Assembly (NCBI GenBank): GCA_029858965.1 | Contig: JAOUDZ010000013.1 | Location: forward strand, 1 to 64,000 | DNA length: 64,000 nucleotides | From: Cyclobacteriaceae bacterium | Lineage (GTDB): Bacteria; Bacteroidota; Bacteroidia; Cytophagales; Cyclobacteriaceae | Direction: 5' to 3' | Part shown: positions 1 through 64,000 of the stretch, one piece after another | Layout of the letters: every line of letters starts with the position of its first letter | Numbering within the stretch: the stretch's first letter is position 1 | Program-made: the position numbers and the translations under genes | The notes under the pieces: generated by a model | What the model saw: the letters and a program-made list of their open reading frames with translations, nothing else | What the model was told of the DNA's origin: nothing | The model's database searches: none

Positions 1-200
1 ACTGCTCAAACTTCAGGCACCAGCCGCAGCGGATTTTTTCTTTTGGTGGCATAGGTGAGTTGATTTTGACAATTATCTGGTTACCAGAAAACGCATCGTG
101 TCTATTTTTGCTTGTCAAATCTATTAAATTGCTGTTAATATTGATGAGCCTTTTTTTGGGGCTCAACTTGTTTTTCGATTGATCCAAAAATCCCATAAGC

Positions 201-722
201 ATGAAAAAAACCATAATTACTTTCTTTGTCGTTCTCCTAGGCTTTGCGTCGATGGCACAGAATATTGATTTTGACGAAAAACTGAAGGAACTGGGCGTAG
301 AGCTGCTTCCTCCGGCGAAGCCTGTCGCAAATTATGTAAGGGCCGTACGTGCCGGAAATTTGCTGTTTCTTTCTGGGCATGGGCCAGTACGTGCCGATGG
401 GTCATATTTTACGGGCAAAGTAGGGAAGGACCTAACCATCGAGGAAGGTTACGAGGCAGCAAAGTTGACGGCCATTGGGTTAATCTCAACACTAGAATCC
501 GAATTGGGTGACCTCAACAAGGTAAAGCGTATCGTGAAAGTGAACGGGTGGGTTAACTGTACAACTGATTTTGGAGACCAGCCCAAAGTTATTAATGGAT
601 GCTCCGACTTAATGGTTTCTTTATTTGGCGAGAAAGGAAGACATGCACGTGCAGCGATGGGCGCTGGCGCACTTCCTATGAATATCACTGTTGAGATTGA
701 GATGGTGGTTGAAGTTGAATAA
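201..722 (+). CDS. RidA/YjgF/UK114-family protein with N-terminal signal peptide
   Basis: ORF; RidA-like core (VRAGNLLFLSGHGPV...GYEAAKLTAIGLISTLESELGDLNKVKRIVKVNGWVNC); hydrophobic leader MKKTIITFFVVLLGFASMAQ. Confidence 0.85.
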   Translation: MKKTIITFFVVLLGFASMAQNIDFDEKLKELGVELLPPAKPVANYVRAVRAGNLLFLSGHGPVRADGSYFTGKVGKDLTIEEGYEAAKLTAIGLISTLESELGDLNKVKRIVKVNGWVNCTTDFGDQPKVINGCSDLMVSLFGEKGRHARAAMGAGALPMNITVEIEMVVEVE

Positions 723-741
723 AAACAAAGGTCTCTTTTGA

Positions 742-1191
742 TCACTTCATCCATTCGAACACGGTATAATGAGATCCGTTCATGCCCATTGCTTCATAAA
801 CTTTTAAGGCACGTTCATTTGTTTTATCGGCATACAGCCGCAACCCCACAAGCTGAGGATCATTTTTAATGATGGTAATCAAATTGTCATACATCATTTT
901 GAAGACACCTCTTTTGCGGTGGCTTTCTTGTACGTACACGGACTGAAGCCACCATACTGTTCCGTTCCGCCAGTCGCTCCATTCGTATGTTATCATATGA
1001 CAGCCTATGATTTCGGATTCCTCCTTGACAACATAGTAGACACCCTTTGAGGGATCGTCAAACAGCGCTTTCATTCCTTTTCTAAGCGTCCCGGCATCCA
1101 AAATGACATTCTCGGTTTCGAATGCGAGACGCTGCTGAAAATCTACCAGGATATCTATGTGTTGTTGGATTGCTTTTTGTACGGAGATCAT
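742..1191 (-). CDS. GNAT family N-acetyltransferase
   Basis: ORF; QSVYVQESHRKRGVFKMMYDNL acetyl-CoA motif region and NERALKVYEAMGM. Confidence 0.85.
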   Translation of the reverse strand: MISVQKAIQQHIDILVDFQQRLAFETENVILDAGTLRKGMKALFDDPSKGVYYVVKEESEIIGCHMITYEWSDWRNGTVWWLQSVYVQESHRKRGVFKMMYDNLITIIKNDPQLVGLRLYADKTNERALKVYEAMGMNGSHYTVFEWMK

Positions 1192-1194
1192 GGG

Positions 1195-2334
1195 CTATGC
1201 TAATGCTTGTTGAATATCATGTATAAGATCTTTTACGTCTTCAATTCCTACGGAAAACCGAACAAGGTTATCTGTTACGCCTATGGAGGCTCGTTCGGAA
1301 GGTGTCATTTTTACGTGCGAGGTCTTTGCAGGGGAAGTCACCGTAGATTCTACTCCCCCCAGACTGATTGCCCGTCGGATCAACTTCAGTTTGCTCATAA
1401 ACAAATGAGCATCGCTATTTACTTCAAAGGATAACATTCCGCCATATCCTCCAGGCATCTGTGATTTGGCCAGTGCGTGATGGGGGTGCTCCGGAAGACC
1501 TGGATAATAAACATGGCCAACTCTCGAATCGGACTGTAGCAATTGCGCAATGGTTAATGCATTTTGATTCTGCTGACGAACCCGTAGCACAATTGTTTTT
1601 AAACTTCTTTCAACAAGCCAGCATGTGTGCGCATCCAACGATCCTCCGAAATGGATTGCGCTTTGCCAGATTTCTTGGATGATCGCCTTGGTGGCTACTG
1701 CAACGCCACAGCAAAGATCACTGTGCCCTCCGATATACTTGGTGCCACTATGGGTCACAATATCAATTCCAAAATCGATTGGATTTTGATTAACAGGTGA
1801 TGCGAACGTATTGTCTATAATACTTATAATACTGTGCTTTTTTGCGATAGCGGCAACTGCCCTGATGTCTGTAATCTTTAGCGTTGGGTTTGATGGCGTT
1901 TCAATGTAAATGATGCGCGTTTCCGGACGAATAGCTTTTTCGAAATTGCGGGAATCTGAAGCATCCACCATTGTATAATCGATACCATAACGTGGCAACT
2001 CATTTATTACAGCATGAAAAGTTCCACCATACAAATCATTTTGAAAGATGGCATGGTCGCCTTTTTTCATCATCGCGAAAAGAGACGTAAGAATGGCGGC
2101 CATACCTGAGCTGAAGAGCAGGCCGTCCTCTCCATTTTCCAATGCAGCTACTTTTTCGGCAACGGCTTTTTGATTTGGAGTGTTGAAATAACGCGGATAA
2201 CGTGTGGAATCGACACCCTCATAGTCGTAGGCTGAAGAAGGAAAAATAGGGGTAACGATCCCCTTGAATTGGGCATCACCTGGCGACCCGGTATGCACGC
2301 TTTTGGTCAGTTTAGAGAGATTATCTTTTCTCAT
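1195..2334 (-). CDS. PLP-dependent trans-sulfuration enzyme (cystathionine gamma-synthase/lyase family)
   Basis: ORF; conserved THSGTKYIGGHSD PLP-lysine motif, GEDGLLFSSGMAAI; start MRKDNLSKLTK preferred over the longer ORF (2394). Confidence 0.9.
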   Translation of the reverse strand: MRKDNLSKLTKSVHTGSPGDAQFKGIVTPIFPSSAYDYEGVDSTRYPRYFNTPNQKAVAEKVAALENGEDGLLFSSGMAAILTSLFAMMKKGDHAIFQNDLYGGTFHAVINELPRYGIDYTMVDASDSRNFEKAIRPETRIIYIETPSNPTLKITDIRAVAAIAKKHSIISIIDNTFASPVNQNPIDFGIDIVTHSGTKYIGGHSDLCCGVAVATKAIIQEIWQSAIHFGGSLDAHTCWLVERSLKTIVLRVRQQNQNALTIAQLLQSDSRVGHVYYPGLPEHPHHALAKSQMPGGYGGMLSFEVNSDAHLFMSKLKLIRRAISLGGVESTVTSPAKTSHVKMTPSERASIGVTDNLVRFSVGIEDVKDLIHDIQQALA

Positions 2335-2733
2335 TGAGACTTTTTTTGGACGATCAAAGATAGGCGTCAGGTACAAAGCAAAAAATTTGATCAAGAATAT
2401 TTCAATACATTCACCTGGATGTTATACCTACCATGAAGACTACAGATGCCGAAAAATTCAAGCTGAGGCTTGTGATAGAATTCTAAAAATAAGCCTACAG
2501 GCTGGAATGCGAATGAGAGCAATGGGATTGTGAAAGTTATGGCAAAGGATAAGAATCAATTTTACCTGGAGAAACGCTGTTGAAGATGATGAGCAAATAG
2601 TAGCTTCACCAGGTGGACATAACAAAACGAATAGGGACCTTTTGGAATGGGAACTCGGGCCCAAGGGCTGAATGCTAAATTGTTTTGATTGCCATGGGAA
2701 TAAGAGACGCAAAATCAAAGTAACCATGTTGCT

Positions 2734-3387
2734 ATGAAAGAAACGTTCAAAGTTTACATCGCGGATGATCACACGCTGTTTCGAAAAGCGTTGGTCACCT
2801 TACTTCGTACGTTCAAGAAGGTAGATGAAGTGATGGAGGCAAGAAATGGAAAAGAGCTGTTGGCGCTCATCAAACATGATGCGCCCGATGTGGCCATTGT
2901 GGATTTGCAAATGCCTGTCATGGATGGCGCTGAAACTTGTGAAAACATCATACAAAAGTATCCCGATGTTAAGGTAATTATCCTCACAATGCACGATAGC
3001 GGAAGATTCATACTTCGCATGATGGATATGGGTGTACACGCGTTTTTATTAAAGAACACAGAACCGGAAGAACTTGAGAGGGCTATCTATGCCGTTGTAG
3101 AAAAAGATTTCTATCACAATGATCTGGTCGCATCAATACTGAGAAAGAATGTGAAAGAGAAAAGAAGAAAACCGAGACCTCTTTTCGGGCCCGCAGCATT
3201 AACCGACCGTGAAAAGGAAATTCTGATATTAGTTTGCCAGGAACTAACAATGAAAGAAATCGGACAAAGACTTTTTCTCAGTGAAAATACGGTTCGAAAC
3301 CACCGGGTAAACATCATGGAAAAAGTAGGTGTAAACAATATCGTTGGGTTAGTGAAATATGCCTACGAAATCGGTTTGGTGTTGTAA
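2734..3387 (+). CDS. NarL/FixJ-type response regulator (REC + LuxR HTH)
   Basis: ORF; receiver KVYIADDHTLFRKAL...VAIVDLQMPVMDG and LuxR HTH LTDREKEILILVCQELTMKEIGQRLFLSENTVRNHRVNIMEKVGVNN. Confidence 0.92.
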   Translation: MKETFKVYIADDHTLFRKALVTLLRTFKKVDEVMEARNGKELLALIKHDAPDVAIVDLQMPVMDGAETCENIIQKYPDVKVIILTMHDSGRFILRMMDMGVHAFLLKNTEPEELERAIYAVVEKDFYHNDLVASILRKNVKEKRRKPRPLFGPAALTDREKEILILVCQELTMKEIGQRLFLSENTVRNHRVNIMEKVGVNNIVGLVKYAYEIGLVL

Positions 3388-3614
3388 TCTGCAAAAATTC
3401 TAAGTAGTACAATTGTACTAATTTACAACCCGTTTTTTCGGGGTGGTGTCGTTCAAAAACTGCTTCGCTTTTATGATGCGCGCTTTTTTTGTCATTCCCA
3501 AGTTCGGGCAGCAAGCTTGCTTATACTGATTTTTGAAAAAAAGATCTTTTCCCTGTACGAACTTTCCCATCTGGTTTGGGGATGAATTATGGTACATGGG
3601 GGAGCATAATTACG

Positions 3615-3998
3615 ATGAAGATTCTTGTAGTTCACAGGCAGAATAACACAGTTGATCAAATTAAGTCGGTGCTTAGCAGTTGCAACCCCGTTGTGCGCTA
3701 TGCTGAATCTGGTTTGGATGGGCTCCTAACCTCGCGAATTGAACATTTCGATGTTATAATCTGCGGCACCGACCTGCCTGTCGTCACAGGGCTTGAATTG
3801 GCTAGGTCAATACGAACCAATTCTATAAACCGGAATAGTCCTGTTGTTTTGCTTTCTGATGAAGTTGATGAAAAGATACGGCAGTTGGGCAAATCGCTGG
3901 GTGGAACGACACTTTTGGCAAGGAAAGATCTAGACGTTCAGCTGGCTGGAATTGTCCATAACCAGGTAGCGACAGAATCGAACAAAAACTTGGACTGA
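3615..3998 (+). CDS. Single-domain receiver-like protein
   Basis: ORF with ATG at 3615; DVIICGTDLPVVTGLELARSIR receiver core. Confidence 0.6.
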   Translation: MKILVVHRQNNTVDQIKSVLSSCNPVVRYAESGLDGLLTSRIEHFDVIICGTDLPVVTGLELARSIRTNSINRNSPVVLLSDEVDEKIRQLGKSLGGTTLLARKDLDVQLAGIVHNQVATESNKNLD

Positions 3999-4146
3999 TT
4001 TATAATTTAAGATTCGAAAGGAATAACAGCAATATGCGCTGTAAGATCCGGTCAATGAACAGGCCCGCGATACGAAGAGCCTCACTTGTTGCTTGCACAA
4101 AATTTCCGTTTACAGGAATAGTTGGCGATTGTCTGATCAAACAACC

Positions 4147-4176
4147 ACTCAACCCGGGCATTTTGCCCGGGTGAGT
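4147..4176. terminator. GC-rich hairpin between convergent genes (candidate bidirectional terminator)
   Basis: ACTC(a)ACCCGGGC-attt t-GCCCGGGTGAGT inverted repeat, one bulged base; no long T tract. Confidence 0.45.
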
Positions 4177-4261
4177 TACTGGTGCTGTTTACCTCACGGC
4201 ATTTTGAATTTGATATCCTCCTGCAGGGCAGATGCCATACGCTGTAAGAAGTTCGTTTTAC

Positions 4262-4618
4262 TCAAGAATTTTTATTGCGTTTATCCTTTAATAGATCTGT
4301 AAAGATGCTATTGAAAATGGAGAGAATCAGACTGAAAGCGAGGGCCCACCAGAATCCATCCACGTCAAATCCCGGAGTTAGATGTTCGACAAGGAGAATA
4401 ATTACGGCGTTAATCACGAGCAGGAATAAACCCAGGGTTAGAATTGTAATGGGTATGGTGAAAACCACCAATATGGGCTTTACAATTGCATTGGCCAGAG
4501 AAAGCACCGCTGCGACGAGAAGAGCATATCCATAATGCTCCACATGGACACCCGGAAGAAGGTACGCCGTTAATAAAACGGCTGCACCGGACAAAAGAAA
4601 CCTAACAATTCCGTTCAT
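4262..4618 (-). CDS. Phage-holin-family-IV/YvlD-like small integral membrane protein
   Basis: ORF; four hydrophobic segments; LANAIVKPILVVFTIPITILTLGLFLLVINAVIILL motif typical of the family. Confidence 0.8.
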   Translation of the reverse strand: MNGIVRFLLSGAAVLLTAYLLPGVHVEHYGYALLVAAVLSLANAIVKPILVVFTIPITILTLGLFLLVINAVIILLVEHLTPGFDVDGFWWALAFSLILSIFNSIFTDLLKDKRNKNS

Positions 4619-4682
4619 TACAAATTGATCTAAATTTGCCTCAAGTTCCGCTTTTTGGTTCAGAAGTCAAATTCTAACTTAC

Positions 4683-6059
4683 ATGGCAATGTACGCGATT
4701 GTTGATATAGAGACGACTGGAGGGTACGCTGAAGACCATCGCATCACGGAAGTGGCAATTTACCATCACGATGGCATTCAGGTTACGGATTCCTTTCATT
4801 CGCTTGTTAATCCTGGTAGGAATATTCCGCATTATATTACCGGGTTAACCGGTATTACATCCGAGATGGTCATGTATTCACCCGCGTTTGAGGAAATTGC
4901 GGATGAAATATTCAAGTGGCTTGAGGGGAAAGTTTTTGTGGCCCATAATGCTCATTTTGATTATTCCTTTCTGAAGAAGGAATTTGAGCAAGTTGGCATC
5001 AGCTGGCAATCGAAGAAGCTTTGCACCGTCCGTTTAAGCCGCAAAATCATTCCGGGTTTAAGATCGTACAGTCTCGGGAGCCTGACAGAAAGTTTGGGAA
5101 TAAAGGTAGTCAACCGCCATAGGGCGGATGGCGATGCCGCGGCGACAGTCAAAGTTTTTGATCAACTTTTGCGACGCGATCGCGATGGTTATATCGCAAA
5201 AGCGTTAAAACGCAACTCAGGAGAGACGATTCTTCCGCCCAATCTTCCCAAAGAAGAATTCGACAGGCTGCCTGCGCTTCCCGGAGTATATTATTTCCAA
5301 AACGCAAGAGGTGTAGTGATATATGTTGGAAAGGCCATCAACATTAAAAAAAGAATAGCAGGACATTTCACAGGTGATGCCCGCGAATGGAGTCGATCCA
5401 GAATAAGAAATGAGATACATCATGTTCGTTATGAATTAACGGGGAATGAGTTGATCGCATTAGTCCTGGAATCGCAGGAAATCAGGAGGCTATGGCCAAA
5501 ATACAATCAGGCGCAGAAAGCCAGGGTGGAAGAGTGGGGGATCTTTGATTATGAGGACAGGAATGGGTTCCTCCGGTTTTCAATTAATATTGTTGCCAAG
5601 GGCTCTCGCCCCTTAGTTAGGTTTAGTTCGAAGGGGGAGGCATGGAACTTTTTATGGGAGAAAGTGCATGACTTTGATCTCTGTCCAAAGCTAAGCGGAT
5701 TGCAGATTTCAAAGGGTCTATGCTTTGACTACCAGTCAGGTACTTGCCGCGGAGCCTGCATGGGCATCGAATCCACCAAAAAATATAACAAACGCGTGGA
5801 GAAAGCCATACAGGCATTTAACGACGAAGGAGAAACAGTTGCCATTATCGGTAAAGGCCGGCACAAGGAAGAGCAATCATTAGTGCTTGTTGAGAAAGGA
5901 ACTTATGTAGGTTTTGGATTCTTTGATCGTGAAGCTGCCATAACTGATTTTGAATCGGCAATGCATTATGTTAGCAGGAGTTATGAAACCAGGACGGTCC
6001 AGAATCTGATCAACTCCTACATTTCGAATCCGCGAGGCCTCAAAATTGTTGTCTTCTGA
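4683..6059 (+). CDS. DnaQ-like 3'-5' exonuclease fused to UvrC/Cho-like GIY-YIG endonuclease
   Basis: ORF; exonuclease DIETTGG...HNAHFDYSFLKKEF...HRADGDAAAT; GIY-YIG LPGVYYFQNARGVVIYVGKAINIKKRI; Cys cluster C..GLCFDYQSGTCRGACMG. Confidence 0.88.
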   Translation: MAMYAIVDIETTGGYAEDHRITEVAIYHHDGIQVTDSFHSLVNPGRNIPHYITGLTGITSEMVMYSPAFEEIADEIFKWLEGKVFVAHNAHFDYSFLKKEFEQVGISWQSKKLCTVRLSRKIIPGLRSYSLGSLTESLGIKVVNRHRADGDAAATVKVFDQLLRRDRDGYIAKALKRNSGETILPPNLPKEEFDRLPALPGVYYFQNARGVVIYVGKAINIKKRIAGHFTGDAREWSRSRIRNEIHHVRYELTGNELIALVLESQEIRRLWPKYNQAQKARVEEWGIFDYEDRNGFLRFSINIVAKGSRPLVRFSSKGEAWNFLWEKVHDFDLCPKLSGLQISKGLCFDYQSGTCRGACMGIESTKKYNKRVEKAIQAFNDEGETVAIIGKGRHKEEQSLVLVEKGTYVGFGFFDREAAITDFESAMHYVSRSYETRTVQNLINSYISNPRGLKIVVF

Positions 6060-6065
6060 ATTCAA

Positions 6066-6767
6066 TTATTTTTTTCTCCCTACTTCCTCAGGGTAAAGAT
6101 CGTGCACGAAGTCGCTTGTAAAAACTTCTTTTGTGTCGATGTTCATTAAGGATAACACGCCGGACCAGCCAGCGCCGGTATCCATTAACCAAACACCACT
6201 GGAGTATATCGGTTTTTGTGCCGGTATAGGCGTGTGACCCACATATACCTCATCGTATGCGGTAAGTCTATAATTAATATTATTGTCATATTGACTAAGG
6301 GCCTTTCTGGCGAGCGTCCTGTCCCACAGTAGCGTTTCCAGGGTTTGTTCCTCCGGTTCCATTTGCGGGTCAATCCCGGCGTGCACAAATAGTTTGTTCA
6401 TGTTTAAAAAAAAGGGAAGGGCCTTTCTCAAAAACCGAATATGTTGGTTTGGTAATCCTTGCTTATAAGATTGGATAGTGGCCTCTCCGCCCTGTCGGGA
6501 TCGCCAGATACGGTCGGCTTTGCCGTAGGTCATCCAGTGCAATGCACAAATGTCGTGGTTGCCAAGAATATAAGTGAGATTTTCAATTTTTAGTAATTCA
6601 TCAATGCACAATTTCGTTTCAGGCCATCCATCGCAAACGTCACCCAAACAAATCAAGAAATCTTTCTCGAAATCAAATTGGGATCGCTCCAGACACTGCC
6701 GAAGAGCCTTATAGGCGCCATGAATATCTCCAACAACAAATGTTCTGGACAAGCCTTTTGACAACAT
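6066..6767 (-). CDS. Serine/threonine-phosphatase-like metallophosphoesterase
   Basis: ORF; VVGDIHGAYKAL, CLGDVCDGWPE, ILGNHDICALHW, VHAGIDP, GHTPIP motifs. Confidence 0.9.
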   Translation of the reverse strand: MLSKGLSRTFVVGDIHGAYKALRQCLERSQFDFEKDFLICLGDVCDGWPETKLCIDELLKIENLTYILGNHDICALHWMTYGKADRIWRSRQGGEATIQSYKQGLPNQHIRFLRKALPFFLNMNKLFVHAGIDPQMEPEEQTLETLLWDRTLARKALSQYDNNINYRLTAYDEVYVGHTPIPAQKPIYSSGVWLMDTGAGWSGVLSLMNIDTKEVFTSDFVHDLYPEEVGRKK

Positions 6768-6799
6768 AATGTACTTTCTATGAAAAATTCACAACCTAT

Positions 6800-6833
6800 T
6801 TGGCAATAATTACGCTATTTTTGGCGTCTATAA
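6800..6833 (+). promoter_or_regulatory. Putative Bacteroidota-type promoter for the MoxR gene
   Basis: TTG at 6800-6802 and TATTTTTG (TAnnTTTG) at 6826-6833, 23-bp spacer; ATG at 6848. Confidence 0.5.
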
Positions 6834-6847
6834 ATAGGAATTGTTGC

Positions 6848-7831
6848 ATGGAAGTAACTATTGAAAAACTGCAGGAACACAAAGAAAAAATAAAACAGGT
6901 TTATGCCGAAATGGCCAAAGTAGTGGTTGGCCAGGAGTACATGGTGAATCGGCTCATGATTGGGTTGTTCACCAATGGGCACGTTTTATTGGAAGGTGTG
7001 CCCGGTCTTGCCAAAACCCTTACAATAAGCACCTTAGCGCAGGTGTTGCACCTTGAATTTCAACGCATTCAATTTACGCCGGATCTCCTTCCTGCTGATC
7101 TGGTTGGTACGATGATTTACAACCAGAAAGACGGGAAGTTTGAAGTGAAGAAAGGACCGATTTTCGCAAACATTATTTTGGCTGATGAAATTAACCGTTC
7201 CCCTGCCAAGGTACAGTCGGCGTTGTTGGAAGCCATGCAGGAAAAGCAAGTGACTATTGGTGAAACGACTTTTACGCTGGATAAGCCATTTCTGGTAATG
7301 GCTACCCAAAACCCCGTTGACCAGGAGGGGACTTATCCTTTGCCAGAAGCACAGGTAGATCGTTTTATGATGAAGGTGTTTGTGGACTATCCCACGAAAG
7401 ACCAGGAAATGGAAATCATGCGGAGGATTTCCAACATGCAATTTGATTTTACCGTGGGCACAGTGCTCAGCAAGGAAGACATTTTTTCCATACGCAATCA
7501 GGTCAACCAGGTTAAAATCTCGGAATCGCTCGAACGCTATATCATTGAGTTGGTATACGCTACACGCAATCCGCTTGATTATAAGTTAAGCGAAGAGGCT
7601 CAATACATACAGTTTGGCGCCTCCCCCCGCGCCAGCATAAATCTTAATCTTACATCCAAGGCGCTAGCTTATATGGACGGCAGAGATTATGTTTTGCCTG
7701 AAGACATCAAGGAGGTGGCGCGTGATGTTCTGAATCACCGGATCATCCTCAACTACGAGGCCGAAGCTGACAATGTGCGCACATCAGATATAATTAAAGC
7801 CATCCTCAATAGGGTGCCTATCAACAAATAG
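6848..7831 (+). CDS. MoxR-family AAA+ ATPase
   Basis: ORF; GHVLLEGVPGLAKT Walker A, IILADEINRSPAKVQSALLEAMQEKQVT, MATQNPVDQEGTYPLPEAQVDRFM. Confidence 0.92.
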   Translation: MEVTIEKLQEHKEKIKQVYAEMAKVVVGQEYMVNRLMIGLFTNGHVLLEGVPGLAKTLTISTLAQVLHLEFQRIQFTPDLLPADLVGTMIYNQKDGKFEVKKGPIFANIILADEINRSPAKVQSALLEAMQEKQVTIGETTFTLDKPFLVMATQNPVDQEGTYPLPEAQVDRFMMKVFVDYPTKDQEMEIMRRISNMQFDFTVGTVLSKEDIFSIRNQVNQVKISESLERYIIELVYATRNPLDYKLSEEAQYIQFGASPRASINLNLTSKALAYMDGRDYVLPEDIKEVARDVLNHRIILNYEAEADNVRTSDIIKAILNRVPINK

Positions 7832-7998
7832 AATTTCGAGAAGCCGAAATAAGAAGCCATTTCATTTTGCCTCACCCGCATTTTGCCATATTAAAGTTCT
7901 TCAGACCTTGTTAAGGCATTGAATGTTGGAGGTATAATCATCGCTGCATGAAATAGCCCTAATCACCCTTTGGTAGCCCGATCCCGGTATTTTCTCTA

Positions 7999-8054
7999 TT
8001 AACAATTTGGTAACAAATGCGTAGGCATGAAGTAATATTATAGGGAGACCTTTG
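7999..8054 (+). promoter_or_regulatory. Promoter with four 11-bp-phased direct repeats (Pho-box-like) upstream of the TonB receptor
   Basis: TTAACAatttg GTAACAaatgc GTAGGCatgaa GTAATAttata at 7999/8010/8021/8032, then gaccTTTG ending 8054; ATG 8072. Confidence 0.6.
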
Positions 8055-8071
8055 CATCAAATTAAATTCAT

Positions 8072-10915
8072 ATGATGCGAAGATTACTTTTGTCGCTATT
8101 TGCGCTCTCGGTTTCCCTCAATGTTTTCGCCCAAGTGGGCACCATTAAGGGAAATGTTAAAGACGCTTCAACAGGAGAAGGTATTATTGGCGCCAATGTA
8201 TATATCGCCGGTACTACACAAGGAGCAAGTGTGGATATAAATGGTGATTTCGAAATATCCAATATAAAGGCTGGCAATCACGACCTTGTATTGTCATTCA
8301 TTTCCTACAAAACAGATACGCTCAAAAACGTTACTGTTTATCCGGATCAAACCACAGTCGTCAACCATAAAATGGTGGAGGAAAGTCAGCAACTCACGGA
8401 AGTTGTTGTGTCTGGCACTAAAATTACGAATACGGATTACGCAGTAATCACCGAGCTCAGAAAAAATGATTTGGTCGCTGTGGGAATTTCATCCCAACAG
8501 ATCTCGATGTCACAAGACAGGGATGCCGCCCAGGTGCTGAAGCGATTGCCCGGCGTAACAATAGTTAATAATCGTTTTGTGAATGTACGGGGATTGAGTG
8601 AACGATACAGTACGGTTATGCTTAATGGTGTAATTGCTCCGAGCTCTGAAATCGACTCGAAGGCTTTTGCGTTTGATATGATTCCAAGCAGCATGCTTGA
8701 TAGAATGCTTGTTTATAAATCGGGTTCTCCCGAACTCCCAGGAGAATTTGCGGGAGCGGATATCAGTATCTACACAAAAAGTGTGGTGGAAGAAAATGCA
8801 TTGACACTTTCTGTATCGGGAAGTTTCCGGCCTGGCACAACGGGTAAAAATGTAGCCCTTGGACAGGAGAAAGGGCGGATGGATTGGTTGGGCATGGATG
8901 ATGGTACGCGGCAATTACCCGATAAATTTCCAAATGTAAACCTGCGGACCCTATCGCTTTCAGATCCAAGTGAGCAAAACAAATTGGTCGGTGCTACAAG
9001 AATGTTACCAAATACGTGGGGCACCAGAAACTTAAATGCATCTCCTGATTTCAGGGCGAATTTGGATTTCTCCAGGAGTATACGGATAGGTGGGATGAGA
9101 TTAGACAATATCACCTCACTTAGCTACACGCAGACGAACCAACTTCTGGAGTTAAGCCAGAATTACTACGATGTTTTCTCCGAGGCTGGACAAAAAAGCA
9201 CTCCAAGATACAGATACAACGATGTCAGGTTTACGCAGACCAACAGGGTGGGGGCAGTTGCTAATTTTACATTGACTATTAGTCCATCCAACAGAATTGA
9301 ATTCAGAAATTTTTATAATCAACAAGGACAGAACCAATCAACGCAGCGCACCGGAACCGAGGATGCACTTGGCTATGATGTTAAGAACCAGGCTTTAAAT
9401 TATTTTTCGAGAAGTCTTTACGCTGGGCAATTATCTGGTAAGCACAGCTTGTCTGACGCTGTTAATTTTACCTGGATTTTTGGTTACAACAATACAACGG
9501 CCAATCAACCTGATTACCGCAGGATTCGGTCTCAACGATCCATTGGGACAAACGATCCCTTTGCTATTGTGATTCCCCCATCTGCAAGTTCATTTGATGC
9601 GGGCAGGTTCTATTCAAACCTGAATGAGCAAACGTATTCTGCTGCCGGTAATTTAGAAATCAAACTAAATCCACAAATGGACCCTGACAGGCAATCAAAG
9701 ATAATTGCAGGATACTATTTGGAGCAAAAAGACAGGGTATTTGATGCCAGATGGTTCTCAAACAAATGGAAAAATACCAATGAAATTGATAATAGCTTGT
9801 TGTTACAGCCTTTCGATGAGGTTTTTGTCAAGGAAAATATGGGGACCAAGTTCATCCTGGATGAAGGAACTAACGTTGGTGGAGGCGCAAATGCTGTAAG
9901 CGGTAGTTACGACCGTTATGATGGAGACAACCGATTGTTGGCAGGGTATGCAGGAATTGTAACCCCTTTTGCTGACAAGTTCAGACTCAACGCAGGCTTG
10001 CGCCTTGAGAACAATGTTCAGAAAATTTATGTCTATGATGAGAACGGAACCAGACTGAATGCTACGAATAGCCCACTTACAGTACCAATGCCTTTTCTGA
10101 ATCTTACATATAACATTACCAGCAAGGTGTTGATGAGGCTTGCATACAGTAAAACAGTTAACAGGCCTGTGTTTCGTGAACTAGCTCCCTTTAATTTCTA
10201 CGACTTTGATAGAAATGCTGATGTGAGTGGTAATAAGAATTTGAAGACTGCAAAAATTGACAATGTGGATTTGTCTTGGGAATTGTATCCTTCAAAGGCA
10301 GAAAAGATTTCTTTTGGCGTTTTTTATAAGAACTTCAAGGATCCGATTGAACAAGTTCTCAGACCGGGCTCTAACCTAATTTATAATTATGAAAATGCAG
10401 ACAAGGCCACCAGCTATGGTGTGGAAGCAGAAATTCGAAAATCATTGGAAAACGTTGGTTCATTATTTTTCAGAAAATTAACACTGGTTTTCAACGGTGC
10501 GCTGATCAAGAGCCAGATATCACTGCCTGCCAGTCTCAGCAACCTTGACCACAACAGAGCCATGCAAGGTCAGTCTCCTTATGTAGCAAATGCAAGTGTT
10601 TACTATAGTGATTATGAGAACGGGCTGCAGGTCAGCGTTCAGTATAATGTTTATGGCAAGCGGATTTTCGCTGTCGGTGATAAGGACTCCAATGCGACAC
10701 AGTATGAGATGCCTCGAAATCAGATAGACCTCACATTTTCAAAGCGTCTTTCACAACATTTCGAGCTGAAGTTTGGCATACAGGACATCCTGAATCAGGA
10801 ATACAGACTCATACAAGATTCTAATCGAGACAAAAAAATAACCAAGGTGGATGAATCCATACAAAGCTACAAATGGGGACAGTATACAACGCTTGGTATT
10901 GTCTGGAAACTTTAA
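8072..10915 (+). CDS. TonB-dependent receptor with N-terminal carboxypeptidase-regulatory-like domain
   Basis: ORF; GTIKGNVKDASTGEGIIGANVYIAGT, plug RDAAQVLKRLPGVTIVNNRFVNVRGLSERYSTVMLNG, barrel ending in hydrophobic/aromatic GIVWKL. Confidence 0.9.
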   Translation: MMRRLLLSLFALSVSLNVFAQVGTIKGNVKDASTGEGIIGANVYIAGTTQGASVDINGDFEISNIKAGNHDLVLSFISYKTDTLKNVTVYPDQTTVVNHKMVEESQQLTEVVVSGTKITNTDYAVITELRKNDLVAVGISSQQISMSQDRDAAQVLKRLPGVTIVNNRFVNVRGLSERYSTVMLNGVIAPSSEIDSKAFAFDMIPSSMLDRMLVYKSGSPELPGEFAGADISIYTKSVVEENALTLSVSGSFRPGTTGKNVALGQEKGRMDWLGMDDGTRQLPDKFPNVNLRTLSLSDPSEQNKLVGATRMLPNTWGTRNLNASPDFRANLDFSRSIRIGGMRLDNITSLSYTQTNQLLELSQNYYDVFSEAGQKSTPRYRYNDVRFTQTNRVGAVANFTLTISPSNRIEFRNFYNQQGQNQSTQRTGTEDALGYDVKNQALNYFSRSLYAGQLSGKHSLSDAVNFTWIFGYNNTTANQPDYRRIRSQRSIGTNDPFAIVIPPSASSFDAGRFYSNLNEQTYSAAGNLEIKLNPQMDPDRQSKIIAGYYLEQKDRVFDARWFSNKWKNTNEIDNSLLLQPFDEVFVKENMGTKFILDEGTNVGGGANAVSGSYDRYDGDNRLLAGYAGIVTPFADKFRLNAGLRLENNVQKIYVYDENGTRLNATNSPLTVPMPFLNLTYNITSKVLMRLAYSKTVNRPVFRELAPFNFYDFDRNADVSGNKNLKTAKIDNVDLSWELYPSKAEKISFGVFYKNFKDPIEQVLRPGSNLIYNYENADKATSYGVEAEIRKSLENVGSLFFRKLTLVFNGALIKSQISLPASLSNLDHNRAMQGQSPYVANASVYYSDYENGLQVSVQYNVYGKRIFAVGDKDSNATQYEMPRNQIDLTFSKRLSQHFELKFGIQDILNQEYRLIQDSNRDKKITKVDESIQSYKWGQYTTLGIVWKL

Positions 10916-10936
10916 GCTTATGTTAAGAAGAGATTT

Positions 10937-10964
10937 TAGTAAGGGCCGATTCAGGCCCTTACTA
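10937..10964. terminator. Perfect 11-bp-stem hairpin after the TonB receptor
   Basis: TAGTAAGGGCC-gattca-GGCCCTTACTA inverted repeat. Confidence 0.55.
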
Positions 10965-10994
10965 GTTTAATACCGCTGGTATCATTTATCAAAA

Positions 10995-11050
10995 TTAAAC
11001 TAGGCCTAATACCGTGGTAACGCTTACGTAACGTACTTGGCTTAGCTTTG
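10995..11050 (+). promoter_or_regulatory. Second promoter with four 11-bp-phased direct repeats plus TAGCTTTG -7 box
   Basis: TTAAACtaggc CTAATAccgtg GTAACGcttac GTAACGtactt at 10995/11006/11017/11028, TAGCTTTG 11043-11050; ATG 11087. Confidence 0.6.
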
Positions 11051-11086
11051 CTCTTGAAAGAAATGTTTCAAACGTAAAAACCCCAT

Positions 11087-12775
11087 ATGAAAAAACTAGC
11101 ACTTCAGTTTGCCTTTACGACGCTCTTTGCTTTGCCTTTTATATTTTCTTCTTGTTCCACTGATGAGGCAACGCCAGACGGTCCAACTGTAACTGCGCCG
11201 TCATCTATTACAGATGTACAAGTGGGAACTTCGACTGACATTACATTCAGTGTTACTACCCCGGGTGGCTATGATTTCAGTACTGCCTTTGCTATTAACG
11301 GGACGGCGTCTATTAAATCAGAACCCGCCGCCGGTGAGACATCAGGTTCGGTTGTCGTGACCTTTACTGCCGGGAATAACCAGGGTGCTGGTTCTGTAAT
11401 TCTGAGTACTACAGATGCAAATGCGAAAACTAATCAGGGGACTGCAGTAATGAATGTCACTGAAGCGGCGGTTGCAGCTCCTGTTGAAGTGACAGGACCC
11501 ATCACTGCAAATACAACCTGGACGGCTGACAAAAAATACATATTGAAGGGTAACGTCTATGTTCAGTCTCCTGCAGAACTTACGATAGAGCCCGGGACAA
11601 TTATTTTTGGAGACAAACTGACAAAGGGTGCATTAGTTATTAATCGCGGCGCCAAAATTCACGCAATAGGAACATCAACGAAGCCTATTGTCTTTACTTC
11701 TGCGCAACCAAAGTCTTTCCGAAACTATGGTGACTGGGGAGGTGTTGTATTGCTTGGGAAAGCCGCTAACAACCAATCTACAGACCAACTGATTGAAGGC
11801 ATTTCAGATCCAAATGGGGAAAATGGAATTTATGGCGGAAGTACAGATGATGATAACACCGGGGAGTTTCAATACGTCCGTATTGAATTTGCTGGTATTG
11901 CGTTGTCTAACAATAATGAACTAAATGGTCTTACTTTTGGCAGCGTTGGCAGTGCGACAAAAGTGGATCATATTCAGGTTTCCTACTCCGGTGATGATTC
12001 TTATGAATGGTTTGGTGGAACCGTAAATACGACGCACCTTATTGCGTACAGGGGCTGGGACGATGAATTTGATACCGATTTTGGATATAGCGGTTTCAAC
12101 CAGTTCTTGGTTTCATTCCGTGATCCGAACGTCGCTGATATATCTGGATCCAATGGGTTGGAGTCAGACAACAATGCACAGGGTGATACTAAAACGCCAC
12201 AAACTTCAGCTACGTTTGCCAATGTTACTTTTTTTGGCCCTTTTATGTACGCCAGTCTTTCCTCCGGTAATCTGAACGCTGGAAATTTAAGCGCAAACTA
12301 TAAGCGTGGCGCGCACATTCGCAGAAACTCGGCATTAAAGATCTATAATTGCGTGTTTGCCGGAGCAAATATTGACGGGATTTTCTTCGATCAAACCAGC
12401 GGATCCGCAGTGTTTAAGGGAAATTTTGTTGGCCGAATTACGGGCAACGCTCTGCCTACTCCTGTACCTAATGCGGGTGGTGGAACAGTATATGATGCCT
12501 CCGGATTTGCAACCGATAACGTGATCGCTAACCCTTCTAATGCAGTCGATTTGTCAGCGCTCTTTGCAGGATCTGCGAACAACCTTTGGTCGATAGCCTC
12601 TCCAGAAGCACTCTTGGCTCCGGGATCAGATTTGCTTACAAGTGCAGTGGTGACACCAGCTTTCCCGGATGGTTTTGGATTCACAACAGTAGACTACAGC
12701 GGCGCATTTGACGATACCAACGATTGGGCAAACGACACCTGGACCAATTACGATCCGAACAATACGGACTACTAA
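11087..12775 (+). CDS. Large surface-type lipoprotein with parallel beta-helix-like character
   Basis: ORF; lipobox-like LPFIFSSC followed by STDEAT; ELTIEPGTIIFGDKLTKGALVINRGAKIHAIGTSTKPIVFTSA right-handed-helix-like segments. Confidence 0.75.
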   Translation: MKKLALQFAFTTLFALPFIFSSCSTDEATPDGPTVTAPSSITDVQVGTSTDITFSVTTPGGYDFSTAFAINGTASIKSEPAAGETSGSVVVTFTAGNNQGAGSVILSTTDANAKTNQGTAVMNVTEAAVAAPVEVTGPITANTTWTADKKYILKGNVYVQSPAELTIEPGTIIFGDKLTKGALVINRGAKIHAIGTSTKPIVFTSAQPKSFRNYGDWGGVVLLGKAANNQSTDQLIEGISDPNGENGIYGGSTDDDNTGEFQYVRIEFAGIALSNNNELNGLTFGSVGSATKVDHIQVSYSGDDSYEWFGGTVNTTHLIAYRGWDDEFDTDFGYSGFNQFLVSFRDPNVADISGSNGLESDNNAQGDTKTPQTSATFANVTFFGPFMYASLSSGNLNAGNLSANYKRGAHIRRNSALKIYNCVFAGANIDGIFFDQTSGSAVFKGNFVGRITGNALPTPVPNAGGGTVYDASGFATDNVIANPSNAVDLSALFAGSANNLWSIASPEALLAPGSDLLTSAVVTPAFPDGFGFTTVDYSGAFDDTNDWANDTWTNYDPNNTDY

Positions 12776-12793
12776 TATTATTCTTCAAATTTC

Positions 12794-12820
12794 AAAAGCC
12801 TGGATTTCATCCGGGCTTTT
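12794..12820. terminator. Intrinsic terminator after the lipoprotein gene
   Basis: AAAAGCCTGG-atttcat-CCGGGCTTTT followed by gtttta. Confidence 0.75.
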
Positions 12821-12862
12821 GTTTTATAAGTATTCGATTGCCGATACGTGTATTTTTGATTT

Positions 12863-13432
12863 ATGAAAATAGTACAGTTTTCACTTTGCTTGTTTTTGTT
12901 ATTGTGTGCGCACGGTTGCAAGAAAGCATTGCACAACCCTGACACCTGTTTTTCGAAAGAACAGCAAGCTTCCATTATTGCACAAACAGTTCGCTATGCA
13001 GAAAGGCTACCACCGGCGGCAACTCATGAAACAAAGTTCAATGCCGAATTTGATTGGTATTACAGCCTGGCAGTGGAAGGATATGATTTCAGGGCGTGCT
13101 CACCAGAACTGGATAGTACTTACTACTTTCTAATGACCCGCAAGGCCAGAAGCATATGGCCCGCAAGGGAGGCTATTGGCGGAAGACTTAAAGTAGGCCC
13201 GCAGAATAAAGTGGCTGGATACGAGGAAATTTTCCGAACTTGGAAAATGGCGGAGGACAGCCTCAACAGCCGTGCGTTCGAACTATTCGATTTGATGATT
13301 ACCGGTGAGGATTTAACGCGTTTCCAGACCAAATACCAGGGCGATCGCTACATAGAATTTCCCGACGAACGTTTTTATTTCGACAAACAATCCAGGCGCT
13401 GGCGAGATCGTGAGTTGGACAAGATGCAATAA
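12863..13432 (+). CDS. Hypothetical lipoprotein
   Basis: ORF; leader MKIVQFSLCLFLLLCAHGCKK with lipobox-like cysteine. Confidence 0.6.
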   Translation: MKIVQFSLCLFLLLCAHGCKKALHNPDTCFSKEQQASIIAQTVRYAERLPPAATHETKFNAEFDWYYSLAVEGYDFRACSPELDSTYYFLMTRKARSIWPAREAIGGRLKVGPQNKVAGYEEIFRTWKMAEDSLNSRAFELFDLMITGEDLTRFQTKYQGDRYIEFPDERFYFDKQSRRWRDRELDKMQ

Positions 13433-13598
13433 CATCACACACGCAGTCGCTTTCGTGTTTACCAATTGCCTCCGCAAAAACAACGCTAAAGAACGGATGA
13501 AATAAAGTTCTAACTTTCTGGAAAATTTCAAGTCTCGTATTTGTAACAATACTAAGCTGCGAGGTTCTTGAGTAGATAATAATGCTCCAAAAGAAGCT

Positions 13599-14507
13599 AT
13601 GACTAACATCCTCATTACTGGTGGATCAGGACTTATCGGAAGACGATTAACAGAAATATTGCTGGAACGCGGCTATTTGGTGTCACACCTGGGAAGAACA
13701 AAAGGTAATGGGAGCGTAAAATCCTTTATTTGGGATATAGATAAACAGCTGGTTGAATCGGGATCCTTAGAGGGAATTGATGTAATCGTACACCTTGCCG
13801 GGGCAGGTATTGCCGATGCACCGTGGACCATGAAGCGCAAACGCGAAATTCTGGAAAGCCGCACCAACGCCACGCGGTTGCTGTATAAGGAACTTAAGAA
13901 AGACAAGCGTACAATAAAAGCTTTTATTGCTGCATCAGCGATAGGTTACTATGGATTTGGCACTCAGGATGAAATATTTACAGAGGAGACTAAGCCGGGT
14001 AACGATTTTCTTGCTACAGTAACGCAACGCTGGGAAGAGGAAGTGGATACAATTGAATCGTTGGGAATTCGCGTCGTAAAGATCAGAACAGGCATCGTGC
14101 TTAGCGAAAGAGGTGGCGCTCTCGAGGAAATTGCCCGTCCGGTCAAATACTATGTGGGAGCGCCTCTGGGTACCGGCAATCAATACGTGAGTTGGATTCA
14201 TATTGATGATCTATGTGGCATTTACTGCAAAGCCATAGCGGATCTCAGTATGTCGGGTGCCTACAATGGGGTTTCTCCGACACCGATTACAAATCGTGAG
14301 TTCACCAAGGCAATTGCGAGTACATTGCACAGGCCGCTTTTGTTACCACACATCCCCGGATTTGTACTCAAATTAATACTAGGTGAAATGGCTAATTTGG
14401 TATTGCAAGGGAGTAAAATTTCTGCTGATAAAATCAGCAGTGCCGGGTATACATTTAAATATATCGATATCCGCAGCGCACTAAGTGATTTATTGGAAAA
14501 GGAATAG
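13599..14507 (+). CDS. TIGR01777-type NAD(P)-dependent epimerase/SDR-like protein
   Basis: ORF; ILITGGSGLIGRRL, DVIVHLAGAGIADAPWTMKRKREILESR, ASAIGYYG, RTGIVLSERGGAL. Confidence 0.9.
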   Translation: MTNILITGGSGLIGRRLTEILLERGYLVSHLGRTKGNGSVKSFIWDIDKQLVESGSLEGIDVIVHLAGAGIADAPWTMKRKREILESRTNATRLLYKELKKDKRTIKAFIAASAIGYYGFGTQDEIFTEETKPGNDFLATVTQRWEEEVDTIESLGIRVVKIRTGIVLSERGGALEEIARPVKYYVGAPLGTGNQYVSWIHIDDLCGIYCKAIADLSMSGAYNGVSPTPITNREFTKAIASTLHRPLLLPHIPGFVLKLILGEMANLVLQGSKISADKISSAGYTFKYIDIRSALSDLLEKE

Positions 14508-14560
14508 CTGTATATGCTTGTCCATTTAGAAAATATCGTGTCATTAAAAACACGCGACAA

Positions 14561-15676
14561 TTAATTCTTTACCGCAACGGCAATCTTCGAGTCAGCGGTA
14601 CCATAATACAGAAACCATTTTCCGTCGAATGGAACTAGTCCTTCCGCAAAACAAACTTGGTTTATTTGTCCGGATAGTTCATAAGGACGGTCAGGTTTTA
14701 GGAAATTATTTTCAAGTCTGTTGATCAGGTGTGATGGATCACTGCGATCGAACAACGCCTGGCCTACGGAATATGAACTCCCAGCAAGCCTTGTATCACC
14801 TCCAATGTCGAGATTCATGCTGTTATAAATCAGGAGAATTCCAGTTTCTCTTAGCAGTGCATAAGGTCCACTTTCTACAAGGCGACTGTCAAAATATCCT
14901 TTGCGGGGCCTCAGGACTGATTTCAAATTTCCATTTTCTTCCAAGGCAGTCCAGTGGATAAGGTCATTCGAAGTAGCAATAAACAGGTCTGTATCGCCAA
15001 AATACATCCAGAATTTTCCATCGATTTTTGTAGCGAGGATGCGTGATTCATCCTGTCGCGCAACGATGGCACCGGATTTGCTCCACGTGTTTCTGTGTTT
15101 GCCCTGCAACGCAACCCCATGTTTGGTCCAATGAATCAGATCCGGTGAAGTGGCGATTAATAGTCTGGCCGTTGTCCCGTCATAGGCAGTGTAGGTCATG
15201 ACATAACTTCCATCTTCAGATTCGACGATGCGGGGGTCCTCGCAACCCCCCTCCCATTCTGTAGTCTTGAGGCTATCGTTATCCGGATAGAGTACCGGTT
15301 CCTTCATCTTGGCAAAGTGAAGCCCATCCTCGCTAATGGCCAGCCCGATCCTCGATGTTCCTGCAAATTTTCCAAGGTTGTCTTCGGCGCGGTAAAGCAA
15401 AAATACCTTCCCATCCCGTACTACTGCAGCCGGATTAAACACGTCTTTTTCTTCCCAGCTAACCTGTTGTTTTAAAATTGGACAGAAAAACGAATTTACT
15501 CCGGGGTGTAAAACCGGGTTTACGCTATCTACTTTTAAGAACGGTAACATAGCCCATGATGAATCGGCTACTTGACCTATTGACGTATCCTGGTGTCTGG
15601 TCTGGCAAGCTATTGCTACTGCTGAAAAGGCAAGAAAAAGAAGCGATTTACTTCGCCAGTTTGTTTTTTGTTTCAT
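14561..15676 (-). CDS. GH130-like glycosidase/phosphorylase lipoprotein
   Basis: ORF; lipobox AVAIACQT; VFNPAAVVRDGKVFLLYRAED, RIGLAISEDGLHF, GCEDPRIVESEDGSYVMTYTAYD. Confidence 0.8.
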   Translation of the reverse strand: MKQKTNWRSKSLLFLAFSAVAIACQTRHQDTSIGQVADSSWAMLPFLKVDSVNPVLHPGVNSFFCPILKQQVSWEEKDVFNPAAVVRDGKVFLLYRAEDNLGKFAGTSRIGLAISEDGLHFAKMKEPVLYPDNDSLKTTEWEGGCEDPRIVESEDGSYVMTYTAYDGTTARLLIATSPDLIHWTKHGVALQGKHRNTWSKSGAIVARQDESRILATKIDGKFWMYFGDTDLFIATSNDLIHWTALEENGNLKSVLRPRKGYFDSRLVESGPYALLRETGILLIYNSMNLDIGGDTRLAGSSYSVGQALFDRSDPSHLINRLENNFLKPDRPYELSGQINQVCFAEGLVPFDGKWFLYYGTADSKIAVAVKN

Positions 15677-15712
15677 CTATGTATATTCGCTATTTATGAT
15701 CAAGTTATAACT

Positions 15713-16459
15713 ATGAAAACTAAGAAAGCTCCTAAAGTGGTGAGCAAGGATTCGTCAGAGGAAGAACAACGTATACTGAAAGCATTCAAGGACAAGGATT
15801 GGGCCGAAATAAAAGGCTCAAACAGTTGGATGATTTTTAAGATCATGTCGGAGTTTGTGGAGGGCCTGGAAAAACTGGCGAAGATTGGTCCATGTGTAAC
15901 CATTTTTGGCTCAGCGAGGGTAAAAGCGAATAACCCATACTACAAAATGGCAGATGAAATTGCCTTTCAATTGGTGCAGCATGGATACGGCGTGATCACC
16001 GGCGGTGGACCGGGTATTATGGAGGCAGGCAACCGGGGTGCCAACCGGGGAAAGGGTAAATCTGTTGGATTGAATATTTATCTCCCGCACGAACAAAAGG
16101 GAAACGCCTATATCGATGCCGACAAGCTCATCACTTTTGATTATTTCTTCGTACGCAAGGTGATGTTTGTCAAATATTCGCAAGGGTTTATTATTATGCC
16201 CGGTGGTTTGGGGACATTGGATGAACTGACAGAAGCACTGACGCTGATCCAGACAAAGAAAATTGGCAGGTTTCCTATTGTATTGGTGGGAAAGAAATTT
16301 TGGGGCGGAATGGTGGCCTGGTGGAAAAAAGTACTTATCGAAGAAGAAATGATCAGCAAAGAGGACCTTGACTTTTTTAACCTTGTAGACTCTCCCGAAG
16401 AAGCAGTAAAAGTAATCGACGACTTTTATTCAAAATATTTGCTGGCGCCAAACTTCTAA
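15713..16459 (+). CDS. TIGR00730/LOG-family Rossmann-fold protein
   Basis: ORF; ITGGGPGIMEAGNRGA and MPGGLGTLDELTEALTLIQT signature motifs. Confidence 0.92.
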   Translation: MKTKKAPKVVSKDSSEEEQRILKAFKDKDWAEIKGSNSWMIFKIMSEFVEGLEKLAKIGPCVTIFGSARVKANNPYYKMADEIAFQLVQHGYGVITGGGPGIMEAGNRGANRGKGKSVGLNIYLPHEQKGNAYIDADKLITFDYFFVRKVMFVKYSQGFIIMPGGLGTLDELTEALTLIQTKKIGRFPIVLVGKKFWGGMVAWWKKVLIEEEMISKEDLDFFNLVDSPEEAVKVIDDFYSKYLLAPNF

Positions 16460-16484
16460 ACAACTTTCTTCTTAAGTTTCTGGA

Positions 16485-17516
16485 ATGGAAAAAATAAAGC
16501 TTACGCAGTATAGTCATGGCGCCGGATGCGGATGCAAAATTTCGCCAGCCGTTTTGGATGCAATGCTTCGCTCAGATTCGAAAGAAGGATCTTTCCCATT
16601 GTTGCTGGTTGGTAATGAATCGAAAGACGATGCTGCGGTCTATGACATCGGAGACGGCACATGCATCGTTAGCACCACTGACTTTTTCATGCCGATTGTA
16701 GACGATCCATTTACATTTGGAGCTATTGCTTCTGTTAATGCGATAAGTGACGTGTATGCTATGGGTGGCGAACCATTTATGGCAGTTGCTATTTTGGGAT
16801 GGCCCATAAATAAGTTACCGCCTGAGATTGCGAATAGGGTGCTTGCGGGAAGCAGAAAGGTGTGTTTGGCGGCGGGCATCCCGTTGGCGGGGGGGCACAG
16901 TATTGACTGCCCTGAACCCGTGTTTGGACTGGCCGTAACGGGGAAATTAAAAAGAGAGAACCTCAAAAGAAACGACACCGCTCAAGCAGGGTCTTTGCTG
17001 TATCTCACCAAACCATTGGGCATCGGGATAATTACCACCGCCGAAAAGAAGGGCATTGTAGAACCAGCGCATTTGCAGCAGGCTGTAGATGCGATGCTAA
17101 CCTTAAACGCCATAGGCAGTGATTTTGGCAAGTTGTCCTATGTAAATGCTATGACGGATGTTACGGGCTTTGGTTTGTTAGGGCATTTGTGTGAGGTATG
17201 TGAGGGCAGTGGGCTTTCTGCGGAAATTGAGTACAGCAAAGTACCAAGATTTGATTTCCTGGACCAGTACATCCAGCAAAAGTCTATGCCGGGGGGCACA
17301 GGGCGAAATTGGGAAAGTTACGGATCAAAAATAGGTTCAATCACCGGGGAACAAAAGGTGGTGTTGGCAGACCCTCAAACCAGCGGAGGACTTTTGGTAT
17401 CTGTGAAAGAAACTGAGGCCCCTCTATTTGAGGAGTTTGCAAGAAAAAAAGGCTATGCATTGAAGCCATTTGGCAAGCTTATTCACAAGACGGAGCATGT
17501 TGTCAATTTCTTATGA
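16485..17516 (+). CDS. selD: Selenide, water dikinase (catalytic Cys form)
   Basis: [14 protein letters not shown]-terminus, [45 protein letters not shown]. Confidence 0.93.
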
Positions 17517-17626
17517 CATACCGGAGACTGCCAGATCCTGAAAGTTAACGGCTTAAATTCTTGTGTGAACCGACCAACAGAATAAGTCGTGCACCGGTGA
17601 GGTTTTTTACGCAATGGGGTGAGCGC

Positions 17627-20158
17627 TTAAAATTCAATCCTGAACATAACATTTGGAGTCAGGCCCAGGGCAGTTTGCTTGAAAAGCTGCACTTCATTTT
17701 GATTATTGATTTTATAATATTGATCGACGACATTGACTTTGTCAAGCAGGTTCCAAACGGAGACACCAGCATGCGCATTTATTCTCGAGGTTAGGTGAAA
17801 ATTATATTTTATTGACAGGTCAACACGCAGATAATCTTCTAGTCTTGAACTGTTGGGCGAAGCGTAGTTGATGTTGTTATCCGAAATGGGTAATGTTTCA
17901 AGCGGTTCCGTAAATGGTTTTCCGGTATGCCATTTTAATCCGGCTGCTACTTGCAAATGTTCAGCGTTATAGCTTGCTGCCAAAGACAAATTGTGCCTGA
18001 TGTCGAGGTTATTCGGAAAGCCCGGAGGAGTCAAACCGGAAAATTCAAAAACATTATCAGCATAAGAGTAGCTTAACCAGGTATTTAGATTATTGTATTT
18101 CTTGTTGATCAAAAAGTCGATTCCTTTGACACCATAATTGCCAACAGCTAGTAAATATTGAAATTGGTTCTGAAATCCCTGACCTAAAGTTGTAATACCT
18201 TCTACGCGTTTGTAGTACACATCAAACCCAATAAGAAAATCATTTTTGCTGTAGTGTATGCCGGTGGATAATTGTTTGCTTCGCAGGACAGGAAAATTAT
18301 CATCGTCCGATAAAATCCACCTTCTTTTCTCTACACCAAGGAAATCATTTTGAAAGTCAATGATTTGTGTTGTGGTTTGGCTTTTCATTTCCCCCAAAAT
18401 CTCCAGCGCAAAGAATTCACTTAGTTTTTGATTAAGGGACAGACGAGGCTCAATGATAATTTTGTCAAATTTCGGGATGTAATTAGCCCGGATACCCAGT
18501 CGAATATTGGTAGCATTTGAAAGGGAAGTAAAATTTGTCTCGACAAAAGCTACATGGGTGTGTAATACGCGCTTTACTAATCTGCTGAAGGGGGGATTAT
18601 TAATGTCGTCTGCGTTACTCACACCAACTTCATAAAACTGATATCCACTGAAAAGATCGGTAGTACGATTTAACCTAAGCAAAATACCAATTTTTGCGCC
18701 CAGGTCGAGCACCTCATTTTTTTGGATCAGTCGTTGATCGTTAAAAATATCAAAGTTCGTTGCGTCAAGTTGATATTGGGACCGATACCCATCCACAAAA
18801 GTTTTTAACCGGTCATTCCACAACCTTTCATAGGAAAAACCAATTCCGGTGCTCTGCTGCGTGAGATTACTTGTTTTTGATTCTATTGTACTATTTCCAC
18901 GGGAATTTTCCTGATAAGATATTTCATTCTTTAAGTGAAGTAAATTTAACCTTAGTTTGTCCTTGCCGGTAATATCATATAGAAGCTTAAAGTTAACGTC
19001 ATAAAAGGAAAATGTTTTATTCGTTGTTACCAGGGTATCAGTACCGATCACTTCACCTCCACCCACGTCAGTATCTTGAAATATCCTTTTGAAATATTCA
19101 TTGTACGTAGGCGTACGAATAATGTCGGCGATGGAACGTCTGGAAGAAAGTTGTACGGTGATTTTTGAAGATACCGGAACTCTGACGAAGAAGTCCGCAT
19201 TGATCATATTTATCCCCGCACCTCCTGATACTTTTTTGGCCAAGGAATCTATTGAACTAATATCAATTGTGCTGGAGACACCATCGCTCAAAAATCCGCT
19301 GGTTCCGTTTTTAATAAGTGTTATCCTTTGCGTCAAATAAGGATTGAATGCCGAAATTAACCCAAAAAAATGGCCAGTCTGATACATCTTTATGCCATCC
19401 CAAAGCACGAGATTCTGGTCATTGGTTCCACCACGTACATTGATATTCGAGATGGTTTCGTCAATGCTTTGAATGCCCGGAAGTGCCTGAATCGTTTGCA
19501 ATACATCCGGTTCAATTAATCCTGGAAGGATTCCAAGTTTACTGGGTTTGACTTGAAATGAACCATCGGTTTTTTTGTTTATACCTTTGGTTAGGTAGTC
19601 AGTGATGATAATTTCCTGCAGTGTTGTTGCCAGCGGATATAAAAGGAATGTTTGGCAGGGCAATGCTGAAAACCGCTGTGCCGGAATAATAGTAGATTTG
19701 TATCCTAATGATCGAATCTCCAGGAAACTACTCTCTGGAATATCTGTAAGTTGAAAATATCCTTTTTCATTTGTGATAGTGTACCTATCAATAGCTTTTA
19801 CTGTAGCACCAATAACGTTTTGACCAGTTTCAGAATCAATGAAGATTCCGCAAATATCCACTTGATCTGATGGTGGTTTTCGAATGGCAATGAAACGATC
19901 ATTTAGGGACTCAAAACTCAGCCCTGTTTTTTGTTCTATGTAGAGAAGGGTTTCCTGAAGGTTAAGTTGTGAAGCGGGACGCTCAATGGTGATGCCTTCT
20001 ATGTTTTTATCAACATAAGTAAACGTTACCGTAAATTTCCGTTCAACCTGCAGCAGGATTTCCCGAAGGGATTCTTTTTCTTTTATTTCTTGGGACACTG
20101 CACAAAAACTTGTGAGTAGGGGGAGTAAAAAGAATAAATTCCTTCTATTCAAACTCAC
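17627..20158 (-). CDS. STN-domain TonB-dependent receptor (FecA-like)
   Basis: ORF; STN-like LREILLQVERKFTVTFTYVDKNIEGITIE...QETLLYIEQKTGLSFESLNDRFIAI; plug ALPGIQSIDETISNINVRGGTNDQNLVLWDGIKMY. Confidence 0.9.
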   Translation of the reverse strand: MSLNRRNLFFLLPLLTSFCAVSQEIKEKESLREILLQVERKFTVTFTYVDKNIEGITIERPASQLNLQETLLYIEQKTGLSFESLNDRFIAIRKPPSDQVDICGIFIDSETGQNVIGATVKAIDRYTITNEKGYFQLTDIPESSFLEIRSLGYKSTIIPAQRFSALPCQTFLLYPLATTLQEIIITDYLTKGINKKTDGSFQVKPSKLGILPGLIEPDVLQTIQALPGIQSIDETISNINVRGGTNDQNLVLWDGIKMYQTGHFFGLISAFNPYLTQRITLIKNGTSGFLSDGVSSTIDISSIDSLAKKVSGGAGINMINADFFVRVPVSSKITVQLSSRRSIADIIRTPTYNEYFKRIFQDTDVGGGEVIGTDTLVTTNKTFSFYDVNFKLLYDITGKDKLRLNLLHLKNEISYQENSRGNSTIESKTSNLTQQSTGIGFSYERLWNDRLKTFVDGYRSQYQLDATNFDIFNDQRLIQKNEVLDLGAKIGILLRLNRTTDLFSGYQFYEVGVSNADDINNPPFSRLVKRVLHTHVAFVETNFTSLSNATNIRLGIRANYIPKFDKIIIEPRLSLNQKLSEFFALEILGEMKSQTTTQIIDFQNDFLGVEKRRWILSDDDNFPVLRSKQLSTGIHYSKNDFLIGFDVYYKRVEGITTLGQGFQNQFQYLLAVGNYGVKGIDFLINKKYNNLNTWLSYSYADNVFEFSGLTPPGFPNNLDIRHNLSLAASYNAEHLQVAAGLKWHTGKPFTEPLETLPISDNNINYASPNSSRLEDYLRVDLSIKYNFHLTSRINAHAGVSVWNLLDKVNVVDQYYKINNQNEVQLFKQTALGLTPNVMFRIEF

Positions 20159-21050
20159 TGGAAAGAAGAATGTGGTTCTTATTCAGGAACTCAAAGGATA
20201 GATTCAGTGGCAGAGAAATAGATTGCAAAGCAAGTTGCAGGTCATTATGCGGGAATCTTCCTGTGAATAACTGATTGGTGTCGACGTCCTTTGTGGTAAC
20301 CGTAACATTATATTGTATCTGCAGTTCACGTATTACCGCAGCAAAGGGGACACTCCGAAATGAACTTTCATTATGAATCCAACTTGGATCGGCATCTTGC
20401 ACAGTAAATTCAAGAACCGGGGCACCTTTGATGGATCGAAAGACCTGGTGAGGCTGAAGATTGACAATCTTCCCACCTCCCTCGACGCGAACCAATCCCT
20501 CGTAACAAACTACCTCAAAAAAATCGTCTCTGCTTTTTACATTGAATTGTGTTCCAAGTACAGTGACCATCCCAACCGAGGTTTTTACCTCAAAGCTTGA
20601 ACCCTTTTTCACTTTAAAGTAGGCTTCGCCGTTCAAGTCAACCCTTCTGTTATTCATTTCAGTTGAATAGGATAGACTTGAAGAAGCATTCAATGCTACA
20701 AAAGAGGAATCGGGCAGGATGAAATCTTTCTTCATTCCTGCCTTGGTTTCAAACAATGTGCTCGGCGAGCTGTTGTAAAAGATCAAATAAGTACAGGCAA
20801 AAAGCAGCGCCAGGCCGGCTGCTATCCGAAGGAAAGTTCTTGTCCAAGTTATGGAAACAACTTTACCGGAGGGCTTACGCTTAGAGAGACGTTCAAGTTC
20901 TGACTGGGCATCATATTCGGGAGCCTTGAAAGCCATTGTTGATTTGGAAAGCCTTTCGAGGGATTTAAATGCATCAGAATTTTCAAATCCCCGCTGCTCT
21001 TCTTCCGTCAAGGTGCCGTCAATCCATTTTTTGATATCTTTGCTTTCCAT
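20145..21050 (-). CDS. FecR-family anti-sigma factor
   Basis: ORF; single TM segment; FILPDSSFVALNASSSLSYSTEM...RRVDLNGEAYFKVKKGSSFEVKTSVGMVTVLGTQFNVKS. Confidence 0.92.
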   Translation of the reverse strand: MESKDIKKWIDGTLTEEEQRGFENSDAFKSLERLSKSTMAFKAPEYDAQSELERLSKRKPSGKVVSITWTRTFLRIAAGLALLFACTYLIFYNSSPSTLFETKAGMKKDFILPDSSFVALNASSSLSYSTEMNNRRVDLNGEAYFKVKKGSSFEVKTSVGMVTVLGTQFNVKSRDDFFEVVCYEGLVRVEGGGKIVNLQPHQVFRSIKGAPVLEFTVQDADPSWIHNESSFRSVPFAAVIRELQIQYNVTVTTKDVDTNQLFTGRFPHNDLQLALQSISLPLNLSFEFLNKNHILLSSEFE

Positions 21051-21100
21051 ACAAGAACCTGGTCTTCATTTGTAATATAACCGGTTTACCCCTTCTTTTC

Positions 21101-21619
21101 CTACCTGATGTCTCCAATTTTTTCTCTCAGAATATCAAGCGCAGTGTAAATTCTTTTTTCTACAGCTTTGGACGAAATGCCTAACATTTCTGCTATTTCA
21201 TGGTGTTTTTTTCCCTCTATCCGGTTTAGCAAAAAGGCAACCCGCTGGGCTTCAGTCAAGCCTTCGATCGCCCTTTGGAGCCTTTCCATGTACTCATTTT
21301 CTTCCATCTTGAAATGCGGCGTTTCATGTGTATAGGATTTTGGTTTTTCCTGATTATACCTGATCACCGTCTTTTTTTTCGCCAATTCATTCAGCATTTG
21401 GTTGTTTGCTACAGTAAATAGAAATGAACGTGCCTTCTCCACGGATACTTTGGCACAGTTATTCCAAAGCTTTATAAATGCATCCTGAACTAAATCTTTT
21501 GGGTTGTTCTCTTCACCATATTTATAGTAAAGGAACTTGTAAAGGTCTGGGGAATGAAGTTTGAAAAGCTTGTTAAAAAGCGCTTCTTCGCAGATATTTC
21601 GGTTGTTATCAGGCTCCAT
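21101..21619 (-). CDS. RNA polymerase sigma-70 factor, ECF subfamily
   Basis: ORF (start MEPDNNRN preferred over 21721); NPKDLVQDAFIKLWNN and TEAQRVAFLLNRIEGKKHHEIAEMLGISSKAVEKRIYTAL. Confidence 0.92.
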   Translation of the reverse strand: MEPDNNRNICEEALFNKLFKLHSPDLYKFLYYKYGEENNPKDLVQDAFIKLWNNCAKVSVEKARSFLFTVANNQMLNELAKKKTVIRYNQEKPKSYTHETPHFKMEENEYMERLQRAIEGLTEAQRVAFLLNRIEGKKHHEIAEMLGISSKAVEKRIYTALDILREKIGDIR

Positions 21620-21760
21620 TTCTTCTTTGCAATACAATGTAAATAAACAATAACAAATTCGCGGAAGGTCCCACGAGAGAAAAATAATAAAGAAAAAACA
21701 GAATTTGGGTAGGAGTTTCACCTACTCACCTGTTTTATAGATGTTAACAAAATGTGTTAA

Positions 21761-22825
21761 ATGATGAAGACTGGATTGCTTTTTCTGAAGCTATTTATGC
21801 TTGTTCTCTTCTCCTTCCTAAGTGGGTGCCAGGAAGACGAAGTAACAGTAATTAACCCTCCGGCTGACCAGGTTATTAAACCCAATTCCGAAGAAATAAA
21901 GTTATTGCAAAGGGTGGCACTAAAGGATGGTTCTTCAGACAACATAATTGACCATGCAAGCTGTCTATCTTTGCTATTCCCACTAAAAGTGACTGTCAAT
22001 GGAATTGTAGTGTTCATTAATTCAGATGATGATCTGGGAGCCGTTGAAGATATCCTGGATGAGTTCATCGACGACGATGATGAAATAGAGATTCAATTTC
22101 CAATAACGGTGACACTTGAAAATTATGATCAGGTTATTGTTGACAACCAGGGTGAATTAGATAATCTGATTGAAGGTTGTATTGAAGGTGGCCTTGATGA
22201 TGATATAGAATGCCTTGATTTTAAATACCCGGTAAAAGTTTCTCTGTACAATTCCGGGAGCCAGGTCGCGGAGGTAGTAACGATTGGTGACGATGAACAA
22301 TTGTACAATTTCTTTATTGATCTGAAGAATGACGATTTGGCAAATTTCATTTTCCCGGTTACAGTAATTCTTTCTACGGGAACCGAAGCTCTATTCTACG
22401 ATAATAATTCGTTGCGGGATTTCATTAAAGATACAATTTATGACTGCGATGAAGACGATGATGACGATCATAATGATGACGATGCTGTAGATGAAATAGC
22501 TTTTCAAAATGTAATGACGGACGGCGAATGGATCATTACTTATTATTTTGAAGACAGAGAGGACAAGACATCAAAATTTGAAAACTTTAGTCTTGTGTTT
22601 TCAGCAGATGGAACTTTCACTGCAACGAATGGCATCAGTTTATTTCAGGGTACGTGGCAAATCAAAGCTGACGACAACGGACTGGAGTTAGAATTTGATA
22701 TCGGGGAAGAGTCACTTAAGGAACTGGATGAAAATTGGAAGCTCATAGATTTTGACGATGGAAAAATACGGTTAAGAGATTCAAGTGGCGGGAATACTAC
22801 TTATTTGACTCTTGAAAGGCCATAA
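21761..22825 (+). CDS. Acidic lipoprotein with four internal repeats, Asp-rich linker and C-terminal lipocalin-like domain
   Basis: ORF; lipobox FLSGC; FPLKVTV/FPITVTL/YPVKVSL/FPVTVIL repeats; CDEDDDDDHNDDD linker. Confidence 0.7.
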   Translation: MMKTGLLFLKLFMLVLFSFLSGCQEDEVTVINPPADQVIKPNSEEIKLLQRVALKDGSSDNIIDHASCLSLLFPLKVTVNGIVVFINSDDDLGAVEDILDEFIDDDDEIEIQFPITVTLENYDQVIVDNQGELDNLIEGCIEGGLDDDIECLDFKYPVKVSLYNSGSQVAEVVTIGDDEQLYNFFIDLKNDDLANFIFPVTVILSTGTEALFYDNNSLRDFIKDTIYDCDEDDDDDHNDDDAVDEIAFQNVMTDGEWIITYYFEDREDKTSKFENFSLVFSADGTFTATNGISLFQGTWQIKADDNGLELEFDIGEESLKELDENWKLIDFDDGKIRLRDSSGGNTTYLTLERP

Positions 22826-22870
22826 AGACATACTGAAAATTAAAAACTTAATCAATAAACAATTCCAAAG

Positions 22871-23329
22871 ATGAAAAAAGGATTAGTAGTAGTATTGGCT
22901 AGCATGTTTGTTGGGATGATAGCATGCGATGACAACAGCAAAGACCTGAACCCAAGTGGTCAGGCAAAAATTTCCGAAGCCCAAGCCATTGCAAAGGAAG
23001 GGCAGTGGATAATAACATATTTCTGGGATACTGATAAAGATGAAACGGCCTCTTTTTCAGGATATACCTTTGAATTTGCGGCTAATGGAACAATAACCGC
23101 CACGAAGGGGGCGACAGTTGTTACCGGGCAGTGGTCTGTTACTGATGAGGATTCTGACGACGACGTTGACGAGAATGTAGATTTTAACCTGATATTTACA
23201 ACACCAGCGAACTTTGAGGATTTAACGGAAGATTGGCACATCATTTTCATAAGCAATACCAAAATAGAATTAACCCATGTTAGCGGAGGGAATGGTGGTA
23301 CGGATTTCCTCACGTTTGAGAAAAATTGA
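22871..23329 (+). CDS. Small lipoprotein related to the C-terminal domain of the preceding gene
   Basis: ORF; lipobox VGMIAC; GQWIITYFWDTDKDETASFSGYTFEFAANGTITATKGATVVTGQW matches GEWIITYYFEDREDKTSKFENFSLVFSADGTFTATNGISLFQGTW. Confidence 0.7.
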   Translation: MKKGLVVVLASMFVGMIACDDNSKDLNPSGQAKISEAQAIAKEGQWIITYFWDTDKDETASFSGYTFEFAANGTITATKGATVVTGQWSVTDEDSDDDVDENVDFNLIFTTPANFEDLTEDWHIIFISNTKIELTHVSGGNGGTDFLTFEKN

Positions 23330-23370
23330 GTTTTTTGAGCGTGTAGATAAGTAACAGGGGATAGAATCAA

Positions 23371-23404
23371 TGAGCTGCTATTTGATATGGCAGCTTATTT
23401 TTTT
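23371..23404 (+). terminator. Intrinsic terminator
   Basis: tgAGCTGCtat-ttgat-ataTGGCAGCTta followed by a T7 run. Confidence 0.65.
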
Positions 23405-23525
23405 GACTTTTGATGCTCAATTTTGCCAGCTGCCAAATTAAGTAAGCAAAAGATGTGGACAACAATCTAGTTACGCAGTGAAGAAGTACTATTGATTTTT
23501 ATAACGCAATTATAATAATATGAAT

Positions 23526-23780
23526 TCAAGCAGCGTCAGCCGGTAGCTTGATCTGATCGGAGTAAAATTTCATTCGGGAATGCATCGTGTCCAATGGAAT
23601 TATTTTTTCAATAAGTGAAAATTTGTGGTTGACAAATACTTCAAGATAATAATTGCCCAACAAATAGAGATTCACTTTGTAACCGTAATACCGGATGGCC
23701 ATCACAAACGTTCCTTGTTCATACAACAAGGCAACCTTATCATCCAAAGTCATTTCATCAAACTCCGTCCATGCGATCAT
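23526..23780 (-). CDS. Conserved-type small hypothetical protein
   Basis: ORF of 84 aa with coherent coding composition and ATG start. Confidence 0.55.
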   Translation of the reverse strand: MIAWTEFDEMTLDDKVALLYEQGTFVMAIRYYGYKVNLYLLGNYYLEVFVNHKFSLIEKIIPLDTMHSRMKFYSDQIKLPADAA

Positions 23781-23823
23781 AGACTAAACTTATACTAAAA
23801 ATAAATGGAGCACAATGTTGACT

Positions 23824-24041
23824 CTACTGAAGTTTTTCTTTAAAGAAGTCCACTGTCCATGGTGATGCCAGCCTGTCGGCGGCTTTGTTGTATGATAACG
23901 TTGCGCATCATTAAAGAAAAGTAGTGACCGCCGGCATAGATGTTAACTTAGGGCTACTCCAGTCAATACCAAAGTTAGTTCACATGCTGGTATAAAGGCA
24001 TTCATGTTGGGTTTGGTGGCCGTAAAGGGAATGAGCTTATC
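23824..24041 (-). pseudogene. Frameshifted C-terminal remnant of a dienelactone-hydrolase-like (alpha/beta hydrolase) gene
   Basis: Three consecutive minus-strand frames: DKLIPFTATKPNMNAFIPACELTL / VNIYAGGHYFSLMMRN / SYNKAADRLASPWTVDFFKEKLQ*, matching the DLH C-terminal pattern YxGxGHxF...Y(N)xxA...W..(T)xxFF. Confidence 0.5.
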
Positions 24042-24056
24042 GGAATAAATAGGCAC

Positions 24057-24081
24057 AAAAAAGCCCCGACGTTGCCGGGGC
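24057..24081 (-). terminator. Intrinsic terminator downstream of tRNA-His
   Basis: Minus strand GCCCCGGCAACGTCGGGGC followed by TTTTTT. Confidence 0.8.
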
Positions 24082-24090
24082 AGAAACTCG

Positions 24091-24165
24091 GGTGAAAGAC
24101 GGGACTCGAACCCGCGACCCTCAGAATCACAATCTGATGCTCTAACCAACTGAGCTACAATCACC
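24091..24165 (-). tRNA. tRNA-His (anticodon GTG)
   Basis: Minus strand G-GTGATTG-TA-GCTC-AGTTGGTTA-GAGC-A-TCAGA-TTGTGAT-TCTGA-GGGTC-GCGGG-TTCGAGT-CCCGT-CTTTCAC-C; extra 5' G; CCA not encoded. Confidence 0.95.
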
Positions 24166-24296
24166 ATGTAAGGGATGGCAAAGTTAGCCAGCGCGATGGA
24201 ATTTGCAAAAACGATTTTCGACCCTTATTTAGGGCCAGCGTAAGTAGCGATATGGCACCTATATCACAGAAAGCTCCCTGTGCAATGTGCATAGTG

Positions 24297-25637
24297 CTAT
24301 GCCCGATCAAATAATAATCTTTCGCCTGTTTTACTTTCGTTAAAGAGACCGTCAGAATAAGCAAGATGCCCTGATACAAATGTCTGGCTTACCTTTGATT
24401 TCAGGGTAGTTCCCTCGAAAGGTGACCATCCGCATTTTGAAAGGATATTATCTTTTGTGATTTGCCAGGCATTATTCAGATCAACCAAAACCAAATCCGC
24501 AAAATATCCTTCGCGGATAAAGCCCCTGTTCTCGACCTGAAATAATATACCAGGGTTGTGACTCATTTTCTGAACAATCTTTTCAATGCTTATTTTCCTC
24601 TGATGGTAGAACTCAAGCATAGCGACAAGGCTGTGTTGAATGAGGGGGCCACCCGAAGGCGCCTTGAAATACGTGTTTTGCTTTTCGTCCCAGGTATGGG
24701 GAGCATGATCTGTGGCGATTACATCTATCCGGTCATTCAGCACCGCATTGAAAATTTCCCGTTGATCGTTTGCGGTCTTAATAGCGGGGTTCCATTTGAT
24801 CAAAGTACCTAGTCGTTGGTAATCGGTATCATTAAACCATAGATGGTGGATGCATGCCTCAGCCGTGATTTTCTTTTTTTCAAGTGGTATTGCGTTATCA
24901 AAAAGGGATATCTCTTTTGCCGTAGAGATATGCAAAATGTGGAGGCGTGTTCCATGTTTTTTTGCCAATGCAACCGCGGATGATGATGATAAATAGCATG
25001 CCTCTTCACTTCTGATCAGGGGATGGCATTCAATAGGCACATCTTCCCCGTAACGTTCTTTGTACTGGCCTGAATTCTTACGGATAGTCGGTTCGTGTTC
25101 ACAATGCGTAGCAATTAGCGATGGGAAACGCGAAAAGAATCCCTCCAAAGTTTTAGGGTCATCAACCAATAAATTCCCTGTGGAAGATCCCATAAAGATT
25201 TTCAAACCACATACCTGGCTGATGTCTGTCTTCATCACCTCCTCTAAGTTGTCATTGGAGGCACCGATAAAGAAGGAATAGTTTGCCAGGGATGATTTCG
25301 ATGCAATTTCGTATTTCTGTGCCAGCAGTTCTTGTGTAAAGGCAGGCGGGTTCGTGTTGGGCATCTCCATAAAGCTGGTAACGCCTCCCGCCACGGCAGC
25401 CCTTGATTCAGAATGGATATCGCCTTTGTGTGTCAGACCAGGTTCACGAAAATGCACCTGATCGTCAATTACACCTGGGAGAAGGTATTTTCCTTTGGCG
25501 TCGATTACAAGATCGGCAGGCCGGGATGACAGGTTTGTCCCAATGGCTTCAATGTACTGCCCGGTAATAAAAACATCACCTTCAAAGACCTTACCCTCAT
25601 TGACTATATTTGCGTTAGTTATCAGTTTTGTGTTCAT
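24297..25637 (-). CDS. pyrC: Dihydroorotase
   Basis: ORF; LLPGVIDDQVHFREPGLTHKGDI metal-binding motif, ATHCEHE, DVIATDHAPHTWDEK. Confidence 0.9.
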   Translation of the reverse strand: MNTKLITNANIVNEGKVFEGDVFITGQYIEAIGTNLSSRPADLVIDAKGKYLLPGVIDDQVHFREPGLTHKGDIHSESRAAVAGGVTSFMEMPNTNPPAFTQELLAQKYEIASKSSLANYSFFIGASNDNLEEVMKTDISQVCGLKIFMGSSTGNLLVDDPKTLEGFFSRFPSLIATHCEHEPTIRKNSGQYKERYGEDVPIECHPLIRSEEACYLSSSSAVALAKKHGTRLHILHISTAKEISLFDNAIPLEKKKITAEACIHHLWFNDTDYQRLGTLIKWNPAIKTANDQREIFNAVLNDRIDVIATDHAPHTWDEKQNTYFKAPSGGPLIQHSLVAMLEFYHQRKISIEKIVQKMSHNPGILFQVENRGFIREGYFADLVLVDLNNAWQITKDNILSKCGWSPFEGTTLKSKVSQTFVSGHLAYSDGLFNESKTGERLLFDRA

Positions 25638-25660
25638 CTAGGGTAAAATTAAAGTCAAAA

Positions 25661-26944
25661 GTGTCAGCAATCACGTCTTTCGGAGGTTTTAATCTCAATA
25701 AGCAGCTTTTGGAAGCTGTAGCCGACCAGGGATTTGGTTCACCAACAGAAGTTCAGCAGAAATGTATACCGATCATTTTAGGTGGCCAGGAAGTAATTGG
25801 CATTGCACAGACTGGCACTGGGAAAACGGCAGCCTATCTTTTGCCGATTTTGATGAAAGTAAAATACGCCCAAGGGGACGAACCGCGTGCGCTCATTCTG
25901 GCGCCAACAAAGGAACTAACGATACAGATTTCAGAACATGCGCTGGCGCTGGCAAAGTATATGGATCTCCGGATTTTGCCGATTTATGGTGGCATTGGAC
26001 CAAAGACACAGATTGAAATGATTAGAAAGGGATTGGATATTGTGATCGCTACACCGGGACGCTTTTTGGAATTATACAGCAAGGGTGAGTTTCCTACGAG
26101 TCAAATAAAATTTCTTGTTTTGGATGAAGCGGATCGCATGATGGATATGGGATTCATGCATCAGTTGAGAAAAATTCTGGAAGTCGTACCAACCAAACGG
26201 CAGAACCTTTTGTTTTCAGCAACTTTTTCAGAGCGGGTAGAAAAATTATCGGAGGAGTTCCTGGAGTTCCCGATTAAAATTGAGGTTACTCCGCAGGCCA
26301 CTGCTGCCACACAGGTCGAACAGGAAATCTACCATTTGCCGAATCGCAAGACAAAGATGAATTTTCTCGAATATTTGCTGCAAGATAGAGAAGTGTATAA
26401 TCGGGTGATGATCTTTACCCGCACCAAAGAGGTGGCCAACAACGTTTTTCATTTTCTTGAACGAAGAGAACTCGGGCCTGTAAAGGTTATTCATTCCAAC
26501 AAAGGCCAGAATAGCCGAATCAATGCGGTTACTGAATTCAAAGAGGGGAAACTTCGCATTTTAGTTTCAACAGATGTTACGGCGCGAGGTATTGATGTCA
26601 CGAAGGTTTCACATGTTATAAATTTTGACGTTCCGGTGTTGCACGAAGACTATGTGCATCGCATAGGCAGAACAGGACGGGCCTTTCAGGAAGGAAAGGC
26701 CATAACCTTCGCTACTGTAGCTGAACTTTATCACATCGAGAAAATTGAAAGACTAATACGCGAGAAAATTCCTGTGAAGAAATTGCCGGATGGTTTAGAG
26801 ATAACAAAGACCCCGTTTGCTGAAACTCAGGCGATGGCTTTGGATATGGATTGGCAAAAAAGGAAGGATGATCCTGAATTTAAGGGCGCATTTCATGAGA
26901 AGAAAAAAAATAAAACCTCTGCGTTGCACAAAAGACGCACATGA
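25661..26944 (+). CDS. DEAD-box RNA helicase
   Basis: ORF, likely GTG start at 25661; AQTGTGKTAA, PTKEL, TPGR, VLDEADRM, SAT, HRIGRTGRA. Confidence 0.93.
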   Translation: MSAITSFGGFNLNKQLLEAVADQGFGSPTEVQQKCIPIILGGQEVIGIAQTGTGKTAAYLLPILMKVKYAQGDEPRALILAPTKELTIQISEHALALAKYMDLRILPIYGGIGPKTQIEMIRKGLDIVIATPGRFLELYSKGEFPTSQIKFLVLDEADRMMDMGFMHQLRKILEVVPTKRQNLLFSATFSERVEKLSEEFLEFPIKIEVTPQATAATQVEQEIYHLPNRKTKMNFLEYLLQDREVYNRVMIFTRTKEVANNVFHFLERRELGPVKVIHSNKGQNSRINAVTEFKEGKLRILVSTDVTARGIDVTKVSHVINFDVPVLHEDYVHRIGRTGRAFQEGKAITFATVAELYHIEKIERLIREKIPVKKLPDGLEITKTPFAETQAMALDMDWQKRKDDPEFKGAFHEKKKNKTSALHKRRT

Positions 26945-26949
26945 CGGAC

Positions 26950-27672
26950 TTACAAACTCATCAAATCCTTGAACTTAGCAGCCTGCCTTCGGCTAACCTC
27001 AACTTTGTCTCCTCCCCGAAGTTTCACCATCAGGCCTCCGTTAAACCAGGGCTCTATTCCTTCAACCCAGCTGAGGTTGACGATATGTTTTCTGCTGGCA
27101 CGGAAGAAAGCCCGTTCATCTAACTTCTCGTCCAGGGCATTTAGTGATTTATGAATCATTGGCCTGTTGTTATCAAAGTAAACTTTGATATAGTTCCCGT
27201 CCGATTCGAATAGCCGTACATTGGTGAGCGTAACAAACCAGCAGCGGTCACCGTCTTTAACAAATACCTGGTCCTGAAGGCCAAGCTTTTTTTCCGGACC
27301 GCGAATGGCGGCGAGCTTAGCGCGTTCTTTGTCGGCGAGCTTTGAAACCGCTTCCGCCAGTCGTTCAGGCTGGATTGGCTTTAATAAATAATCCAACGCA
27401 TTTACTTCAAATGCTTTTAAGGCAAATTCGTCATAGGCGGTGGTAAAAATTACCAGTGGAATTGCGTCAAGCTCCTCCAATAACTCAAATCCGGTTTTTC
27501 CCGGCATTTGGATATCTAAAAATAATAGATCAGGGTTCAGATCATTTATTAATTGAGTTGCTTCCTCTGCGTTCATCGCTTCTCCTACCACTTCTATGCT
27601 GGGATGTTCTTCCAATAACTTGATCAGTTCTTTGCGGGCTAGGCGTTCATCATCTACGATTAATGCTCTCAT
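26950..27672 (-). CDS. LytTR-family response regulator
   Basis: ORF; ALIVDDERLARKEL...DLLFLDIQMPGKTGFELLEEL and LytTR C-terminus (FESDGNYIKVYF...FFRASRKHIVNLSWVEGI). Confidence 0.92.
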   Translation of the reverse strand: MRALIVDDERLARKELIKLLEEHPSIEVVGEAMNAEEATQLINDLNPDLLFLDIQMPGKTGFELLEELDAIPLVIFTTAYDEFALKAFEVNALDYLLKPIQPERLAEAVSKLADKERAKLAAIRGPEKKLGLQDQVFVKDGDRCWFVTLTNVRLFESDGNYIKVYFDNNRPMIHKSLNALDEKLDERAFFRASRKHIVNLSWVEGIEPWFNGGLMVKLRGGDKVEVSRRQAAKFKDLMSL

Positions 27673-28708
27673 GGCTGTTGTTTTGTGGAATTACTAGTTC
27701 GGTAAGTACAAAATTATTGTTTTCATTCACAATCTTAAAAGAAGCATCATCGCCGTAAATAAGTTTCAGTCGCTGTACGGTATTTTTTAACCCCAGTCCC
27801 GACTGGCTTCTTTTTACCCCATTTACCATATGACCACTGTTCCGGATATGAATTCTCAATTGATGGTTGACGACGTCTGTTTTCAGCTGAATGATACCCC
27901 CCTGTGTCAGTTTTGATATACCATGTTTAATGCCATTCTCAACCAACGTCTGGATCATCAAGGGCGGTACCAGGAATTGTTGAGAATCAGGATGGATATC
28001 AAATTCTGTTTTCAGACGTTCTTCAAAGCGGATACTCTCCAGACCAAGATAATCTTTCACAATTTTTAATTCGTCTTCAAATTTTGTTAGTCCTTTCTTT
28101 TCTGTTGCCAATGAATTTCTCAGAATATTTGAAAGCTGGTTGATTGCTTGCTTTGATTTCTTTGGGTTTTCGTCCACCAATGCGCGGATACTATTCAATG
28201 CGTTGAAGATAAAGTGTGGATTGAGTTGTGATTTCAAATTATTCAGCTCGATTCCAATCATGGAAGCTTCATACTTTAGCGACTTGTTGTAGCGATCAAA
28301 GTAATGGTGGGTAAAGTAGAATACAGTCCACAGGAAAAAGAGAATAAAGTAAAAGGAAGATTGTCCAAGAATTTGCTGAATATCAAAAGCCGTGCTGGGA
28401 TTGAACAGCCTGCCCAACATTAGGTTTACCGGGATGCGAAGAAAATAGACCATTAACCCCATCGAGAATACAGCAACGAAAACTCTGGGTATTAATTTGT
28501 GCATCGGAAGGTAAAGCCACTTCCAACGAATAAGGATGATTCTAAATCCGTGCGTGGCAATCAAACACAAAAATGCTTCGACCAGAAGGAATATGATACG
28601 CTTTGGGGTTATGCCATCGGAAGCCATGTAGCTGGTTGCAATTTGCACGAGTGCATATAGTAGCCAGCCTCCGATCTGTAATGCAACATATATTGCGTGC
28701 CTGTTCAC
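27650..28708 (-). CDS. LytS-type sensor histidine kinase (His_kinase domain)
   Basis: ORF; multiple TM segments; LKSQLNPHFIFNALNSIRALV and LVENGIKHGI. Confidence 0.92.
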   Translation of the reverse strand: MNRHAIYVALQIGGWLLYALVQIATSYMASDGITPKRIIFLLVEAFLCLIATHGFRIILIRWKWLYLPMHKLIPRVFVAVFSMGLMVYFLRIPVNLMLGRLFNPSTAFDIQQILGQSSFYFILFFLWTVFYFTHHYFDRYNKSLKYEASMIGIELNNLKSQLNPHFIFNALNSIRALVDENPKKSKQAINQLSNILRNSLATEKKGLTKFEDELKIVKDYLGLESIRFEERLKTEFDIHPDSQQFLVPPLMIQTLVENGIKHGISKLTQGGIIQLKTDVVNHQLRIHIRNSGHMVNGVKRSQSGLGLKNTVQRLKLIYGDDASFKIVNENNNFVLTELVIPQNNSHESINRR

Positions 28709-28770
28709 CTTGTCTTTTCTATATTAACTTTGGATGCCGGGTTTGTGTCGGAGATCTTTTAGTTGGATTG

Positions 28771-29019
28771 CTACAGGAACCTAAATTGAAGGAGGTACAG
28801 AAACAAAACGCCTGCCGTAATGATAAGTCCCCATGTGATGATCACCAGGATCTTCTTATGGCTGGTAAACTTCGGTTCTGTAGCCAATGTATTAAAAATA
28901 AAGGCAGCTCCAGCCACTATATAAAGGGAAGCTTCAAGAGAATTCTTCTTGACAAGTTGATAAATCCCTACAGCAAGGAAAATGATTCCGAAGAAATATT
29001 GTCGTGTATGTGCATTCAT
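28771..29019 (-). CDS. Small membrane protein
   Basis: ORF of 82 aa with three hydrophobic segments. Confidence 0.55.
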   Translation of the reverse strand: MNAHTRQYFFGIIFLAVGIYQLVKKNSLEASLYIVAGAAFIFNTLATEPKFTSHKKILVIITWGLIITAGVLFLYLLQFRFL

Positions 29020-29097
29020 GTGGCAGTTTCTGGATGCAAGCTACTTTCTTCCTCGCTAAAATTGTAGTTCAAATGCGATTTTCTCGGAGAGAATAGG

Positions 29098-31944
29098 TTA
29101 CCGTAATTCTTGCTTCAAAAAACGACCCGTATAGCTCGCTGGATTTCTTGAAACTTCCTCGGGGGTACCAATTGCGATAATCCTTCCTCCTTTTTCTCCA
29201 CCTTCCGGCCCCAGGTCAACAATATAATCTGCCGATTTGATTACATCCATATTATGTTCAATTACCAAAACCGTGTTGCCTTTGCTGACCAGTCTCTGAA
29301 GAACATCTAACAAGTGCGCAATGTCCTGAAAGTGAAGTCCGGTAGTGGGCTCATCGAGAATGTAAAACGTTTTTCCGGTATCTCGCTTCGAAAGTTCAGT
29401 GGCGAGTTTAACGCGTTGTGCTTCTCCGCCCGAAAGGGTTGTGGCATGCTGGCCCAGAGAGATATACCCCAGTCCAACCTCGCTTAAGGTTTGGATTTTA
29501 CGCAGGATCTTGGGTTGATTTTCGAAAAAAGAAACCGCCTCCTCCACGGTCATGTCGAGAACATCGCTAATGGATTTCCCCTTGAAACGAACCTCCAATG
29601 TTTCCCGGTTGTACCGTTTCCCTTTGCACGTTTCACAGGGAACATGGACATCTGGAAGGAACTCCATTTCAATTAACCGCAATCCGGCGCCTTCACATGT
29701 TTCACAACGCCCACCTTTAACGTTGAAAGAGAATCGACCGGTTTTATAGCCCCTGATTTTAGATTCCGGTAGTTGTGCAAACAAGTCCCGGATGTCAGTG
29801 AAAACGCCCGTATACGTGGCGGGATTAGAACGTGGGGTTCTCCCGATTGGCGATTGATCAACCTCAATGACCTTATCGATATGATCTAGTCCCTCCACTT
29901 TTTTGAAGGGTAAGGGTTCTGTTCGGGACCTGTAGAAATGCCTGTTCAGAATAGGGAAAAGTGTGTCGTGTATAAGTGTGGACTTTCCGCTTCCTGAAAC
30001 GCCGGTAATGCAGGTAAGCACGCCCAATGGAATTTCAAAGTCAACATTTTTCAGGTTGTTGCCACTGGCCTTCGTCAGGCGCATTTTTGTGCCGTTTCCA
30101 GTCCTTCTTTTTTCCGAAAAGCGTATCTTGATTTCACCATTGAGGTATTTTGATGTTGTACTGTTTCCTTTTCGAAAGGTTTCAGGGTCGCCCTCAGCGA
30201 CAACATGGCCTCCATGGCGGCCAGCACCCGGTCCGATATCTAGAATGTAATCCGAGGCAAGCATCATCTCTTTGTCGTGCTCTACCACAATGACAGAATT
30301 CCCCAAGTCGCGCAAATCTTTTAGGGCCTTGATAAGTTTTACGTTGTCCCGCGCATGGAGTCCAATGCTGGGCTCATCAAGAATATAGAGTACGCCAACG
30401 AGTTGCGTTCCTATTTGCGTAGCCAGACGGATGCGCTGTGATTCGCCACCACTCAATGTTCGAATGGGGCGATTGAGATTCAAATAATCAAGACCTACGT
30501 CCAATAAGAAACCGATTCGTTTTCTAATTTCTTTTAATACTTCAGCGGCGATCAGCCGCTGTTTTTCATTGAGCCTGTTCTCCAATCCTTCAAACCATTT
30601 CTGCAATGAGGTGATGTCCAGTACTGCTAACTCGGCAATATTCTTATTGTCGAGTTTGAAATGGAGGGACTCTTTTTTTAACCGTGCGCCATTGCAAGCC
30701 GGGCAAATGCTGGAGATTGTAAAATCCTCAACCCACTTTTTGATGGCTTCTGATCCCTCCTCCCGCTGTTTTTCAAGAAAGCTGATTATTCCTTCAAATT
30801 TGGTATTCCATTCAGTGCCTGGGTATTTGACGGAGGGCACGGCAACAGGCTCATCATCTCCATAGAGCAGCACGTTGATGACGTCCTTTGGAATATCCCT
30901 AATCCGGGTACCCAGCGTTAGTTTATGCCGTTTCAGTATTGCCTGAATCTTTTTGAAAATCCATATATCGCGATACTCCCCCAGGGGTAAGATTCCGCCG
31001 CGGCTTATGCTCAGTGCTTTGTCGGGTATGACTGATGCCTCTGTAATCTCTTCGATTTGCCCTAATCCATTGCAGGCGGGGCAGGCGCCGTATGGCGAAT
31101 TGAATGAAAATGTATTAGGTGCCGGCTCTTCGTAGGACAACCCTGTCTTTGGGTCCATCAGAAACTTTGAAAAATGATGAATTTTCCCATTTTCCTCCAT
31201 CACCATCATCACCCCTTTGCCTTCCTTTAGGGATTTACTAATGGACTGTCCGATGCGCACACGGTCTTTGTGATCTACAACGATACGGTCCATAATGATT
31301 TCAATATCGTGAATCTTGTATCGGTCAACCTGCATTTTAGCAGTGATATCCTTGATTTCGCCGTCAATACGAACTTTTGTATATCCCGATTTTCGGATTT
31401 GCTGAAAGAGTTCGCGGTAATGACCTTTCCTTCCCTTAACTACGGGCGACAGCACAATGAGCCTTTTGGCTTTGAAATGCTGAAGCAACGTATCTAGTAT
31501 TTGATCCTCAGATTGCCGAACCATTCTATCACCGGATTGATACGAAAAGGCTTCACCGGCACGCGCGTATAACAGGCGCATGAAATCATAGATTTCGGTA
31601 ACGGTGCCAACCGTCGACCTGGGGTTACGCGAAGTAGTTTTTTGCTCAATTGATATTACAGGACTAAGTCCATTTATCTTATCTACGTCAGGCCTTTCGA
31701 GATTGCCCATAAAGCTACGCGCATAGGCAGAGAAACTCTCCATATACCTGCGCTGGCCTTCGGCGTATATTGTGTCAAATGCAAGCGAGGATTTCCCACT
31801 GCCGCTAATGCCTGTAATAACAATGAGTTTATTGCGGGGAAAGCTTACGTTGATATTCTTGAGATTATGTTCTCGCGCACCAATAATTTCGATGATGTCG
31901 CGTCCGGTTGTGTCGACTAATATTTTTGCTGTTGCTTTGGTCAT
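29098..31944 (-). CDS. uvrA: Excinuclease ABC subunit A
   Basis: ORF of 948 aa; two ABC modules (GISGSGKSSLAFDT, GVSGSGKSTLIHDT), two CxxC zinc motifs, LSGGESQRIRLATQIG and LSGGEAQRVKLA signatures. Confidence 0.97.
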   Translation of the reverse strand: MTKATAKILVDTTGRDIIEIIGAREHNLKNINVSFPRNKLIVITGISGSGKSSLAFDTIYAEGQRRYMESFSAYARSFMGNLERPDVDKINGLSPVISIEQKTTSRNPRSTVGTVTEIYDFMRLLYARAGEAFSYQSGDRMVRQSEDQILDTLLQHFKAKRLIVLSPVVKGRKGHYRELFQQIRKSGYTKVRIDGEIKDITAKMQVDRYKIHDIEIIMDRIVVDHKDRVRIGQSISKSLKEGKGVMMVMEENGKIHHFSKFLMDPKTGLSYEEPAPNTFSFNSPYGACPACNGLGQIEEITEASVIPDKALSISRGGILPLGEYRDIWIFKKIQAILKRHKLTLGTRIRDIPKDVINVLLYGDDEPVAVPSVKYPGTEWNTKFEGIISFLEKQREEGSEAIKKWVEDFTISSICPACNGARLKKESLHFKLDNKNIAELAVLDITSLQKWFEGLENRLNEKQRLIAAEVLKEIRKRIGFLLDVGLDYLNLNRPIRTLSGGESQRIRLATQIGTQLVGVLYILDEPSIGLHARDNVKLIKALKDLRDLGNSVIVVEHDKEMMLASDYILDIGPGAGRHGGHVVAEGDPETFRKGNSTTSKYLNGEIKIRFSEKRRTGNGTKMRLTKASGNNLKNVDFEIPLGVLTCITGVSGSGKSTLIHDTLFPILNRHFYRSRTEPLPFKKVEGLDHIDKVIEVDQSPIGRTPRSNPATYTGVFTDIRDLFAQLPESKIRGYKTGRFSFNVKGGRCETCEGAGLRLIEMEFLPDVHVPCETCKGKRYNRETLEVRFKGKSISDVLDMTVEEAVSFFENQPKILRKIQTLSEVGLGYISLGQHATTLSGGEAQRVKLATELSKRDTGKTFYILDEPTTGLHFQDIAHLLDVLQRLVSKGNTVLVIEHNMDVIKSADYIVDLGPEGGEKGGRIIAIGTPEEVSRNPASYTGRFLKQELR

Positions 31945-32044
31945 GTATGGATAATCATGAAGAATACAAAAATGTTCGGCTTATTGTTGCAGTAAAACAA
32001 GAAATATTACTGAAATTATTTCTTGTAACAGAATCGGGTGGACG

Positions 32045-32917
32045 CTAAGGCATTTCTTTTCCTTGTGCAACCTTTAACATCTCAAACCAATCCTGAACTT
32101 CCAGGTGTATCTCTATTGCCTTCGCGCTTTCAGCAATGCGGTCAGGGTTTGTGGTTCCAATTACAGGAAAAATAGAAGATGGATGCTTTAGCAACCATGC
32201 CAGCGCGAGCTGCGCTTCTGTAGCCCCGTACGCCTGCGATTTGGAAAATATCTTCTGCTGGTCATGGCTCAGTAATTTTCCGCCGCCCAGGGGCGACCAT
32301 GCCATGGGAGAAACTTTGTGCTTCATCAACACATCAAGGCTCCCGTCAAAAAGTGCCAGGCTATTCAAAACGGAGATTTCGAGTTGATTGGCAACTAAGG
32401 GAAATGGCAAATAATGCTGCAGCATTTCGAATTGCGTGGCCGTAAAATTAGACACGCCAAAATGACGAACTTTTCCGGTTTTTTTTAAGGCGACAAAGGC
32501 TTCGGCAACTTCGTTTGGATTGAGCAAGGGGTCTGGTCGATGAATTAACAGCAGGTCAATATTGTCGGTACCTAACTTGGTCAGTGAATTATCCACTGAC
32601 CAAAGTATATGTTCCTTTGAGGTATCATAATGCTTTACCCAACTTTTCGGACGCTTTGCAGAAGGGAATTTGATACCGCACTTTGTTACGAGTTCCATCT
32701 TTAGTCTTAATGAAGGATTTTTCTTAAGCACATTTCCGAATATCTCTTCGATACTATGATCACCATAGATGTCTGCATGGTCAAATGTGGTTATGCCAAC
32801 CTCAAGGGATTTCTGAATTAGTTGCGATACCCTTGATTCTGCAATATCCCATCGCCATGCTCCGGCGATAATACGTGAAAATTCAGGGCCATTTTTGTGC
32901 GGTGCCAGGCGTTCCAT
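32045..32917 (-). CDS. Aldo/keto reductase
   Basis: ORF; FDHADIYGDHSIEEIFG, DNIDLLLIHRPDPL, VRHFGVSNFTATQFEML. Confidence 0.92.
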   Translation of the reverse strand: MERLAPHKNGPEFSRIIAGAWRWDIAESRVSQLIQKSLEVGITTFDHADIYGDHSIEEIFGNVLKKNPSLRLKMELVTKCGIKFPSAKRPKSWVKHYDTSKEHILWSVDNSLTKLGTDNIDLLLIHRPDPLLNPNEVAEAFVALKKTGKVRHFGVSNFTATQFEMLQHYLPFPLVANQLEISVLNSLALFDGSLDVLMKHKVSPMAWSPLGGGKLLSHDQQKIFSKSQAYGATEAQLALAWLLKHPSSIFPVIGTTNPDRIAESAKAIEIHLEVQDWFEMLKVAQGKEMP

Positions 32918-32948
32918 TTCTTATAACTTTGGAAATATTGTTTTCAGA

Positions 32949-33710
32949 CTATGCGTTTAACCAACGTGTTGTTATGTCTGCAAATTCTTGTGGTTTTTCA
33001 GCCTGCACCCAGTGGCCGGTTTCCATCGTTTCCAACTGTGCTAACGGAAAAACCCGAGTTATTCGATTCCAGTCGGTATCAGTAATATAGTTTGACCGCG
33101 CACCCCGTATGAAAAGTGCAGGCTTCTCAAAGTTACCATCGACCTGTAAGTCCAGGCCGATGTTGTTCAACTTTTCGCTGATAACTGCTAAATTAATTTT
33201 CCAGACAAATCTGCCATCTGATTTTCGTTGGAGGTTCTTAAGTAGGAATTGGCGGGTGTCAATTTCTTCAATATATTTTGAAAGGATGCTATCTGCTTCA
33301 TTTCGTGATGTTATGGTGTTGATTGGTATTGCCTTCAGTCCCTCTACAATAGAATAATGCTCCAGATCGTAAGCGCGAGGAGAAATGTCAACGACGACTA
33401 ATTTCTTCACTTTTGTTGGATTACTGATTGCAAAGTTCATCGCGGTTTTCCCTCCCATCGAATGGCCAAGGATGAAAGCATCAAAAATCTTGTGATCGTC
33501 AAAAAATTCGCACAGGTCATCCACCATTGACATATAGTCGAACACTTCACTGTGTGGTGAAAGACCATGATTGCGTTGATCCACAGTATAAACTTTAAAC
33601 GTAGTTGAAAAAAGTTTGGCTTGGGTAAGCCAATTATCGGATGAACCAAACAAGCCATGGAGGATGATAAGCGGTTGGCCTTGACCATATTCCCGAAAAA
33701 ATAATTTCAT
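32949..33710 (-). CDS. Alpha/beta fold hydrolase (YbfF-like esterase)
   Basis: ORF; ILHGLFGSSDNW, LGHSMGGKTAM nucleophile elbow, METGHWVQAEKPQEF. Confidence 0.9.
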   Translation of the reverse strand: MKLFFREYGQGQPLIILHGLFGSSDNWLTQAKLFSTTFKVYTVDQRNHGLSPHSEVFDYMSMVDDLCEFFDDHKIFDAFILGHSMGGKTAMNFAISNPTKVKKLVVVDISPRAYDLEHYSIVEGLKAIPINTITSRNEADSILSKYIEEIDTRQFLLKNLQRKSDGRFVWKINLAVISEKLNNIGLDLQVDGNFEKPALFIRGARSNYITDTDWNRITRVFPLAQLETMETGHWVQAEKPQEFADITTRWLNA

Positions 33711-33788
33711 GGGCCAAAAATAGAATTAAGTAGTCAGAAGTCAGAATTTAGAATGCGAGCGGTATATTTGAAGGTTTTAATCTTTGCA

Positions 33789-35021
33789 ATGGTACTAACA
33801 AGCGGAATATACACGATTCAGGGCCTTAGCGCTGCAGCTTTAGCAGAACAATTTGGAACGCCCCTTTACGTTTATGACGGCGAAAAGATTGCCAATCAGA
33901 TAAAAAGCCTGAAAATGGCTTTCTCAGAGGCTGACGTAAAAGTGAAGTATGCGGCGAAAGCGCTTACAAATCTTTCAATTTTGAAATTGATTCGCAAGCA
34001 TGGAGCAGGAATCGAAGTGGTATCTCTTGAAGAGGCCAATATTGCCAGGAAAGCAGGCTTTACGTCATCGGAGATAGTTTTTACGCCTAGCGGAGTGGAC
34101 TTTAGTGAAATAGCCACAGGTGTATCCCTGGGGTTGGCAATCAACATCGATAACCTTTCGGCACTTCAGAAATTTGGAGAAAAATACAGGGGTACCTACC
34201 CATGCGGTATCCGTATAAATCCTCACATCATGGCCGGGGGGAACTATAAAATTTCCACCGGGCACAGTAATTCCAAGTTTGGAATCTCTATTTTCCAGCT
34301 TCCGCAAATCAGGGAACTGGTGGATAAGTACACCATGCAGGTTCGTGGCCTGCACGTGCATACGGGCTCGGAAATTACAGAGACGGATATTTTTTTGAAA
34401 ATGGCTGAAATACTCTTTAGCGTAGCTGGTGATTTTCAGGATTTGAAGTACATCGACTTTGGCAGCGGTTTCAAAGTTGCCTACAAGGAAGGCGACATGG
34501 TGACTAATGTTTATGATGTGGGTCTGAAGCTTTCCAAGATATTCAATGACTTCTGCCAGCAGTATGGCAGGAAACTTGAACTCTGGATTGAGCCTGGCAA
34601 ATACGTAGTAAGTGAATCGGGAACACTCTTGGTCCAGGCGAACGTTGTGAAGGCTACGCCAACGGTAACATTTGTAGGTGTGAATTCTGGCTTGAATCAC
34701 TTATTGCGGCCCATGATGTATGATGCATACCATCATATCGTTAATATCTCCAACCCATCAGGACCGCTAAAAATGTATACTGTAGTGGGATACATATGTG
34801 AAACGGATACATTTGGGGCCGATCGCAAACTCAATGAAGTACGAGAAGGCGATATCCTGGCCATAAAAAATGCTGGAGCCTATGGGTTCTCAATGGCATC
34901 AAACTACAATTCAAGGTTACGTCCTTCGGAGGTCTTGATTATTAACGGCGAAGCGAAACTTATTCGGGAACGCGAGACGCTTGAAGATCTGCTGAGAAGA
35001 CAGATTGAAGTTGATGTATAA
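33789..35021 (+). CDS. lysA: Diaminopimelate decarboxylase
   Basis: ORF; YVYDGEKI, VKYAAKALTN, GLHVHTGSEI, WIEPGKYVVSESG, ICETDTFGADRKL; ATG at 33789 preferred. Confidence 0.92.
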   Translation: MVLTSGIYTIQGLSAAALAEQFGTPLYVYDGEKIANQIKSLKMAFSEADVKVKYAAKALTNLSILKLIRKHGAGIEVVSLEEANIARKAGFTSSEIVFTPSGVDFSEIATGVSLGLAINIDNLSALQKFGEKYRGTYPCGIRINPHIMAGGNYKISTGHSNSKFGISIFQLPQIRELVDKYTMQVRGLHVHTGSEITETDIFLKMAEILFSVAGDFQDLKYIDFGSGFKVAYKEGDMVTNVYDVGLKLSKIFNDFCQQYGRKLELWIEPGKYVVSESGTLLVQANVVKATPTVTFVGVNSGLNHLLRPMMYDAYHHIVNISNPSGPLKMYTVVGYICETDTFGADRKLNEVREGDILAIKNAGAYGFSMASNYNSRLRPSEVLIINGEAKLIRERETLEDLLRRQIEVDV

Positions 35022-35106
35022 TATCTCTTGGGAGTGCTACCTTTCTATACATCGCGTCAACTTTTTGACGAGTCATTATGTTACTTTAGCACCGAAATAT
35101 CAAAGG

Positions 35107-37179
35107 ATGCTTAGACAATTTATCTTTTCTGCTGTAATCGTGTTAGGTGGTTCAATCGCTCGGGCGCAGGTGATTCAACCCGCTAAACTCATAGCTGTAA
35201 CACCATCAAAAACCCTAACCGTCGGTGAGGAAATTGAGTTGGTTTTCAAGGCAACGGTGGATAAGAACTGGTATATCTATTCTGTAGGTTTCGATGCAGA
35301 ATGTGGCCCGATACCGATGTCGATAACGTTGGACGAGAATGGCAGTTTTGAGACTGTTGGCGAGGTCGTTGCGGTGAACGATGTGGAGAAACACGACAAA
35401 ATCTTCGATTGCGATGTTAGGATTTTTGAGGGTGCAGGAGAATTTAGGCAGAAGATTAAGATACGCTCTGCAGATTTGAAACTTAGTGGGACATATGAAG
35501 GTCAGGTATGTTCTGAAGTGGAAGGAAAATGCGTTTTGTTTGAGGGTGATGTTTCATTTGGAAACATAGTGGTTGGAGGGAATAAAAAAGCAATAGCAGA
35601 AAACAAGAATGTAGCATCGATACAACCGGCTGGAACCATGGATACTGTCCCGAAAGTTTCAACCAGTGTGGAGCCATTTCAATATGGGAAGAATCAGGGC
35701 CCAATTCTTGACCCATCGCTGATTCATGAGGATTCGGGTCAAAAATCCTGGTGGGGATTTTTTCTTTTGTCATTCTTAGCGGGGCTTGCTGCTTTGCTAA
35801 CGCCATGCGTTTTTCCGATGATCCCCATGACGGTAAGTTTTTTTACCGGTCAGGGAAGATCAAAATCGCAAGCATTACTGTATGGGATTTCAATAATTCT
35901 AATTTATACAGTCGCGGGGGCTGCTTTAGCACCGCTAATGGGCCCTGAGACGGCAAATCATCTCTCCACCGAATGGGTGCCTAATCTGATATTCTTTCTT
36001 GTGTTCGTGGTCTTTGGGCTTTCGTTCCTTGGGTTGTTTGAAATTACCATACCAGGAAGATTTATTAATAAGGTAGATCAGCAGGCAGAGCGTGGCGGAT
36101 TAGTTGGAATATTTTTTATGGCGTTCACCCTCGTGCTCGTTTCATTCTCCTGTACCGGACCTTTGGTAGGGAGCATTCTGGTTTCCTCGGCAGGGGGGGA
36201 ATTCTTAAAACCTGTAGTGGGAATGTTTGGCTTTTCTCTTGCCTTTGCTATTCCATTCACAATGTTTGCCTTTTTTCCAGGATGGCTGAGTTCTCTCCCA
36301 AAATCAGGCGGGTGGTTGAATTCGGTTAAAGTAGTGCTTGGGTTTCTTGAATTGGCATTGGCTTTTAAATTCTTAAGTATAGCTGATCAGGCGTTCCACT
36401 GGGGAATCCTTGATCGTGAAATCAATATTGCAATCTGGATTGTTATCGTAATGTTGATTGGCCTTTATCTGATGAGGGCATTCCGACTTCCTGGAGACTC
36501 AAGTAAGGATTCCAGTGATGGGCATCTTAGCGTACCGCGATTAGTGCTTGCAATAATTGCTTTTTCGTTTGTAGTTTATCTTGTCCCCGGCATGTGGGGG
36601 GCCCCCTTAAAGGCACTTGCCGGATATCTGCCGCCCATGAATACGCATGATTTTGACTTGGTAGGGATGAGCCGTAAAAGTGAGGCTAATGAAATTTGTG
36701 ATGAGCCAAAGTATGCGGATTTTCTTCATCTGCCTCACGGGCTTCAGGGATATTTTGACTATGACCAGGCACTTTCTTGTGCGCGCCAGCAAAACAAACC
36801 ACTTTTTATTGATTTTACAGGTCATGGTTGTACAAATTGTCGCGAAATGGAAGCTGTGGTGTGGTCAGATGCGGAAGTGCTGAAAAGGTTGCAACACGAT
36901 TTCGTTATTGTCGCCTTGTACGTAGACGACAAGACTGAACGGCCAGAGGACCAATGGTATACTTCCACCTATGACCATAAAGTGAAAAAGACAATCGGAA
37001 AGCAAAATGCAGATCTACAGATTACAAGGCTGAACAACAACGCTCAACCATTTTATGTGCTCTTGGGGAAAGATGAAAAAGTTCTTGTCTCACCCTATGG
37101 ATACAATCGAAGTGTGGAGGATTTTGTCAAATTCCTTGATGGGGCAAAACAGAAATTCACTGAAATGAACACGAATTAG
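35107..37179 (+). CDS. DsbD-like thiol:disulfide interchange protein
   Basis: ORF; DsbD-N domain, TM core LTPCVFPMIPMTV...SCTGPLVG, C-terminal thioredoxin GHGCTNCREME; ATG at 35107 preferred. Confidence 0.92.
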   Translation: MLRQFIFSAVIVLGGSIARAQVIQPAKLIAVTPSKTLTVGEEIELVFKATVDKNWYIYSVGFDAECGPIPMSITLDENGSFETVGEVVAVNDVEKHDKIFDCDVRIFEGAGEFRQKIKIRSADLKLSGTYEGQVCSEVEGKCVLFEGDVSFGNIVVGGNKKAIAENKNVASIQPAGTMDTVPKVSTSVEPFQYGKNQGPILDPSLIHEDSGQKSWWGFFLLSFLAGLAALLTPCVFPMIPMTVSFFTGQGRSKSQALLYGISIILIYTVAGAALAPLMGPETANHLSTEWVPNLIFFLVFVVFGLSFLGLFEITIPGRFINKVDQQAERGGLVGIFFMAFTLVLVSFSCTGPLVGSILVSSAGGEFLKPVVGMFGFSLAFAIPFTMFAFFPGWLSSLPKSGGWLNSVKVVLGFLELALAFKFLSIADQAFHWGILDREINIAIWIVIVMLIGLYLMRAFRLPGDSSKDSSDGHLSVPRLVLAIIAFSFVVYLVPGMWGAPLKALAGYLPPMNTHDFDLVGMSRKSEANEICDEPKYADFLHLPHGLQGYFDYDQALSCARQQNKPLFIDFTGHGCTNCREMEAVVWSDAEVLKRLQHDFVIVALYVDDKTERPEDQWYTSTYDHKVKKTIGKQNADLQITRLNNNAQPFYVLLGKDEKVLVSPYGYNRSVEDFVKFLDGAKQKFTEMNTN

Positions 37180-37404
37180 CATTATCGGGGGGACATAAGG
37201 CGCAGGCAAGGGCGTCAGGGAGTAATTTAAGTAATATTTTATCACCAGGTACCTTAAGTCCTCATTTTGAGGCTTTTGAAATCAAGAACTATCCCCTATA
37301 TTTGATTTTATTGCGGTTTAGTATTTGGCGTTGGCCTCGATTTTTTAAACTTTATAAATTTACCGCTTATTTTTTAATTGCCCCTGGGCTTAACTTTGGT
37401 CGAA

Positions 37405-38691
37405 ATGCAAAAACGCTGGTTAGGATTATTTGGACTCACGCTGCTCGCAATGGCAGTGGTTTTAATGAGTAAGTACCTCATACCGTCCTCCCTTGAAGAG
37501 GAAGAAACATCTATTGATTCGTTAAAGCAGTATGTTCTTGAAGTGAAGGAGCCTAGTTTGTTGTACGGAATGGTGGTCGACAACTACACTGTAATAGAAG
37601 ACAGGATTAAACGAAACGACCGATTGGGCGACATACTGGAAGCCTACAATGTTCCGCCAAATATTATACATCAGGTTTCACAATTATCGCGCAACATCTT
37701 TGATGTCCGCAAGATAGTTCCCAACAAGAAATATACGCTCATCTGCAATCAGGATTCCTTGAAGACAGCAAAGGCATTCGTGTACGAACCAAACCTGATA
37801 GATTATATTGTTTTTAGGTTTGAGGATACACTGTGGGTTGACGTTTGCAAGCGAGACGTTGTCATTCTTGAAAAAAGCATAGTGGGTGAAATTAGCGCTA
37901 ATCTTTCAGAAACTATTGAACAACTAGGGATCTCACATGAGCTAACCAACAAGTTTGTGGATATTTTTGGATGGCAGGTTGATTTTCAACGCCTACAAAA
38001 GGGAGATAAGTTTAAGCTTATTTATGAGGAGGCACAGGTAGAAGGAACTTCTGTGGGAATAAAGCAAATCAATGGAATCTATTTTGAGCATTCGGGTAGT
38101 CCCTATTATGCTTTTCCATTTGATCAGGGAGAGGGCACGGATTATTTTGATGAAGAAGGCAACAGTCTGCGCAAGGCCCTGTTGAAATATCCGATTGAAT
38201 TCACGCGAATAAGTTCACGATACACAATGAATCGGTTTCACCCGGTACAGAAACGCTGGAAGGCTCATTTGGGCACTGACTTTGCAGCCCCCACGGGCAC
38301 ACCTATTCGCAGCGTTGGGGATGGCATCGTTGAGGAAGCGCAATATAAATCCAACAATGGAAATTATGTGAAGGTAAGGCACAACGGCACGTACACCACG
38401 CAATATCTCCACATGTCGCGTATCGCACAAGGCGTACGCACGGGAACGAAAGTAAAACAGGGGCAGACAATTGGATACGTAGGGAGTACAGGCCTGGCTA
38501 CCGGCCCGCATCTTTGTTATCGCTTCTGGCGGAATGGTGTTCAGGTAGACGCCTTGCGTGTTGAACTGCCGCCTTCCAAACCGGTAGAGCCTGATTATCT
38601 GGAATCCTTTAAGATTGTTAAGCAGGAACTTATCCGTAAATTGGAAATTATACCCTTCCCTGAACAGCAGCGACCCGTGGCATCTCTTTAA
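37405..38691 (+). CDS. M23-family peptidoglycan DD-metallopeptidase
   Basis: ORF; HLGTDFAAPTGTPIRSVGDGIV, YLHMSRIA, GLATGPHLCYRFW; ATG at 37405. Confidence 0.92.
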   Translation: MQKRWLGLFGLTLLAMAVVLMSKYLIPSSLEEEETSIDSLKQYVLEVKEPSLLYGMVVDNYTVIEDRIKRNDRLGDILEAYNVPPNIIHQVSQLSRNIFDVRKIVPNKKYTLICNQDSLKTAKAFVYEPNLIDYIVFRFEDTLWVDVCKRDVVILEKSIVGEISANLSETIEQLGISHELTNKFVDIFGWQVDFQRLQKGDKFKLIYEEAQVEGTSVGIKQINGIYFEHSGSPYYAFPFDQGEGTDYFDEEGNSLRKALLKYPIEFTRISSRYTMNRFHPVQKRWKAHLGTDFAAPTGTPIRSVGDGIVEEAQYKSNNGNYVKVRHNGTYTTQYLHMSRIAQGVRTGTKVKQGQTIGYVGSTGLATGPHLCYRFWRNGVQVDALRVELPPSKPVEPDYLESFKIVKQELIRKLEIIPFPEQQRPVASL

Positions 38692-38773
38692 ATATTTTTG
38701 CTTAGCGCATCGTTGAAGATCAAGTAATATTCCATAACTTTTTTGTTAAAGAATAGACATTTTTTTTCGTTCG

Positions 38774-41071
38774 ATGAAACGCATTTTTCTTATTTTCTTA
38801 TTTTTTGTTCAAACACTTGCCTTCGGCCAGAGGGTTGGCGTTGTATTGAGTGGCGGCGGGGCGAAAGGCCTCGCGCACGTTGGTGTTCTGAAAGCACTTG
38901 AAGAAAATGAAATTCCAATCGATTACATCGTTGGTACTTCTGTTGGTGGGATAATTGGAGGATGTTACGCTGCGGGGATGAGTCCTGCCCAAATTGAAGA
39001 AATGGTGCTCTCTGATCAGTTTCTTCGTTGGATCAATGGGCTACCCGAAAGGGGTTACAACTACTATTATCACAGCGCAGATGAAACGCCTCAGTTTTTG
39101 AAATTGAATCTGGCGCTGGACTCCACATTTAACTTTCAGCTCAATTCCAGTATTGCGAATGATGCCTCACTGAATTTTGCACTGGCAGAAAAAATGGCTG
39201 AGGCATCCGTTATTTCCAATGATAATTTTGATAGTCTATTCGTGCCATTCCGCGTGGTTACCGCTGACATTTTTACCCAACATGAAGTCGTTCTTTCAAG
39301 CGGGTCATTAAGTAGCGCACTTCGTGCGACGCAAACAGTTCCTTTCTTCTACAATCCAATTAAAGTTGAAGGCAAATATCTGTTTGATGGGGGTGTGTAC
39401 AATAACTTCCCCGTTGATGTAGTTCAACGAGAATTTAGGCCTGATGCCATAATTGGTGCAAATGTTTCAAGCAAAATTTTTGAAGAGTATCCATTTGACA
39501 AAGACGAAAAGCTAATTTCGCAATCTTTACTTTACTTATTGTTGGATAAATCAGATCCTTCCGAAATTCCACCAACGGGCATCTATATTCAACCTAACCT
39601 GAAGGGGTATACTGCTTTCGATTTTAGTAAGGTACAGGGCCTAATAGACAGTGGCTATGCCCAGACCATTCGGCAGATGGACGAGATAAAAAAGAAGATC
39701 GCCAGACGTGAAACCTGTGATGCAGTGGCCGAATTGCGTAATACATTTACCAACAGAAGTGTTCCATTCCTCTTTGACGAATTATTATTCAGCAGTTTCA
39801 ACACAAAGCAACGCGGATATATCAGAGCAATTTTCAGAAGCAGGCGAAGCAATGACAAGTTCTATTTCAGTGAGATCAAGCGTGGGTTCTTTAGATTGGT
39901 TTCCGAAGAGTATTTTAGCAACGTTTATCCGAACATTCTGTTCGATAAACAGAAGGAAGCATTTAGACTAAAATTGACGAGAAGGCCTCAGCAAAATTTT
40001 CAGGTCGGTTTTGGCGGGGTGATCGCAACACGCGATGTAAGCAATGTTTTTCTTGGATTGAATTTTTACAATTTCAATCGGATATTAACACATGCTTCAG
40101 CAGGGTTTCAAACAGGAAACTTCTATAAATCCGCCCAACTAAAATTGAGAATGAATTTTCCATACCAATTCTATCTTGAGCCATATATGTCTTTTGATAG
40201 TTGGGACTATTTAAACAATAGTGATTTACTGGATGAGGTTTCAACACCCGCTAAGCCAACAATTTTGAGGCGCTTTAATCGCAAATACGGATTGAGAGTT
40301 GGTCTGCCTTTCAAGAATTCTTTCAAAAGCATATTTATGTTCGAGGGTATTAATACAGAAGATCGCTACATTAATGGGGACGTCTTTGCCAGTACGGATA
40401 AGCTTGATAACCTTAAGCTGCATGGATATAGGGCGGGCATGAATATTTCGTCAAATAGCCTCAACCGACGGCAGTATGCCTCGGCAGGAAAAGCGTTTGG
40501 TTTTTCGGTGGATTACTTTTCAATAACAGAAGATTTTACGCCTGGAAGTACATCCGTCAAGACGGAACCTGTTGAGAATCATCACCAGTGGTTTAAGGCT
40601 AAGGTAGCTGCCGAACAATATTTCGGATCCGGTATGTTCAGGTTTGGGTATGCAGGCGAACTAGTGGTTTCAAATCAGCCATTCTTCCAAAACTACTTCG
40701 GAACAATAGTTAATGCCCCATCGTTTTTCCCCCTACAGGACAGCCGCACGTTAATTCTGCAAAACTTTCGGGCTTTCAGCTATGCGGCAGGTGGCCTGCG
40801 CGGCGTATTTACAATCCGCAAGAAGTTGGATTTTAGGTTAGAGGGCTATTTGTTCAAGGCTTTCAATCACATCGAGGAGAATATTGATCAGGAAGCAATA
40901 TTTGGGGAAAGTACCGGGCTGGTTTCTTTCGCTGGTACGGCTGGCTTTGTGTTTCACTCACCGATTGGACCGGTGAGCCTTAGTGCGAATTATTATGATG
41001 ACGCGGAAAACACATTTGGGGTCTTACTGCACGTCGGGTTCTTGTTATTCAACAGGCACTCGTTTGAATAA
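38774..41071 (+). CDS. Patatin-like phospholipase fused to an outer-membrane beta-barrel domain
   Basis: ORF; VVLSGGGAKGLAHVGVL, GTSVG, DGGVYNNFP; signal peptide; C-terminal barrel-like strands. Confidence 0.9.
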   Translation: MKRIFLIFLFFVQTLAFGQRVGVVLSGGGAKGLAHVGVLKALEENEIPIDYIVGTSVGGIIGGCYAAGMSPAQIEEMVLSDQFLRWINGLPERGYNYYYHSADETPQFLKLNLALDSTFNFQLNSSIANDASLNFALAEKMAEASVISNDNFDSLFVPFRVVTADIFTQHEVVLSSGSLSSALRATQTVPFFYNPIKVEGKYLFDGGVYNNFPVDVVQREFRPDAIIGANVSSKIFEEYPFDKDEKLISQSLLYLLLDKSDPSEIPPTGIYIQPNLKGYTAFDFSKVQGLIDSGYAQTIRQMDEIKKKIARRETCDAVAELRNTFTNRSVPFLFDELLFSSFNTKQRGYIRAIFRSRRSNDKFYFSEIKRGFFRLVSEEYFSNVYPNILFDKQKEAFRLKLTRRPQQNFQVGFGGVIATRDVSNVFLGLNFYNFNRILTHASAGFQTGNFYKSAQLKLRMNFPYQFYLEPYMSFDSWDYLNNSDLLDEVSTPAKPTILRRFNRKYGLRVGLPFKNSFKSIFMFEGINTEDRYINGDVFASTDKLDNLKLHGYRAGMNISSNSLNRRQYASAGKAFGFSVDYFSITEDFTPGSTSVKTEPVENHHQWFKAKVAAEQYFGSGMFRFGYAGELVVSNQPFFQNYFGTIVNAPSFFPLQDSRTLILQNFRAFSYAAGGLRGVFTIRKKLDFRLEGYLFKAFNHIEENIDQEAIFGESTGLVSFAGTAGFVFHSPIGPVSLSANYYDDAENTFGVLLHVGFLLFNRHSFE

Positions 41072-41194
41072 TGAATTCGGGTCGTTTGTCGAATACCTGT
41101 CGGCTTGTTTTTATTCACTTGGATGTGCGTTTTTAGGCCAAATTTTAAAATTTTTGAGTAAGTTTAAATTTGAATTCAAATAATAAGCTTTGGC

Positions 41195-43228
41195 ATGAAG
41201 CGTTTAATATTATCCCTTCTTTTGATAGTTGTGTTCAGCCACTATTCAAAAGCTCAAGTTGTGCAATGGGCCTCAAAGGTTATCGAGTTTTCATCTGAAC
41301 TTACGCCGGTCCAATATTCCGCACAACAGGCGCTGGGTAAGCCAAACGTCCTGCCTGCAGGTGGACAGAGTCCAAACGCCTGGGCGCCTGATAAACCCAA
41401 ACGAAAAGAATATTTAAAACTTGGTTTTAGTAACCCCATTAATATCCGCCAGATTGCCATTGCCGAATCGCATAACCCCAGCGCAATATTCAGAGTATTG
41501 GCGTACGATCAAAGTGGACGAGAGTATGTCATAAACACGTTTAACCCAATGGCTGTGCCACTGAAGAGCCGAATGCTCAATGTGTTTATGGCGCTAACGC
41601 CATATAAAGTATACGCCGTAAAGCTTGAGTTCGATGGGGCCGCTGTTCCGGATTATTTCGGTATTGACGCTGTGGCGATTTCTGATTCAGATTATCCAAT
41701 CATCGCGGACATTCCCACCATGCAGTTATTGGCTTCAGGTATTCTTATCGAGGCACTGGATAAGAATATAAATAGCGAATACGATGAGGTGAACCCATTG
41801 CTATCGCCGGATGGAAAGACCCTCTATTTCAGCCGAAAGAATCATCCTGAAAATGTGGGAGGAGTTAAAGACAAGGAGGATATATGGTATTCAGAATTAG
41901 ATGCTGCGGGCCGCTGGCAATTGGCCCAAAATATGGGGCCACAATTCAATAATGCCGGGCCCAACTTTGTCAACACGATCCAGGCCGTAACACCCGATGG
42001 AAAATCTGCCATTATGCTCTTGGGAAACCGTTATATGCCCAATGGCAAAATGTTGGCTGGCGTCTCTATCAGTTCACATATAAATGGAGAATGGAGTAAG
42101 CCAGAGGCTTTGAAGATTATAAATGATTACAACTATAACGATAAAGCAAATTATTTTCTGACGGATAACAGGCAAACACTACTGATGGCTGTTGAACGAC
42201 AAGATTCATATGGTGATCGCGATTTGTACGTTACGTTCATGAAAGCTGACAATACCTGGACGGAGCCGCTTAATATCGGAGATGTCGTCAACACTGCGGG
42301 CGAAGAGTCCGCACCGTTTCTTGCCTCTGATGACAAAACGTTATACTTTTCTTCAAGCGGATTCAGTGGCTATGGTGGGAGCGACATCTATGTAACTAAA
42401 AGGCTAGACGATACATGGACGAAATGGTCGGAGCCTGAAAACCTGGGGCCAGAAATCAATTCTCCGCTGGAGGATTTGTTCTTCAATATCCCTGCAGCCA
42501 GTGATTATGCTTATTACTCCCGTGGCGTGAGTGAATCTAATATGGACATATTCAGGGTAAAGTTACCGATTATCAAGAACCCCGAAACTTGGGTAACGGT
42601 AAAGGGCAGGATTGTGGACAATGTGACGGGAGAGCCAATTGGGGCCAGAATTATTTATGAGCGCTTACCCGATGGAAAGGGTCTTGGCATTTCGCAGTCT
42701 AATCCTGAAACGGGTGAATATGAAATACGCCTGCCTGCTGGTGAACTCTATGGGCTGCGTGCCGAATCAGACGGGCGGTTATCAGAAAATCAGAGCCTGG
42801 ACTTACGGGATATCACATCAGATAAAGTAATTGAGGGTAATGATTTCAATCTGGACCCTATCCGTGTAGCAATGCTGCAGCAAAATACATCAATCGTGTT
42901 GAATAATCTTTTCTTTGATTTTGATAAAGCAGTGCTCAGACCAGAATCTTACCCGGAGCTAAACCGAATTGTGACCCTCATGGAGGAGAGAAATGCGATG
43001 CAAATCGAAATCTCCGGGCATACCGATGCGCAAGGCCCGGACTGGTATAACATGCGCTTATCAGAACGAAGAGCGAATGCAGTGGTTCAATATTTGCTTG
43101 ACAAAGGTATTGGAAAGGAGCGGATGGCCGTGCTCTTCTTTGGTGAGAGCCAGCCTATTGACACGAATGAAACCGAAGAAGGAAGGAGAAGAAACCGACG
43201 CGTTGAATTCAAGATTTTGAAATTATAA
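41195..43228 (+). CDS. OmpA-family protein with PD40-type propeller and carboxypeptidase-regulatory-like domain
   Basis: ORF; LSPDGKTLYFSRKNHP, FLASDDKTLYFSSSGFSGYGGSDIY, C-terminal NNLFFDFDKAVLRPESYPELNRI...ISGHTDAQG...RRNRRVEFKIL. Confidence 0.9.
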   Translation: MKRLILSLLLIVVFSHYSKAQVVQWASKVIEFSSELTPVQYSAQQALGKPNVLPAGGQSPNAWAPDKPKRKEYLKLGFSNPINIRQIAIAESHNPSAIFRVLAYDQSGREYVINTFNPMAVPLKSRMLNVFMALTPYKVYAVKLEFDGAAVPDYFGIDAVAISDSDYPIIADIPTMQLLASGILIEALDKNINSEYDEVNPLLSPDGKTLYFSRKNHPENVGGVKDKEDIWYSELDAAGRWQLAQNMGPQFNNAGPNFVNTIQAVTPDGKSAIMLLGNRYMPNGKMLAGVSISSHINGEWSKPEALKIINDYNYNDKANYFLTDNRQTLLMAVERQDSYGDRDLYVTFMKADNTWTEPLNIGDVVNTAGEESAPFLASDDKTLYFSSSGFSGYGGSDIYVTKRLDDTWTKWSEPENLGPEINSPLEDLFFNIPAASDYAYYSRGVSESNMDIFRVKLPIIKNPETWVTVKGRIVDNVTGEPIGARIIYERLPDGKGLGISQSNPETGEYEIRLPAGELYGLRAESDGRLSENQSLDLRDITSDKVIEGNDFNLDPIRVAMLQQNTSIVLNNLFFDFDKAVLRPESYPELNRIVTLMEERNAMQIEISGHTDAQGPDWYNMRLSERRANAVVQYLLDKGIGKERMAVLFFGESQPIDTNETEEGRRRNRRVEFKILKL

Positions 43229-43239
43229 TCTTTAAGGAT

Positions 43240-43950
43240 ATGGAAAGGAAATTTCTTGATTTTTTTATTCTGTGTCTCTTCATCACCAATACTTGCATTT
43301 GCCAAACGGCAGACAGCCTAATTTATGCGGAGGGGCAGATTTTGAATGCACTTACGAAGGAGCCTGTTGAAGCTCGGATTACCTATCAAAGCCTACCCTA
43401 TGGTAATAAGATCGGAGTACTTAATAGTACAATGTATTCTTTCCCAATGTTTGATAAAGTAAGATATTCAATTATCGTGGAAGCTCCAGGGTTTGATCCG
43501 GCGAAATACATGCTTGACCCGGCCGAGGCCAATACAGAAAAAAAAGTGATCAAGGACATTGAGCTAACGAAAGGAACAGGTAGTGGCCCGGACAGAGTTG
43601 AAGTAGGAAATGTTATTCGTCTTGACAATCTAATTTTCCAGGTCGGCAGGTCAAGGATCAGTGAACAGTCATCTGATGAACTTGATGAGGTCGTCAAAAT
43701 GATGAATGACTATCCCTCTATGGTTATTCAATTGGAAGGACACACCGATTATCAGGGCAGCGCAAAGGAGAACTTAAAGCTCTCAGAAGCCCGTGTTCAA
43801 GCGGTAAAAGACCATCTTGTATCGAAGGGTGTTCAAAAGAATAGGGTGAAGACCAAAGCTTTTGGCGGTACTTCACCAATTTCGCTTGACAATACTCCGG
43901 AAGGGCACCGAATGAACAGGAGAGTGGAACTACGAATCTTGTCGAAATAA
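43240..43950 (+). CDS. OmpA-family protein (paralog of the preceding gene C-terminus)
   Basis: ORF; LEGHTDYQGSAKENLKLSEARVQAVKDHL...HRMNRRVELRIL. Confidence 0.88.
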   Translation: MERKFLDFFILCLFITNTCICQTADSLIYAEGQILNALTKEPVEARITYQSLPYGNKIGVLNSTMYSFPMFDKVRYSIIVEAPGFDPAKYMLDPAEANTEKKVIKDIELTKGTGSGPDRVEVGNVIRLDNLIFQVGRSRISEQSSDELDEVVKMMNDYPSMVIQLEGHTDYQGSAKENLKLSEARVQAVKDHLVSKGVQKNRVKTKAFGGTSPISLDNTPEGHRMNRRVELRILSK

Positions 43951-43979
43951 AAAAAGTCCAGCGACGGAGATGTTACCAG

Positions 43980-44810
43980 CTAGCGCATAGCCGTTGGATT
44001 GGACGGTTGGTTGCGAATGGCGTAAATGATCTGCAGATACTTTTCCTTGGTAGCAGAATCCAAGTCACTGTCTAATACAGTATGTTGAATGAGTTGTGAA
44101 AATGCCTCAATCCGTGGTGATTGGTACAATTCTATGGCCTTGCCTAGCTCAATAATAGAGGACGTCAACTGATGTTGATTATACGCAGAGACAGAAAGAT
44201 TGTAATGCAGCAATCCAACTACCTGGTCAAGGTTTACTTCGTTAAATAGATCAAAATCGTATAGGTAATAGGTCTTATCGGAATCTCTATTTTGATTCTT
44301 ATTTTCTTTGTATTGTGCAATTCGATTTTCGATTGAACCCGCATTACTAACAAATCCATTTACTGGATCAGTGGTCTCAAATAGGACATTACCCTGCTCC
44401 GTCTGTGCTATCAGGAATATGTGATAATTAGTTTCAATCATCTGGTAGTCAATATCAAAATGATCCAAAATAAGGGCATAGAGTGCTGTTCCGGTAAGGC
44501 AATTGTATGTGCCCGAATTCAATATTTCTCCAAATGTTGGATAATCGGCATAGCGCTTCAGGAAAAGTTGATGCGTTTTGACAAAAACAAACTCCAGGAA
44601 ATCCTTTTCCCGTTTGAACGATTTCTTCTTGCCTTCCAGTTTTTCTACAAAGCTCAAAAACCGCTGTGTGGAAGGCTGCTGCCCATCCGTTTCGCTGTAT
44701 AGCTTAAGATAATAGTCAACTTTGGAAGTAGGCTGAATAGCAACTAATCCAGCCTGGCCCGAGACGAGTATTGGCAAAAGAAGGAAAAAGGCTATGATCC
44801 GAAATCTCAT
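43980..44810 (-). CDS. Secreted transglutaminase-like hypothetical protein
   Basis: ORF; signal peptide; GTYNCLTGTALYALILDHFDIDYQMIET...NYHIFL Cys/His layout. Confidence 0.6.
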   Translation of the reverse strand: MRFRIIAFFLLLPILVSGQAGLVAIQPTSKVDYYLKLYSETDGQQPSTQRFLSFVEKLEGKKKSFKREKDFLEFVFVKTHQLFLKRYADYPTFGEILNSGTYNCLTGTALYALILDHFDIDYQMIETNYHIFLIAQTEQGNVLFETTDPVNGFVSNAGSIENRIAQYKENKNQNRDSDKTYYLYDFDLFNEVNLDQVVGLLHYNLSVSAYNQHQLTSSIIELGKAIELYQSPRIEAFSQLIQHTVLDSDLDSATKEKYLQIIYAIRNQPSNPTAMR

Positions 44811-45405
44811 GTTAAGTTAATATTAACTTAATGTTAATAAAGATAACATATAGATAACAAAACCCAATAAAAAAGTAACATTTACGTAATATTCATCGCT
44901 AAATCGCAGGTTTTGCAGCCCAGCGGCTAAAAAGAATCAAAGAATAGAGACGATTAGGCCATAAATACTGCCTTTCGAATGCTTCAGGCCAGCTTGGAAG
45001 TATTTCACCGGTTATTCCACCCTCGAACTATGCCTCGTTACTGCGCCAAAGGGCTCTTTATTAGAGTCGATGAGCACAACAAACTCACCAGTATCATATC
45101 GAAAACCACTTGTTTTATTTTATATGACGGTATTTGGAGTCATCAAAATGGCGGTTTCCAATTCGCCCATTGCTATCTACCTTTTGGTGGTGTGGATAAC
45201 TGGGGTATATAGCAGATCATACAGGTATCTGGGTCAGCCGAGCATAATGCCAGTAGGACGTATAACATGCATAAACATCTTCTGCACCCAAGCTGCACCG
45301 GCAATAATATTGACGCCTTCTTCAGCATATCTCAAATAGTCTTTAGACAGCTTGCTGGAGATTTAACGTGCCTGTGGCGTTAACCAATTTTCAGGTACTC
45401 TTTAC

Positions 45406-45413
45406 TACCTTTG
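45406..45413 (+). promoter_or_regulatory. Putative -7 box (TACCTTTG) upstream of the AsmA gene
   Basis: TAnnTTTG match 35 bp before the ATG. Confidence 0.35.
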
Positions 45414-45447
45414 GCCTCTAAAAATTGTAATTCAAATAATTTATTAT

Positions 45448-48438
45448 ATGAAAAAAGCGCTGAAATGGATTTTTCTGGTGTTGGGCGGACTGCTCATTTT
45501 GATTTTGGCAGCTGCCTTTGTCATTCCAATGATTTTTAAAGATGACATCAAATCGGCAATTGATAGGGAGTTGGCAAAGTCAGTAAACGCAGATGTGGTT
45601 TTTGATGTGGATAAATTTAGTCTTTCGCTATTCAGCAATTTCCCGAATGTTACCGTGGAGATGCGCGATCTGGGCGTACTGAATAGGGAGCCGTTTGCAG
45701 GAGAAGTTCTTTTTGCGACGGAAAGTTTTGAAGTGGAAGTAAATTTGATGGATATCGTGTTTGGCGATGAACTAAGATTGAAGGGGATTTCTCTGATTCG
45801 CCCCGTCATCTACATTAAGGTTCTCGAAGATGGAAGAGCGAACTACGACATTGCTGTTCCTTCTCAGGACTCGGTGGCAGCGGATGAAAATGGTGAATTT
45901 TCATTTGGGATTGATCACTGGCAAATAGTAGACGGAACATTGACCTATGATGATAAGTCTATTCCATTTTTCCTGGAGTTGGCCGGCCTCAATCATTCCG
46001 GTAGCGGCGATTTTACGCAGGACGTGTTTGATCTGAAGACAAAGACAGTTTCAGATTCTGTAAACATTGGCTACGGAGGAGACATGTACTTGTCGAATAA
46101 GCGAATCGAAATTGATGCAGTAGTGTCAATTGCGGAAGAATATACGAAGTACACTTTCAAAGAGAACTCAGCAAAAGTTAATGATTTTGCTATGCGTTTC
46201 GATGGCTGGTTTAAAATGAACGATAATGATTTTGGTATGGACATCTCGTTCCAAAGTCCTGATAATACTTTCAAGAGTTTGCTTTCTCTTGTTCCGGGTA
46301 TGTATACAACAGGCTTTGGAAACATCGAAACCAACGGTGACCTTTCTTTCAATGGATTTGTGAAAGGAACCTATAGCGAAAAACTGATGCCAGCCTTCAA
46401 TTTGAACTTGCTGGTGAAGGATGCAATGTTCAAGTATCCTGAATTGCCAACACCAATCAATAATATCAATGTGGACCTCTTGGTCGACAACAAAGATGGG
46501 ATAATAGACAATACAATCGTCGACTTGAAAAAACTTCATTTGGATTTTGGATCGAATCCTGTAGATGCCCGGGCTTTGATTACCAGGATATACCCCACTA
46601 ACCTTGATGCAAATGTGTCTGCCAGGTTAAACCTGGCCGAACTTGGGAAAATGTTTCCAATGGAAGGGCTGGACATGAAGGGAAATTATGCACTCAATCT
46701 TTCTGCGAAAGGCATATACGACAGTGTAAAGCATATCATTCCTGCAATTGACGCATCAATGTCGTTGGCAAACGGCTACGTTAAATCATCTGAGTTCCCC
46801 ATTCCGATTCAGGATTTGCATTTTAATTCAACCATCAAAAGTCCTTCGGGCAAAATGGAAGAGACAATCATCAATGTACGCGATCTTTCTATGATGATGG
46901 ACGGGGAAAAATTTAATGCAGATTTGATATTACAGAATCTGAAGGACTACAACTGGGATTTGAAAGCAAAGGGCGGTATTGACCTGGAAAAGATAACTAA
47001 GGTATTTCCTGTTGAGGGTATGACAATTGCCGGTAAGCTGAAAGCTGACATAGAAACAAAAGGAAAATATTCGGACTTGGAAGCCGAGAAATACGATCGA
47101 CTACCAACAAGTGGTACCGCTTCACTTACCGATTTCAAGTATTCTTCAAAGGATCTACCGTATGATGTTACCCTTTCTCAGGCCTTTATGGTTTTCGATC
47201 CGAAAAAGATTGATGTGCAAAAGCTTGAGGGTGAAATAGGAAAAAGCGATTTTAAGGTAGATGGTGTGGTGGTCAATTATCTCGGATATGTCTTTGGTCA
47301 AAATCAAGCAATCAAAGGGAATGTAAATTTTAGTTCCAACCTGCTTGACCTGAATGAATTTATGACTGATACTGAAGCAGCTGCCACTGATACAGCTTCC
47401 TACGGCGTTGTTCCTGTTCCTGCCAATATTGACTTTGTGCTGAAGACAAAAATCAAGGAGATTAAGTTGATGGATTATACGATGACCAACGCTTCAGGAA
47501 ATGTGATAGTGAAGGATGGGATCGCGAACCTCAGTGGTTTAAGATTTAATATGTTGGGGGGGACAATTACAGTAGACGGCACCTACAGCACACAGGACAT
47601 GACCCATCCTAAATACGATTTTTCGTTGAAGATGCAGGACGTTTCCATCAGAGAAGCTGCAACTGCCTCTTCTATTATTCAGTCCTACGCCCCGATAGCT
47701 GCGTTAGTGACGGGGAATTTCTCCACGGATTTCAGCATTAGCGGGGAACTGTTGCAATCGATGATGCCCAATCTGGCAACTGTCAACGGAAATGGATTAG
47801 TTAAGATTGTCGAGGCTGCATTAAAACAATCAAAACTTATTTCAGGCATAACTTCGCTTGCCAATCTGGATGATGCGGACGAAGTAACTTTGAAAGATGT
47901 TCTAATGTCTGCCGCCATTAAAGACGGAAGATTAGGAGTGAAGCCTTTTGACGTGAAGTTTGGAAGTTACAAAACCGCTGTGGCGGGAAGCACAGGACTC
48001 GACGGATCGCTTGACTATACGTTAAAAATGGATGTTCCTGCCGGGAAATTGGGAACGGAATACAATGCCTTTATTTCAAAATATACAGGCGGGAAAAATG
48101 ACCCTAATGCAAATGTACCTGTTACCATTGGGCTGGGCGGAAAGTACGACAGCCCAATACCCAAATTGTTAATGGAAGGTCAGAAAGAGCAGGCCAAAGA
48201 AGCGGTTACGGCGGCGGCAAAAGATGAAGGACAAAAAGCGCTTCAGAAAGCAGTAAAAGGGACCGATGCCGAGAAAATAGTGGGCGATATATTAGGTACG
48301 GGCAAAAAGACTGATTCAACGGCCATCGCAGACACAACAAAGACATCAACACCTGCTGCTGGTGAAGATGTGCAAAAGCAGCTTGAAGATGAAGCCAAAA
48401 AGAAGATTCAGAATTTATTGAAGAAAAAGAAAAATTAG
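45448..48438 (+). CDS. AsmA-family protein
   Basis: ORF of 996 aa; N-terminal TM; FSLSLFSNFPNVTVEMRDLGVLN and C-terminal AsmA-like domain. Confidence 0.9.
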   Translation: MKKALKWIFLVLGGLLILILAAAFVIPMIFKDDIKSAIDRELAKSVNADVVFDVDKFSLSLFSNFPNVTVEMRDLGVLNREPFAGEVLFATESFEVEVNLMDIVFGDELRLKGISLIRPVIYIKVLEDGRANYDIAVPSQDSVAADENGEFSFGIDHWQIVDGTLTYDDKSIPFFLELAGLNHSGSGDFTQDVFDLKTKTVSDSVNIGYGGDMYLSNKRIEIDAVVSIAEEYTKYTFKENSAKVNDFAMRFDGWFKMNDNDFGMDISFQSPDNTFKSLLSLVPGMYTTGFGNIETNGDLSFNGFVKGTYSEKLMPAFNLNLLVKDAMFKYPELPTPINNINVDLLVDNKDGIIDNTIVDLKKLHLDFGSNPVDARALITRIYPTNLDANVSARLNLAELGKMFPMEGLDMKGNYALNLSAKGIYDSVKHIIPAIDASMSLANGYVKSSEFPIPIQDLHFNSTIKSPSGKMEETIINVRDLSMMMDGEKFNADLILQNLKDYNWDLKAKGGIDLEKITKVFPVEGMTIAGKLKADIETKGKYSDLEAEKYDRLPTSGTASLTDFKYSSKDLPYDVTLSQAFMVFDPKKIDVQKLEGEIGKSDFKVDGVVVNYLGYVFGQNQAIKGNVNFSSNLLDLNEFMTDTEAAATDTASYGVVPVPANIDFVLKTKIKEIKLMDYTMTNASGNVIVKDGIANLSGLRFNMLGGTITVDGTYSTQDMTHPKYDFSLKMQDVSIREAATASSIIQSYAPIAALVTGNFSTDFSISGELLQSMMPNLATVNGNGLVKIVEAALKQSKLISGITSLANLDDADEVTLKDVLMSAAIKDGRLGVKPFDVKFGSYKTAVAGSTGLDGSLDYTLKMDVPAGKLGTEYNAFISKYTGGKNDPNANVPVTIGLGGKYDSPIPKLLMEGQKEQAKEAVTAAAKDEGQKALQKAVKGTDAEKIVGDILGTGKKTDSTAIADTTKTSTPAAGEDVQKQLEDEAKKKIQNLLKKKKN

Positions 48439-48455
48439 TTGATAAAAACATGGAA

Positions 48456-48485
48456 AGGAGGCTGAACCTTTAGGTTCAGCCTCCT
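48456..48485. terminator. Perfect 13-bp-stem hairpin between convergent genes
   Basis: AGGAGGCTGAACC-ttta-GGTTCAGCCTCCT. Confidence 0.7.
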
Positions 48486-48495
48486 GCTCTGCCGG

Positions 48496-51400
48496 CTATT
48501 TTTTACTAATTTGCTCCACATTTTTCAGACTGCCAAGGTACGCCACAAGATCAACCAACTCCTGTTCACTCATCGAAGATTGCAGGTTTGATGGCATCAA
48601 GGAACTTTCGAGCCATGTACGTGATGAAATATTTTCCTTCAGCAGTGTTTGCCGGTTATTCATATACTGCAATTCCACTTTGTCTCCTGTTTCGGAGGTG
48701 ATTCTTCCTACTGTTGTCGACCCATCAGTAAGCTTGAATTGAAATCCCTCAAAGCCAAAGCTGATCCCCTGATCAGGGTAAAGTATGGAAGTGTACATTG
48801 CTTCTTTGGATAGCTTAGCGCCAATTTCACTAAGGTCAGGACCGAAATTCACACCTTCTCCATGAATAACATGGCAATTGCTACACAACGTGGAGAAGAC
48901 CACCTTTCCATTTACGGCATCGCCTTTTTTATTTACCAGTACAGTAATGGATGGAAGCGGAGTGCCTTCTTTGCTTCCCGCAAGCTTCAGGTATCCAGCA
49001 GCTTCATCGCGCAACGTTGCTCGCCACGCCGTTTGAAAGACACCACCAGCAGTAGTATGAAGATTCGCCGGAATTCTATTTTCTTTTGCCAGCGTTAGCA
49101 AACGATCCTCTGCCTGCCAGGGACCGCCAAACGTTTTTACAGCAAGTTTTCGGAGTTCAAGGTCTTTGGTACTATCCATCATTACACTTTCCATTACTGC
49201 AATGGCTTTTGGATTGTACATATGAGGACGCAGCGCTTTAATTATTGCGAAGGCTTCGCCTTTGGAGCCCGTATTGAGCACATTTGTCAGTAACGTAATT
49301 TTGTCCCAGTTCAACAATGTTTTGGAAGATTCCTTACCCACCAAACTGTCGGGATATTGCATGGCTATTTGAAGTAGATCCTTTGAACGATCCTGTAGAT
49401 TAAAAGAAGTAACAAGTTCCACAAACTCAATTTTCCCTGTTTGTTGCGCCAGCACATTGTTCAAGGCATTCATAATCGTTGGCGTCATTTTTAGACGTGA
49501 CGCATCCATGTGCTTCAGTGCGTAGAGCACCTTATCGCCCTGCATCTGTTGTATCAGTTGGGCAAGGATTTGTTGTTTGGAAGGGTCAGTTTGGAAATCG
49601 AAGGCACGGTAATAACGCAACATTTCCTGGTCATTGGATGACTTGATTAAATTAGCCATTAATGGCATAGCATCTTTGCTTCGGCTTCTCCAAACGATAT
49701 CCCGGTTAGCAGGCGTATTCCAATCCTGGCCAACCTCCTTTTTCCAGGTGTTGAAGTATAAATCCCAGTTGCCGGTCGCACTAATGCCAAGGGCTTCAAG
49801 ATACCATCGATCTTTTCCATCGTATTGCTGTGCTAATTCGGTCCATATTTCAGCAGCCTGGACAGTATTGTTTCCGCGTAGCGCAATCGCTACCTCTCTG
49901 CGCACCTGGGGCGATGAATCCCTGACTAACTTAGATGCAACGGACAGGATATCCTTCTTCATCGAACGCGCAATCCGGATGCCTGTAATTCGAATGTCAG
50001 GGTTCTGATCAGTCAACGCTTTGTTAATATAATCATCTTCTTTTCCGGGGAGCCTGGCCAACAGCCAGATGGCCTGGGCTTTTTCCCTTGGATTATCGGA
50101 CGCCCATAAATCCAACAAAGTGCGTTCTGCTTCCGGACCTGCTGCAGCCAATGCATTCCAACCAAGAAAACGTGTCTCTGCATTCGGGTTGAGTAGTGCA
50201 TTCACAGCGCCTTCAAGCGTGCTAACATCTGTCTTTGCTATCTTATACGCTGATTTTGGCGGTGCAATGCGGTAAATTCTTCCGCGATCCACATCACCCG
50301 CCTGGTGACCGCCTACTCCAGGATCATACCAATCCGCTACAAAAAGCGAACCATCAGGGGCGACAGCAACATCTATAGGACGAAACCATTGATCTTTCTG
50401 GGCTTTCAAAATATTAACGATGGAAGCTTTATAACCCGCACCATCATTTTCTACCGGATATGAGCGAACCACGTTATTGCCTGGTTCTGCATGGATCATT
50501 GTTCCATGGAATATTTCAGGCATCAAACTGCCTTCATACACGGTAATGCCAGCAGGGGAGCCGGCACCGGTCTGCAAAATATTGGGGACAACCCCTGGGT
50601 CATTCAAATGCCAATGCTGCAGCGGAATTTCTTTCTCCATGTTCGTGCGCCGCGCACTCCAGCTTGCGCCGGTCATTTCATCGCGGTAGCCATAGTTTCC
50701 GTATTCCATTACATAATTTATCCGTGTGCCCTTATTGCCATCATCATCATTGTCTGACTGCCAAAGTGTACCGTAAGGATCGATCGCCACTTCAAAATTA
50801 TTTCGGAAATTATTGCCCAATACCTCGACATTGGAGCCATCAATATCGGCTCGCATGACCATTCCTTCCCTGAGGGGTTTACCATTTGATACCACTTTGT
50901 AACCGTGTACATCCACGACTGTGTCGCCTGCAGGATTGAGGAGGGATTTACCCTCATTGCCAAAATTGAAATACAACCTTCCATCGGGGCCAAAGACAAA
51001 AGCATGCATGCCGTGGTCGTGTTGTAAACCTTGAATTCCCTGGAAGAATACTTCTTTCTTGTCTGGAATATCATCACCATTGTCGTCGGTGAAGACAAAG
51101 ACATTTGGACTGCAAGACACAATTACCTTGTTGCCCAGAAGTGCGATGCCCAGAGCTGAGTTTACATCTGTACCTTGATAAAAGATTTTGCTTTTGTCGG
51201 CTTTCCCATCACCGTCTGTATCCTCCAGGATCATAATGCGATCACCTTCCTGCTTTACAGGATTCTTCGGATTGTACTGATTTCTGTAGTTATAGGCTTC
51301 ACAAACCCAAACCCTTCCACGCTCATCAATGGCAATGTTGGTAGGGTTTGTGAACATGGGCTCCGAAGCGAACAGGGTAACCTCAAGGCCTTCGTACACA

Positions 51401-51528
51401 CTCAGATCAGCGAGTGAACTTTCCTGAGAATGTTCGGCGGGGAGGTTGCCCTTATTACACGATAATGCTGAGAGCAATACTATGGAGAACAGGAGGCCAA
51501 CTTGGAACTTGGATGGGATCATGGTCAA
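48496..51528 (-). CDS. PVC-type heme-binding protein: glucose-dehydrogenase-like propeller, HEAT-like repeats, C-terminal cytochrome c
   Basis: ORF of 1010 aa; GLEVTLFASEPMFTNPTNIAIDERGRVWVCEAYNYRN; heme motif CSNCH...FGPDLSEIG. Confidence 0.9.
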   Translation of the reverse strand: MTMIPSKFQVGLLFSIVLLSALSCNKGNLPAEHSQESSLADLSVYEGLEVTLFASEPMFTNPTNIAIDERGRVWVCEAYNYRNQYNPKNPVKQEGDRIMILEDTDGDGKADKSKIFYQGTDVNSALGIALLGNKVIVSCSPNVFVFTDDNGDDIPDKKEVFFQGIQGLQHDHGMHAFVFGPDGRLYFNFGNEGKSLLNPAGDTVVDVHGYKVVSNGKPLREGMVMRADIDGSNVEVLGNNFRNNFEVAIDPYGTLWQSDNDDDGNKGTRINYVMEYGNYGYRDEMTGASWSARRTNMEKEIPLQHWHLNDPGVVPNILQTGAGSPAGITVYEGSLMPEIFHGTMIHAEPGNNVVRSYPVENDGAGYKASIVNILKAQKDQWFRPIDVAVAPDGSLFVADWYDPGVGGHQAGDVDRGRIYRIAPPKSAYKIAKTDVSTLEGAVNALLNPNAETRFLGWNALAAAGPEAERTLLDLWASDNPREKAQAIWLLARLPGKEDDYINKALTDQNPDIRITGIRIARSMKKDILSVASKLVRDSSPQVRREVAIALRGNNTVQAAEIWTELAQQYDGKDRWYLEALGISATGNWDLYFNTWKKEVGQDWNTPANRDIVWRSRSKDAMPLMANLIKSSNDQEMLRYYRAFDFQTDPSKQQILAQLIQQMQGDKVLYALKHMDASRLKMTPTIMNALNNVLAQQTGKIEFVELVTSFNLQDRSKDLLQIAMQYPDSLVGKESSKTLLNWDKITLLTNVLNTGSKGEAFAIIKALRPHMYNPKAIAVMESVMMDSTKDLELRKLAVKTFGGPWQAEDRLLTLAKENRIPANLHTTAGGVFQTAWRATLRDEAAGYLKLAGSKEGTPLPSITVLVNKKGDAVNGKVVFSTLCSNCHVIHGEGVNFGPDLSEIGAKLSKEAMYTSILYPDQGISFGFEGFQFKLTDGSTTVGRITSETGDKVELQYMNNRQTLLKENISSRTWLESSLMPSNLQSSMSEQELVDLVAYLGSLKNVEQISKK

Positions 51529-51769
51529 AGTTTTATGATGTTAAGAAAGGTACGAAGGCATATACGCATTGGCAAACCTTCGCCATGCCCCGTTGACCTT
51601 CCAATTCCGCACTTGTCCTCCGACGCGGGCCATAAGGGCAGTCAGATTTCAGATACTTTAGGGGGAGAATATTATGGTTCTGTTGTATTATCGTTAATAT
51701 CAACGTAATTACTTGAACCACCGCGTCTATATTTACGTTATTTGTATTGTCAAACAACCACTCATTGCG

Positions 51770-51973
51770 ATGACAACAATAGATCAGAAACATGAGATTC
51801 TGGATTCGTTAAATTCGCTGGACGCAAGTCAGGCGGATAAAGTATTGGAGTACATAAAAGGACTCTTGTACACAACGCCAGAGGCAGCTTCTCACAAACA
51901 GTTTAAACGGGAAGCGATGAAGGAGATACGCCGTGCGCTAGGCAAGGGCAACCAGTTGAGGCCCTCGTTCTAA
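51770..51973 (+). CDS. Small hypothetical protein (antitoxin-like helical composition)
   Basis: ORF with ATG at 51770; MTTIDQKHEILDSLNSLDASQADKVLEYIKGLL. Confidence 0.5.
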   Translation: MTTIDQKHEILDSLNSLDASQADKVLEYIKGLLYTTPEAASHKQFKREAMKEIRRALGKGNQLRPSF

Positions 51974-52087
51974 GCAGAAGGTTACAGTCTTCTTCAAAAT
52001 TTCTACGTGCGTAAACACGCTCGGTTGAAATTTTCTTCACTTCTATTTTTCGTGTATCATTCGCGTGAAATTTCCCTACCGTTGGTA

Positions 52088-53119
52088 TTAGTTGTATTTA
52101 ACGTAACTCTCCCACTTTTCAATTGCAGCCATAAAGTCCTGGGGTAACGCTGAGTCAAATTGTAAAAATTCCTTTGTGATGGGGTGGACAAAGCCCAGGC
52201 TCTTTGCGTGCAGGGCCTGGCGCGGAATTATCTTAAAGCAGTTCTCTACAAACTGCTTATATTTTGTAAAAACTGTTCCTTTCAAAACCTGATCTCCGCC
52301 GTACAGTGCGTCGTTGAAGAGCGGATGGCCGAGGTACTTCATATGTGCCCTGATTTGATGCGTTCGCCCGGTTTCGAGTTTACATTCTATTAGCGAGACA
52401 TAACGTAACTCCTGTAATACCTGAAAGTGGGTTATCGCATGCCTTCCCATATCTCCTGCCGGAAATACGGTTGTAACCCTTCTGTCCTTAAGACTTCTGC
52501 CAACGTTTTTGTTGATAGTCCCGCTAGGGGGATCAGGGACTCCCCACACCAAAGCATAATATCGTCGTGATATAGTATGGTCAAAGAATTGTTTTGCGAG
52601 GCCCGTTAGGCTGCGTTCGTCTTTCGCAATGACCAGCAGCCCGGAAGTATCCTTGTCAATTCTATGGACGAGGCCTGGTCTGGCATCGGTACCCGGAAGT
52701 TCAGGTAGGTTCTGGAAGTGAAAAGCAAGCGCATTCACTAACGTTCCGCTCCAATTTTGATACGCCGGGTGTACCACCATACCTGCTGGTTTGTTAATCA
52801 CCATCAAATGCGCATCTTCAAAAACAATATTGACTGGAATATTTTCCGGGATCACTTCGGTATCACGGGGAGGCTCTGGCATCGAAACCGTAATGATATC
52901 GTTGGGATGTACTTTGTAGTTTGCCTTAATGTTCTTGTCGTTTACCTTTACGAATCCTGCTAGTATTCCTCCCTGAATTTTAGTACGTGTGACATTAGGC
53001 AGACGCGCCATCAGAAACTTATCGACTCTGATCAGGCTTTGCTTCTGGTCGGCTACTATACGATGGTGTTCAAATAATTCATCATCCTGTTCGTCAAGAA
53101 GGATTTCCACTTCGCTCAT
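52088..53119 (-). CDS. RluA-family pseudouridine synthase
   Basis: ORF; S4-like N-terminus; GLVHRIDKDTSGLLVIAKDERSLTGLAKQF and ETGRTHQIRAHMKYLGHPLFND. Confidence 0.95.
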   Translation of the reverse strand: MSEVEILLDEQDDELFEHHRIVADQKQSLIRVDKFLMARLPNVTRTKIQGGILAGFVKVNDKNIKANYKVHPNDIITVSMPEPPRDTEVIPENIPVNIVFEDAHLMVINKPAGMVVHPAYQNWSGTLVNALAFHFQNLPELPGTDARPGLVHRIDKDTSGLLVIAKDERSLTGLAKQFFDHTISRRYYALVWGVPDPPSGTINKNVGRSLKDRRVTTVFPAGDMGRHAITHFQVLQELRYVSLIECKLETGRTHQIRAHMKYLGHPLFNDALYGGDQVLKGTVFTKYKQFVENCFKIIPRQALHAKSLGFVHPITKEFLQFDSALPQDFMAAIEKWESYVKYN

Positions 53120-53550
53120 TTCTTATTTTTCAGTTTTCTTTTGTGCTGATATTCATTCAAAATGGCGGCCTCATTTAACAGGCGTCGAATCGGATCTTCA
53201 TATTCTTCCAGCTGGGCCAGACTGTAGAAGGTAATGGATTTAACGTGTTTTCGTCCATGTGCTTCCAATATCTTCTGGTCATCAGAAAGTTCATAACCTT
53301 TGGTAAAGCCAAGGTCAACGCCGTCTTCCTCCGGATGGAGAAAGCACAGAGTGCCATAAAAATAAAAATAGGGAATCTTATAACTTAATTTTTCTTGCGT
53401 ATGAGCCCCTAGGTCAAGGATCCAGGATCGCAATATGGTCATAATCTCACGTTTGGGGTCTGATTGTTCACTAATGAATTGCCGTACTGTCATACTGCAA
53501 AAATAGTAAGGATTATCGTTGTTCTTGGCTTTGCAAATCATAATTAGCAT
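53116..53550 (-). CDS. DUF1801-like protein
   Basis: ORF; LSYKIPYFYFYGTLCFLHPEEDGVDLGFTKGYELSD. Confidence 0.75.
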   Translation of the reverse strand: MLIMICKAKNNDNPYYFCSMTVRQFISEQSDPKREIMTILRSWILDLGAHTQEKLSYKIPYFYFYGTLCFLHPEEDGVDLGFTKGYELSDDQKILEAHGRKHVKSITFYSLAQLEEYEDPIRRLLNEAAILNEYQHKRKLKNKK

Positions 53551-53642
53551 TCTGCCGTCCTGAAATGCACATTTTCTGAACCTTCAAGCATCATTGAACC
53601 ATAACCCGACGCCGGCTGTTGTAACTCATTGCAGTCAGGCTT

Positions 53643-53888
53643 ATGGTATTTGCAGAGGATATTCGCAGGACAATCCTAAAACTGGCGGAAGAGCGCGGCC
53701 CGGAACAGACTTTTGCGATGTCGGATGTAGCCCGCGCAATGGATCAAAAGAATTGGCGCGAGTTGCTCGATCAAGTGAAGTTCGTTGCGAATATTTTGAT
53801 CCGTGAAGGGAAAATCATTGCGCGAAAATCAAACGGAAATTCCAGTTTTGAACTTTCAAAACCTCCAATCACCCGCCAGAAATCATAG
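53643..53888 (+). CDS. DUF3253-like small winged-helix-type protein
   Basis: ORF; IRRTILKLAEERGPEQTFAMSDVARAMDQKNWRELLDQVKFVANILIREGKI. Confidence 0.65.
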   Translation: MVFAEDIRRTILKLAEERGPEQTFAMSDVARAMDQKNWRELLDQVKFVANILIREGKIIARKSNGNSSFELSKPPITRQKS

Positions 53889-54056
53889 TTTGTTCACTGA
53901 TTATTCAGGACTCTTCATTTGCTTCGCTTGACCCTGATTAGGGCCTTGCGGTATCTGGAAGTATGATTTTGTATTTAGTGTTTCTACGCCTAACTTAGTA
54001 CAATCAGGGTTTCCTGAAGACTACGTTACCAGATCATAAAGTATAAATCTACTGCC

Positions 54057-54794
54057 ATGAAAAAACTCTCTTTAACGGCCGCGATCATAATGTTCACTAC
54101 TGGGGTATTTGCACAAGGCGAAAAGGTGCCGGATGGGTTTGTATCGCTGTTTGATGGAAAAAATTTTACAAATTGGAAAATACCTGCAGGTGACAACGGG
54201 CATTGGAAAATAAAAGACGGTGTCATCGATTACGATGCTGAAAGTGAAGCCTTGAAAGACAAGGACCTTTGGTCGGAGAAAGAATACGAAGATTTCATTT
54301 TGTATGTGGATTGGCGCATAAAAGAGACACCCTATAAGAATCCGAATGTGCCACTTATTTTGCCGAGCGGGTTGCACAAACTGGATGAGAATGGGAAACC
54401 TATCAAGATGATTGTACCAGACTCTGATTCTGGAATCCTTCTGCGTGGTGTGGGAAAATGCCAGGCCAACATATGGGGGTGGCCCATTGGTTCTGGTGAG
54501 GTCTACGGATACAGAATGGATGAAAACATGCCACCGGAAGTCCGCCGAGGGGTCACGCCCAAAGTAAATGCTGATAAAAACATAGGGGAATGGAATACCT
54601 TTAAGATCACGATGAAGGGTAACAGGATGAGCGTTGACCTCAATGGGATCAATGTAATTGAAAATGCACTTCTTCCTGGCCTTCCGGATAAAGGCCCGAT
54701 TGGATTACAACATCATGGATCCAAGAAGGATGGTGTGTGGGTTGGTCCACCTAGCCTGGTGCAGTTCCGCAACATATACATCAAGGAGCTATAG
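54057..54794 (+). CDS. DUF1080 (3-keto-disaccharide hydrolase-like) secreted protein
   Basis: ORF; signal peptide; GFVSLFDGKNFTNWKIPAGDNGHWKIKDGVIDYDA...SGILLRG. Confidence 0.9.
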   Translation: MKKLSLTAAIIMFTTGVFAQGEKVPDGFVSLFDGKNFTNWKIPAGDNGHWKIKDGVIDYDAESEALKDKDLWSEKEYEDFILYVDWRIKETPYKNPNVPLILPSGLHKLDENGKPIKMIVPDSDSGILLRGVGKCQANIWGWPIGSGEVYGYRMDENMPPEVRRGVTPKVNADKNIGEWNTFKITMKGNRMSVDLNGINVIENALLPGLPDKGPIGLQHHGSKKDGVWVGPPSLVQFRNIYIKEL

Positions 54795-54802
54795 TATTGT
54801 AA

Positions 54803-55642
54803 ATGGAATTCAAAGTTGTGTTCAACTTCATTGTTTGGGATATTAACCCTGACATTTTTGTAATTCCCATATTAAATCACCCGATACGATGGTATGGTGT
54901 ATCCTGGGCGCTGGCCCTGTTGCTAGGCCAGCAAATCATGTTTTACATCTATAAAAAGGAAGGACGGGCCCAACGGGAAGTTGAAAGGTTAACAATTTAC
55001 GTGGTCATCGCTGCCTTGACTGGGGCCAGGTTAGGCCATGTCTTGTTTTATGATCCCGTCGTGTTTTCTCAACAACCTTTACGAATACTAGCCATTTGGG
55101 AAGGTGGACTTGCAAGCCACGGAGCAGGGATAGGAATTCTAATTGCGTTGTATTTTTTCGTGCGAAAGACAAATGTGAAATACTTGTGGATATGCGACAG
55201 GCTGGTAATTGTTACCGCTTTAACCGCGAGCCTGATCCGGTTGGGCAATTTAATGAATTCAGAAATGGTCGGGATTCCAACAACCTTGCCTTGGGGGTTT
55301 ATTTTTACAAGTATTGACAATACCCCAAGACATCCTGCTCAACTATATGAGGCGATTTACTGCATGTTACTTTTCTTTTTTCTGTTGTGGATCTGGAAAA
55401 CCAAGCGACAGGATGTCAAACAAGGTTTTCTTACGGGATGGTTCTTGATAATTCTTTTCAGTCTTCGCTTCATGGTCGAGTTCATTAAGATTAATCAGGT
55501 TTTATTTGAAGATGAGCTCCCTTTGAACATGGGTCAATTGTTGAGCATACCCTTTGTGATTACGGGAATAATTATTCTGTTGTTCCCGGGGAAAAAAGAA
55601 AAGATTGGCGCTGTGTATGCAGCCCACGCAAAACCTAAATAA
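54803..55642 (+). CDS. lgt: Prolipoprotein diacylglyceryl transferase
   Basis: ORF; IRWYGVSWALALLLG, GARLGHVLFYDP, GGLASHGAGIGILIALY, LIRLGNLMNSEMVG. Confidence 0.93.
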   Translation: MEFKVVFNFIVWDINPDIFVIPILNHPIRWYGVSWALALLLGQQIMFYIYKKEGRAQREVERLTIYVVIAALTGARLGHVLFYDPVVFSQQPLRILAIWEGGLASHGAGIGILIALYFFVRKTNVKYLWICDRLVIVTALTASLIRLGNLMNSEMVGIPTTLPWGFIFTSIDNTPRHPAQLYEAIYCMLLFFFLLWIWKTKRQDVKQGFLTGWFLIILFSLRFMVEFIKINQVLFEDELPLNMGQLLSIPFVITGIIILLFPGKKEKIGAVYAAHAKPK

Positions 55643-55864
55643 AGAGTACCCGAAGCGGATTAGTATTATGGATATGTTTACAGTGATATAATAAAATCGG
55701 GTTACAGAATTAGCTGTCGCATTATCGATTTCTTGGACAAAGAACTATTGGATGAGTAATTTTCCTTTGATTTGGCCTTCCGTGATTTTGAAATTGCCGC
55801 GGTAAGGGGTCATCTAAAGAATAAACGTCATTACTAATATAGGATCACTTTAGGTAATGCTTTT

Positions 55865-57283
55865 ATGACGCCAATTCTACTGCTTGTTATTGGATTGATT
55901 GTAGTGCTGGGCGGAATTCTCTTCGTCAAGCTGCACCCTATTCTTGCCTTGCTGCTTGGCGCCTTGTTGGTGGGGTTTCTCACACCAGCAGAATTACTCC
56001 AGAATTATGCGCTCAGCAAGAATTTATCGCCGCAACAAGTCACCGCACTACTGGACCAATCGCTTGGCGAGCGAATTGCCATAGCTTTTGGAAATACGTG
56101 TGAGAAAATAGGACTGCTTATTGTGCTAGCCTCTATTATTGGAAAATGCCTCCTGGATAGTGGTGCGGCAGAACGAATTGTGCGTTCTGTACTCCGTGTA
56201 TTTGGTGATAAGAAGGCTCCCGTGTCGTTTATGGCCAGTAGCTTCATGCTGGGGATACCCATCTTTTTTGATACCATCTTTTATCTTATGATTCCATTGG
56301 CGCGCGCTATGGGTGTGCGAAATGAAAAATCATATGCACTTTATGTTATGGCTATCGTTGCAGGTGGCACAATGGCGCATTCGCTGGTACCACCAACGCC
56401 TGGCCCACTCTTTGCGGCAGGGGCCTTCGGTGTAAGTGTCGGACTGATGATAATAATGGGCACACTTGTCGGACTTGCCTGTGCGGGTGGCGGACTGCTT
56501 TACGGTATTTGGTTGAACGGCCGGCAACTTATACCGCTACGAACTACATCAGAAACGTCAGTTGAAGAACTGAAAGGATGGTTGGAAAAGGACACGGATC
56601 AGCTTCCTTCATTTTTTATGTCCAATTTGCCTATTGCACTGCCGGTTGTTCTTATCGCAGGGAATACGATTACCAAGGGCCTCTCAATGCCTATTCCTGA
56701 AGGTGTTCGTGCATTTTTTGCGCTGACTGGGAATCCGGTAATAGCCCTTTTTATCGCTACAATTATTTCATTGTTCCTTTTATCAAGACAATTCGCATAT
56801 CGACTGAAGGAATTAAAGAAGCCCATAGAAGAAGCTATCTATAGTGCGGGAATGATCATTCTGATCACTGCAACCGGTGGAGCATTCGGCGCAATGTTGC
56901 AGCAAACGTCCATCGGCAACTGGTTGGTCGGGTTATCTCCTGATTACAAACTCGCAGCCTTGCCATTGGCTTTTATAATTGCCGCGGTTATTCGCACCGC
57001 ACAAGGATCAGCAACGGTATCAATCATCACAGCGGTTGGGATGTTAACGGCCTTCGCTGCACCCGGTGCCTTACCATTTAATCCGGTGTATCTTGCCATC
57101 GTTATTGGATGTGGTTCCAAATTATTTCCGTGGATGAATGACAGCGGATTCTGGATTATATGTAAAATGAGCGGATTTACAGAAGGAGAAACAATCCGCA
57201 ATTTCTCATTTCTGTTAAGCATAATGGGTCTCGTCGGACTTGCCACTACTATGGTATTGGCAAAAATATTTCCGCTGCTATAA
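55865..57283 (+). CDS. GntP-family permease (gluconate/hexuronate-type H+ symporter)
   Basis: ORF; polytopic; RTAQGSATVSIITAVGM, GCGSKLFPWMNDSGFW. Confidence 0.9.
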   Translation: MTPILLLVIGLIVVLGGILFVKLHPILALLLGALLVGFLTPAELLQNYALSKNLSPQQVTALLDQSLGERIAIAFGNTCEKIGLLIVLASIIGKCLLDSGAAERIVRSVLRVFGDKKAPVSFMASSFMLGIPIFFDTIFYLMIPLARAMGVRNEKSYALYVMAIVAGGTMAHSLVPPTPGPLFAAGAFGVSVGLMIIMGTLVGLACAGGGLLYGIWLNGRQLIPLRTTSETSVEELKGWLEKDTDQLPSFFMSNLPIALPVVLIAGNTITKGLSMPIPEGVRAFFALTGNPVIALFIATIISLFLLSRQFAYRLKELKKPIEEAIYSAGMIILITATGGAFGAMLQQTSIGNWLVGLSPDYKLAALPLAFIIAAVIRTAQGSATVSIITAVGMLTAFAAPGALPFNPVYLAIVIGCGSKLFPWMNDSGFWIICKMSGFTEGETIRNFSFLLSIMGLVGLATTMVLAKIFPLL

Positions 57284-57320
57284 GCAAAAAATAGAACAGT
57301 CAACTAAATAGAAGCAGTAT

Positions 57321-58625
57321 ATGAAAATAAAGGACCTTCGCATTCACTCAATAGCAGTTGCAGACCCTCCGTTAAGAAGCTCATACGGACTTCATCAGCC
57401 TTATGCGTTGCGCACTATTCTTGAGTTGGAGAGTGAAGATGGTATTGTTGGTATAAACGAAACGTATGGCGGAGAAATTCCAGCGACGGCGTTGCGCGCA
57501 ATAAGGAATAAGCTTATCGGGGCAAATGCATTTCGCATCACAGGGCTCCTTAACCCCGAGATGAGCAATAAGCGGAACGGACAGGATGGTTCGCAAACTT
57601 ACATGGTGCCTGGCGAGAATCCGCTGGATGAAACTTCACGTACGTTTGCAGCTATTGAGGTAGCCTGCCTGGATCTTATCGGCAAAAGTATTGGCGTGCC
57701 TGTCTGCGATCTTATTGGGGGACGGGTACGTGAAAAAGTTCCGTTCTCGGCCTATCCTTTTTATAAACATGCGGGAGGTGGGGGTGAAGGAAAAGATATC
57801 CGGGAGGATGAATATGGCGAAGCACTTTCGCCAGAATCGCTTCTGGCTCAGGTAAAGGAGATGATTGCAAAATACGGGTTTGGCTCCGTTAAATTTAAGG
57901 CGGGTGTGCTCGATCCTGAATTGGAAATTGAGACGGTAAAACTGATGTACCAAGAGTTTGGTCCGGCTGTACCGTTGCGCATCGATCCGAATTCTGCCTG
58001 GACTGTGGAGACTTCCGTGCAGGTTGGTAAGGCGCTGGCGCGTGAACTTTCGGGAGGAGGATACCTCGAAGATCCGACTGCAGGCATTGCAGGCATGGCC
58101 GCTGTCCGCAAACAACTCCTGGCCATGGGCATAAATGTTCCTTTGGCCAGTAATGTTGCCGTTACCTCATTTGCTGATCTTCCATCATCTATCGCATCAG
58201 ATGCTGTTCAGATAATATTATGTGATCATCACTATTGGGGTGGTATGCGTCAGGTACAGCACTTGGCTAAATTGGCGCAGACTTTTAACATTGGTTTGTC
58301 CATGCATTCAAATAGCCATTTGGGGATTTCGCTTATGGCTATGGCGCATGTGGCTGCTGCGACACCCCACTTAACATATGCCTGTGATACACATTACCCC
58401 TGGCAATCCGAAAAAGATGAAGTTGTTGCCGGGGGAAGAATTCCCATACGTGAGGGCTGCGTAACAATACCTGAAAAGCCCGGGCTTGGTGTGTCGTTGG
58501 ACTATGATCAGCTGGCACGTGGGAAAGAGCGGTACCAACAGGTACCTTACAGGAAGCGGGATGATGAGAAGGAAATGAGAAAACACGTTGATCCTACATG
58601 GAAAAGAGTGCTTCCACGTTGGTGA
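57321..58625 (+). CDS. gudD: Glucarate dehydratase-like enolase-superfamily enzyme
   Basis: ORF; GSVKFKAG (KxK), IDPNSAW, YLEDP, LASN, SMHSNSHLGISL; operon context. Confidence 0.85.
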   Translation: MKIKDLRIHSIAVADPPLRSSYGLHQPYALRTILELESEDGIVGINETYGGEIPATALRAIRNKLIGANAFRITGLLNPEMSNKRNGQDGSQTYMVPGENPLDETSRTFAAIEVACLDLIGKSIGVPVCDLIGGRVREKVPFSAYPFYKHAGGGGEGKDIREDEYGEALSPESLLAQVKEMIAKYGFGSVKFKAGVLDPELEIETVKLMYQEFGPAVPLRIDPNSAWTVETSVQVGKALARELSGGGYLEDPTAGIAGMAAVRKQLLAMGINVPLASNVAVTSFADLPSSIASDAVQIILCDHHYWGGMRQVQHLAKLAQTFNIGLSMHSNSHLGISLMAMAHVAAATPHLTYACDTHYPWQSEKDEVVAGGRIPIREGCVTIPEKPGLGVSLDYDQLARGKERYQQVPYRKRDDEKEMRKHVDPTWKRVLPRW

Positions 58626-58651
58626 CTATTTGAGGAACAAACCAAGCAAGT

Positions 58652-59872
58652 ATGAAGATTACCAATGTGGAAGGATTTTTAATGTCCTATCCGATGCCAA
58701 AAAAAATTGAATTACCCTTTTGGGGAGGTGTAAGAACCATCCTGAAGAGAGATGCAATGCTGATCAAAGTCAGTACAGACACGGGGCTGATCGGCTACGC
58801 ACCAGGTCCGGCTTTTGAAAGGGCTTCAGAGGAGATTGACAAGATCATAAAACCTTTTTTAGTGGATAAAGATCCAATGAGCTGGAAATCTTTCTATTTT
58901 ACCAATAGCCCTGAAGTTGTAAAGACGTACTATGCGGTTGAGGTTGCACTCCTGGACCTTGTCGGAAAGTATGAAGGATGTACCATTTCCGAATTGATGG
59001 GTGGCCGTGTGCGAGAGACTATAAAGGTATATGGAAGTGCCGGAATGTATATGTCACCGGAGAAATATGCTGAGGAGGCAAGTGCTATCCAGCAGATGGG
59101 GTTCCCTGCTTATAAAATGCGACCGGCTGCAGGACCGGATGCTGATTTGAAAACATTAGAACTGATGCGAAAAGCAACGGGGGAAGATATGGGCTTGATG
59201 GTGGATGCCCACACCTGGTGGCGTATGGGTAATAAGAGCTATACCCCTGAGGTGATTCAGCATTTGGCCAGATCGATGCGGGAATATAATCCATTCTGGT
59301 TGGAGGAGCCGCTTTTGCCGGAAGATCACCAGGCATACAAAAGCTTAAAAGCAAAGGGATTCGTAACTGTTGCAACTGGGGAACACGAGCAGGATTTTGC
59401 AGGATTTCAGGAATTGGCGCAAATGGATGCCGCTCATTTTCTGCAAATGGATGTTTGTTGTCAAGGAGGTTTTGAGATGGGCTTGAAGGTTTTTGATCTT
59501 GCGGCTGCTCATAAAATGAAATTTGCCTTCCACAGTTGGGGCACCATGCTGGAAGTCCTTGCCGCTGCGCAGCTGGGCGTTTGTAGGGATGAATCAGTAG
59601 TGGAATGGCTCGAGTACCCTTGCTATTCGGCGGCGGGAAGAGCGGGTATGTATCCCTTTCCATTGTCAGATGAAATCCTGCAGGAACCGCTGGATGTATC
59701 AAAAGGGTATTTGAAACTTCCTACCGGGAGTGGTCTTGGTATCGAAGTAAATGAAGCAGTGATTCACAAATATCCATTTATCCCGGGGCCATGGTCGTTC
59801 TTCCATCAGGACTCACCGAAGGAAACTATTGCGGTAACAGGTGACCATAGTGTAAAATGGGTAGCACAATGA
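58652..59872 (+). CDS. Mandelate racemase/muconate lactonizing enzyme-family protein with KxR motif
   Basis: ORF; PAYKMRP, MVDAHTWW, WLEEPLLP, ATGEHEQD, FHSWG. Confidence 0.88.
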   Translation: MKITNVEGFLMSYPMPKKIELPFWGGVRTILKRDAMLIKVSTDTGLIGYAPGPAFERASEEIDKIIKPFLVDKDPMSWKSFYFTNSPEVVKTYYAVEVALLDLVGKYEGCTISELMGGRVRETIKVYGSAGMYMSPEKYAEEASAIQQMGFPAYKMRPAAGPDADLKTLELMRKATGEDMGLMVDAHTWWRMGNKSYTPEVIQHLARSMREYNPFWLEEPLLPEDHQAYKSLKAKGFVTVATGEHEQDFAGFQELAQMDAAHFLQMDVCCQGGFEMGLKVFDLAAAHKMKFAFHSWGTMLEVLAAAQLGVCRDESVVEWLEYPCYSAAGRAGMYPFPLSDEILQEPLDVSKGYLKLPTGSGLGIEVNEAVIHKYPFIPGPWSFFHQDSPKETIAVTGDHSVKWVAQ

Positions 59873-59954
59873 AATTGGAAATTATTTCAATTCTATTCAA
59901 CCATGAAGTTGAGTTTGTTATATTCAACGTCTTGTGGGATAACCTTGGAGGCCA

Positions 59955-60725
59955 ATGAAGAATCTTAAGGAAAGAATTCAATCCGGCGAAGCTGTTCATG
60001 GATGCTGGATTAATCTCGGATCACTTGTTTCTGCTGAGATTATCGGCCGCGCTGGATTCGATTGGGTGCTAATTGACTTGGAACACGGCGCTGGAAATGA
60101 AGTAATCATGTACAATCAGTTGCAGGTGCTGGAGGGAACAGAAGCTACACCTATCGTGCGAATCGATAATATTACACGACCCAACGTTCAGCACATATTG
60201 GATGCGGGGGCAAAAGGAATTATGTTTCCACAAATCCATACACCTGAGGATGCCGACCAGGCGGTCCGTATGATGTATTATCCTCCTAAAGGAATCCGGG
60301 GAATGGCACAGATGGTTCGCGCAACAGGCTTTGGTAAAAATGCAAAGGATTATTTCTCAAGCCTGGAGAAGACGGTTGTCGGTGTTATCCAAATAGAGAC
60401 GTTAGATGCCGTAAAGTATATTGATGCTATTGCGTCACAAGAGGGCGTGGATGTGCTCTTCGTCGGGCCTTCAGACCTCACTATGGCACTTGGTATTTTT
60501 GGTCAGCTTGATCACCCCCTCTATCAGCAGGCTATAAAGGATGTCGCGAACGCAGCCAAAAGGCACGGGAAGGCTACGGGGGCTTTACTCATTGATGTCA
60601 ATGAGTACGAGATGTATTTTCAGCTGGGGTACCGCTTCCTTGCTTCCGGAGCCGACGGTTCATTCGTTGCCAAAGGAGCTGCTGATATGGTAAAAAAGCT
60701 GAATGATTTTGAAAAAAGTAGGTAG
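59955..60725 (+). CDS. HpcH/HpaI-family aldolase (2-dehydro-3-deoxyglucarate aldolase-like)
   Basis: ORF; GFDWVLIDLEHGAGN, IMFPQIHTPEDADQAVRMMYYPPKGIRG, GPSDLTMALG. Confidence 0.9.
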   Translation: MKNLKERIQSGEAVHGCWINLGSLVSAEIIGRAGFDWVLIDLEHGAGNEVIMYNQLQVLEGTEATPIVRIDNITRPNVQHILDAGAKGIMFPQIHTPEDADQAVRMMYYPPKGIRGMAQMVRATGFGKNAKDYFSSLEKTVVGVIQIETLDAVKYIDAIASQEGVDVLFVGPSDLTMALGIFGQLDHPLYQQAIKDVANAAKRHGKATGALLIDVNEYEMYFQLGYRFLASGADGSFVAKGAADMVKKLNDFEKSR

Positions 60726-60743
60726 TAATAAAATAAATTAAGA

Positions 60744-61616
60744 ATGGAAAGAATCGGATTTATCGGATTAGGTATCATGGGAAAGCCCATGGCAAAACAT
60801 CTATTGAAAGCAGGATACCCTCTCCTCATACTTTCTTCGAGTGCAGGGGCCGCGGCATTAAAAGCGGAAGGCGCCAAATCATTTGAAAATCCAAAAGCAT
60901 TGGCAGCCGAATCAGATGTAGTAATTACGATGTTGCCTGACTCTCCTGAGGTCGAGTCTATTGTTTTTGGAGACGATGGCGTTTTGGCCGGATTGAAGAA
61001 AGGTGCGCTCTTTATTGATATGTCTACCATTGCTCCTGCTACGAGCATTAATCTTTTTAGTGCGTTTCAGCAAAAAGGTGTTGCCGCGTTGGACGCACCT
61101 GTTTCAGGAGGTCAGGGAGGTGCTGAAGGCGCCACACTTTCCATCATGGTTGGCGGAGAAGAAAAAGCGTTTGAGAAAGCCTTGCCCATTTTTGAAAAGA
61201 TGGGAAAAAATATTGTGCACATCGGAAAGCCTGGCGCCGGACAAACCACCAAGGCATGCAACCAGATTGTGGTTGGATTAACGATCCAGGCAGTAGCTGA
61301 AGCTTTGACATTGGCAAAGAAAGCCGGCGTTGACATAGCGAAAGTTCGTGCAGCGCTGCTGGGTGGATTCGCACAAAGTAAAATTTTGGATCTTCATGGT
61401 CAACGCATCATTGACCGGAATTTCAAACCTGGATTCAAAGTGAAATTGCATCGCAAGGACATGAATATCGCACTGCAAACCGGCAAGGATCTTTCGGTTC
61501 CGTTACCGGCCTCTGCGATCGTTGCTTCACAGATGGATGCAGTGCTGGCTAAAGGTGATGGAGACCTTGACCACAGTGCCCTGGCTTTGTTCCTGGAGTC
61601 GATTTCTGGATTGTAG
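60744..61616 (+). CDS. garR: 2-hydroxy-3-oxopropionate (tartronate semialdehyde) reductase-like, beta-hydroxyacid dehydrogenase family
   Basis: ORF; GFIGLGIMGKPMAKHLLKAGY, DAPVSGGQGGAEGATLSIMVGG, GAGQTTKACNQI. Confidence 0.88.
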   Translation: MERIGFIGLGIMGKPMAKHLLKAGYPLLILSSSAGAAALKAEGAKSFENPKALAAESDVVITMLPDSPEVESIVFGDDGVLAGLKKGALFIDMSTIAPATSINLFSAFQQKGVAALDAPVSGGQGGAEGATLSIMVGGEEKAFEKALPIFEKMGKNIVHIGKPGAGQTTKACNQIVVGLTIQAVAEALTLAKKAGVDIAKVRAALLGGFAQSKILDLHGQRIIDRNFKPGFKVKLHRKDMNIALQTGKDLSVPLPASAIVASQMDAVLAKGDGDLDHSALALFLESISGL

Positions 61617-61751
61617 CATCTGAAACGAAGTGTAGGAATTGAACAGTGAAGAATTAAACTCCCTGCGGAACCTATGCGAATCCTACACAGCTTCTCATTT
61701 ATGAACAGGGATGTGTACAAATCCGGATATTTTCAAAATGTTGACTTTCAC

Positions 61752-61774
61752 AATGCATTGATAATCAATGCATT
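61752..61774. promoter_or_regulatory. Perfect 11+1+11 palindrome upstream of a small membrane-protein gene
   Basis: AATGCATTGAT-a-ATCAATGCATT. Confidence 0.45.
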
Positions 61775-61823
61775 ATTAGTTTGGTAAGTGGTTTGCTGAT
61801 TGTCAGCCAAATAGATTCATGTC

Positions 61824-62024
61824 ATGAAAACGCTGCTGGTCATAATACTCTGGTGTATTTTGTTTGTATTGTGTTGGCCCGTTGCACTAATCCTGCTCTT
61901 CCTGTTGCCGTTGGTTTGGTTGATACTATTGCCTTTCAGAATACTCGGCTTTACAATTGAGGTTGTGTTCAAATTTATTGGGGCAGTACTCTTGTTCCCT
62001 TTCAGGGTGGTCAAGGCAATCTAA
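61824..62024 (+). CDS. Small membrane protein
   Basis: 66-aa highly hydrophobic ORF, ATG start. Confidence 0.5.
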   Translation: MKTLLVIILWCILFVLCWPVALILLFLLPLVWLILLPFRILGFTIEVVFKFIGAVLLFPFRVVKAI

Positions 62025-62154
62025 AGATTTCATTAGTGGGTATCCCATTCCCCAAATCGCATGTGAATTTTTCAGATGCTCGCGAAGTTACACGCAATGA
62101 AGAACCCAGTTCAAGTTTGTCTGGGTATCTGTAGCCCGGAACTTGTGCTACTGA

Positions 62155-62358
62155 CTAGTGACTTTTGCTACTTGCTGGTTCAACGCCAGCCTTATCCAAT
62201 ATTTTCTCCAACGGACAAAAATGAGTGAAGGATGATTGCAACAGGTTTAAACCGACGAAGGCTGCTAATCCTAACCAATATACGTTTACAAAATATGCAA
62301 GTGAGATGCTGATTAATACTATTGTTCCTGCTACGGCTCTTACGATACTTTCTCTCAT
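62155..62358 (-). CDS. DUF2892-like small membrane protein
   Basis: ORF; RAVAGTIVLISISLAYFVNVYWLGLAAFVGLNLLQSSFTHFCPLEKIL. Confidence 0.8.
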   Translation of the reverse strand: MRESIVRAVAGTIVLISISLAYFVNVYWLGLAAFVGLNLLQSSFTHFCPLEKILDKAGVEPASSKSH

Positions 62359-62520
62359 AATAACTTTGATTTAATTTTTGGTTTCTTACTGTTTCTGCTT
62401 TTTGTACAACTGCTGTAGCGATAAAATTCGCTTCACCGGGTCATGATAATATTGCGCAACAACAAATAGTCATCCCTTGGTGTTGTTACCACTTATGCTG
62501 TTTCGAAAGTGACGGCTATT

Positions 62521-62838
62521 TTAAGTAGAAGTATAGCTTGTCTTGTCCACAGGAATAATGAAACCCCTTATGGGAAACCCTGTGGCATTTTCATCATTGT
62601 ATTTTTTGATCAGTTCAAGTGCATGTACTGCCTTTTCTTCCTGCGTAAAGCTGAATAGGAAGATGGAATCAAAATACTCACTTCCGCTGCTGAACCAATT
62701 GTCGAGCAGGTTAGTAGCCTGATGGTCCTTGAATCCAATAGTTTCTGAAACACTGAACACCTCAATACCTGATCGATGGAGCATATCAGCAACATTCTTT
62801 TGAAATTCTTTTAGGCTTGTTACAACTAGGAGTTTCAT
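62521..62838 (-). CDS. PII-like (ferredoxin-fold) small protein associated with RND efflux permease
   Basis: ORF; b-a-b-loop-b-a-b pattern inferred from MKLLVVTSLKEFQKNVADMLHRSGIEVFSVSETIGFKD...SIFLFSFTQEEKAVHALELIKKY; gene adjacency. Confidence 0.5.
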   Translation of the reverse strand: MKLLVVTSLKEFQKNVADMLHRSGIEVFSVSETIGFKDHQATNLLDNWFSSGSEYFDSIFLFSFTQEEKAVHALELIKKYNDENATGFPIRGFIIPVDKTSYTST

Positions 62839-62862
62839 AATACTTCAGTGTTGAATGGATAA

Positions 62863-64000
62863 TTAATGTTTTTCATGCTTTTTGCGCATCATACGGTAGT
62901 ACAATAGTGGCACGACCAATAATGTAAGGAACGTTGACGTTATCGTTCCACCCATAAGGGAGATTGCAAGGCCTTGAAAGATTGGATCAAACAATATGAT
63001 CACAGCGCCCAGAACTACAGCCCCGGCAGTCAGTAGAATCGGGGTCGTACGCACTGCACCTGCTTCGATAATAGCTTGCTTAAGGGGAATGCCTTCCTCA
63101 AGACGAATGTTGATGAAGTCAATTAGCAAAACTGAATTTCGTACCATAACGCCGGCCAGTGCAATGAATCCAATCATAGACGTGGCAGTAAAGTAGGCCC
63201 CCAACATCCAATGGCCAAGTACAATGCCGATGAGTGATAAAGGAATGGCAGCTAGCATTACCAATGGAACTTTGAAGTCCTGGAACCAACCTACGATGAG
63301 CATGTAAATCATTATAATGACGACCGCGAAGGCGATTCCAAGATCGCGGAATACTTCGTAGGTGATTTGCCATTCGCCATCCCACTTCAGGGTATAATTA
63401 TCTTCAAACGCGGGTTGCTGATTATACGATTCTTCCAGTGTAAATCCTTTTTTCAGGTTGATACTCTTTAGTTTCTCTGAAATTTCCATAATGGCATAAA
63501 AAGGACTCTCAAGATCACCGGCTAAATCAGCCAAGACATACACAACCCGCTTCTGATTCTTTCTGTAAATACTTTTTTCTTTGATTTCTTTTTTAATCTT
63601 AACCAGGTCACTTATAGCGATAGCATTTCCATGCTGATTAATAATGCTCAGATTTCGAATATCATCTACGCTTGTTATATCTGCGTCACGCAATTGCAAT
63701 ACGATCGAAATCGGGTCGAAGGATACCGGGTTATGCAAGGTGCCTGCGGGCATATTGGACAATGCGGCCTGAATAGTAGCTACAACCTGTGCAGGTGCTA
63801 TACCATTACCCATGGCTTTTTCCTTGTCGACCTCAATGCGGTATTCCGGTTGATCGGCTTCCGTCATCCAGTCGACATCCACAGCGCCCTCGGTACCTTC
63901 AATCAAAACTTTTACTTCTCGTGCTATTCGGATCTGTTCTTGGTAGTCTGGTCCGTAAATCTCCGCTACAATTGTTGAGAGTACAGGTGGTCCCGGAGGA
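62863..64000 (-). CDS. RND-type efflux transporter permease, C-terminal part (5' end outside the window)
   Basis: Frame stays open past the listed start to the window edge (PPGPPVLSTIVAEIYGPDYQEQIRIAREVKVLIEGTEGAVDVDWM); TM motifs LAGVMVRNSVLLIDFINIRLEEG. Confidence 0.92.
   Translation of the reverse strand, partial: PPGPPVLSTIVAEIYGPDYQEQIRIAREVKVLIEGTEGAVDVDWMTEADQPEYRIEVDKEKAMGNGIAPAQVVATIQAALSNMPAGTLHNPVSFDPISIVLQLRDADITSVDDIRNLSIINQHGNAIAISDLVKIKKEIKEKSIYRKNQKRVVYVLADLAGDLESPFYAIMEISEKLKSINLKKGFTLEESYNQQPAFEDNYTLKWDGEWQITYEVFRDLGIAFAVVIIMIYMLIVGWFQDFKVPLVMLAAIPLSLIGIVLGHWMLGAYFTATSMIGFIALAGVMVRNSVLLIDFINIRLEEGIPLKQAIIEAGAVRTTPILLTAGAVVLGAVIILFDPIFQGLAISLMGGTITSTFLTLLVVPLLYYRMMRKKHEKH

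Follow-up and report, generated by a model that had tools for sequence, protein, structure and literature searches.

DNA at positions 7999-8054 of the 64,000-nucleotide stretch analysed here (the window), from a bacterium of the family Cyclobacteriaceae, is with high probability a Pho-box-type operator joined to a -7 promoter box, serving a receptor-lipoprotein operon and driven under phosphate shortage by a PhoB-like regulator encoded elsewhere in the same genome (G000:C128). In this bacterium, and in much of its phylum, the repeated signal very probably acts as the switch for phosphate starvation, since it is also found in front of phosphate transporters, genes for recycling membrane lipids and the gene of the likely master regulator.

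Letters and geometry of the operator

The initial annotation had described four units phased at 11 bp, starting at 7999, 8010, 8021 and 8032, and both letters and coordinates are exact: box 1 (TTAACAATTTG, 7999-8009), box 2 (GTAACAAATGC, 8010-8020, 11 bp 3' of box 1), unit 3 (GTAGGCATGAA, 8021-8031) and box 4 (GTAATATTATA, 8032-8042, 22 bp after box 2), all on the plus strand. Three of these are TAAY-type boxes in exact 11-bp register (TTAACA at 7999, GTAACA at 8010, GTAATA at 8032), so that TAAY boxes stand at 0, +11 and +33; the TAAY core of box 1 is near-invariant in orthologous promoters. The reading of all four as direct repeats fails at the degenerate unit 3, whose hexamer GTAGGC (8021) is without a TAAY core and is matched by [AT]CC in relatives. 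The proposed -7 box, GACCTTTG (8047-8054, plus strand), is present, belongs to the TAnnTTTG class and lies at a fixed distance from box 4, with 17 bases left to the receptor ATG (8072); it departs from the consensus at its first base, a deviation common to relatives, in which the box is conserved as (G/C)ACCTTTG. Boxes of this class sit at -12 to -5 (PMC9723704). The receptor transcription start is predicted near 8059, and relative to this predicted start the operator units would span about -60 to -17.

The arrangement is rare in the DNA around it. A four-unit pattern, written to fit the 7999 site, has one match in the window against 0.02 expected, and KTAAYAN5KTAAYAN16KTAAYA matches once in the 5.1-Mb genome (reversed control 0). 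The genome was scanned by such patterns, and a matrix was scored on window positions; built from the promoters of relatives only, this matrix gives the 7999 site 47.7 bits, the runner-up among 127,892 window positions scoring -4.9. A four-element pattern with up to three mismatches finds in the genome only the 7999 site and one weak match (control 3), which points to a small regulon of strict multi-box sites. On the minus strand of the window, at 44810-44891, the start of a gene for a 276-aa secreted protein is directly abutted by three TAAY boxes in 11-bp register, with a GTAACATTTACGTAATA pair close by; this locus showed no TTTG box at the Pho spacing.

An ungapped 55-bp element, roughly TTAACAATTYSRTAACAnnnnCn[AT]CCnnnTSARGTAATATTn7(G/C)ACCTTTG, is common to 42 receptor promoters, the 7999 site included, with constant spacing between box 4 and TTTG. 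Among culturable relatives, Chryseolinea lacunae has the conserved site. When promoters were gathered solely on protein homology, TAAY pairs at spacings of 11, 22 and 33 bp occurred in 37, 31 and 29 of 42 non-redundant receptor promoters, where shuffles give about 1.3 each. The figures for 27 plcP promoters are 26, 16 and 15 (about 1 in shuffles), and the only spacing peaks beyond 11 bp are those at 22 and 33 bp. Loss of the 11-bp phasing in orthologous promoters had been named beforehand as a refuting outcome; the phasing is kept in 37 of the 42.

Boxes bound by PhoP of Bacillus subtilis are repeats of the TTHACA type, spaced by about 11 bp and lying 5' of the -10 element. The operator described here shares with them a near-identical core hexamer (TTAACA), the head-to-tail phasing of 11 bp and a similar placement, and differs in belonging to another phylum, in the -7 TAnnTTTG sigma-factor consensus, in having a TonB receptor operon as its target, and in that one of the four units is swapped for [AT]CC in the family. 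The Escherichia coli Pho box has the letters CTGTCAT and takes the place of the -35 element. It consists of at least two direct repeat units of 11 nucleotides each (PMC4415409). The 11-bp tandem units and the replacement of the -35 element are alike in the two systems, whereas the letters differ, and receptor/lipoprotein pairs are among the downstream genes here. The likeness to Pho boxes and OmpR-family operators, proposed from the letters in the first place, is borne out by the tandem arrangement of the 11-bp direct repeats, by their position over the -35 region with a constant spacing to the core promoter element, and by the phosphate genes downstream.

The receptor operon

The first gene of the operon (8072-10915, plus strand) encodes a TonB-dependent receptor with Pfam matches to CarbopepD_reg_2, Plug and the beta-barrel. 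On the same strand follow a lipoprotein with a predicted beta-helix (11087-12775), likened to the ElpS/FII receptor partners, and a small lipoprotein (12863-13432), probably the third operon gene; neither has a Pfam match. Relatives of the receptor at E <= 1e-100 are found in 67 of 198 family genomes; the larger lipoprotein adjoins the receptor in nearly all relatives inspected, and in several of them the small lipoprotein (42-62% identity) lies 3' of the larger one. The larger lipoprotein has a signal peptide and an invariant Cys23. Its AlphaFold model is all-beta (pLDDT 79.7) and weakly matches family 28 exopolygalacturonase (E 2.5e-5, TM 0.17), which is consistent with, though not proof of, a pectin-lyase-like beta-helix; the likeness to ElpS/FII comes from gene context and the fold model, not from sequence comparison. 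A SusC/SusD (PusCD) pair was considered and rejected, as the receptor scores 56 bits with TIGR04056 against a cut-off of 368; the neighbouring lipoprotein, having no Pfam match, shows no SusD domain that would make it a SusD partner.

The all-beta model and the weak exopolygalacturonase match fit the pectin-lyase-fold lipoproteins that stand beside phosphate-starvation receptors in Flavobacterium johnsoniae (PMC8115612). In that bacterium phosphate depletion strongly induces pairs of a receptor and a pectin-lyase-fold lipoprotein (Fjoh_0545/0546 and Fjoh_3857/3856), together with PlcP and a PF04101 glycosyltransferase (PMC8115612). The loci are likened by gene content, namely a TonB-dependent receptor with a pectin-lyase-fold lipoprotein, and the taxonomic order differs (Cytophagales here); by this analogy the receptor operon may likewise be induced by phosphate shortage (PMC8115612). 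We found no description of an operator for the F. johnsoniae low-phosphate receptor/lipoprotein loci in the open literature searched.

Directly 5' of the receptor, at 6800-7831 of the window, lies a gene for a MoxR-type AAA ATPase. In Riemerella the moxR/Bat operon is reported as a direct target of PhoP (PMC9603813).

Recurrence in the genome, the family and the phylum

The exact box1-linker-box2 core has two copies in this genome, one in the receptor promoter and one in the promoter of a plcP-like gene, whose product, if the gene call is right, would recycle phosphate from membrane phospholipids. This second promoter has degenerate boxes 3 and 4, with TACCTTTA for its -7 box. The gene 3' of plcP encodes a glycosyltransferase with a PF04101 match, the same family as phosphate-induced Fjoh_0541. 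Box pairs with one mismatch give 13 matches in the genome (15 in total, against 10 in the control), mostly inside other genes, and these were left aside except for the pair in the phoB-like promoter discussed below. A marker search of this genome found no PstB over the cut-off; 'pst' is therefore unusable as a test here, with no classical pst promoter available. The genome scan for phosphate genes that had been suggested at the outset, widened to the phylum, placed the element 5' of plcP in this genome and of pstS, pstC, PiT and phosphate-selective porin genes in others; the refuting outcome named for it, a lack of enrichment upstream of genes, did not occur.

With the box4-to--7 distance built into the pattern, 198 family genomes yield 76 matches against five in the reversed control. 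Downstream of them are an ElpS-type lipoprotein (28 sites), a receptor (22), PlcP (14), and other or no genes (11), one site (G159) having been left out; at several lipoprotein sites the gene order is reversed, the lipoprotein coming first and the receptor second. The receptor and lipoprotein matches are partly expected, because the pattern was derived from receptor promoters; the plcP matches are independent of its source promoters. The PlcP-like protein of the family is a 285-aa metallophosphoesterase, and its assignment rests on Pfam metallophosphoesterase matches, on the adjoining glycosyltransferase and on a published account in which plcP is paired with glycosyltransferases (PMC4796936), matches to LpxH being only weak.

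A search of 396 Bacteroidota genomes, in which the box4-to--7 distance was again part of the pattern, gives 67 sites (control 4). Outside the family the sites precede receptors, phosphate-selective porins (Porin_O_P), glycosyltransferases and PlcP, and also PstS (339 bits with TIGR00975, whose cut-off is 205), a further PstS family, PstC (TIGR02138) and a PHO4/PiT transporter; some precede genes without a clear phosphate link. The third position was left free in the search, and a fourth TAAY box stands there at 41 of the 61 non-family sites and almost never at neighbouring offsets (binomial p about 1e-61 assuming independent sites, which related genomes are not). The likewise free TA of the TAnnTTTG box is present in 38 of the 61. 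Within the family a third TAAY box is seen at one of 56 sites, so the family variant has three boxes, with [AT]CC standing in for the missing one in receptor promoters. These counts would fit a phylum-wide Pho operator of Bacteroidota, made of four TTAACA-type boxes in 11-bp register and locked to a -7 TAnnTTTG box, in which one family swapped the third box for [AT]CC, possibly gaining there a new contact with the polymerase or with a second protein; we hold this wider proposal with even confidence.

Some arrangements outside the family are more elaborate. In another family (L242, L245) two full four-box arrays stand in tandem, about 320 bp apart, 5' of one phosphate-selective porin. In L256, at about 3650-3790, two divergent four-box promoters lie back to back between a metallophosphoesterase and a NeuB-like sialic acid synthase, and in L258 a NeuB-type gene follows a four-box-type site.

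The candidate regulator and the proposed switch

A search of the genome turned up only two OmpR-type DNA-binding proteins (C128 and C155). The initial annotation had noted that no PhoB/PhoR lies in the window, and this is so; a PhoB-like regulator and an adjoining PhoR-like kinase are encoded elsewhere, at C128. The regulator has a canonical recognition helix and occurs in 96 of 99 family genomes. Both members of the pair score under the equivalog cut-offs (for the regulator, 231 against 296 and 225 against 270 with the NCBIfam PhoB models), and the kinase equally resembles PnpS/WalK-type kinases. About 60-80 bp 5' of the PhoB-like gene there is a reversed TTAAGGAATTGTTAA pair (L001 about 2240-2260; G000:C128:15601-15616), kept in 23 of 30 relatives (L168-L176 and others). 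Boxes are thus present, in reverse orientation, at the regulator's own gene, which suggests autoregulation by a different geometry. These boxes, and the gene classes behind the element, lend support from sequence to the idea, raised initially, of a PhoB-like activator and a phosphate signal.

Within the phylum, PhoP of Riemerella anatipestifer binds TTTAACA in DAP-seq and also its own promoter, and its direct targets are not mainly phosphate genes (PMC9603813). It is likened to the present system by phylum, core letters and autoregulation, not by protein comparison; an 11-bp array or a fixed -7 distance was not found in the available part of its description (PMC9603813). PhoB of Bacteroides fragilis binds a 512-bp fragment of the pstC promoter (PMC3547664), a case of a Bacteroidota PhoB controlling phosphate genes, as proposed here; the available part of its description gives no box consensus (PMC3547664). 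No published Pho-box consensus for Bacteroidota was found in the part of the literature that is open, subscription journals being outside the scope of the search.

A PhoB/PhoP-type regulator could also bind these boxes in response mainly to another signal, e.g. envelope or redox stress, the phosphate genes then making up only a portion of a broad regulon. DAP-seq gives hundreds of peaks for PhoP of Riemerella, and the Bat operon is affected in the deletion mutant (PMC9603813); deletion of PhoPR raises pstS mRNA 8-fold (PMC5399024). The C128 regulator is, moreover, more widespread than the receptor. Nevertheless, 64 of the 76 family matches (three boxes with the fixed -7 box) precede a receptor, lipoprotein or plcP, the phylum matches include pstS, pstC, PiT and phosphate-selective porins, and Riemerella PhoPR is reported to be upregulated in phosphate starvation, so that we regard a mainly non-phosphate signal as improbable. 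Mainly because the Riemerella mutants do not behave as plain phosphate mutants (PMC9603813, PMC5399024), we stop short of full confidence that phosphate is the only signal; given the deletion effects and the non-phosphate targets, the Bacteroidota regulator may have a wider role, or one that is in part repressive.

Binding by another OmpR-family regulator is more doubtful still. Both C155 and an orphan PhoB paralog carry OmpR-type DNA-binding domains; the paralog lies 3' of plcP and the glycosyltransferase in several relatives (L227, L228, L229, L230, L231, L232), and phoBR of F. johnsoniae is clustered with a glycosyltransferase gene (PMC8115612). The paralog was rejected as the binder, however, being absent from this genome and degenerate in its DNA-recognition region including the recognition helix; C155 has an adjoining kinase that is built differently, and scores best with PmrA/RppA models; and boxes are found in the C128 gene's own promoter, the one promoter of the two that was inspected. 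Chance arrangement of AT-rich promoter DNA has in its favour that two-box TAAY matches with one mismatch can appear by chance in this DNA (5.5 expected in the window, 12 seen), but it is refuted by the ungapped conservation in 42 promoters, and the phasing statistics, the single genome-wide match and the independent recurrence before phosphate genes make it scarcely credible.

We therefore return to the C128 regulator and phosphate shortage, and infer binding, activation and the kind of substrate as follows. When phosphate runs short, the C128 PhoB-like regulator would be phosphorylated and would occupy the TAAY boxes 5' of the weak -7 box, its copies lined up head-to-tail with the 11-bp phasing, and would recruit RNA polymerase, a task otherwise left to a -33 element. 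The operon of receptor, ElpS/FII-like surface lipoprotein and small lipoprotein would thereby be turned on, and its products presumably capture, at the cell surface, a substrate that contains phosphorus. Expression of plcP and the glycosyltransferase would be activated by this regulator too, and phosphate would then be recycled from membrane phospholipids.

Bacteroidota are major recyclers of phosphorus in soil, on plants and in the sea, and an operator of defined, fixed geometry lets their phosphate regulons be read from genome sequence. It connects an uncharacterised receptor and its surface lipoprotein with the scavenging of phosphorus, and illustrates how promoters without the usual -35 element could be served by an activator of the OmpR type; and as a whole family has lost one box, promoter architecture becomes directly testable.
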